Positions 1-41,783 of a DNA stretch of 41,783 nt are shown here, one piece after another. The notes under the pieces were generated by a model. That model saw only the letters and a list, made by a program, of their open reading frames with translations, made no database searches and was not told the DNA's origin. Source of the DNA: Lactobacillaceae bacterium. Its GTDB lineage: Bacteria; Bacillota; Bacilli; Lactobacillales; Lactobacillaceae. The translations under genes and the position numbers were made by a program. The stretch lies in assembly GCA_031282325.1 (NCBI GenBank), contig JAITDY010000005.1:1-41783 (forward strand), written 5' to 3'. Positions within the stretch are counted from its first letter, which is position 1. Every line of letters begins with the position of its first letter.

Positions 1-588
1 ATTTTCATCAATCATTAAAGTGTGTGCTAGTCCAAATTGTAATTGATTAATTTCAATTCTTTGATTAATGTTTTTTTGAACATATTCAATTTGGTATGGA
101 GTGAAATTAGAAACTCCAAAATTTTTAACCAATCCCTTTTGATAAAGATAGTCAAAAGCTTCAGCAATTTCATCAACTTCCATTAAGGTATCTGGCCGAT
201 GTAGTAAAAAAGAATCTAAGTAATCAACACCCATTCGTTGAATTTCAATTTCAGCAGCAGCAATTAGATGATTTTTAGAAAAATCAAACCCTGGACCAGT
301 TAATCCATCGCCATTGATTTGTCCTTTTTCTAAAAGAATTCCTGCTTTTGATTGGATATATATATCATTTCTTTTAATTTTAGCTTCTTTTAATGCTTGA
401 CCGAAAACAATTGATGATTTTCCGGCACCATAAATGTCAGCCGTATCAAAAAAATTAATTCCCTGTTCATAAGCTGTATTAATAATATTAGTTGCATCTT
501 TTAAATTATAAGAATCTATTCTCATTACTCCCAGAGCAACTGCAGAGGAGTTTTTAATATTAGTTTTTCCAATTGAAATATATTTCAT
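1..588 (-). CDS. Aldo/keto reductase family oxidoreductase (3' end truncated by window edge)
   Basis: Open minus frame from ATG at 588 to the left edge, not in ORF track: MKYISIGKTNIKNSSAVALGVMRID...FFDTADIYGAGKSE-like...DYLDSFLLHRPD...GLVKNFGVSNF; typical AKR motifs. Confidence 0.9.
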   Translation of the reverse strand, partial: MKYISIGKTNIKNSSAVALGVMRIDSYNLKDATNIINTAYEQGINFFDTADIYGAGKSSIVFGQALKEAKIKRNDIYIQSKAGILLEKGQINGDGLTGPGFDFSKNHLIAAAEIEIQRMGVDYLDSFLLHRPDTLMEVDEIAEAFDYLYQKGLVKNFGVSNFTPYQIEYVQKNINQRIEINQLQFGLAHTLMIDEN

Positions 589-640
589 TCTTTATTCTTC
601 TTTGTTATTTTTTATTTAAATATAAAGTTTTTTATATAAA

Positions 641-670
641 AAAACTCTGAAAAATATTCTCAGAGTTTTT
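641..670 (-). terminator. Intrinsic terminator after rpmE2
   Basis: Inverted repeat ACTCTGA...TCAGAGT flanked by A/T runs. Confidence 0.75.
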
Positions 671-684
671 AAAGAAACAATTTA

Positions 685-936
685 TTATTGATCGTTCTTA
701 AATCCATATTTTTTATTGAACTTGTCAACTGCACCATCTGCTTGAGTAAGTTTTTGCTTACCAGTATAGAATGGATGCGAATCTGAAGTAATTTCTACAC
801 GAACCATTGGATATGTTTTACCTTCAAATTCAGTTTCACCTTGTCCTTTTGCGGTTGAACCAGCTAAAAACTTAGCTCCTGTTGTAGAATCTACAAATAC
901 AACTTGATGATATTCTGGATGAATTTCTGCTTTCAT
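685..936 (-). CDS. rpmE2: 50S ribosomal protein L31 type B
   Basis: [28 protein letters not shown]...[10 protein letters not shown]...DKFNKKYG. Confidence 0.97.
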
Positions 937-954
937 ATAATTAATCTCCTTAAT

Positions 955-1000
955 GCCCTTAGCAATTTTTGGGTAACTGATGATTCAGTAGCTAAGAGTC
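955..1000 (-). promoter_or_regulatory. Structured 5' leader of rpmE2 (candidate L31 autoregulatory leader)
   Basis: Nested hairpins: GCTAAG (991-996) / CTTAGC (958-963) enclosing ACTGA (976-980) / TCAGT (985-989), just upstream of the SD. Confidence 0.5.
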
Positions 1001-1030
1001 AGTTTAACTATATAAATATATCATAATTTA

Positions 1031-1939
1031 TTATATTTTTTCAATAGGGGGATTAAAAACAAAGCCATTTATTGTACCTTTAACTATCCCACCAGCTTTT
1101 TTAAATCGTTTAAAAACATGTGGATAAAATAATGTTTTAAATAAATCAATTATATTGTGTCCAAGCGTTCTTACAATTTGCAAAATCGATTTTCTTCTTC
1201 TAGATGTTAAAATTCTATTTCGATATTCCACATTAATTCTATTAAGACGATTTAAATCAGTTTCATATAACAGCGATCCCGGTGCAAGATTTTTAGTACT
1301 CATGTGTACAACAACTGACTGACCAACATAATAAGCTGGTTGTTTTGTTTCTCTTTTTATTCTCTCAGTATATTCCATATCATCACCCCAAATAAAGTAC
1401 TCTTTTTGTGGCAAACCTGCTAATAAAATAGCAGCCCGAGGAATTAAAATAGAAACAAAAGTTCCTTTATCTACCTCACCATTTTGATTATTGTAATCAG
1501 CAGTTGTTTTTTTATTTGGACCACCAACTACATTCATAAGCGATAAGGTACCGTCTCTCCATAAAACTTTACTAATTAAAAAACTAAAATCTTTATACTT
1601 TTCCGCAGCGATATTTAGCACATTTAATGCGTTACTTTTAGGAATTGTGTCATCATCCATAATCCAAATAAAATCGTTATTACTTTTTTCGATGAATGTT
1701 CGGATTCCCAAATTAAATCCACCAGCACCACCAAGATTTTTATCTGACCAAATCACTATTATTTTTTTATTTTTTTTACTTTCATCTTTTAAAAAACGTT
1801 CCGTATACGGATCAACTTGATTTGCAACAATAATTATAGAAGATAGACTTGGTTTTTTTTGAGACATTAACGCATTAATATTTTGTTTTAATAATTCTGG
1901 ACGATTATGTGTAACTACTAATGCACTAACTTTTATCAT
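1031..1939 (-). CDS. Glycosyltransferase family 2
   Basis: VSALVVTHNRPELLKQNINALMSQ...IWIMDDDTIP...FIWGDDMEYTERIKR. Confidence 0.9.
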   Translation of the reverse strand: MIKVSALVVTHNRPELLKQNINALMSQKKPSLSSIIIVANQVDPYTERFLKDESKKNKKIIVIWSDKNLGGAGGFNLGIRTFIEKSNNDFIWIMDDDTIPKSNALNVLNIAAEKYKDFSFLISKVLWRDGTLSLMNVVGGPNKKTTADYNNQNGEVDKGTFVSILIPRAAILLAGLPQKEYFIWGDDMEYTERIKRETKQPAYYVGQSVVVHMSTKNLAPGSLLYETDLNRLNRINVEYRNRILTSRRRKSILQIVRTLGHNIIDLFKTLFYPHVFKRFKKAGGIVKGTINGFVFNPPIEKI

Positions 1940-1981
1940 TTTTCTCCTTCTTTAAAAAAATAAAAAAACTAACAGAATTGC

Positions 1982-3262
1982 TTAAATTAATTCAGAATCA
2001 ATAACTTTGATATCTGCTCCTAAAGCAGTTAGCTTTTGTTGAATTAAATCATATCCTCGTAAAATATGATCAGCATCATCTATAATTGTTTGACCACCAG
2101 CAATTAAGCCGGCAATAACCAATGCGGCACCGGCACGAATTTCAGCTGCTTTTACATCGCTACCAATTAATCTTGGTGATTGAGATATTTGAATAATTCC
2201 ACCTTCTAGTGAAGTTATATCTGCACCCATACGACGTAATTCAACAACGTGACGGATCCTTTGCGGATAAATAGTATCAATTACCGTAGAAGTACCATTT
2301 GCTAGTAATAACAAAGGGGTAATGGGCTGTTGTAAGTCGGTTGCAAAGCCCGGAAAGGGAGAGGTTGTAATAATGATTGGCTTTAATTCTTTTCCTTGGA
2401 TGCTTGGAACAAAAATTTCATCTTCGTTAATCGATAATTTAACACCCATTTCAATTAATTTTGATGTAAATGACTCTAAGTGCTCAGGAATAACATTTTT
2501 AATTGTTATTCCGTCTCCCATAGCTGCAGCAAGACTTAAATAAGTTCCAGCTTCGATACGATCAGGAATAATTGTATGAATAGAGGAAGAACGCAGTGTG
2601 GGAACACCAGTAATACGAATTGTGTCTGTTCCTGCTCCACGAATAGATGCACCCATATTATTTAAAAACGTAGCTAAATCAATAATTTCAGGTTCTTTTG
2701 CGACATTTTCTAAAGTAGTCACGCCTTTTGCTTTGACTGCGGCCATCATAATATTCATCGTAGCGCCAACACTCACACGATCAAAAAAGATAGGGGCTCC
2801 TTTTAATCCCTCTTCACTAGTATTGATAAATATAACGTCATTGTCCTCAATTACCGACGCACCTAAGGCTTTAAAACCTTTAATATGCTGGTCTATTGGA
2901 CGTGGACCAATATTGTCTCCTCCTGGAAAAGTAACTGTAGCTCGTCCAAATTTTCCCAAAAGAGCTCCCATAAAATAATAAGATGCGCGTAAGGATTTAA
3001 TTGCATTTTTTGGTAAAGGAGCCTCTTTAATTTGAGTTGGATCTATTTCTAATTCACCATTTTGAAAATGAGAACTCACATTCATTGACTTTAAAATTAA
3101 TTGCAAATTTGCAACATCTAAAATACTTGGAACACTATCAAATCTTACTGGGGTATCAGCTAAAATAGCAGCCGGAATTAAAGCTACAGTAGAATTTTTC
3201 GCTCCACCAATAGTTACCTCTCCGCTTAGTCTATTTCCACCATTAATTAAAATTTTTGCCAT
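1982..3262 (-). CDS. murA: UDP-N-acetylglucosamine 1-carboxyvinyltransferase
   Basis: [31 protein letters not shown]... EPSP/MurA-type repeats, [15 protein letters not shown]. Confidence 0.96.
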
Positions 3263-3313
3263 AAATATACTCCAATAATTTTACATTAAAAACCTACTTA
3301 TTTCTTAAAATTT

Positions 3314-4936
3314 TTATTTTTGTGATGCATGTTTAATAAAACTCAAATAAAGTGGTTCCGGTTTATTAGGACGACTTAAAAATTCCGGATGATATTGAGC
3401 AGCAACGAAAAACTTATTTTTTGGTATTTCAATAATTTCCATTAAATTGTCATCTGGAGATACTCCGGAAAAGACCATCCCAGCGTCTTCAAATTGATTT
3501 TTATAATCGGTATTAAATTCATAACGATGTCGGTGACGTTCTTGAATTTGTTCTTTGTCGCCATAAATTTTCGCTGCGACTGACCCTTTTTTAATTTTTG
3601 CAGGATAAAGACCCAATCTTAAAGTTCCGCCAATATTAGTAATTTTCTTTTGCGAATCCATTAATGCAATAACCGGATTTGAAGTTGCAGCATCCATTTC
3701 AAAAGAATTTGCATCTTTTATGCCTAAAACATTTCGTGCAAATTCAACACTAGCTAACTGCATTCCTAAGCAAACACCCATAAAAGGAACATCATTTACG
3801 CGGGCATATTTAATAGCTTCTATTTTTCCTTCAATCCCTCGGTTCCCAAAGCCACCCGGAACAATAACTCCGTCAGCATCTTTTAATAATTCATTAACAT
3901 TTTGTTCATTTACACTTTCAGAATTAATATATTTAATTTGTACATTTTTATTGGATGCATACCCAGCTGATTTTAAAGCTTCCTTAACTGAAATATAAGC
4001 ATCTGGCACTTCAGTATATTTTCCTACAAGAGTAATCTTAACTTCATCATGGCGTTCACTTTCACGAATACTATCGATCATTTTTCGCCAATCTTTCATA
4101 TCAGCTTGCGGAGCACTTAAGCCTAATTTATTTAAAATAATGTCATCCATTCCTTGCGCTTGGAGATTTAAAGGAACTTCGTATAAAATTTCAGCATCGC
4201 GAGATTCAATAATAGCTTCAGCTGGAACATCGGTAAATAACGATAATTTTTCTTTGATACTAGAAGAAATAGGGTCTTCAGTTCTTAAAACTAGCATATC
4301 TGGAATAATTCCTGCTTCGCGTAATTTTTCCACTGACTGTTGTGTTGGTTTTGTTTTTGTTTCCCCAGCAGCACTTAATTTCACGATTAATGATGCATGA
4401 ATATAAAAAACATTATTAGGACCAACATCTTTTTTCATTTGACGAATAGCCTCTAAAAATAATTTTCCTTCAATATCTCCAACTGTTCCACCAATTTCAG
4501 TAATAACAATATCAGCGTTCGTTGTTTGAGCTACACGCTTCATATTATTTTTTAAAGCATCTGTAAAATGTGGTATTGATTGTAGTGTTGCCCCATTATA
4601 ATCTCCACGGCGTTCTGCATCTTGAATTTCCTTATAAATTCTGCCAGCAGTAACGTTGGAAAATTTATTAGCTTCAATATCCATAAAACGTTCATAGTGT
4701 CCTAAATCTAAATCCGTTTCCAGACCATCTTCGGTTACAAAAGTTTCGCCATGTTGGTAAGGATTCATTGTTCCAGCATCCAAATTCAAATATGGATCAA
4801 ACTTCTGAACAGCTACATTTAAACCCCTATTTTTTAATAAGCGACCTAAACTAGCTGCTACAATTCCTTTACCTAAAGAAGAAACAACCCCGCCAGTTAC
4901 AAAAATATATTTAGTTTGTTTTTCTGATTTTGTCAT
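3314..4936 (-). CDS. pyrG: CTP synthase
   Basis: [31 protein letters not shown]; glutaminase [12 protein letters not shown]; start refined to [10 protein letters not shown]. Confidence 0.98.
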
Positions 4937-4944
4937 AAAAAATA

Positions 4945-5030
4945 AAAAAGCTCCCAAAACTATTTAGTTTGGAAGCTAGCTCGCATAGAGCGCCCTTTTA
5001 TAGGTTACAAGACTAAAGAAAATAAGTCAA
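4945..5030 (-). promoter_or_regulatory. pyrG promoter and attenuator leader
   Basis: Minus strand -35 TTGACT (5025-5030), 17-bp spacer, -10 TAACCT (5002-5007), GGGC initial transcript (from 4995), then hairpin AGCTTCCAAA/TTTGGGAGCT (4949-4977) followed by T-run before the pyrG ATG. Confidence 0.75.
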
Positions 5031-5031
5031 A

Positions 5032-5556
5032 TTATTCAACGTCGCCATCGCCTAAATCGTCTAAATCATTAGTTGCATCAACAACATCAAGCGTGTCGGT
5101 ATCGGTATTTAATGCATCTTCTTGATCGTCGTCTTCGTCATCAGCACTAGAATTTTTGTTGACAATTTCATCCTCTTCATCTTCATCGGCTAATATAATA
5201 TCTTTATCTTCAATGTCTTCATCGAATCCGATTACATCATCAGAAGCGGTTGTTTTAGAACCTTCTTCTTCAAAATCAAATCCATCATGAGTTGCTTCGT
5301 CGATTGAATCCACTGGATACCAAGAACGAATACCCCATTCTTGATTACCCAAACTAATAAAAGATCCATCTGAATTTAAATCAGTATACAAACGTACTAA
5401 TTGATCATCATTTAGCTTCGTAGGGCGTAACACATTTAATTCTTTTAATATATTTTTGAAAAGCATTTCTTTGCCTGAATCTTTTAAAATTTCTTTTGCT
5501 AATTCAATATTTGAAAGTTCTTCAATGTCTTCTTTAGAAAAATCTTTAATTGCCAA
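5032..5556 (-). CDS. rpoE: DNA-directed RNA polymerase subunit delta
   Basis: N-terminal HARE-HTH-like domain, LGNQEWGIRSWYPVDSIDE, highly acidic C-terminal tail; adjacent to pyrG. Confidence 0.95.
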   Translation of the reverse strand: MAIKDFSKEDIEELSNIELAKEILKDSGKEMLFKNILKELNVLRPTKLNDDQLVRLYTDLNSDGSFISLGNQEWGIRSWYPVDSIDEATHDGFDFEEEGSKTTASDDVIGFDEDIEDKDIILADEDEEDEIVNKNSSADDEDDDQEDALNTDTDTLDVVDATNDLDDLGDGDVE

Positions 5557-5573
5557 ATTTTTTACCTCTTTTA

Positions 5574-6035
5574 TTAGTTTATCTTATTATTACTAGTTTG
5601 AAAATCGAGAATAAGTTTGAATTCACCCAAATTATTATTTTCTTGTTTTAATTGATATTCTAAATTCATATAACCACTATTTTCACTGATTTTACTTTTA
5701 ACTTTACTAGAATATACGAATATTTTAATTTTACCAAATTGAGTGGCATAAATGGAGTCCAATGTTTTATCTTCCTCAAATTCTAATATCGTTTGATTAT
5801 TAGATTCTAATTGTACTGTTATATGTTTATTTTCTAGTGAAGTTTTAGGAACAGAAACCATTTTAATACGTTCTTGATTAAAATAAATTAAATTAATCTT
5901 ATCATTTTGGTTATATGTTAATATTTTATTTTTAAAATCCCATAATCCCTCTATTTGTAAATCAATTTTATCTAATTGTCCTTCTTGTTTGATTTCTGAT
6001 TCAATTTTAATAATAACTGTCTGTTGACTATACAT
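5574..6035 (-). CDS. DUF1934-like beta-barrel protein
   Basis: Length, composition and position next to rpoE; QLKQENNNLGEFKLILDFQTS end. Confidence 0.55.
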   Translation of the reverse strand: MYSQQTVIIKIESEIKQEGQLDKIDLQIEGLWDFKNKILTYNQNDKINLIYFNQERIKMVSVPKTSLENKHITVQLESNNQTILEFEEDKTLDSIYATQFGKIKIFVYSSKVKSKISENSGYMNLEYQLKQENNNLGEFKLILDFQTSNNKIN

Positions 6036-6068
6036 AACTTTAATATACCTGTAAAATTAATTATAAAC

Positions 6069-7352
6069 ATGGCTAGATTAAAAAAAGAAAAAGTTTTTCG
6101 TGATCCGATTTTAAATTTTATTAGCATCAGGGATAAAACTATATTAGATTTAATTAACAGTTCAGAAATGCAAAGATTACGTCGGATTAAGGCTTTAGGC
6201 GTAGCAAATTTAGTATTCCATGGTGGCGAACAATCAAGATTTCAACACTCATTAGGCGTATATGAAATAACACGTAGAATGGTTGAACATTTTGATGTCA
6301 ACCGGCCAAAATTTTGGGATCACGATAATGACATTGTTGTAATGGCAGCTGGTCTTTTACATGATATCGGTCATGGAGCTTATTCACATACTTTTGAGCA
6401 TATTTTTGGCACTAACCATGAAGAATTCACACAAAAAATTATTACTGACCCTTCTACTGAAGTAAATAAGATCTTAAAAAGATACGATGAAAATTTACCA
6501 AATGAAGTAGCTAGTGTTATTGCTAAAACTCATCCAAATAAATTATTAGTTTCAATGATCAGTTCTCAAATCGATGCTGATCGTATGGATTATTTATTAA
6601 GAGATGCCTATTTTACTGGTGCTGAATATGGCAAATATGACATTGAGCGTATTTTACATTTAATGTATCCAACTGAGGAAGGAATTGTATTTGATATTTC
6701 AGGTGTTCATTCCGTAGAAGACTACATTGTGTCTCGATATCAAATGTATCTACAAGTATATTTTCATCCAGCTAGCCGTGGAATGGAAGTAGTTTTAGAA
6801 AACTTATTAATGCGCGCTCAAGGATTGTTTACCGAAGAAATACAACCAGAAATTTTCTTCCCAACAATTGCTGCAATTTTTGAAAGTGGGAAAGACATTT
6901 CTGTAAGCAATTATTTAAAGTTAGATGATGGCGTGTTTACTACAGCGTTTGGAATTTGGTTAAATAGTAAGGATAAAATTCTATCAGATTTATCAAGACG
7001 TTTTTTAGATAGAAAACCATTTAAATCAATTTCATATTCAGGAGAAAGAGATAATCGACTTATTCATCTTGAAAAATTGGTTGAAGAAAATGGCTTTGAT
7101 AAATTCTGGTACTCTGGCACTAATAACGCTAACGATATTCCATACAAAAGTTATTCTGCACGCAATAAAACTAAAAGACCGATTCAATTTATTGATGGGG
7201 ATGGTAATTTAAAAGGATTATCAAGTTTGAGCGATATTGTAAAATCCATTGACAATATGGAAGTTTCTGACAATCGTTTTTTCTTTCCAAAAGAATTATT
7301 AAAACGTAGCGAAGAACTAAAAAAGCAGTACCATGATCGAAAAGCATTTTAA
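6069..7352 (+). CDS. HD-domain phosphohydrolase (YwfO/dGTPase-like)
   Basis: VFRDPILNFISIRDKTILDLINSSEMQRLRRIKALG...RFQHSLGVYE...GLLHDIGHGAYSHTFE...DADRMDYLLRDAY. Confidence 0.94.
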   Translation: MARLKKEKVFRDPILNFISIRDKTILDLINSSEMQRLRRIKALGVANLVFHGGEQSRFQHSLGVYEITRRMVEHFDVNRPKFWDHDNDIVVMAAGLLHDIGHGAYSHTFEHIFGTNHEEFTQKIITDPSTEVNKILKRYDENLPNEVASVIAKTHPNKLLVSMISSQIDADRMDYLLRDAYFTGAEYGKYDIERILHLMYPTEEGIVFDISGVHSVEDYIVSRYQMYLQVYFHPASRGMEVVLENLLMRAQGLFTEEIQPEIFFPTIAAIFESGKDISVSNYLKLDDGVFTTAFGIWLNSKDKILSDLSRRFLDRKPFKSISYSGERDNRLIHLEKLVEENGFDKFWYSGTNNANDIPYKSYSARNKTKRPIQFIDGDGNLKGLSSLSDIVKSIDNMEVSDNRFFFPKELLKRSEELKKQYHDRKAF

Positions 7353-7356
7353 TAAA

Positions 7357-7386
7357 AAAATAAGAAAATAATTTCTTACTTTTTTA
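7357..7386. terminator. Bidirectional intrinsic terminator
   Basis: TAAGAAA ataa TTTCTTA stem between convergent genes, flanked by A/T runs. Confidence 0.6.
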
Positions 7387-7569
7387 TGCTTTTCCCAACA
7401 TTTTAGCTGCGTAATAAGCTAAATAAATCCAGCTTAATAATCCCCTCCAAAATGTTCCTATTACGTTATGATTTGTTGCAAACCATGCAACCCCTAAGGC
7501 TAAAGAAAAACCTAATCCGTAAACATTAATTCTTATTTGCGATTCTTTTTTATTTTTTATTTTTATCAT
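7384..7569 (-). CDS. Small membrane protein, unknown function
   Basis: One or two hydrophobic segments; AAAGGAAA SD before ATG at 7569. Confidence 0.6.
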   Translation of the reverse strand: MIKIKNKKESQIRINVYGLGFSLALGVAWFATNHNVIGTFWRGLLSWIYLAYYAAKMLGKA

Positions 7570-7626
7570 CTTTTCCTTTTTCTGAATCATTAAAATTGAC
7601 ACCTTGATTTATTTTTACTGATTTTT

Positions 7627-8043
7627 TTAATTTATTAGAAGTTTTTTTAATGTTTTTTGAACACCCTTTAGTATAACTGATTCTAATTTGGAACTAGCAT
7701 TTTTAATTTCAAAATCTAATTTTTTACCCTCATCATCAAGTTCATTTACTGCTTTTATTTTATCTTTATCGCTTATTTTATTTTTAGATTTCTTTTTATT
7801 TTTAGATTTCTTATCAACTGAAAAAGTATGGCTTTTATCAGATATATATTCCAATGTTTGCACTAAAGAATTTTTTACTTTGGAAATTATTGCTTTACCA
7901 AGTTTATTATCTTGTTTATCGATTTTTTTATTTAATTTTTTAATCTGTTTTGGTAAAATTTTTTTTAACTTTTCGGTTTCCTTCTCCGTTAGATTATCAA
8001 GATCATAATCCTTATTTCCAATAGTTATTTTATGGTAGCTCAT
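7627..8043 (-). CDS. Hypothetical lysine-rich protein
   Basis: 138-aa ORF with upstream SD (aaaaggag); coiled/charged composition. Confidence 0.6.
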   Translation of the reverse strand: MSYHKITIGNKDYDLDNLTEKETEKLKKILPKQIKKLNKKIDKQDNKLGKAIISKVKNSLVQTLEYISDKSHTFSVDKKSKNKKKSKNKISDKDKIKAVNELDDEGKKLDFEIKNASSKLESVILKGVQKTLKKLLIN

Positions 8044-8148
8044 TTTTTCTCCTTTTTATAAATATATAAATATTAATTTTTTAATATAATCAATTAATAA
8101 TTTACTTTTATTATAATTTTTATTTATTAAAAAAATTAAAAAGAAAGA

Positions 8149-8182
8149 AAAAAACTGTTTCTTTTAAGAAACAGTTTTTTAA
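8149..8182. terminator. Intrinsic terminator after uspA
   Basis: AAACTGTTTCTT tt AAGAAACAGTTT perfect inverted repeat with T-runs. Confidence 0.8.
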
Positions 8183-8200
8183 GAAAAGATAAATTTATAA

Positions 8201-8644
8201 TTATTTTCGGACTACTAATACGCTTATTGATGCACGGTTTGCAATATAAGAAGCCTGCGAACCAAAATAATGTTGAGACAAGCCAGCCTTTGAATGTGCC
8301 CCTACAACCACTAAATTAGCTCCAGTTTGTGGAATAACATCCTTAACAATAACTTCTCCGGGGTTTCCTTCAGAATAAATAGTCTTTACATTTTTAACAC
8401 CAGCTTTTTTAGCTTTTTCAGCCCAAAGTTCAAGATTTTCTTCGATTTTTTGTTGCAGTTCCTTAACTGTTTTATTATCAAGTAAATCAATTGTACTAAG
8501 TTTATTGGGCTCAAATATTGAAACTATAATTAGCGATGATTCATCTTCAAGTGATTGGTGAATTGCATTTTCTAAAGCAAACTGTCCTTGTTCACTTTCA
8601 TCAACCGCTACCAATACTTTTTTAAATTGCTTAATTTTAACCAT
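8201..8644 (-). CDS. Universal stress protein UspA family
   Basis: KVLVAVDESEQGQFALENAI...GNPGEVIV...LVVVGAHSKAGLSQHYFGSQASYIANRASISVLVVR. Confidence 0.93.
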   Translation of the reverse strand: MVKIKQFKKVLVAVDESEQGQFALENAIHQSLEDESSLIIVSIFEPNKLSTIDLLDNKTVKELQQKIEENLELWAEKAKKAGVKNVKTIYSEGNPGEVIVKDVIPQTGANLVVVGAHSKAGLSQHYFGSQASYIANRASISVLVVRK

Positions 8645-8647
8645 TTA

Positions 8648-10024
8648 TTATTTACCTCCAAATAATTGTTCAAAAATATTAATAACAATTTGTATATTTA
8701 AAATAGTTAGAACAACTGCGGCTATTGAAGTAATAATTGCTAACCATCTAGCATTTGCGAATTCTTCGCCCATAATTTTCTTAGACGATGTGTAGTAAAT
8801 CAATGGAATCATTGAAAATGGTAAAGCAATACTCAAAAATACTTGTGAATAAACTAATAGTTGATCAAGTTTTCCTTCTGAACCATTGAAAATAACAGCA
8901 AAGGCAACAACCGGAATCAAAGCCAAACCACGAGTAATTACCCTACGTAGCCAACGAGGGAATTTCATATGCAAGAATCCTTCCATGACAGCTTCACCTG
9001 TTATGGTTCCAGTAATTGTAGAATTTTGTCCAGATGCTAATAGGGCAACAGCGAATAATGTTGAAAGAATTGGACTTGCAATTGCTCCAGCAATATTTTT
9101 ATCATTTAAAGCATTATATAAAGCGCCAAAAGCATTTAAATTGTCACCGTGACCGTAAAACAATGCAGCACCTAAGATTAATAACATTGAATTAATAACA
9201 AAGGCTAAAGATAATTGAATATTAGAATCCCATGTCATAAATTTAACTGCTTTTTTAATACCTTCTTTATTTGTATAATCAATTTTACGAGTTTGTGCAA
9301 TTGAAGAATGCAAATAAAGATTGTGTGGCATAACAGTGGCACCAATAATACCCGCTGCCATAACAAGTTGTGAGTCACCATGAGCAACTTTATCATTGAA
9401 TAGTTCACCAGTTGGGATAAAACCAGCTAAAGCTTCAGACCAAACTGGGTTTGATTGAATTGTTAAATAAACGAATATCAATAAAATTGTTGTAATTAAA
9501 GTTGCAACAATTGCTTCAATTTTTCTAAAGCCAAGTTTCATCAACAAAAGCAAGATAACAACATCGAATGCGGTAATCAAAACACCTGTTAATACGTTTA
9601 CTCCAAATAGTAAGTGAATTGCAATTCCAGAACCAATAACTTCGGCAATATCAGTTGCCATAATTGCAAGTTCAGTAAGAATCCACAATACAAAACCCAT
9701 TTTTTTACCAGTCCTAGCACGGGTATTTTGTGCTAAATCCATTTGAGTAACAATACCTAATTTTCCAGCCATATATTGTAATGACATCGCTATAAGTGAC
9801 GATATCAAAACAACTGAAATCAATAAATATTTATATTTAGCTCCACCGACAATTGAAGTGATCCAATTACCTGGATCCATATATCCAACTGCAACTAGCG
9901 CACCAGGGCCAGAAAAAGCCCATAGCGTCTTAAAAAAACTGCCATTTTTTGGAACCACGATTGAAGAATTAATATCTTCAAGTGATTTTCTAATAGGCAA
10001 GTCTAACTTTTTTTCTTTCACCAT
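8648..10024 (-). CDS. mntH: Nramp family Mn2+/divalent metal transporter
   Basis: [64 protein letters not shown]. Confidence 0.97.
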
Positions 10025-10198
10025 AAAAAATCCTTTATTTAATTTTTTTGGAATAAATACATTTATTAAGACTGTCCAATTACATAAAAGTAGTTAGCTA
10101 ATAAATATACATAAACACATTCTTAAATTTATCATATTTATAAAAAAAAAGCTATAAAAATAATTCGTAGCTTTTTCATATTATTTTTTTACATTATA

Positions 10199-10471
10199 TT
10201 ATTGAACACTTTGAGCTGTTGATGTAGCGGCTGATGTGATATTTTGAATAAAACTAATAATTGAAAATACAACATCATACGCAAAGAAATAAAAAGCAAT
10301 TAACCAAATTAAGTAAACAACCCACTTAAATGAGTCATAAAGATTATTTATTTCTAAGAAATGCTTTAATTTAATACCGCCCCACACCAAAATAATTGTA
10401 ACAACAAGGAAAATTATTTGAGACAAAATATTATAAACATAATTCAAAACTTCCATTAATTCACTAGACAT
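10199..10471 (-). CDS. Small membrane protein, unknown function
   Basis: 90-aa ORF with two predicted TM segments and SD-like AGGAG. Confidence 0.6.
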   Translation of the reverse strand: MSSELMEVLNYVYNILSQIIFLVVTIILVWGGIKLKHFLEINNLYDSFKWVVYLIWLIAFYFFAYDVVFSIISFIQNITSAATSTAQSVQ

Positions 10472-10523
10472 ATTAATTCTCCTAACCTTAAAATTTTAAC
10501 ATAAGTAATTTTAAATATATTTG

Positions 10524-11459
10524 TTATTTAAAATACTGATCTAAAAAATCTTTAACATGACTTTCATATTCTTGAGTATGGTCTTTTAAACTATCAACGT
10601 GCTCTGAATTAGGAGCAATCCATAATTGTTTTCTTGAATCGGGATCTGCCTTGAACAAAATATTTACCATATAAGTGGGCACATAAGTATCATCGCCTCC
10701 ATGCATAAATAGCATTGGTAATTTGTTTTTTTTCACTGATTTAACCGCGTCTGCTTCTTTAAAAGAATATCCAGCAATAATTTTAGACTCAAGACTTACC
10801 AAATCAACAAATGGGAATTTTGGTAAATTAAACATCTCTTTTGCTTGATAAGTTATTTCTTCATCGGCCGTTGTGTAGGCAGAATCTTCAATTATAGCTT
10901 TTACGTTAGATGGCAATTTTTCGCCTGAAAGCATTGTTACAGTGGCTCCACCCATGGAGATACCAAACGGCACTATTTCAACGTTAGGATTTTGCTTGAT
11001 CAAATAGTCAATCCATTTAAGAACATCGTTTTTGTCGAGCCAACCAAAACCAACAAAATTTCCTTCGGATTTTCCATGACCCCGATTATCAATATTTAAA
11101 ACATTGTATCCTTGTTTCAAAAAAACAGCGGAATAATCTTTCATTCCAGTTAGATTTCTTCTAAAACCATGAATTACAATAACCGTTTTATTAGTTTTAT
11201 TTTTTGCAGAGACATATTCAGCATGCAATTTTAAATTATCATTTGTAATTGAAACTATTTTGCTACTATTTTTAGCAAAGCTTTGATATTCATTCACTAA
11301 ACTCTTTACTGCATTACTAGCATTTGAGTAATTTTTATTATTAGCTGTTTGCCGGTATTCGGCCACATAGAAAAAATAACCTGATGCCACTAAAAGCAAC
11401 ATCAGTAAAACTAGGATAAATTTACGTACTAATTTCATTATCTTCATAGTATTCCCCAT
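10524..11459 (-). CDS. Alpha/beta hydrolase, N-terminally membrane anchored
   Basis: VIVIHGFRRNLTGMKDY, NIDNRGHGKSEG, PFGISMGGAT, MLFMHGGDDTYVP; N-terminal TM. Confidence 0.9.
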   Translation of the reverse strand: MGNTMKIMKLVRKFILVLLMLLLVASGYFFYVAEYRQTANNKNYSNASNAVKSLVNEYQSFAKNSSKIVSITNDNLKLHAEYVSAKNKTNKTVIVIHGFRRNLTGMKDYSAVFLKQGYNVLNIDNRGHGKSEGNFVGFGWLDKNDVLKWIDYLIKQNPNVEIVPFGISMGGATVTMLSGEKLPSNVKAIIEDSAYTTADEEITYQAKEMFNLPKFPFVDLVSLESKIIAGYSFKEADAVKSVKKNKLPMLFMHGGDDTYVPTYMVNILFKADPDSRKQLWIAPNSEHVDSLKDHTQEYESHVKDFLDQYFK

Positions 11460-11504
11460 TTATAATATTTATAATTATAACTAATTTTATATAATTATAA
11501 ATAG

Positions 11505-11942
11505 ATGCTTCCAAATAGATTAAAACAATTAAGAAATTCTCGCGGTTTGACTTTAGATCAGTTGGCTACAGAGTTGAATAAAAATCTACCAAAAGGTGAG
11601 AAAGCAAATACCGGCGCCCAAATCGGGAACTGGGAGAGAGGCGAACGTAAGCCTGACTATCCGCAGCTAATTAGGATGGCTGATTTTTTTGACGTATCTG
11701 TTGATTACCTGATTGGACGATTTAAAATTGAAACTACCGACTTATTGCAGATGATGTTAACTGATAATGTTATTTTCGATCAAAGAACTCTTACCCAACA
11801 AGACAAGGTTGTGATTTTAAAATTAATCCAATCATATTTCAGATCCAATAGAATTCGAACTGATGTGGATAAAATGTTTGACCAGCAAAGTGAGTTGACT
11901 TTTGATTGGAATGACTCTAATGATGATAATCAAAACAACTAA
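11505..11942 (+). CDS. XRE-family HTH transcriptional regulator
   Basis: MLPNRLKQLRNSRGLTLDQLATELN...GAQIGNWERGERKPDYPQLIRMADFFDVSVDYLIGR. Confidence 0.93.
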   Translation: MLPNRLKQLRNSRGLTLDQLATELNKNLPKGEKANTGAQIGNWERGERKPDYPQLIRMADFFDVSVDYLIGRFKIETTDLLQMMLTDNVIFDQRTLTQQDKVVILKLIQSYFRSNRIRTDVDKMFDQQSELTFDWNDSNDDNQNN

Positions 11943-12002
11943 TAATCTAAAAGCAAAATATCAATTTAAAATTATTATATTGAAATTAAACGAGGAACTA
12001 AA

Positions 12003-12257
12003 ATGACACTAACAAAAAATCAAATATTAGAATATGTAGAAGATTTAAATTTAAAATTATGGGGACCAGTATTAGTTGAATGGGATGATAATTATAAAAA
12101 AGTTCATTTAATCGTTCAGCAAGGAAGTGCTAAAGAAAGCAGAGAAAAAATTACAATTGATGTGAATAACAATATAAAAACTGGATTAATATCCCCAGAA
12201 GATAGTAAAACTTTTTTGGATAACTTAGTTGTAACTGAATATGCACAAGAAGATTAA
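12003..12257 (+). CDS. Hypothetical small acidic protein
   Basis: 84-aa ORF with SD (gaggaact), followed by a terminator. Confidence 0.7.
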   Translation: MTLTKNQILEYVEDLNLKLWGPVLVEWDDNYKKVHLIVQQGSAKESREKITIDVNNNIKTGLISPEDSKTFLDNLVVTEYAQED

Positions 12258-12260
12258 AAA

Positions 12261-12290
12261 AATAACTTACTCAACGAGTAAGTTATTTTT
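12261..12290. terminator. Bidirectional intrinsic terminator
   Basis: AATAACTTACTC aac GAGTAAGTTATT perfect 12-bp stem flanked by A6 and T5. Confidence 0.9.
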
Positions 12291-12490
12291 CTTTGGCATA
12301 CATGATACGTTCATGTGGACGTCGTATTATTACTAATACATTGACGTAGTAATTACTTACTAGAATAGATAGTTCCACAACTGTCCATTCACTAACGGAG
12401 ATGCGCTCCTTGAAATTAAATTCAGTTAGCCGCTCTTAAGATATCGCTTTAGCTAAATATCTCTCGACTCATCGCATAAAAATAATTATA
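12291..12490 (-). ncRNA. Candidate structured small RNA (family not recognised)
   Basis: Non-coding, locally GC-richer segment with several perfect stems, TATAAT at 12485-12490 on the minus strand and a strong terminator at 12261-12290. Confidence 0.5.
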
Positions 12491-12511
12491 CCTTATTTTC
12501 CTTAATTAACT

Positions 12512-13066
12512 TTATTTTTGGGATTTAGCTTTTTTACCAGAAGTTTTCCTTACTTTTATTTCATCATTATTAATTTCTTTATCGTCTTTTTCATTTTGTA
12601 GCTCATGTTCAGCATTCAATTTATTTTCAACAGTTAATTTCAAATCTAATTCATATAGTTCAGTTAATCTATTTTTTAAATCTGATAAATATACGGACTT
12701 ATTGTCAATAAAATTACTTAAACTAGTAATATTTTCCATTTTCATATGAGATTTACTTATATTTTCTGATTCATAAACCAACAAAACAATTGGTTCAATT
12801 TCATCTTCAGGACGAATTAATTTTTTATATTCATTAACATATTTAAGTGGCAACACATTTGGTGCGATTTCTAAGGCGATTGTTATTCTATTATTTTCTA
12901 CCCCATTGTTAATGGTTACCGAACTTTTATTTATACGATCCAACGATAAATTTTCGACTAAAGTAACTGCCATTTCATTATCAAAATTTTCTGCTTCTTC
13001 ATTATTAATAATGTAATCTTGATTAATAATTGAATCTAAAACTATTTGTCCATTAAAATTTGTCAT
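12512..13066 (-). CDS. Hypothetical protein
   Basis: 184-aa ORF, no recognised motif; immediately downstream of glmU. Confidence 0.7.
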   Translation of the reverse strand: MTNFNGQIVLDSIINQDYIINNEEAENFDNEMAVTLVENLSLDRINKSSVTINNGVENNRITIALEIAPNVLPLKYVNEYKKLIRPEDEIEPIVLLVYESENISKSHMKMENITSLSNFIDNKSVYLSDLKNRLTELYELDLKLTVENKLNAEHELQNEKDDKEINNDEIKVRKTSGKKAKSQK

Positions 13067-13093
13067 ATTGTTTATTATTCTAACAAAAAGATT

Positions 13094-14323
13094 TTAATCT
13101 TTCTTCGTGAAATCCTCGTGTTCCATTCTGTCCCAAAAATTAAGTTTATTTTCTTGGCGAGCACGAGCAATTCCCATTGCATGTTTTGGAATATCTTGAA
13201 CAATAGTCGATCCAGCAGCAGTAATGGCTTCATCTGAAATATTAATTGGCGCGATTAATTTACTATTGCTACCGATAAACACACGGTCACCTACATTTGT
13301 ATGATTTTTATTTTTTCCGTCATAATTAACAAAGATAGTTCCAGCGCCAATATTAGTTCCAGCACCAATAGTTGCATCCCCAACATAAGATAAATGACCA
13401 ACCTGTGAATAAGGTCCGATCGTTGAATTTTTAACCTCAACGAAATTTCCAATATGAACATTATTACTTAATTGTGTATTAGGACGGATATGTGCATTGG
13501 GACCAATTATAGAATTATGACCGATTTTGCTAGGACCTTCAATAACTGTATTTGGCAAAATAGCAGTTCCTGGTTCAATAATTACATCAGCATCAATATA
13601 CGTAGTTTGAGGATCAATCATAGTGACACCACTCAACATAATATTATTATTAATTCTTTGTCGCATTAGCTTGGCTAAATGTGATAATTGAATTTGATCA
13701 TTAGCTCCTAATATTTCATTGGAATCCTGAACAGTTACAACGCTTAAATTTTTAGTTGCATCAGTTAGATAGTATTCGCCTTGAGAATTTGAATTCTGAA
13801 CATTTTTAAGTTGTTCTTTAATCCTTTGTGTATTGAATAAATAAACACCTGCGTTAACCAATGAAGTACGACGTTCTTTAGGCGTAGCATCTTTTTCTTC
13901 GACAATTCTATTTACTTTTCCATCTAAAGCAAATACCCGACCATATCCATATGGATTTTCTAAATTACCGGCTAATAAGGCTTCATTATTAATTAAAAGT
14001 TGTTCAATAGTGCTGCTAGTAATCATTGGCATATCAGCATTCAATACTAAAACTCGTTCAGACGTTACCTGAGGCATCGCTGCAAGCAATGCATGCGCGC
14101 TCCCTTTTTGCTGACTTTGTATGGCGGTTTTTACGCCAAATTTGGAATAGTCTACTTCATTAGATTGAACAGCAATTATATTGTTTGGTTTTAATTTCTT
14201 AGCAGCAGCTAAGACATGCTCAAACATCGTTAACCCAGCAACTTTGTGGAGTGGTTTTACTAAATTATCTTTCATGCGAGTGCCTTTACCGGCTGCTAGA
14301 ATCACAACATCAAAATTAGTCAT
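13094..14323 (-). CDS. glmU: Bifunctional UDP-GlcNAc pyrophosphorylase / glucosamine-1-P N-acetyltransferase
   Basis: VVILAAGKGTRMKDNLVKPLHKVAG; left-handed beta-helix hexapeptides; VGDRVFIGSNSKLIAPINI. Confidence 0.97.
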   Translation of the reverse strand: MTNFDVVILAAGKGTRMKDNLVKPLHKVAGLTMFEHVLAAAKKLKPNNIIAVQSNEVDYSKFGVKTAIQSQQKGSAHALLAAMPQVTSERVLVLNADMPMITSSTIEQLLINNEALLAGNLENPYGYGRVFALDGKVNRIVEEKDATPKERRTSLVNAGVYLFNTQRIKEQLKNVQNSNSQGEYYLTDATKNLSVVTVQDSNEILGANDQIQLSHLAKLMRQRINNNIMLSGVTMIDPQTTYIDADVIIEPGTAILPNTVIEGPSKIGHNSIIGPNAHIRPNTQLSNNVHIGNFVEVKNSTIGPYSQVGHLSYVGDATIGAGTNIGAGTIFVNYDGKNKNHTNVGDRVFIGSNSKLIAPINISDEAITAAGSTIVQDIPKHAMGIARARQENKLNFWDRMEHEDFTKKD

Positions 14324-15158
14324 TAATTTCACCTACATAAATATTTTGTTTATAATTTCCCAATTGAACTTTAATTTTTTCGCCACTATCTAAATTTGTG
14401 TCAACATGAATCAGGCTTGTAAAATTTTCAACTTTTCGTTCTTTAGAACGGCCCTCCGCAAAAACAGCAATTCCTTTAACCTTGGCTTCAAATTGTTCAG
14501 CTAAAGCATTTAATCCAATAATCGTGCCACCTGCTTTCATAAAATCATCCACAATGATTACATTTAGTCCTTTTTCTAAACTACGAGTAGATAATTCTAA
14601 TTTATTTACTTGCTTACTAGTGCCTGTTGTAAAGGGGGTGGACAAAGTTGGCCCTTCTGTTACTTTGCTCAAACCGGAACGCGCCACAACATAAGGAACA
14701 TTTAATTGTTGAGCTATAGCGATCGCAACTGGAATTCCTTTAGTGGCAACCGTCATAACGGCTTGAATTTTTTGATTTTTATATTGTGAGGCTATTAATC
14801 TACCAAAGCGACGTAAGACATCGGGACGCGCTAAAATATCTGATAAATATATATATCCGCCCGGGAGCACTCTGGTTGGATCGTTTACTAAATCATACAT
14901 CTCATTAGCAAAATCATCAGCATCCCTTTCTGGCATATATGGCACATAAGAAATACCGCCATTAGTTCCAGTCGTGGTCTCTAAATCACCCAAACCTTTA
15001 TTTTTTAAAGTCTTTTTTATGATTGATAAATCTTCGGAAATTGATGATTTAGCCGAATCATAGCGACTAACGAAAAAATTTAAAGAAATATGAGTATATG
15101 GATGCTCAACAATATAATTAGTCATGTCGACCAATCGTTCTGCACGTGGTACTTTCAT
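14316..15158 (-). CDS. purR: Pur operon repressor PurR
   Basis: KVPRAERLVDMTNYIVEHPYTHISLNFFVSRYDSAKSSISEDL; PRPP-binding VIIVDDFMKAGGTI. Confidence 0.97.
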   Translation of the reverse strand: MKVPRAERLVDMTNYIVEHPYTHISLNFFVSRYDSAKSSISEDLSIIKKTLKNKGLGDLETTTGTNGGISYVPYMPERDADDFANEMYDLVNDPTRVLPGGYIYLSDILARPDVLRRFGRLIASQYKNQKIQAVMTVATKGIPVAIAIAQQLNVPYVVARSGLSKVTEGPTLSTPFTTGTSKQVNKLELSTRSLEKGLNVIIVDDFMKAGGTIIGLNALAEQFEAKVKGIAVFAEGRSKERKVENFTSLIHVDTNLDSGEKIKVQLGNYKQNIYVGEIND

Positions 15159-15203
15159 TTATTCTCCCTTAAAATACGAATGTTCACTTAATATTTTACC
15201 AAT

Positions 15204-16394
15204 TTATTCGTTTTTAATTATTATCTTTCTATTTTTTGTAATAAAGATTGTTAAAAATGAAAATACAACATAAGAAATAATAGAAACCTGGGTAATTAAA
15301 GAAAGCGAAAAATGTTTGTTTAATTCAGCAAATAGCCATAAAAAGATAATGGAAACAATACTCGACATAGTTCCAGAAAAAGATATGATTGATCCTACAA
15401 TTGAGGTGTCTGATTTTTTATATATGTCCACCATTAATTGATGATAGTATAAATCAAAAGGAATTAAAAACAACAATATAAATAAAACAAATAAAAACTT
15501 ATTAGTCTCCGCTATATTAATTGCTCCAAAAAAGAGTGCTGACATTATCACTATTAATATTTCTCTTAGTTTTGAGATTTTAATGTGTTTAAAAATAAAA
15601 TTACTTACAAGTGAAACAAGTTGAAAACTAACATAAAAAATTCCAAATAATTTAGGTGGGAGAGCTGCGATTAAAAAAATAACTTGCCAAAATTGATAAA
15701 AAGTTTGTGCAATAAGCTGATAAATACTAATTAAAAATATGTCTGCATAAATACTACGATCTGCCACATTTTTTAATTTGGAAAATATATCTTTTAAATT
15801 AAGATTTTTATCAAAATTTTTTAATACTTTGTCACCATTTCTTTCTTTAAAAAAAAATAATGTAATAAAAAAAGAAATGAAAATTAAAAACGTAGAAATA
15901 AGATAAATTTTATTGCTACAATATGCATAAATAAAAGATCCAACTCCTCCAGCTATTAAAGCACTGTATAAATTAACATTATTTAGTGAGATGTTAAATA
16001 ATTTAATTTTATACTCGTTATTTTTATAAGATCTAATAAAATATGACTCCAACGATCCACTCATTGAAGCCGTGCTAATTCCATAAATAAACCATGATAT
16101 AGATAACATAATTACTGATTCAGAAATAAAAATTATAAAAAATGATATTACTAATAACAATAGGGAAACTAGATACATTCTTTTTTCAGACCAGATATCT
16201 GTTAATATTCCAGATGGGAATTCAAATAATAACATAGCTAACATATAAAAACTTTGAATAAATGCAATATCACTAATTGACATTCCTTTATTGATCAAAA
16301 TTATAGTGAGAATCGAGTGAGGAAGAGCTCTTGCAAAATTATACAAAAAATAACTAACGAAGTATATCTTGGATTGTGTTTTCATAAATTGCAA
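15204..16394 (-). CDS. MFS transporter (candidate exporter of the peptide product, MccC-like role)
   Basis: About 12 hydrophobic segments, MSISDIAFIQSFYMLAMLLFEFPSGILTDIWSEKRM MFS loop; last gene of the MccB-like operon. Confidence 0.85.
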   Translation of the reverse strand: MQFMKTQSKIYFVSYFLYNFARALPHSILTIILINKGMSISDIAFIQSFYMLAMLLFEFPSGILTDIWSEKRMYLVSLLLLVISFFIIFISESVIMLSISWFIYGISTASMSGSLESYFIRSYKNNEYKIKLFNISLNNVNLYSALIAGGVGSFIYAYCSNKIYLISTFLIFISFFITLFFFKERNGDKVLKNFDKNLNLKDIFSKLKNVADRSIYADIFLISIYQLIAQTFYQFWQVIFLIAALPPKLFGIFYVSFQLVSLVSNFIFKHIKISKLREILIVIMSALFFGAINIAETNKFLFVLFILLFLIPFDLYYHQLMVDIYKKSDTSIVGSIISFSGTMSSIVSIIFLWLFAELNKHFSLSLITQVSIISYVVFSFLTIFITKNRKIIIKNE

Positions 16395-16396
16395 AA

Positions 16397-17356
16397 TTAA
16401 TACTCCTTCACCTCATTGATTTGTGTTTCCGTATATAACTGTATGGTTTCGTCATAATTTAATTTAAGTGATTTTTTAGCAGATCCCCAAAAATCAATAA
16501 AATCAATTAGCTTATCTGGATAATATCTATCATTATATGTTTCATCTAGAAAACTTATTATTGAATCAAATCTATTTTCTTCATCAGACAATTGAAAATA
16601 ATCAATATAATATTCATATATTGATTTCAATGCATCTAATTTTGGTTCATTAATTTTTAAAAAATTAAATCGTCTTTTAAATGCCTTGTCTTTAAGTAAA
16701 ATATTAACTTCGCTAGGAGTTGTTGCACCGATAATTTGTAAAGAACTATCTGTAATTATTGGTTTTAAAATATCTCCAGCTGATACACCTCCTTCTGTGT
16801 TTCCCAGATTTAATAAATTGTGTATTTCATCAAAAAATAATATTTCGCTGTTTATTTTGGAACTCTCAATAAGTTCATTTAATCTATTTTCAAATTCTCC
16901 GCGATATTTAGTATTAGCTACTAATTCACTTATTGAAATTATTTTAAAGGATTTTTTATAATTGTGTAAATAGTTATTAATTAATGATGTTTTTCCTACA
17001 CCAGGTTCTCCCACAAGAATTACATTATTTTTATACTCACGATTTAAATATAAGTGAATCATTTGTATTTCTTTTTCCCGTTCAACTAATAATTTTTTAT
17101 TCAAAAAATTATTAGTATAAATGTCATTCTTATCAACTTGAATATCTGCTATATATTTTTGCATATCAGATTCTAAATTTTGTAAAAATATAAAAACATC
17201 TAGATTTGAAGCATTTGGTTCCTTTATTTTATATTCTACAATTTTTCGATCTAAATACGGCGAATCGACAATATATGTCATTGGAATTTTACCCTGCAAG
17301 GATTTTATAATTTTACCTTCATTAATATCATTCATAAGAGATAAAAATATTTTCAT
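16397..17356 (-). CDS. Standalone Clp/Hsp100 D1-like AAA+ ATPase
   Basis: GEPGVGKTSLI (Walker A), NTKYRGEFENRL (D1 pore loop region), ILFFDEIHNLL (Walker B), IIGATTPSEV (sensor 1), FKRRF (Arg finger), RYYPDKLIDFIDFWGSA. Confidence 0.88.
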   Translation of the reverse strand: MKIFLSLMNDINEGKIIKSLQGKIPMTYIVDSPYLDRKIVEYKIKEPNASNLDVFIFLQNLESDMQKYIADIQVDKNDIYTNNFLNKKLLVEREKEIQMIHLYLNREYKNNVILVGEPGVGKTSLINNYLHNYKKSFKIISISELVANTKYRGEFENRLNELIESSKINSEILFFDEIHNLLNLGNTEGGVSAGDILKPIITDSSLQIIGATTPSEVNILLKDKAFKRRFNFLKINEPKLDALKSIYEYYIDYFQLSDEENRFDSIISFLDETYNDRYYPDKLIDFIDFWGSAKKSLKLNYDETIQLYTETQINEVKEY

Positions 17357-17379
17357 TAAAAGTCTCCAATCTATTTAAA

Positions 17380-18135
17380 TTAACCTAAATTAATTTTTTG
17401 TAAATCCCAGTCAGAAGTATTTAAAATAATTTGACTTTCAATTACATCGGATTTTTGTTTTTTCCCAATAAATTTAATAATTTCTACTTCCATCATTTTT
17501 GCAGACAAGGAATTATCTGTATCTACAATTGCGGAAATATTATTATCATTTAACTTTTTAATTTCTAAATTATCATTTTTAATATAATCTTCAGGAAACA
17601 ATTCATTAAAAGAACGTGTTTTCCCAGGTATTAATAATGGGCCTAAATAAATCTTACCTTGCGCGTATGGACTACCATATAATATTGGAGTACTAGTTTT
17701 ATCACTATATTCAGCCATCAATCGATGTATTTGCCCAATTGGTTTATCTGCTGCAACAACAATTAAATTAAAATTAATATTCTGAAATTCTGTGAATAGT
17801 TGTTCAACATTTTCTATATTCTGATTATGCCCTACGATTAAAGAATCGGGTGCTACTTCTTTTAGGTTTTTAACAGCCACATCAATTTTACTTAATCCAA
17901 TATCTTTTTCACGGTATAAAACTTGGCGACTGGTATTGCTTAATTCAATATAATCAAAATCAATCAGATGTATTTCCCCAACTCCAATTTGAGCAAGCCC
18001 TAATGATAAATATGAACCTACTCCTCCCGCGCCTAAAAGTAAAATTTTAGTTTTTTGTAAATCTTCTTGTAATTTAATCGCATCCCTTAAATCATTACCC
18101 GGTAAAATTGCAAAAATTTTGAATCTGGCGATCAT
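17380..18135 (-). CDS. ThiF/MccB-like E1-type adenylating domain (C-terminal part of a split gene)
   Basis: KILLLGAGGVGSYLSLGLAQIGVGEIHLIDFDYIELSNTSRQVLYREKDIGLSKIDV...VVAADKP...GPLLIPGKT. Confidence 0.88.
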   Translation of the reverse strand: MIARFKIFAILPGNDLRDAIKLQEDLQKTKILLLGAGGVGSYLSLGLAQIGVGEIHLIDFDYIELSNTSRQVLYREKDIGLSKIDVAVKNLKEVAPDSLIVGHNQNIENVEQLFTEFQNINFNLIVVAADKPIGQIHRLMAEYSDKTSTPILYGSPYAQGKIYLGPLLIPGKTRSFNELFPEDYIKNDNLEIKKLNDNNISAIVDTDNSLSAKMMEVEIIKFIGKKQKSDVIESQIILNTSDWDLQKINLG

Positions 18136-18445
18136 ACTTTGACAATTGTTTGGTTGTTAATGATGTTTCAATTTTTGCAATATCAATATACTTTTTAATT
18201 ATATTATTTGTTAAAAGAAGTTCAATAAATTCTTTCGGGTCATCCAATTCGATACTTTGTTCCAATAACTTTTGAATCATTTCATCTTGCGTAATTGGAA
18301 TTTTAAATATAGTTAACACTGCTATAAAAAGATCTTTATCATTAACGCCGATCTCAACATTTTTTTCAAGTGGCAACGATATGTGTAAATTACCGTTGGG
18401 CATTTGAAATATATGTATGCTACTTATTATTTTATATTTATCCAT
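18095..18445 (-). CDS. N-terminal (peptide-clamp-like) part of the same MccB-like enzyme, separated by an apparent frameshift
   Basis: Ends in KYDRQIQNF, the start of the E1 RYxRQ motif, whose continuation lies in the next ORF; good SD (AAAAAAGGATAATTAAGATG). Confidence 0.7.
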   Translation of the reverse strand: MDKYKIISSIHIFQMPNGNLHISLPLEKNVEIGVNDKDLFIAVLTIFKIPITQDEMIQKLLEQSIELDDPKEFIELLLTNNIIKKYIDIAKIETSLTTKQLSKYDRQIQNFCNFTG

Positions 18446-18469
18446 CTTAATTATCCTTTTTTAATAAAA

Positions 18470-18513
18470 TTGGAATTAGTAATCAATTTTTACGATTTGA
18501 TTACTAATTCCAA
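18470..18513 (-). promoter_or_regulatory. Perfect 17-bp stem hairpin between precursor peptide and MccB-like gene (attenuator or processing hairpin)
   Basis: TTGGAATTAGTAATCAA (18470-18486 / 18497-18513 complementary arms), 10-nt loop, TTTTATT follows on the minus strand. Confidence 0.8.
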
Positions 18514-18519
18514 AAAATT

Positions 18520-18618
18520 TTATGGATTGCTTCTTGCAAAACGAACTGCTGTATTTGATTTTGTAGATGCATTTTTTATGGTTATATTCTTAACCATTAT
18601 TTTAACGTTTGTTTTCAT
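18520..18618 (-). CDS. Putative RiPP / peptide-nucleotide precursor peptide, 32 aa
   Basis: Minus ATG...TAA: MKTNVKIMVKNITIKNASTKSNTAVRFARSNP; no acidic residues, +7 net basic; promoter-like TATAAT at 18664-18669; directly upstream of the MccB-like enzyme. Confidence 0.65.
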   Translation of the reverse strand: MKTNVKIMVKNITIKNASTKSNTAVRFARSNP

Positions 18619-18663
18619 TTAGTTTATCCATTCAATTATTTAAATAAATATTTAACAAGTTAA

Positions 18664-18669
18664 TTATAC
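18664..18669 (-). promoter_or_regulatory. Candidate -10 box for the peptide operon
   Basis: Perfect TATAAT on the minus strand 45 nt upstream of the peptide ATG; -35 not convincing. Confidence 0.45.
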
Positions 18670-18734
18670 ACTATTAAACTAATAAAATATTTATGAAGAA
18701 TCCATTATATTTATTTAAATATAATCCACTTCTT

Positions 18735-21700
18735 TTAGAGATTTACTAAATCAACAACTTCATGAGCAGATAGAAAAATAATGTACTTATGCTTTACAAC
18801 GTATTCAGGATAAATTTCTTCTAATGAACGAGAATATAAATCTAACTGTCCTTTATAATTTTGAACTAATTTATTTATTCTTTGAGAAAATTCATTTGAA
18901 TTTTTGTTCTTAGGAAACCAATTCGTTTTGTAATCAAAAAGTGTAATTTCTTTTTTATTTTCATCGATGAAAAAGCCATCATACTGTCCATGAATTAGAA
19001 CTTGATCATCTTCATAAAAATTCCCGCTATTGCCTAATTCTGTAGCCGAAATTAAAAGTGAAAAGGCTCGTTCTCTTTGCAAGGTCTTTTGATTTTCTTT
19101 AATTTCACTTGCTAAAGAAGTATTTAAAAACCATTCAATATTATTCAAATTTACATCTCTATATTCTTTGGATAAATCTTTTAAATATTGTTCATTTATT
19201 TCCCTAGACCAATCAATTTTTTGTAAGACAGCATGAGTATCAGTACCAGCAATAGCAGCATCATTGATTTCAGGATTATCTTGCATAAATTGCGGGATTG
19301 CAATTTCATTATTGTCCATAAATGAATAACTAATTTTTTCATCTTCTAAATTACTTTCAAAAGCATTTTTGGCTTCAGATACACTAGCAGTTGCATTTAC
19401 ATTCGTTGCATCTTCAAAAAGATATTTTTGATTTAATTGTTCTTTAATATTTTCTATTTCTTTAGACGAAATTTGTAAAATATTTTTAGTATTTAAATAG
19501 TTATTTTGAATCAGTTGTTCATTCTGTTCTGAATTATTTTTTTGAAAAACTTCAATAGAAAAATTAATATCTGGACCAGGAACTGTTTTTTCAGGCATGG
19601 CATCTGATAATTTATTTGCTTGCAAAGCAGTTTGGCCAATACGAGTATGGTACAAAACCATACCCATAAAATCTAAATAATTATTAGTGTCCATTCTTTT
19701 ATTTAACGATATTGTCTGATCCCAAGTATTATCGACAGCGCCCCATTTTTCTTGGATTGTTTCCATAGGGGTTTGATCTTTTTTTATCGTATAAGAGCCA
19801 GAAACATAGAGCTGATTTTCTGCACGCGTTAAAGCAACATACAATAACCTCAATTCTTCTGATAGAGATCCCTGATTAAGATCTTGTACAATAAATGGAC
19901 GTGCAATTGATGATATTTTTATATTTTTATCGCGATCTACTACTTGAACTGATGCACCAGTTTTATTATCAAAAATAAAGATTTGATCCTTATCTCTGGT
20001 ATTAAATTTTTTGTTGCTATTAAACAAAAAAACAACTGGAAATTCTAATCCTTTCGAGGAATGAATCGTCATTAATTTCACGCCTTTATTCGCATTTGGT
20101 GGAATAACTTCAGCTATATCATTATTTTGATTCAACTGTAATTCAATATATCGAATGAATTGAAATAAACCAATAAAATTACTTCGAGAAAACTGCTTAG
20201 CTAATTCATATAAAGAATTCAAATTAGCTTCTCTTTGCGAACCGTTTTTCATTCCTGTAACAAATTCTAACCAATTAGTTCTTGAGTAGATTTCTAAAAT
20301 TAAATTATCAATTTTATTTTCTTGAGCACTTAAGATAAAATATTGTAAATCATTTAAAAATAATTCGATTTTAGGATTATTTTTTCTAGACTTTAAAACT
20401 GCATCATAAAAATCATCATTAAAGTCCGCATTCAATCTAATTTCAGATAATTCAATTTCATTTAATCCATACATTGGTGAACGTAAAACAGCAACCAAAG
20501 GAATATCTTGATGCGGGTTATCGACAATATTTAAATAATTTAAAATGATTGAAACTTCAATCGATTTATAATATCCATCTTGATTACTATAATTTACTGG
20601 TATATTTCTTAAGTTAAACTCCGCAATTAAATTATCAAATCCGTTTCGAGACCGCCCTAAAATGGCAATATCATTATATGAGTATTGACCATTAGCAACT
20701 ATTTCTTCAATCTTATCAACAACTTGTATAACTTGAGTGGGAGTTTCTGAATTTGATAATTCATCATCATTTTCCTCGCTTTGTTCGTCATTTTTATCTG
20801 AAAAAGAAAGTAAAAATTGAACTTGAGAATCTATTTTAGCTTTATTTTTATTTCCAAAGCGTAGATCGTGTCCATCATTTTTATAATCAACACCACCGAT
20901 TTTTTCATCCATAATGTAATCAAAAATTAAATTAGAAAAATCTAGGATATCTCTGGTGGAACGAAAATTATCTGATAATTGTAAAGCTTTATTATTGCTA
21001 TCGGGTAATAAATAATTTTTAAATCTATTATTAAATAATTCAGGTTCTGCCTGTCTAAAACGATAAATACTCTGCTTAATGTCACCAATGGCAAAAAGAT
21101 GATCTCCGGCAACATCCTCGATAATTTTTTCCTGTAGAGGATTTATATCTTGAAACTCATCGACCATAACTTCTACATATTGCTCTCTTATTAAACTTTG
21201 AACTTCTTTGTTTTCAACTAAATTAAGAGCATATCTTTCTAAATCAGAAAAATCAATTACCGAATCCTGAACTTTTCGATCATTAAATTCTTGGATAAAA
21301 TCTTTTAAAATTCTCACGATACTGTTTAAAATCTCTTTTGATTTATCACGAATAATTTTAGTATCAGCTTCATTTAAGAAAAATATTTCCTTTAAATTTG
21401 AAGATATTGCATCAACTTCTTTTTTTAAGATCTTGACTTCTTCTTTAAAAGGTTTGTATTCTTTTTTACTTACACTCGATAATTTTCCAATCTTGTCTGA
21501 TAAAACCTTTACGAGTAAATCCCAGTCTTTGTTTTCTAAAGCGTTAAGAATATTTTCTAGATATTCTTTAATCTGTGGGGTCTCCAATATTTTCCTAAAT
21601 ACTTCATCTTCACTATTTAAATCAGATTCTAACATTTCATATTTTGTTAATGCAGACTTCAATTTATTTTGTTCTGCTAAAACCAAATCTGATTCAAATA

Positions 21701-22388
21701 TTTTATTTAACTCCAAATTATAGTAATTGTATAAATCATTATCCATCCACTTTTCAAAATCTACTTTAGACATTGCTGTAGGATATAATTTATCAACAAT
21801 TAATTGTTTTAATCCATTTGGTTGTTCAAGGGTTCCAAAATTTCTTACTACATTTAAAAACCATTCATTTTCAGAAGATTTATAATAATTTCCAAATAAT
21901 TCATCAGTTACTTGATTGGCCAGCATTTTTTGTTGAACTGTATCACCCAATATTTGATAGCCCGGTTCTAAATCGACTTCTAAATAATCATAGTAATCAT
22001 CAATTATTGAACCAGCGAATGAATCAATTGTAGTTATTCGAGCTGAAGGTAAATAAACCAATTGTCTTTCAATTAGGCTAATTAAAGTAGAATTAACTGG
22101 TTTTTCTTTTCGAAGTCTGTCAACTTCCTCACGTAAACCCTGTTCAATTTTTATTTTCATCGATTCAGCAGCCTGTCTGGTAAAAGTAATAATAAGTAAT
22201 TCTTCTATATCTACATGCTGTTCAGAAATAGCTCTAATTACTCGATTAACAAGAGTGGCTGTTTTACCAGAGCCTGCTGATGCACTAACAATTAAACTTC
22301 CTCTGGAAACTTTATTTTTTTTAGAAGCATCTTCATATCCGATCGGATAGTCAATTATTTTTTGTTGATCAAGAGTTGCTTGAACCAT
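18735..22388 (-). CDS. addA: Helicase-exonuclease AddAB subunit A
   Basis: GSLIVSASAGSGKTATLVNRVI, YVEVMVDEFQDINPLQ, UvrD motifs, nuclease motif FDYKTN. Confidence 0.96.
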   Translation of the reverse strand: MVQATLDQQKIIDYPIGYEDASKKNKVSRGSLIVSASAGSGKTATLVNRVIRAISEQHVDIEELLIITFTRQAAESMKIKIEQGLREEVDRLRKEKPVNSTLISLIERQLVYLPSARITTIDSFAGSIIDDYYDYLEVDLEPGYQILGDTVQQKMLANQVTDELFGNYYKSSENEWFLNVVRNFGTLEQPNGLKQLIVDKLYPTAMSKVDFEKWMDNDLYNYYNLELNKIFESDLVLAEQNKLKSALTKYEMLESDLNSEDEVFRKILETPQIKEYLENILNALENKDWDLLVKVLSDKIGKLSSVSKKEYKPFKEEVKILKKEVDAISSNLKEIFFLNEADTKIIRDKSKEILNSIVRILKDFIQEFNDRKVQDSVIDFSDLERYALNLVENKEVQSLIREQYVEVMVDEFQDINPLQEKIIEDVAGDHLFAIGDIKQSIYRFRQAEPELFNNRFKNYLLPDSNNKALQLSDNFRSTRDILDFSNLIFDYIMDEKIGGVDYKNDGHDLRFGNKNKAKIDSQVQFLLSFSDKNDEQSEENDDELSNSETPTQVIQVVDKIEEIVANGQYSYNDIAILGRSRNGFDNLIAEFNLRNIPVNYSNQDGYYKSIEVSIILNYLNIVDNPHQDIPLVAVLRSPMYGLNEIELSEIRLNADFNDDFYDAVLKSRKNNPKIELFLNDLQYFILSAQENKIDNLILEIYSRTNWLEFVTGMKNGSQREANLNSLYELAKQFSRSNFIGLFQFIRYIELQLNQNNDIAEVIPPNANKGVKLMTIHSSKGLEFPVVFLFNSNKKFNTRDKDQIFIFDNKTGASVQVVDRDKNIKISSIARPFIVQDLNQGSLSEELRLLYVALTRAENQLYVSGSYTIKKDQTPMETIQEKWGAVDNTWDQTISLNKRMDTNNYLDFMGMVLYHTRIGQTALQANKLSDAMPEKTVPGPDINFSIEVFQKNNSEQNEQLIQNNYLNTKNILQISSKEIENIKEQLNQKYLFEDATNVNATASVSEAKNAFESNLEDEKISYSFMDNNEIAIPQFMQDNPEINDAAIAGTDTHAVLQKIDWSREINEQYLKDLSKEYRDVNLNNIEWFLNTSLASEIKENQKTLQRERAFSLLISATELGNSGNFYEDDQVLIHGQYDGFFIDENKKEITLFDYKTNWFPKNKNSNEFSQRINKLVQNYKGQLDLYSRSLEEIYPEYVVKHKYIIFLSAHEVVDLVNL

Positions 22389-25300
22389 TTGTTGCTCCTT
22401 TTTCTTTTTTCACTTGATTATATTTATCCCCTAATTGAACATCAAACCTTGTAATATCTTTATAATCAGAGTATTTAATTCCATTATTCTGTCCATCTTT
22501 ATATGGTGCAATATCAAACTCGCCATTTAATATTTTTTTTGAGGCAGATATAATTTTCTCTTGTGCTATTTGCATATAATTTTGTAAATCGCTAGATGAA
22601 ATTACACTAACTCTTTTGCTTCTTTTGCTTAAAGGAAATAAGCTAGTTTCTGGAATAACATTTTCATTTAAAGATAGCCCCGAAGCTTTATCATCGTTAT
22701 CAATATATTTAGTATCTCCCTTTCCATCGCCAATTGATAATATTTGTGGCTTATTTTCAGCCTTAATGTAATCAGTAACTTTTTTCTGTCTGATTGGTAA
22801 AAATACTGCAGCTTGAATATTTATTTCTCGGCTACTATCTAGGATAGAATCTGCTGCTTTCCAATATGTTATTAACTGTAAATCCAATCCCGCATTTAAC
22901 TTATTTAGTTCGAATTTTTTACCATTAGTTTTATAATCAAAAATTACATAATTATCATTGATACTATCAATTCGATCGATTTTTCCTCTTAGCTCAATAG
23001 ATTTATCAATTTTTAAGGCCGGTATTTTAGTAGCTTCGCTACTACCAAAGCTACCAAATTCTTGTTCTACGAATATAGTTTTATCGTTTGTTACTAAAGC
23101 AATATCTCGCATCTGCTTTAAAAATTTTTTTAGGTCTTTTTTTAAATAAATTTCAATGGTTTTATTTTCTTCATTAGAAGCTAAAACTTTTAAAGCAGGG
23201 TTCTCATTGATCATTAAATCTAATTGAACACTATTATCGAATAATTGATTAAATTCAGATTCATCACTGTAATCTTTTAAGGACTGGTCATTATTTCTCA
23301 GTACATTAAAAACACTTTGCAAACCTGCATGAAAATAACTACCAATATTAGCAGTATTTATTTCTTGTTTAACTCTTTTATTTATTTTTAATCCATATTT
23401 CAAGAAATAATCGTACGGATTCCTATAGTACTGCTCAATTCCTGAAATTGAAATATTAATTAGATCACCAAAAAGCTGTTTGGCAATTTCTGAACCAATA
23501 TACACAACATCATTATTGTAATCAACAAAAAGATTTTGCTTTAGTTTCAATTCTTTAATAATTGTACTTAAATTTAATAAATTATTTCTTTTTAATGCCA
23601 AAAGGTGTCCATTTAATATATTTATCGAATAACTTCTATCTATTAATTCTTTAATATTTTCAGGATGAATACTATACCTATTTATCTCAACATCAAAGAC
23701 AGCTGCTAATCTTTTAACATATTGGGACATTTCTAATTTAACGCCTGATGAATCAGCATTTGAAAATGAAATATATATTTTTTCATTGGAAGTTAATAGG
23801 GCTTGGTAAAATAACAAATTTTCTGAGGCCATTTTTTGTTTAGATGAATCCTGCAAATATTTATTACTAAATAATTCCTTTTTAAAAATAAATTCCCTAT
23901 CTAAGTCATTAATAATTGATTTTGTTTTACTTATAGCTGGAATAGCTTGGCTTGTTGCTCCGATCATAAAAGTTACTTTATAAGTAGTAGATTGAACCGC
24001 TCCGCTTTCAGAAATTCTAACGCCGTCTAATTTATTAGGTACGCCAGTAAAACTGGAGATTGAAAAACTAGATTTAATTATATTAATCATAGTTTCTTTT
24101 TCAAAATTATTTGAGCCATACAAAAAAACAATTTCGTCAGCTAGCTTTACAAAATTATTCCAAACCTCTTGTTCGGTTTCAGAACTCTGTTTATTTATTA
24201 CCCCTTTAGATATTAAAAATTGAATAAAACTAGTTAAAAAATCGTAATTAGTATCACTATTTTTTATAATATTTTTTAATTCAAGAATTAATTCTTGAAT
24301 AAATGTTTTTAATTCATTTGCATTTTCATTTATTTTTTGAGATAAAAACGAAGAACTAATTTCTTCTTCATCAAAATTATAATCAGTTTTATAAAGTTGA
24401 AAAGTATCTATAGAATTCCAATCAAAATTGATATTTTGGCTTAATAAATAATTTTCAACCAAATATAAGGTATTCAAAAACTTATCGCGTGACCAGTTTT
24501 CAGGAATCAACAGTCCTGTTTTTAAAACACACATTAAATCATTATATTGAAAATTTAAAAAACCATGAGTTAATATTCCATTAATTAACTCAGCAATCGG
24601 ATGAATATTCATTTTACTATCTAAATCTAGAAATATTGGAATATTATATTGATTAAAAAAATTTTGTACGATACTAGAATATGGATTTAAATCTCTAGCT
24701 AAAATTAAAATATCTTTATATCTAATAGTTCCATCCTTGGTAATTTTTTTAATTTCGTTGGCTACAAACTCTAACTCTGCTTCTTTAGTATCGGATGATA
24801 TTATTTTTAAATCACTAATACTTTTATTGCCGGAATATCCCTGATTCTCTAATTCAGTCCATACTTGTTCTATTTTTTCTATGGTATCGGAAATATTACG
24901 TTTTTCCGCTATAAATTCACTTTTTCCACCTAGTTGTTTAACCAATTGATTGGGCTTATAAAAAAGTTGCCCTTCTGTAAAATCTGTTTCATTGCCAATT
25001 AATCCAATAGTTACATCAGTTTTTTGAGAAATAGCTAAAATAACTCTCTTTTCGGATTCAGTAAAATTTGAAAAACCTTCAAAATAAAAATGCATATTTG
25101 AAAAATAACTATTATTTTCATTAAAAAAATTCGCCAAATAATCCAACGTATCATTTAAAAGCATTATTTCTTTTTCTTGAAAAACTTCATTTACCAGACT
25201 TAATAAATTACTAAGTGATAATAATTTCATTGAAAGTGAGTCAGTTGCGTTTTTTGAAGCGCTAATTAATTCTGATGAACTAATTGATGAGTTTTTAAAT

Positions 25301-25701
25301 TCTTTAATTTGTGTTGCTAATTGCTCAATAAAACCAAACCTATTTTTCATTCGCTGAAAATTTTTCATTTCATTAGGGTGTTCATTTAATAGTGTTAGAA
25401 TTATTAATTTTAATCCGGCATCTGAAATAATTTTTTTATGAATTTTATTATTTAAAAAAACTTTTGTTAATCTAGATAAGGAATAAACCTCTGGCTGTCT
25501 TCCAACGAGAATATCTTTATTTTCATGACGCAACGCCGATATTTTTCTAATTATATCTACTTCAGCATCGAATTTTACATGGTTAGGAACAATATAAAAA
25601 AATCTATCGTTGGTATCTTCTGAATTTTGTTCTGCAATTCTATTTAAAATTACTTTTCTAAAATCAGTTAATCCATTTCCTCTTAAAAACTTAATCGACA
25701 T
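22369..25701 (-). CDS. addB: Helicase-exonuclease AddAB subunit B (RexB type)
   Basis: 1110 aa, overlaps addA start; C-terminal nuclease motif VIFDYKTNGKKFELNKLNAGLDLQLITYW. Confidence 0.93.
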   Translation of the reverse strand: MSIKFLRGNGLTDFRKVILNRIAEQNSEDTNDRFFYIVPNHVKFDAEVDIIRKISALRHENKDILVGRQPEVYSLSRLTKVFLNNKIHKKIISDAGLKLIILTLLNEHPNEMKNFQRMKNRFGFIEQLATQIKEFKNSSISSSELISASKNATDSLSMKLLSLSNLLSLVNEVFQEKEIMLLNDTLDYLANFFNENNSYFSNMHFYFEGFSNFTESEKRVILAISQKTDVTIGLIGNETDFTEGQLFYKPNQLVKQLGGKSEFIAEKRNISDTIEKIEQVWTELENQGYSGNKSISDLKIISSDTKEAELEFVANEIKKITKDGTIRYKDILILARDLNPYSSIVQNFFNQYNIPIFLDLDSKMNIHPIAELINGILTHGFLNFQYNDLMCVLKTGLLIPENWSRDKFLNTLYLVENYLLSQNINFDWNSIDTFQLYKTDYNFDEEEISSSFLSQKINENANELKTFIQELILELKNIIKNSDTNYDFLTSFIQFLISKGVINKQSSETEQEVWNNFVKLADEIVFLYGSNNFEKETMINIIKSSFSISSFTGVPNKLDGVRISESGAVQSTTYKVTFMIGATSQAIPAISKTKSIINDLDREFIFKKELFSNKYLQDSSKQKMASENLLFYQALLTSNEKIYISFSNADSSGVKLEMSQYVKRLAAVFDVEINRYSIHPENIKELIDRSYSINILNGHLLALKRNNLLNLSTIIKELKLKQNLFVDYNNDVVYIGSEIAKQLFGDLINISISGIEQYYRNPYDYFLKYGLKINKRVKQEINTANIGSYFHAGLQSVFNVLRNNDQSLKDYSDESEFNQLFDNSVQLDLMINENPALKVLASNEENKTIEIYLKKDLKKFLKQMRDIALVTNDKTIFVEQEFGSFGSSEATKIPALKIDKSIELRGKIDRIDSINDNYVIFDYKTNGKKFELNKLNAGLDLQLITYWKAADSILDSSREINIQAAVFLPIRQKKVTDYIKAENKPQILSIGDGKGDTKYIDNDDKASGLSLNENVIPETSLFPLSKRSKRVSVISSSDLQNYMQIAQEKIISASKKILNGEFDIAPYKDGQNNGIKYSDYKDITRFDVQLGDKYNQVKKEKGATNGSSNS

Positions 25702-25805
25702 GTTTTTATCCTAGCATAAAAAGACAATACAACCTATGGACAAATTATGTAAAAAAATGGAAATTGAATATAAACAATTTCCATTTTTTATGCTTAAAAA
25801 ATTAA

Positions 25806-26519
25806 TTATGCTTCAAGAATCTTTTTGTCGATAATTTTCAAATCTGAATCTAAATCGTAAACCCAAGGTTGTCCGTTAGCAATTTCAACACCCAATATAT
25901 CATCATCTGATATATCTTCAATATGTTTTACAAGAGCACGCAACGAATTTCCGTGGGCTGCAATAATTACATTTTTACCATTTTTCAAATCTTTAGAAAT
26001 ATTTGATTCCCAATATGGAAGAACACGTTCTAAAGTAACTTTTAGATTTTCACCTAATGGAATTTGTTCCTCAGGAACATCATGATATCGACGATCGATT
26101 GCTGGATAACTTTTACCATTAACTTCTACGCTTTCAACAGAATGCTCTAGTAATGGTGGTAAGGTATCATATGAACGACGCCACTGTAAAACTTGTTCAT
26201 CACCATATTTAGCAGCTGCATCGGCTTTATTTAACCCTTGCAGTGCTCCATAATGACGTTCGTTTAATTGCCAAGCTTTCTCTTCAGGAATCCACAATTG
26301 TCCTGCTTCTTCAAGTGCTAAATGTAAAGTAGTGATTGCTCGAGTAAGAACCGATGTGTAAGCTTTGTCAAACTGATAACCTTCTTTTAACAAAGCAGCT
26401 CCCGCTTTTTTAGCTTGATCAATTCCAGTTTCTGATAATTTTGTGTCTACCCATCCATTGAATAGGTTTAATGCATTCCATTCACTTTGTCCGTGACGGA
26501 TTAAAACAAGTTTTGCCAT
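25806..26519 (-). CDS. gpmA: 2,3-bisphosphoglycerate-dependent phosphoglycerate mutase
   Basis: [59 protein letters not shown]. Confidence 0.98.
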
Positions 26520-26554
26520 AATTTCTCCTTATTTACATAACTTATTATAAAACA

Positions 26555-27880
26555 TTAGTGAATTAAATAACGATACCATGCTTCTAATGGATTCCAATTC
26601 TCTTTGCTAGATTCTAAAGGAGATAATTTAATTTTCAACCCACTGTTAACACCGTATACTTTTTTTAGATTTTTTACATTATTAATTGAAGTTTTAAAAA
26701 CATCTTTTTTACTAACTGATGATAGACTACGATTATATGAAAAACCATTTGCTGAAATATTAGCAACCTTTTTTTCATTGATCCAAATATTTATCGGTTT
26801 AGACAAACCTAAATCAATTGTTTCTTTTTCAGTAGATAAGAATGATATTTTCTCAGCTCCCTTGACTGATTCTCCAATTTTATAATTTAAAAATTGTCCT
26901 TTAGAATCCGCTGATTCTAATGCTAATAAAGTTTTCTCCCAAGTAGCACTCGGATCATTCATATCAGAACCATTCATTACAATTGAAATATAGTTTTGTA
27001 AATTATTTTTTTGAAAAAACAAACCAACCAACACGGATCCTGCTTTCTTGGAAGATCCAGTTTTAGCAGCAAGTAATTTATAATCATTCACACCTAAAAA
27101 TCCTCTGATTGAACTGGTAGTTGTTAAAAAAGTTTGTACCAATCCTAATTTATTTTGAGGGAATTCAATTTCAGATTGTTGCATTATATTGCTTACTTCC
27201 GGAAATTTTTTAAATAGATTATAAGATAGGGTTGCTAGGGCCGAGGCAGAAATTTCATTTTCTGAATCATCACTAACATTATTTAATTTAAGGCTTCCAA
27301 TTAAATCTCCATTTCTTAATCCTGATGCATTGTAAAACTTATATTGATCAATTGGAAGTTTCATTTCCTTAGCAGTTTGATTCATTAATTTTGCAAATTC
27401 ATCTGGGCTGCCAGAAATAAAATTGCCTATAGCCATAGCAGAAGCATTCGCTGATACATCTAACATTGATATCAACAAATTTTTTATTGTATATGTATCG
27501 TCACTATATAAAGGAACATTGGCTAGTCCATCAGTAAGTGATAATTCTGAAATATCATTACTTATTTTTACTCGATCATTCCATGATATTTTTCCTTTTT
27601 TAATTTCTGAATACAAAATATAAGCCGTCATTAGTTTAGCGGTTGATGCCATCGGAAGCATTTTATTTGAATCTTTTTGAGCAATAATTTGTCCATTACT
27701 CATACTAACAACTGTTGATGATTTAGCATTTAAATTTTGAAATTCAATTGGAGACGCATCTAATATTGGGGATTTTAGATTTGTTTTAGTTTTGATATTA
27801 ACCATAACGCCAATAAAAAAACTAACAATAAAAAAAGTGACAAAGAACCCTAAAATGTACTTCAAAAATTTATTTTTCAT
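26555..27880 (-). CDS. D-alanyl-D-alanine carboxypeptidase (PBP5 family)
   Basis: MASTAKLMTAYI (SxxK), SAN motif region (VSANASAMAIGN), KTGSSKKAGS (KTG). Confidence 0.92.
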   Translation of the reverse strand: MKNKFLKYILGFFVTFFIVSFFIGVMVNIKTKTNLKSPILDASPIEFQNLNAKSSTVVSMSNGQIIAQKDSNKMLPMASTAKLMTAYILYSEIKKGKISWNDRVKISNDISELSLTDGLANVPLYSDDTYTIKNLLISMLDVSANASAMAIGNFISGSPDEFAKLMNQTAKEMKLPIDQYKFYNASGLRNGDLIGSLKLNNVSDDSENEISASALATLSYNLFKKFPEVSNIMQQSEIEFPQNKLGLVQTFLTTTSSIRGFLGVNDYKLLAAKTGSSKKAGSVLVGLFFQKNNLQNYISIVMNGSDMNDPSATWEKTLLALESADSKGQFLNYKIGESVKGAEKISFLSTEKETIDLGLSKPINIWINEKKVANISANGFSYNRSLSSVSKKDVFKTSINNVKNLKKVYGVNSGLKIKLSPLESSKENWNPLEAWYRYLIH

Positions 27881-27881
27881 T

Positions 27882-29024
27882 TTATTTACCGTCCTCAAGA
27901 TTAATTGGTAAAGTAATTATAAAACTGGTTAACTTCTTGTCTGATTTTACATCTATTTTCCCATGATGTTGTAAAACGATTCCTTTTACAATTGCCAGCC
28001 CTAATCCCGTACCGGAAATTTCTTTATTACGAGATTTATCAACTCGATAAAAACGATCAAATAATTTCTTAGTATCAGATTTAGATATCATTTCTCCATC
28101 GTTTTGAACATAAATAACTACTTTATTTTTTTTAACAGTTGCCATTAATTTAATAAATGTTGCACCAATAGCGTATTTAAATGAATTATTAATTAAATTC
28201 ATCATCACTCTAGCCATTTTTTCTGGATCAGCTTTTATTTCGATATTGTTGGGATTAGTGTAGCTTTCCATGGTAATCATTTGCTCTTTAGATTGAATTT
28301 CAAATTGTGCAACTAGTTGATCTAAGAAATCAGTAATATTCATTTTTTGAAGATTTAAATCATTGGAATTTTTATCAAATGTTTGTGTATATTCGAATAA
28401 ATCACTAATCATTTTTTTCATTAAATTAGCTTGTCGATAAGCGCTATTGACTACTTCTTGCATTTTAGACTTGGGCGGTTTTTTTTCTGATTGCATCATT
28501 TCTAAACCCAAAATAATTGAAGTAAGTGGCGTTCTTAAATCGTGAGAAATATTTCCAATTAATTCCCTTTGCAAAACTTCATTAGAATGTTCATCTTCAA
28601 TAACTTGTTGCCTACTAGCAGTTAAGGCATTTACTTGATTAATTAATTCTTTAACATCTTTTTGAGCAATTCTAAACTTAATCGGTTCAATTACATTCTG
28701 CTCATGCATTGCTTTAATTTGTTTAGTCATAATTTGGATTTGGATTTGCTGTAATTGTTTCAATGTAAGCCAAGCTGCAAAAAGAGCCGATCCTAAGATC
28801 AGTAAAAATAAAATCCATGTTTTCCAATTCAAAAATGACAAATTATTGAAATTTAAAAAATCTTTAGAGTCAGGCAGTAAAATACCCTTTCTTTGTATTG
28901 ATATATTTCCAGAAAATAAATGTGTTAAAAAAGAGTAGGCTGGAATATCTATTAATAATAATATTAAAAAAATTGATACTCCATAAGTAATCAATCTTGT
29001 TAATTCTTTACTCGATAAGTTCAT
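27882..29024 (-). CDS. Sensor histidine kinase
   Basis: ELIGNISHDLRTPLTSI, MMNLINNSFKYA, GTGLGLAIVKGIV. Confidence 0.95.
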   Translation of the reverse strand: MNLSSKELTRLITYGVSIFLILLLIDIPAYSFLTHLFSGNISIQRKGILLPDSKDFLNFNNLSFLNWKTWILFLLILGSALFAAWLTLKQLQQIQIQIMTKQIKAMHEQNVIEPIKFRIAQKDVKELINQVNALTASRQQVIEDEHSNEVLQRELIGNISHDLRTPLTSIILGLEMMQSEKKPPKSKMQEVVNSAYRQANLMKKMISDLFEYTQTFDKNSNDLNLQKMNITDFLDQLVAQFEIQSKEQMITMESYTNPNNIEIKADPEKMARVMMNLINNSFKYAIGATFIKLMATVKKNKVVIYVQNDGEMISKSDTKKLFDRFYRVDKSRNKEISGTGLGLAIVKGIVLQHHGKIDVKSDKKLTSFIITLPINLEDGK

Positions 29025-29027
29025 ACC

Positions 29028-29720
29028 TTAAATTTCTACTTTATATCCTACGCCCCATACAGTTTGAACAACTTCATCCCCTTTAGTCGCATCTTTAATT
29101 TTGTCACGCAAATGAGAAACATGAACCATAACTGTTTTGGCAGACATAACAGTTTCAGTCTTCCAAACACGTTCAAAAATTTCATCGGCAGAAAAAACTC
29201 GATTAGGATGACTCGATAATAAATATAAAATGCCAAATTCTAAATTAGTTAGTTGAATTGTTTCACCAGCAAGAGTTTTAACTACATGAGAATCTTTATT
29301 AATGGTAATTGCACCTAAGTCTAGAACTTCAGGAGTTGCTTCTTTAACTTCATTAGACGAGCGACGTAAAAGACTCCTAACTCGCGCCATGACTTCAAGT
29401 GCGCTAAAGGGTTTAGTGACATAATCATCAGCACCTTTCATCAGTCCCTGAACACGTTCTAATTCTGATGTTCTGGCAGACACAATCATGACTGGTATAT
29501 TTGAGTCTTTTCTAATTGTATTCAATACTTCCAGACCATCAATTGATCCTGGTAAGTTTAGATCTAGTATTAATAAAGCAATATCCGGATTTGTATTAAA
29601 TTTACTAATTGCTTCTTCACCATTGATAGCAGTTACCGGAGTGTACCCTTCATTTTCTAAATAAAGATTAAAAGTATCTGAAATATCTTTTTCGTCTTCA
29701 ACAACCAATATCTTAACCAT
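29028..29720 (-). CDS. OmpR-family response regulator
   Basis: MVKILVVEDEKDISDTF...LLILDLNLPG...KGADDYVTKPFSALEVMARV; winged helix C-terminal. Confidence 0.95.
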   Translation of the reverse strand: MVKILVVEDEKDISDTFNLYLENEGYTPVTAINGEEAISKFNTNPDIALLILDLNLPGSIDGLEVLNTIRKDSNIPVMIVSARTSELERVQGLMKGADDYVTKPFSALEVMARVRSLLRRSSNEVKEATPEVLDLGAITINKDSHVVKTLAGETIQLTNLEFGILYLLSSHPNRVFSADEIFERVWKTETVMSAKTVMVHVSHLRDKIKDATKGDEVVQTVWGVGYKVEI

Positions 29721-29721
29721 T

Positions 29722-30507
29722 TTATTTTTTTCCTTTTTCGTAGTTTTGTTTGTAAAGGTTACTTGCATTAGCAGCTAAAATTCCGATAACTAAAAACCCT
29801 TTAGGTAATTTGGTACTTTTTCTCCAATAAAGGTATACCAACAAACCAATTATCGCAAGAACAAACAGAAAACCGTTTGGCAATTCTGGATTAAATTGTT
29901 TAGGAACCATTGCAACTAAAGTAAACAAAATCATCCATGATGCTATTAAGCCAATAACTGCCAATATTTTTTTCCATGCAGGTTTTTTAGATTCCAATAC
30001 TTTAGGATTTGGCGTAATATATCTAATTGAAAATACATATACCAAACCGGACAAAACAGCAATCGATATCAAACTAACAATTCCCATACTTGTAGCATTT
30101 TTTGGATTCATAATTGAAGTAATCCCATACATAAAAGCAAACATTATAAATAACAATCCAGCTGTATCGAAAAATTCAGTTTTAAAATCGAACTCAAATA
30201 AATGTTTAGTAGTTCTAGAATTTGCAGTATTTTTTGAATTAGTACTTTTTTTACCAACATTTTTTAATTTTTCTTTTCTAGTGGCTGCCCCTTTTGGATC
30301 TTTAATATCTAAAACATACTGATTAACCGTACCAAAAAGTTGGGTAGCAGTTATCCCCTTTTTTTGAGCATCTAGTAATTGATTTTTAGTATTTTTCAAA
30401 ACATTGTCAACTGTTTCTTTATTTATTCCACTATCTTCAGCAGTAATAATTTTAGATAATTTATAAATATACTCATTATTTCTTTTGTTTAATTCATTTG
30501 TAGCCAT
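29722..30507 (-). CDS. DUF1129-family membrane protein
   Basis: N-terminal soluble segment followed by four to five TM helices; typical lactobacillar arrangement. Confidence 0.6.
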   Translation of the reverse strand: MATNELNKRNNEYIYKLSKIITAEDSGINKETVDNVLKNTKNQLLDAQKKGITATQLFGTVNQYVLDIKDPKGAATRKEKLKNVGKKSTNSKNTANSRTTKHLFEFDFKTEFFDTAGLLFIMFAFMYGITSIMNPKNATSMGIVSLISIAVLSGLVYVFSIRYITPNPKVLESKKPAWKKILAVIGLIASWMILFTLVAMVPKQFNPELPNGFLFVLAIIGLLVYLYWRKSTKLPKGFLVIGILAANASNLYKQNYEKGKK

Positions 30508-30588
30508 TAATTAAATTATATATTAAAAAAATATTAAGTTATAATTTTACAAAAACTTAATATTTTAAAAAAAATTATAGGGTATCTA

Positions 30589-31689
30589 TTAAACGTTAAA
30601 TAAAAATTCCATAATATCGCCATCGGCAACTACATATTCTTTACCTTCTGAACGTAAACGTCCGGCTTCTTTTACTGCTTTTTCACTGCCATATTTATCT
30701 AAATCGTCAAAACTCATTGTTTCTGCTCGAATAAATCCTCTTTCAAAATCGGAGTGAATTACGCCGGCTGTTTGTGGAGCCTTACTTCCAGCTTTAAAAG
30801 TCCAAGCATGGACTTCTTTAACCCCAGCAGTAAAAAAAGTTCGCAAATCTAACAAATGATAGGCTGCTCTAATCAACTTATCGAGTCCTGATTCATCGAC
30901 ACCTTGCATTTCCAAAAATTCTTGCTTATCGTTATCTTCCATTTGCGAAATTTCTTCTTCGGCTCGGGCTGACAGTCCAATAACTTGAGCATTTTCGTTT
31001 TCAGCATATTCTTTAACCTTTAAGAAGAGTTCACTAGACTCTGGATTAGCCATTTCATTTTCAGCAATGTTAGCAACATATAAAATCGGTTTACTTGTCA
31101 ACAAAAATAATCCTTTTACAATTTTTTGTTCTTCTTCTGAAAACTCTATACTTCTTACTGTTTTGCCTATTTCAAGGACGGGCTTTATTTTAGATACAAC
31201 TGCAAACTCAGCTTTAATATCTTTATCATTTCCACGAGCTTGACGTTCTAATTTAGTATATCGATTATTAATTGATTCTAAATCTGCCAAAATTAATTCA
31301 GTGTTTATAGTTTCAATATCATCAATTGGATCAACTTTACCATTTACATGAATAATTTCATCATCCTCAAATGCTCGGACAACATGAATAATCGCATTAA
31401 CTTGGCGAATATTTTCTAAAAATTTATTTCCTAATCCTTCTCCAGTTGAAGCTCCTTTTACAATCCCTGCAATATCAGTAAATTCAAAAGTTGTTGGGAT
31501 CAGCTTTGTTGTTCCAACTATTTCAGCAATTCTTTGAATACGTTTATCTGGAACTTCTACAACCCCAACATTAGGTTCAATAGTAGCGAATGGATAATTA
31601 GCCATTTGTGCTCCAGCTTTCGTAATCGCATTAAATAATGTAGATTTTCCAACGTTGGGTAAACCAACAATTCCAGCAGTAAGTGCCAT
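30589..31689 (-). CDS. ychF: Redox-regulated ATPase YchF
   Basis: MALTAGIVGLPNVGKSTLFNAITKAGAQMANYPFATIEPNVGVVEVPD. Confidence 0.98.
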   Translation of the reverse strand: MALTAGIVGLPNVGKSTLFNAITKAGAQMANYPFATIEPNVGVVEVPDKRIQRIAEIVGTTKLIPTTFEFTDIAGIVKGASTGEGLGNKFLENIRQVNAIIHVVRAFEDDEIIHVNGKVDPIDDIETINTELILADLESINNRYTKLERQARGNDKDIKAEFAVVSKIKPVLEIGKTVRSIEFSEEEQKIVKGLFLLTSKPILYVANIAENEMANPESSELFLKVKEYAENENAQVIGLSARAEEEISQMEDNDKQEFLEMQGVDESGLDKLIRAAYHLLDLRTFFTAGVKEVHAWTFKAGSKAPQTAGVIHSDFERGFIRAETMSFDDLDKYGSEKAVKEAGRLRSEGKEYVVADGDIMEFLFNV

Positions 31690-31711
31690 ATTTTCCCCTT
31701 TTTGTAATTTT

Positions 31712-31888
31712 TTATAAAATCTTTTTAATCCTTTTTTCTAGATCAGAACGCGAAAGCATTATAACTCTATTACATTTTTGACATTGTAACTTTATATCTG
31801 CACCCATTCTTATAATTTCCCAATTATATCCACCACATACATGTGGTTTTTTAGTTTCAATAATTGTTCCTAATTCATATTTAAACAT
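31712..31888 (-). CDS. DUF951-family protein, 58 aa (not in ORF track)
   Basis: MFKYELGTIIETKKPHVCGGYNWEIIRMGADIKLQCQKCNRVIMLSRSDLEKRIKKIL; ATG overlaps parB stop. Confidence 0.9.
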   Translation of the reverse strand: MFKYELGTIIETKKPHVCGGYNWEIIRMGADIKLQCQKCNRVIMLSRSDLEKRIKKIL

Positions 31889-32775
31889 TAGCTTAAATCG
31901 ACGCCCAAAATATCTAGCAACCTATTTAAGTCATTTTGATCATGATAATTAATGGTGATTGCTTTACCTTTAATATCAACCTTAGTGGCTAATTTATCTT
32001 CAAGTTGATCAATTGCTTCTTGAATAAAAATATTTTTTGGTTTTTTCAGTTTGCTATTAAACGAAGATAAATTTTTAGAATCTTGTTTATTGTTTTGAAC
32101 TAGTTCTTCAACTTGTCTAACTGAATATCCATTTTGAACAATTTTTTTAGCTAAATCATTAATATCTTTTTGAGAAGTTAAACTCAATAATGCTCTAGCA
32201 TGTCCCATTGATATTTTTTGTTCTATTACAAGTTCTTGTACTTCAGGTGGCAAGTTCAATAGTCTTAATAAATTAGTAATAGAGGCACGCGACTTACCTA
32301 ATTTCTCGGCTGCCTGTTCTTGAGTTAGATTTAATGTTTTAATATAAGAGTTTATTCCCTGTGCTTCTTCAATCGCATTTAAGTCTTCTCTTTGCAGATT
32401 TTCAATAATCGCTATTTCCATCATCGAATGATCTGTTAAATCACGAATAATAGCTGGAATTTCTTTTAAATTAGCTAATTGCGATGCTCTAAAACGACGC
32501 TCTCCAGAAACAATTTGAAATTTTTTGCCGTTTGAACGCACAATGATTGGCTGTATAACCCCATCTTGTTTAATTGATTGAGATAATTCATTTAAGGCTT
32601 TGTCGTCAAATATTTTTCGTGGTTGATATGGATTTGCTTGTATTTGATCAATTTTTATTTCTAAAATATTAGCATTCGAGCTATCTTCTTTTTGAATGAT
32701 CTCTTTAATGGTTTTTGGTTCATCAAATAATGCATCTAATCCCTTCCCGAGGCCTCTTCGTTTGGGGTCTGCCAT
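31888..32775 (-). CDS. parB: Chromosome partitioning protein ParB/Spo0J
   Basis: RRGLGKGLDALF, NPYQPRKIFDDKAL, GERRFRASQLANLKEIPAI, HTH KLGKSRASITNLLRLL. Confidence 0.97.
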   Translation of the reverse strand: MADPKRRGLGKGLDALFDEPKTIKEIIQKEDSSNANILEIKIDQIQANPYQPRKIFDDKALNELSQSIKQDGVIQPIIVRSNGKKFQIVSGERRFRASQLANLKEIPAIIRDLTDHSMMEIAIIENLQREDLNAIEEAQGINSYIKTLNLTQEQAAEKLGKSRASITNLLRLLNLPPEVQELVIEQKISMGHARALLSLTSQKDINDLAKKIVQNGYSVRQVEELVQNNKQDSKNLSSFNSKLKKPKNIFIQEAIDQLEDKLATKVDIKGKAITINYHDQNDLNRLLDILGVDLS

Positions 32776-32981
32776 TAATTATCTACCTCAATTTCGAATT
32801 CAATCACCGTATAAAAATGTCCCGGCTCATGACGCTTCTTTACGTTTGGAGTTCCTACAAAAGAACTAGAAACATGGCCACCAGAATATTTAAGAAATTC
32901 ATTAACTTTCTTTTGGTGCTCGTGATAATCACCGGCGGTATGAATAAATTCTACTTGATTAATTGTCTTCTTTTTTGTCAT
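32775..32981 (-). CDS. Small hypothetical protein between parA and parB (possibly Cse60-like)
   Basis: 68 aa; overlaps both parA 3' end and parB start; MTKKKTINQVEFIHTAGDYHEHQKKVNEFLKYSGG...FYTVIEFEIEV. Confidence 0.7.
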   Translation of the reverse strand: MTKKKTINQVEFIHTAGDYHEHQKKVNEFLKYSGGHVSSSFVGTPNVKKRHEPGHFYTVIEFEIEVDN

Positions 32982-33726
32982 TTTTTAAAATTTCCTTAAT
33001 TAATTTATTATAAGCTCTTGCTCCAGACGATAGGGGCGCAAAATCTTGAATTGCTTTGCCAAAACTTGGGGCTTCACTGATTCGAACATTACGAGGGATT
33101 GTAATGCTGTAAACTTTATCAGCAAAATGTTTTCTAACTTCTGAAGTAACTTGTTTTGAGAGTTTAGTTCTTGAAGTCATCGTCATTAAAACACCTTCAA
33201 TTTCTAATTTATCATTTCCATGCTCTTTTACTAAATCGATTGTTTCACTTAATTGAGCTAGCCCTTCTAAAGCAAAATACTCAGCCTGTACCGGAATCAA
33301 TATCGAGTCTGCAGCTGTTAAGGAATTAAGCGATAGTAATCCTAATGCCGGAGGATTATCAATAATTACGTAATCATAATTTTTTTTCACTTTATCTAAT
33401 TTATTTTTCAAAACTGTTTGTTTGTTTTTGTTTTGAGATATTTTAATTTCAGCTCCAGCTAAAGCCGTAGATGAAGGAACAATATCGTATAAATCAGTTT
33501 CTAAAATGGCTGATTTCATCGATGAACCGCCTACTAAAACATCATAAGTATCTTTTTTTATATTTTCTTCATCAATACCAGATCCAGATGTTGCATTAGC
33601 CTGAGGGTCTAAATCAACTAAAAGTATTTTTTTACCATTTTTTGATAAGCCAGCGGCAATGTTTAATGCGGAAGTTGTTTTGCCAACTCCGCCCTTTTGG
33701 TTTGCAAGTGCAATTACTTTTGTCAT
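32959..33726 (-). CDS. parA: Chromosome partitioning ATPase ParA/Soj
   Basis: VIALANQKGGVGKTTSALNIAAGL, LLVDLDPQANATSG. Confidence 0.97.
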   Translation of the reverse strand: MTKVIALANQKGGVGKTTSALNIAAGLSKNGKKILLVDLDPQANATSGSGIDEENIKKDTYDVLVGGSSMKSAILETDLYDIVPSSTALAGAEIKISQNKNKQTVLKNKLDKVKKNYDYVIIDNPPALGLLSLNSLTAADSILIPVQAEYFALEGLAQLSETIDLVKEHGNDKLEIEGVLMTMTSRTKLSKQVTSEVRKHFADKVYSITIPRNVRISEAPSFGKAIQDFAPLSSGARAYNKLIKEILKNDKKEDN

Positions 33727-33732
33727 ATATTT

Positions 33733-34449
33733 TTATTTTATAGGGTTTTTTGAAGGTGTACCAGCCTGCCTTGGATATTTTTTGGGTGTTTGTTTTATTT
33801 TCTTAATTTCTATTAATGTTCTCGGATTCCCATTTGGCAAATTAAATTCAAAAAGCGAGCCAATTTCTCCTCCTAAAATTTTGATTGCGTTCTTAGCATC
33901 ATTTAATTCTTGAACATAGGAAGCTGACTTAAACAATATTATCGTTCCATTTACTTTAGCTAAAGGCATTAAATATTCCAATAGTGTTGCAGTATTGCTA
34001 ACCGCACGCGCAGTAACAAAATCAAAACTTTCTCTATAATTTAAATTATTTCCAATATCTTCTGCTCGATAATGCTCAGTTTTTACATTTTTTAAATTTA
34101 ATTTTTCAATTAATTCATTGAGAAAATTTAATCTTTTTTTTAATGAATCAATAAGTGTTACTTCAAGTTTTGGATTAACAATACTTAAAACCATACCTGG
34201 GAAGCCCGCTCCCGTACCAACATCTGCAATACTTATTTTTTCATCTAATTTTGGAAAATAAATTAGAGGGGTTATAGAATCATAAAAATGTTTTATCCAT
34301 ACATCTAATTCTTCAATTATGGTAGTTAAATTTAAACTTTTATTAGTATTTATTAAATCTTGAAAATAGATATCAAGCTGCTTAATTTTTAAGGCAGATA
34401 ATTTTATACCTTGATCTTCTAATGCTGAAATTACTTCATTTTTATCCAC
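33733..34449 (-). CDS. rsmG: 16S rRNA (guanine527-N7)-methyltransferase
   Basis: ADVGTGAGFPGMVLSIVNPKLEVTLIDSLKKRLNFLNEL, VTARAVS. Confidence 0.97.
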   Translation of the reverse strand: MDKNEVISALEDQGIKLSALKIKQLDIYFQDLINTNKSLNLTTIIEELDVWIKHFYDSITPLIYFPKLDEKISIADVGTGAGFPGMVLSIVNPKLEVTLIDSLKKRLNFLNELIEKLNLKNVKTEHYRAEDIGNNLNYRESFDFVTARAVSNTATLLEYLMPLAKVNGTIILFKSASYVQELNDAKNAIKILGGEIGSLFEFNLPNGNPRTLIEIKKIKQTPKKYPRQAGTPSKNPIK

Positions 34450-35575
34450 GTTTTTTTCTCTTTATACTTTCTGAAATTGATTCCTTATATTCTTTTTGTT
34501 GAATTCCATATAAATCAAATGCAAAAATTACAATAGTTTTTAAAATAGCATAAGTAGGAACCACTAAAATCATTCCTAAAATTCCCCAAATATTACCTGC
34601 TGAAAGCAATAACACCAATATTGTCAATGGATGAATTCGTAAATTTCTGCCAATAATGTTTGGATACAATAAATTTCCATCGATTTGCGACACAATTATA
34701 ACGACTATAACAACAGCTATTGCTTGCTCTGGGCGAATCGTAAGAGCAATTATTATTGATGGAATAATTCCAATAAATTGACCGACATAGGGAATTAAAT
34801 TCACAATACCTGCAAATAATGCAAGCAATATGGCAAATGGTTGATGAATAATTAAATATCCAATTGCAATTGATATGCCAACAAATAAGGCTTCAACAAA
34901 TTGTCCACTAATATAATTACTGATCGTGCTATTCATTTTTGTAGCTAAATCATCAACTTGTTTTCCGTATTTCAAAAAAAAATGTTTCGAAATAAATGGG
35001 ATGAATTTATGGCTGTCCATCAAAAAATAAAAAAGCATAATAAGGATCGTAATTGTATTAATAAAAATACCCGTGGTAAATTGAAAAATATTAGTTACAT
35101 TATTTAAGAATGTTTGTAAATTTACAGAAAATTTATCAGTAATTTGTTTTTCAATATCGTTAATTGAAATTTTAAAATTTGATTTTTTAAGCCATTCCGA
35201 ATTTAAAATATCAGACATATACTTTTTAATTTCGTCAGCCCAATTAGGAACATCTTTAATCATTGAAGTAATTTGATTAAATAATTGAGGTACCGTTAGA
35301 ATTATTAAACTTATAATAACCAACAAAAATAAAAGATAAACAACTATTACAGATAAATTGTGTTTTAATTTAAATTTATTTTCCAATAACTTAGTAATTG
35401 GATGCAATAAATAAAATAAAAAGCTAGCTATAATAATCGGTGTAAAAACTGTTTTAAAAAAAATAGAAAGTGGTTGTAACAGAAAATTTAATTTACTTAA
35501 AATAATTATTAAAACACCAATTGCTAGTATTTCTAATGTCCAATATAAAATATCATTCTTTTTTAAAAAATTCAT
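34442..35575 (-). CDS. AI-2E family transporter
   Basis: 8 hydrophobic segments; GIVNLIPYVGQFIGIIPSIIIAL, DGNLLYPNIIGRNLRIHPLTILVLLLSAG. Confidence 0.93.
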   Translation of the reverse strand: MNFLKKNDILYWTLEILAIGVLIIILSKLNFLLQPLSIFFKTVFTPIIIASFLFYLLHPITKLLENKFKLKHNLSVIVVYLLFLLVIISLIILTVPQLFNQITSMIKDVPNWADEIKKYMSDILNSEWLKKSNFKISINDIEKQITDKFSVNLQTFLNNVTNIFQFTTGIFINTITILIMLFYFLMDSHKFIPFISKHFFLKYGKQVDDLATKMNSTISNYISGQFVEALFVGISIAIGYLIIHQPFAILLALFAGIVNLIPYVGQFIGIIPSIIIALTIRPEQAIAVVIVVIIVSQIDGNLLYPNIIGRNLRIHPLTILVLLLSAGNIWGILGMILVVPTYAILKTIVIFAFDLYGIQQKEYKESISESIKRKKRG

Positions 35576-35612
35576 AATTAATTACTATTATATAAGTTGT
35601 TTTGTTTTTTAC

Positions 35613-35641
35613 TTGCTTAATTTCTTAAAATCACGTAAAAT
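35613..35641 (+). promoter_or_regulatory. Promoter of the small plus-strand gene
   Basis: TTGCTT - 17 bp - TAAAAT. Confidence 0.6.
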
Positions 35642-35682
35642 ATTAACTTGTATTTGAATATTCAAAAAAGGAAACTAAAACT

Positions 35683-35862
35683 ATGGCAGGAACTAAAAAT
35701 CAAACTGGAAAACGAGTTTATAATTCTCTAGGCAGAAGTACTCGTCCAGTTTCACACAGTAATCAAAAAGTTCAACAACAAAAACGTACTGCTCAATTAC
35801 AACAATGGGCAAAAGGAACTGAAGGCGTTGAACTTCCAAAAGCAATTAAAATTAATGCTTAA
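35683..35862 (+). CDS. Small basic protein, 59 aa (not in ORF track)
   Basis: MAGTKNQTGKRVYNSLGRSTRPVSHSNQKVQQQKRTAQLQQWAKGTEGVELPKAIKINA; SD AAAAGGAAAC, promoter upstream, terminator downstream. Confidence 0.75.
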   Translation: MAGTKNQTGKRVYNSLGRSTRPVSHSNQKVQQQKRTAQLQQWAKGTEGVELPKAIKINA

Positions 35863-35864
35863 AT

Positions 35865-35896
35865 AAAAAGCAGTAACTGACGAGTTACTGCTTTTT
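35865..35896. terminator. Bidirectional intrinsic terminator
   Basis: AAAAAGCAGTAACT gacg AGTTACTGCTTTTT. Confidence 0.9.
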
Positions 35897-36377
35897 ATTT
35901 ATGATATGGAGTGTGATTATTAATCATAAAAGAACGATATATTTGTTCGCTAACCACCACTCGAGCCAATTGATGAGGTAAGGTAATCTTGCCTAATGAA
36001 AATTGATAATCTGCCCTGTTTTTTACGTCGTTACTTAAGCCTAATGAACCACCAATAATAAAATCAATTGTTGAAAAACCATTAAATGCCAATTTCGACA
36101 TTTTTTCAGCCAGTAATTCGGAACTAATAATGTTTCCTTCAATAGTCATAGCAATTACATAATCTTTAGGATTAACTTTAGACAAAATTAAGTCGCCTTC
36201 TTTTTTTAGAATATTTAATTGATCATTTTCGTTATCATTTTCGGGCGTTGGTAGGTCTTTTAATTCTATAATATTAAAATCAGAAAAACGAGATAATCTT
36301 TTTGTATATTCTACTATTGCATCAGTAAAATATTTTTCTTTAATTTTTCCTACAACAATTAAATTTATTTTTAACAT
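35895..36377 (-). CDS. rlmH: 23S rRNA (pseudouridine1915-N3)-methyltransferase
   Basis: KINLIVVGKIKEKYFTDAIVEYTKRLSRF...FIIGGSLGLS...LPHQLARVVVSEQIYRSFMINNHTPYHK. Confidence 0.97.
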   Translation of the reverse strand: MLKINLIVVGKIKEKYFTDAIVEYTKRLSRFSDFNIIELKDLPTPENDNENDQLNILKKEGDLILSKVNPKDYVIAMTIEGNIISSELLAEKMSKLAFNGFSTIDFIIGGSLGLSNDVKNRADYQFSLGKITLPHQLARVVVSEQIYRSFMINNHTPYHK

Positions 36378-36383
36378 TATTTA

Positions 36384-37676
36384 TTATTTTAATTCTTGGG
36401 TTAGTTTAATAGATGCAGTTTTCTGAGTTTCGCCACGATAATATGTTAATTTCACCGTGTCATTCATTTTATGTTTATATAAAGCATCTTTTAATTCAGC
36501 GCTTGTTTTAACTTTTTTGCCATCAATTCCAACGATTACATCATATTTTTTCAAACCAGCTTTTTTAGCTGGTGAATCATCATTTGAAAATGCAGCCACA
36601 ACAATTCCACTTTTAATATCGGTAGGAATTTTTAAAGTTTTTTCTCTATCTTCATCATCAACATCTGACAAATCAATAATTGATACTCCCAACGCTGGGC
36701 GTATAACTTTCCCGTCTTTAACTAATTTATTAATAATATTTACAACTGTATCTGAAGGAATTGCAAAACCCATGCCTTCTACTGATACGCCACTTTCAGT
36801 TTGTGTTAGTTTTTGTGATGTGATTCCAATTACTTGGCCGTTCATGTTGACAAGTGCACCACCAGAATTGCCTGGATTAATAGCAGCATCAGTTTGAATA
36901 GCTATGGCTTGTCCATAATTAGTACCGTCTTCTCCAATGTTACTTACTAAACGATTATTGGCTGACACAATCCCTTCAGTTAGCGTAGAAGAGAACTCAT
37001 CCCCTAATGGTGAGCCAATTGCAACTACTTGTTGCCCAACTTGAATTTGAGAAGATTTACCAAATTCAGCTACTGACTTAACATTTTTACTATCAATTTT
37101 AATAACTGCTAAATCAGTCATTGCATCTTTTCCAACTAATTTGGCATCTATTTTCTTACCATCAAACAAAACTACTTGTAATTTATTAGCACCATCAACA
37201 ACGTGATTATTTGTAACTATATATGCATTTCCATCTTCGCTTTTATAAATAACGCCTGAGCCTGAGCCTACTTCTTCATATTCTTCTTCAGTACTTGATG
37301 AAGAAGAATCACTCTTTTCTTTGCTTGATTCGCTTTTAGATGAAGAACCTGATTCGTCTTTACCTTGACCACCAAATTGGTCCCAAAAATCATTTAAATC
37401 ACTGTCGCTATCCGATTTTGATGATTTAACTTGTTCATTAATTACTGATACAACTGATTCTTTTAAAGCATTATAAACTTTGGTTGAAGAACTTTGTCCT
37501 TTGATTGTAACTGGGCTAATTTTAGAATTGGAACTGCTTTGATTATTATTTAACTGCGATATATTTTGTGTTAATCCACCGTTTTCTTTTAAATATAGAT
37601 ATCCACTGCCTGTAGCTACACTTGCGCCGATTAGGCTAGATGCCAAAATAATTCCAATTGTTTTTCCTTTTTTCAA
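36384..37676 (-). CDS. htrA: Serine protease HtrA/DegP with PDZ domain
   Basis: TNNHVVDGA, MTDLAVIKI, NPGNSGGALVNMNGQVIGI, C-terminal PDZ. Confidence 0.97.
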   Translation of the reverse strand: MKKGKTIGIILASSLIGASVATGSGYLYLKENGGLTQNISQLNNNQSSSNSKISPVTIKGQSSSTKVYNALKESVVSVINEQVKSSKSDSDSDLNDFWDQFGGQGKDESGSSSKSESSKEKSDSSSSSTEEEYEEVGSGSGVIYKSEDGNAYIVTNNHVVDGANKLQVVLFDGKKIDAKLVGKDAMTDLAVIKIDSKNVKSVAEFGKSSQIQVGQQVVAIGSPLGDEFSSTLTEGIVSANNRLVSNIGEDGTNYGQAIAIQTDAAINPGNSGGALVNMNGQVIGITSQKLTQTESGVSVEGMGFAIPSDTVVNIINKLVKDGKVIRPALGVSIIDLSDVDDEDREKTLKIPTDIKSGIVVAAFSNDDSPAKKAGLKKYDVIVGIDGKKVKTSAELKDALYKHKMNDTVKLTYYRGETQKTASIKLTQELK

Positions 37677-37717
37677 AATAAGCTACCTCGCTTTAATTAT
37701 TATTATTATTTATTATA

Positions 37718-39571
37718 TTATTGTTTTACAATCGGTAATTCAATGAACATTGTTGTTCCCTTACCTTCAGAAGATTCTGCCCATATAGTGCCATTTAGGG
37801 CTTCAACAACTTCTTTAGAAATTGCCAATCCCAAGCCAGAACCACCTTGTTTTCTAGCTCTCGCCTTATCTACACGATAAAAGCGATTAAAAATATTTTT
37901 AATATCTTTTTTAGGTATGCCCAAGCCTTTATCGATGATAGAAATACGTACTTTATCATCAATTTTTTTAATATCAACAGTAATTGCACTTCCATTTGGC
38001 GAATATTTAATCGCGTTATTAATTATATTATCCATAACTTGCATAAATCGGTCTGGATCTATATCGACAAAAATATTACTTATTTTATATTTCTTCACAA
38101 AATTATATTTCTTATCGTGTTCCGCATTCCCTTGTTCGACAATAATATCAAACCTATTTAAAATATGATCGATATAGCGCGAAATATTAATAAACTCTTT
38201 CTCTAGTTTAAGCGTTTTTTGATCAATACGCGACAATTCCAAAAGATCATTAATCATTCTTATCATTCTTTGCGTTTCATTATGAGCAACATTTAAAAAC
38301 TGCCTAACAATTTTTACTGGTGGCATTTTCCCATCTTGAAGGGTTTCAATATATGAATTAACTGATGTTAATGGAGTTCTTAATTCATGGCTAACATTAG
38401 AAACGAAGTTTTTTTGTTCTAATTCCAATTTAGTCTCTAAAGTAACGTCTCGAATAACTAAAACCGCTCCTGTAATAAAGCCTGATTTTCTTCGAATTAA
38501 ACTACTTGTAACCTTTAAGACTAAATTTTGATTCTCAATATTTTTTAAGATGATTCCCTTCGGTTTTTCTAGCAACTCCCTAAAAGAAATTTTATTATCT
38601 TCTAATTTCAATATATCTTGAATTTGTTTATCAACAATATCATCCTCTATTAAATTCAATAACTCTCCAGCTGTTATATTCACAACTAAAACTTTCCCGT
38701 TTCTATCCACGGAAATAACACCGTCAGTCATATTGCTTAAAAGTGAATCTAATCGATCTCTTTCAAATTGAGAATTAGATTTTTCTTGCATTAACGAAAC
38801 AGACAATTCATTAATGTTTTTTGCTAAATTGCCAATTTCATCATTAGAATTAATACTATTCAAAACTTGATAATGTCCGTTAATTAGTTGCTTAGTTTGA
38901 TTAGAAATATTTTCGATTGGGTTGCTAAACCAGCGAGAAATCATAAAACTAACGCCGGCGGCCGCTAATATGGGAATCAACATAGAACCAATAAAAAGTT
39001 TGGTAATGTTTGAAATATTTTCATAAGTAGCACTCATATCTGCAACATATAAAATTATTCCAATAATCTTGTCGTTTTCCTTTAATCTAGCAGTAGAAAT
39101 AAAATATGGATTACCATTAACTTTTAATTGCATTTCTTCTTTAAATTTTTTATTAGAAATGGCTTTGGAAATATTTTTTATAATATTTTTGGTTTTTAAA
39201 ACGGAAGTATACTTTAAGGTAACATTTTGCTTCATATTGATTGAATTTGCACCACGTATAATTCCCCTACCATCAATAACAATTATTGAGTCATTGCTTC
39301 CAATTCCTGTAACCGTTGACAAGGTTGAATTGACTTCAGAATTTCCAGATTTTTCGTTTGGATTTATAAGATTAGCTAATAATTGTTTTCTGGTGTCCTC
39401 AGAAACAAATGCTTGCTCTTTAACAGAATCAATCATTTGATTTTGAAGTTGTCCTATAAAAATAATTCCAAAAATTCCAATAGTTGTTAAAGTAACTAAC
39501 GTAAAAATTAATGCAATTTTAATGTGCACTAAATTAACAAAAATTTTAATTTTAGCAAATAACTCTTTCAT
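37718..39571 (-). CDS. walK: Sensor histidine kinase WalK
   Basis: Extracellular domain, HAMP, PAS, NFVSNVSHELRTPLTSVNSYIETL, GSGLGLAISKEVVE. Confidence 0.96.
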   Translation of the reverse strand: MKELFAKIKIFVNLVHIKIALIFTLVTLTTIGIFGIIFIGQLQNQMIDSVKEQAFVSEDTRKQLLANLINPNEKSGNSEVNSTLSTVTGIGSNDSIIVIDGRGIIRGANSINMKQNVTLKYTSVLKTKNIIKNISKAISNKKFKEEMQLKVNGNPYFISTARLKENDKIIGIILYVADMSATYENISNITKLFIGSMLIPILAAAGVSFMISRWFSNPIENISNQTKQLINGHYQVLNSINSNDEIGNLAKNINELSVSLMQEKSNSQFERDRLDSLLSNMTDGVISVDRNGKVLVVNITAGELLNLIEDDIVDKQIQDILKLEDNKISFRELLEKPKGIILKNIENQNLVLKVTSSLIRRKSGFITGAVLVIRDVTLETKLELEQKNFVSNVSHELRTPLTSVNSYIETLQDGKMPPVKIVRQFLNVAHNETQRMIRMINDLLELSRIDQKTLKLEKEFINISRYIDHILNRFDIIVEQGNAEHDKKYNFVKKYKISNIFVDIDPDRFMQVMDNIINNAIKYSPNGSAITVDIKKIDDKVRISIIDKGLGIPKKDIKNIFNRFYRVDKARARKQGGSGLGLAISKEVVEALNGTIWAESSEGKGTTMFIELPIVKQ

Positions 39572-40291
39572 TTATAAATTATTAGTAATTTTTTTTACAA
39601 AATAACCAACTCCACGTTTAGTCATAACAATTTGAGGATGCGCGGAATCTTCTTCAATTTTTTCTCGTAAACGTCTAACAGTAACATCAACGGTTCTTAC
39701 GTCACCATAATAATCAAATCCCCATATTTCATTTAATAAGGAATCACGAGTCATTACTTGACCACTATGCTTAACTAAATAAAGCAATAATTCAAATTCT
39801 CTATGGGTTAAATCTATTTCTTCCCCATCACGACTAACGGAATAGGAATTTGGATTTATAACTAAATCTTGAATTATAATTTCACTTTGGTTGCCGGCGG
39901 AATTGTTATTGATAATATCGTTTAAATTATTTCCAATATTTCGCAATCTAGCCTTAACTCGAGACATTAATTCTCTATTAGAAAATGGCTTTGTTACATA
40001 ATCATCAGCCCCTAATTCTAATCCTAGAACCTTATCGATTTCATCGTCTCTAGCAGTAACCATTATTACAGGCAAATTAGAAGTTTGACGTATTTCACGC
40101 AAAACTTCAAACCCGTCTAATTCTGGTAACATTTGATCCAACAAAATTAAATCTGGTTTTTCGCTTTGAAATGTTTCTAAGGCTTCTTTTCCATCAGTTG
40201 CAACAACAACTTCGTATCCTTCTTTTTCTAAATTATATTTGATAACTTCTGAAATTGATTTTTCATCATCAACAACTAAAATCTTTGTCAT
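39572..40291 (-). CDS. walR: Response regulator WalR
   Basis: KILVVDDEKSISEVIKYNLEKEGYEV...LLDQMLPELDGFEV...VRTVDVTVRRLREKIEEDSAHPQIVMTKRGVGYFV. Confidence 0.97.
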   Translation of the reverse strand: MTKILVVDDEKSISEVIKYNLEKEGYEVVVATDGKEALETFQSEKPDLILLDQMLPELDGFEVLREIRQTSNLPVIMVTARDDEIDKVLGLELGADDYVTKPFSNRELMSRVKARLRNIGNNLNDIINNNSAGNQSEIIIQDLVINPNSYSVSRDGEEIDLTHREFELLLYLVKHSGQVMTRDSLLNEIWGFDYYGDVRTVDVTVRRLREKIEEDSAHPQIVMTKRGVGYFVKKITNNL

Positions 40292-40325
40292 ACATTTAAT
40301 TATAACAATCTCATTAAGTAAACAC

Positions 40326-40354
40326 TTGCATAAATGCCTTTACGGTGTTAACAT
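40326..40354 (+). promoter_or_regulatory. Promoter for tRNA-Lys
   Basis: TTGCAT - 17 bp - TAACAT upstream of the tRNA. Confidence 0.5.
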
Positions 40355-40371
40355 ATTTAGGTAATATGTCT

Positions 40372-40444
40372 GGATGAGTAGCTCAGTTGGTAGAGCAACG
40401 GACTCTTAATCCGTGGGTCCAGGGTTCGAGCCCCTGCTTATCCA
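40372..40444 (+). tRNA. tRNA-Lys (anticodon CTT)
   Basis: Acceptor GGATGAG/CTTATCC, anticodon stem ACGGA/TCCGT with loop CTCTTAA, GGTTCGAGCC T-arm; CCA not encoded. Confidence 0.97.
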
Positions 40445-40474
40445 TAAATAACATTGCTGATAATAAATCAGAGA

Positions 40475-40498
40475 AAAAACACCTTAATTGGTGTTTTT
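40475..40498. terminator. Intrinsic terminator
   Basis: AAAAACACC ttaatt GGTGTTTTT. Confidence 0.8.
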
Positions 40499-40536
40499 AA
40501 TTTAACTAAATTTGTTTAATTGAATTTTATCAATTC

Positions 40537-40686
40537 TTATTTCTTAGCAAAATAAAATAATAGTAATGCAATTAATAATAAAATAAAACTTTCAATAAGG
40601 GTAAGATTAATTCCCAAATAGTTACTAAAGAAACTAATAGCAAGTATCAATATTGCTAAAATAGTAAAAATAATTTTTTTAAACAT
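40537..40686 (-). CDS. Small two-TM membrane protein, 49 aa (not in ORF track)
   Basis: MFKKIIFTILAILILAISFFSNYLGINLTLIESFILLLIALLLFYFAKK. Confidence 0.5.
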   Translation of the reverse strand: MFKKIIFTILAILILAISFFSNYLGINLTLIESFILLLIALLLFYFAKK

Positions 40687-40699
40687 ATACAAATATTCC

Positions 40700-41419
40700 T
40701 CATTTTTCTAATTTTTTTACAAATCGTTTTTTATCTAATGCAACTATAAATAATTTTTTCGTACCCCAATTAATAATATAGATTGAAATCATAAAAATAA
40801 TTAAAGATAAGCCAATCGATATATATGGACTTAAGTATCCTGAAGATGCAAAAAGCAATAAAATAAATATTCCACTATCCATAAATTGACTTGCAAGAGT
40901 TGCTAATTTCCACAAACCATTCTGATCAACATTTTGAATTAATTTAATGTTTCTTTGCTGGACAGCTGGATAAGCTAACGATGGATAAAGTAAGAATCTT
41001 GGATAGATGATTGCCATAATTACACTTACTGAGGTTATAACTGATATATATATAAAATTATGAATAGAGATAACTATAATTATATATTTCAAAATTGTAC
41101 TAGGAAGAACATATAGACGTAATATATCTAATTTAGTTTTAGCCACTTCTGTTAACGGTCTATCTGCCAAAATATACAATTCCGTAATTCGTCCATTAGA
41201 ATCGAAAGAAAATATTTCTGGAAAATTGCTTACGTAAGTGGCCATTGCTTCTTTTATGTGCAATGATAACTGCAAAATTAAAGTCCACCTAATATAATTA
41301 TTAGCATAAAAACTAGTATTCAAACCAATTAAGATTCCAAATTGAGCCCACATTGATATGCTGCCCAACAAGAGGGGTATGCCAAAATTACTCGTTGGAA
41401 TACGACTACCGATTTTCAT
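40700..41419 (-). CDS. Multi-spanning membrane protein (possibly transporter permease)
   Basis: Several hydrophobic segments; ATG at 41419 overlaps upstream stop as ATGA. Confidence 0.6.
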   Translation of the reverse strand: MKIGSRIPTSNFGIPLLLGSISMWAQFGILIGLNTSFYANNYIRWTLILQLSLHIKEAMATYVSNFPEIFSFDSNGRITELYILADRPLTEVAKTKLDILRLYVLPSTILKYIIIVISIHNFIYISVITSVSVIMAIIYPRFLLYPSLAYPAVQQRNIKLIQNVDQNGLWKLATLASQFMDSGIFILLLFASSGYLSPYISIGLSLIIFMISIYIINWGTKKLFIVALDKKRFVKKLEK

Positions 41420-41783
41420 AAGACTAATAAACAAAGATGATTTATTGCATATTTTTTTATTTTAGGAAGAGTATTATCGTTATATAAATCAAACGTATCG
41501 TATTTTGCTATCGGTAGCGTAATTAAAGCCAAAAAAATACTAATTAACATTAGAATCAATAAAAAAATAATTAAGCCAAAACCGTTGAATTTAATTGAAT
41601 TACTAACTAAATTTCCAATAAAAGTATTAGGTCCAAAAAAATCTTTTAATACCATTGTTATGAAATTATGAAAACTATCAACCATTTGATTCCAAATATT
41701 AGAACCATTATTTTGCTTAATATTAATAGCAATTTCATTACCTTTATTTCCTAATATAGAACCTATTTTAAAAAAAATAAAAT
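41416..41783 (-). CDS. Membrane protein, 5' truncated by window edge
   Basis: Open frame continues upstream of the listed ATG to the right edge (...KIGSILGNKGNEIAINIKQNNGSNIWNQMVDSFHNF...). Confidence 0.6.
   Translation of the reverse strand, partial: FIFFKIGSILGNKGNEIAINIKQNNGSNIWNQMVDSFHNFITMVLKDFFGPNTFIGNLVSNSIKFNGFGLIIFLLILMLISIFLALITLPIAKYDTFDLYNDNTLPKIKKYAINHLCLLVL

What the first reader, a model, noticed from the sequence alone, without database searches (positions are those of the whole stretch)
18520..18618. Uncalled 32-aa precursor peptide ending in ...FARSNP rather than a terminal Asn
Seen: minus-strand ATG-to-TAA ORF encoding MKTNVKIMVKNITIKNASTKSNTAVRFARSNP, placed between a TATAAT box and the MccB-like gene, with no acidic residues, seven K/R and five Asn. 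Established: characterised MccB enzymes modify the carboxylate of a C-terminal Asn; in the pantocin A pathway a ThiF-like enzyme acts on internal residues of a ~30-aa peptide. Inference: the penultimate Asn followed by Pro implies trimming of Pro, modification of a C-terminal Pro, or a different chemistry. The SD upstream of the ATG is weak, so expression is unproven.
Basis: partly seen in the sequence, partly recalled or inferred. Interest (0 to 1): 0.87.

Follow-up and report, generated by a model that had tools for sequence, protein, structure and literature searches.

The report
Peptide gene beside ThiF-like modifying enzyme
The small ORF is probably a real 32-residue precursor of a ribosomally made, enzyme-modified peptide in a rare cluster (ThiF-like enzyme, Clp-type ATPase, exporter) that also occurs in Exiguobacterium, Priestia and Pantoea; it is not microcin C, and its enzyme gene is broken in this assembly.

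Summary
The ORF is real as described (18520-18618, minus; 32 codons; no Asp/Glu; ends SNP). On its own it is unconvincing: an ORF this long arises in about 10% of shuffles, its codon usage is neutral and its Shine-Dalgarno is weak. Comparison changes that. The nearest relatives of the neighbouring RRE-ThiF enzyme sit in the same rare cluster (ThiF, single-ring ClpA-like AAA ATPase, MFS exporter) on plasmids of Exiguobacterium, Priestia and Pantoea. Each cluster has a short ORF in the precursor slot, of 32, 32 and 31 codons, followed by a hairpin, as here. A 31-32-codon ORF ending within 30 nt of the hairpin arises in 0.36% of shuffles. The peptides share length and place but no significant sequence identity. 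C-termini vary (SNP, VTP, AER, LAN), so the strict C-terminal Asn of microcin C is not met. The window and Priestia peptides have no acidic side chain, so the C-terminal Pro carboxylate is the only group a ThiF enzyme could adenylate. Best reading: a new variant of ThiF-type RiPP that modifies or cyclises a variable C-terminus. In this assembly the ThiF gene is frameshifted, so this copy may be dead or mis-sequenced.

The parts
18663..18668 (-). TATAAT, possible -10 element
   Evidence: read directly; no good -35 partner found, so weak
18520..18618 (-). candidate precursor peptide, 32 aa, MKTNVKIMVKNITIKNASTKSNTAVRFARSNP
   Evidence: ORF; same slot and length as ORFs in Exiguobacterium, Priestia and Pantoea; P=0.0036 for length and place
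18470..18513 (-). hairpin, terminator-like, between precursor and enzyme gene: 16-bp perfect stem then T-rich tail
   Evidence: fold -23 kcal/mol, z -6.7; hairpin in the same slot in Exiguobacterium, Priestia and Pantoea
18095..18445 (-). first fragment of the ThiF-like enzyme: N-terminal peptide-binding (RRE-type) domain
   Evidence: 29% identity to Exiguobacterium ThiF residues 19-114, E 4e-8; SD AAGGAT
17380..18135 (-). second fragment, adenylating ThiF domain, in another frame from the first
   Evidence: PF00899 E 3.8e-36; 37% identity over 98% to Exiguobacterium; catalytic Arg, Lys, Asp kept; no Zn CxxC
16397..17356 (-). single-ring ClpA-D1-like AAA ATPase
   Evidence: PF00004 E 2.2e-14, ClpA E 5.6e-43; 34.6% identity to the Exiguobacterium neighbour gene
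15204..16394 (-). MFS exporter (TTG start with AGGAG)
   Evidence: PF07690 E 3.9e-17; MFS gene in all three relative clusters

Best explanation
The ORF is the precursor gene of a ThiF-type RiPP cluster: precursor, hairpin terminator, RRE-ThiF adenylase, ClpA-D1-like AAA ATPase, MFS exporter. Shown: gene order, hairpin, domain content, and membership of the enzyme in a supported clade apart from MccB, with matching clusters in three genera. Inferred: the terminator favours short precursor transcripts, as in mcc; the N-terminal domain holds the basic leader; the ThiF domain adenylates the C-terminal carboxylate (Pro32, the only carboxylate in the peptide); an internal nucleophile or an outside amine then captures it, giving a cyclised or capped C-terminus; the AAA protein helps handle or resist the product; the MFS protein exports it. 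In this assembly the enzyme gene is split by a frame change near runs of A and T, so this copy is either a recent pseudogene or carries a sequencing error.
For: Same cluster type with a 31-32 aa ORF in the precursor slot in Exiguobacterium pE73 and Priestia (GGAGGTG SD) and Pantoea ananatis; hairpin after each; length and place P=0.0036; enzyme clade 98/95 support; R, K and D of the adenylation site invariant; closest solved structures are MccB and PaaA; the window and Priestia peptides have no D/E, so only the C-terminus can be activated; characterised ThiF RiPP enzymes adenylate a carboxylate, in EnfB and IndF the C-terminal one (PMC12250964, PMC12150305).
Against: Weak Shine-Dalgarno, neutral codon usage, no significant sequence similarity among the peptides, no close strain for a selection test, and a broken enzyme gene. 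G585, in the same enzyme clade, has a 26-aa peptide and no AAA gene. No nucleophile is conserved near the C-termini. The product chemistry is untested.
Confidence: 0.62

Rival explanations
1. Microcin C-type: Pro32 is trimmed, exposing Asn31, and the enzyme attaches a nucleotide through an N-P bond.
For: MccB is among the closest solved structures; a terminator sits between mccA and mccB in E. coli (PMC6495379); an MFS exporter is present; the review notes ClpA homologues in some McC clusters (PMC12250964); a sister relation of the clade to MccB is not rejected (p 0.47); the Pantoea peptide does end in Asn.
Against: All reported MccA end in Asn (PMC9239234, PMC6495379), while relatives here also end in VTP, AER and LKF; no peptidase gene in the window, Exiguobacterium, Priestia or Pantoea clusters; Zn CxxC pairs of MccB absent; the window enzyme grouped with MccB alone is rejected (p 0.007).
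Confidence: 0.12
2. The ORF is a chance reading frame in AT-rich DNA; the true precursor is elsewhere, for example the overlapping frame MHLQNQIQQFVLQEAIHKIFWN, which ends in Asn, or it has decayed along with the enzyme gene.
For: ORFs this long occur in 10% of shuffles; weak SD; codon usage neutral for both frames; enzyme gene broken.
Against: Length and place match three independent clusters, P=0.0036; the overlapping frame has no Shine-Dalgarno and its stop lies inside the terminator stem; no other ATG ORF over 9 aa ends upstream of the hairpin.
Confidence: 0.2
3. Pantocin-like internal modification of the peptide by the ThiF enzyme.
For: PaaA covers both domains of the profile (5ff5), and PaaP is also about 30 aa (PMC12250964).
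Against: PaaA acts on two adjacent Glu; the window and Priestia peptides have no Glu or Asp; no 2OG-Fe(II) oxygenase gene in the cluster.
Confidence: 0.04

Closest known systems
Enterofaecin (EnfB) and IndF-type ThiF RiPPs
   Same: RRE-ThiF enzyme adenylates the C-terminal carboxylate of a short precursor; internal capture; found in lactic acid bacteria and streptococci (PMC12250964, PMC12150305)
   Different: No WWIVI or NWYFI core and no Trp; no M16 peptidase; here an AAA ATPase; precursor ends in Pro and lacks acidic residues
Microcin C (mccABC)
   Same: Small precursor gene, terminator before mccB, RRE-ThiF enzyme, MFS exporter
   Different: No C-terminal Asn, 32 rather than 7 residues, no Zn CxxC, enzyme in a separate clade; weak SD
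Pantocin A (PaaP/PaaA)
   Same: About 30-residue precursor with an RRE-ThiF enzyme
   Different: No adjacent Glu pair, no oxygenase, MFS instead of EamA transporter
Exiguobacterium pE73 / Priestia / Pantoea ananatis plasmid clusters (unnamed)
   Same: RRE-ThiF of the same clade, AAA ATPase, MFS, 31-32 aa ORF, hairpin
   Different: Their ThiF genes are intact; the Bacillales ones have strong SDs; gene order differs in Priestia and Pantoea; extra methyltransferase in Exiguobacterium

Membership tests
ThiF-like adenylyltransferase RiPP (general) | RRE domain fused to a ThiF adenylation domain | tested here: inconclusive
   both domains are present and align to the intact Exiguobacterium ThiF, but they lie in two frames in this assembly
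ThiF-like adenylyltransferase RiPP (general) | short precursor gene and exporter beside the enzyme | tested here: met
ThiF-like adenylyltransferase RiPP (general) | catalytic Arg, Lys, Asp for ATP/Mg | tested here: met
   invariant R171, K184, D231 (Exiguobacterium numbering) present in window; roles from PMC12250964
ThiF-like adenylyltransferase RiPP (general) | ATP-dependent modification of the precursor | not testable with these tools
   needs an in vitro assay
Microcin C | C-terminal Asn on the precursor | tested here: not met
   ends SNP; relatives VTP, AER, LAN, LKF
Microcin C | strong Shine-Dalgarno at mccA | tested here: not met
   GGA only; criterion from PMC6495379
Microcin C | terminator between precursor and enzyme genes | tested here: met
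   hairpin with T-rich tail; termination itself not shown
Microcin C | enzyme falls with validated MccB | tested here: not met
   own clade 98/95; window+MccB rejected p 0.007; sister relation of whole clade to MccB not rejected p 0.47
Microcin C | two CxxC pairs found in E. coli and G037 MccB | tested here: not met
   0 CxxC in window, Exiguobacterium, Priestia, Pantoea; G585 has 2
Pantocin A | adjacent Glu-Glu in the core | tested here: not met
   no D/E in peptide
Pantocin A | 2OG-Fe(II) oxygenase partner | tested here: not met
   no such gene between rexA and purR
Indolylamide (IndF) / enterofaecin (EnfB) | aromatic C-terminal core NWYFI or WWIVI | tested here: not met
   core ends VRFARSNP, no Trp
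GRC thiolactone | C-terminal Cys with internal Glu, radical SAM partners | tested here: not met
   no Cys, Glu or radical SAM gene

The most novel reading that the evidence does not exclude
A previously undescribed ThiF RiPP subgroup in which a zinc-free RRE-ThiF enzyme, working with a single-ring Clp-type AAA ATPase, activates a variable C-terminal residue, here Pro, on a basic peptide of nearly fixed length (31-32 residues) and closes or caps it by new chemistry (for example attack of the preceding backbone amide to give an N-acyl diketopiperazine).
Probability: 0.3. Interest if true: 0.72.

Novelty: new variant of a known kind. Interest (0 to 1): 0.52.

Why it matters
Published mining for McC-like clusters required a strong ribosome site and a C-terminal Asn on the precursor (PMC6495379), so clusters like this would be passed over. 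If real, it adds a rare, horizontally scattered RiPP group with intact members in culturable Exiguobacterium and Priestia. It also makes directly testable what a ThiF enzyme does with a peptide whose only carboxylate is a C-terminal proline, and why a Clp-type ATPase travels with it.

Tried and rejected
Phage records: two unrelated ThiF pieces. The genome-contig scan gave only distant ThiF proteins, 13 of 14 from Campylobacterota. Family, class, phylum and order searches (about 1,900 genomes counted in all) found one more clade member, G585. Peptide-to-peptide similarity was not significant. Codon-usage test uninformative. Structure of the N-terminal fragment alone was low confidence (pLDDT 52), so no fold search was run. 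Considered and rejected: programmed -1 frameshift at A AAT TTT (the second ORF is in the +1 frame, so the direction is wrong); anti-phage reading (PADLOC hits are weak matches to generic E1 and AAA domains).

Full report
What was checked. The ORF is exactly as described. It lies in a 289-nt gap between rexA/addA and a broken ThiF-family gene, at 20% GC. Taken alone it is weak: a longest sense ORF of at least 32 aa appears in 10% of dinucleotide shuffles, codon usage gives P=0.18, and its Shine-Dalgarno is GGA with an 8-nt spacer while most neighbouring genes have longer matches. About nine bases after its stop begins a perfect 16-bp hairpin with a T-rich tail (z -6.7).

Surroundings. Downstream on the same strand are an N-terminal fragment of 116 codons (18445-18095), a ThiF domain of 251 codons in another frame (18135-17380; PF00899 E 3.8e-36), a ClpA-D1-like AAA ATPase, an MFS transporter, then purR and glmU. 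The frame change lies near runs of A and T between the two domains; no other gene in the 41.8-kb window looks split by a mechanical ORF list. The genome is a 65%-complete assembly. None of six congeners shows the cluster: none matches the intergenic DNA, only one gives any ThiF match, and that a distant one (G121, E 1.9e-11), and the region upstream of purR differs (in the nearest congener only about 590 bases upstream are on its contig). The cluster is therefore probably horizontally acquired.

Relatives. tblastn in plasmids found the same triad in Exiguobacterium alkaliphilum pE73 (ThiF 37%, AAA 35%), Priestia aryabhattai and Pantoea ananatis. The precursor slot holds MKTSNLVKVNVSAPVAVSAQTKIAAMAMAAER (32 aa), MKNSVKQGLQIKKAGAVHTGAMVSVTVNSVTP (32 aa) and MTVKVASRIKCNKVQTVTMANVKAVVESLAN (31 aa, ahead of MFS-AAA-ThiF in Pantoea). 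The first two follow GGAGGTG sites. All are followed by hairpins. G585 has a 26-aa peptide and a ThiF of the same clade but no AAA gene. The same scan recovers known precursors in control loci (MRTGNAN in E. coli; MHRIMKN in G037, which I recall as the Lactobacillus johnsonii precursor) and finds mostly 15-25 aa peptides in other ThiF clades. Given the family length and position, chance yields such an ORF in 0.36% of shuffles. The peptides themselves are not significantly similar in sequence, so their kinship is inferred from place, length and enzyme kinship, not shown.

Enzyme. The window, Exiguobacterium, Priestia, G585 and Pantoea enzymes form a clade (98/95). The window enzyme grouped with MccB alone is rejected (p 0.007); the whole clade as sister to MccB is not (p 0.47). 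The adenylation-site Arg, Lys and Asp are invariant. CxxC pairs are absent in four of five. Closest solved structures are MccB and PaaA.

Mechanism. Known ThiF RiPP enzymes adenylate a carboxylate, which is then captured by a nucleophile (PMC12150305, PMC12250964). The window and Priestia peptides contain no Asp or Glu, so the only candidate is the C-terminal Pro carboxylate; this is inference from composition. Relatives end in Arg, Pro, Asn and Phe, so neither Asn chemistry nor trimming to Asn explains the group. The hairpin resembles the terminator between mccA and mccB (PMC6495379). The AAA protein's role is unknown; the review groups ClpA homologues of McC clusters with self-protection (PMC12250964).

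Verdict. Probably a real precursor gene of a rare variant of ThiF-type RiPP. The copy in this assembly cannot be assumed functional, because its enzyme gene is frame-broken while intact copies exist in the relatives.

Noticed in passing
L052 (G000 contig C3) 920-3095: A second, intact ThiF plus MFS cluster in the same genome with upstream peptide MDFADLNGSNGHRVGGR; ThiF relatives in G140, G562 and G186 have peptides ending GFRVGSR, GHRVGGR and GWRWGKR, a separate ThiF-RiPP family with an Arg-rich C-terminus.
   Followed up: partly
L031, L037: Lactobacillaceae loci with tandem precursors ending NWFFI/NWYFI upstream of ThiF, like the indolylamide (IndA) family.
   Followed up: no
L129 upstream of 3977: Bacillus tropicus plasmid with two identical copies of MEKVKVKVNIKAEELTSSLGEPRA before a ThiF gene followed by a HEXXH protein gene.
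   Followed up: no
L126, L127: Pantoea piersonii and Salmonella plasmids carry similar 17-aa peptides (MKFTKFNASNATLAAVG, MKFTKHATSNAKLALVG) before ThiF and MFS genes.
   Followed up: no
window, minus strand, overlapping 18520-18618: An overlapping frame encodes MHLQNQIQQFVLQEAIHKIFWN, ending in Asn with its stop inside the terminator stem; no Shine-Dalgarno.
   Followed up: partly
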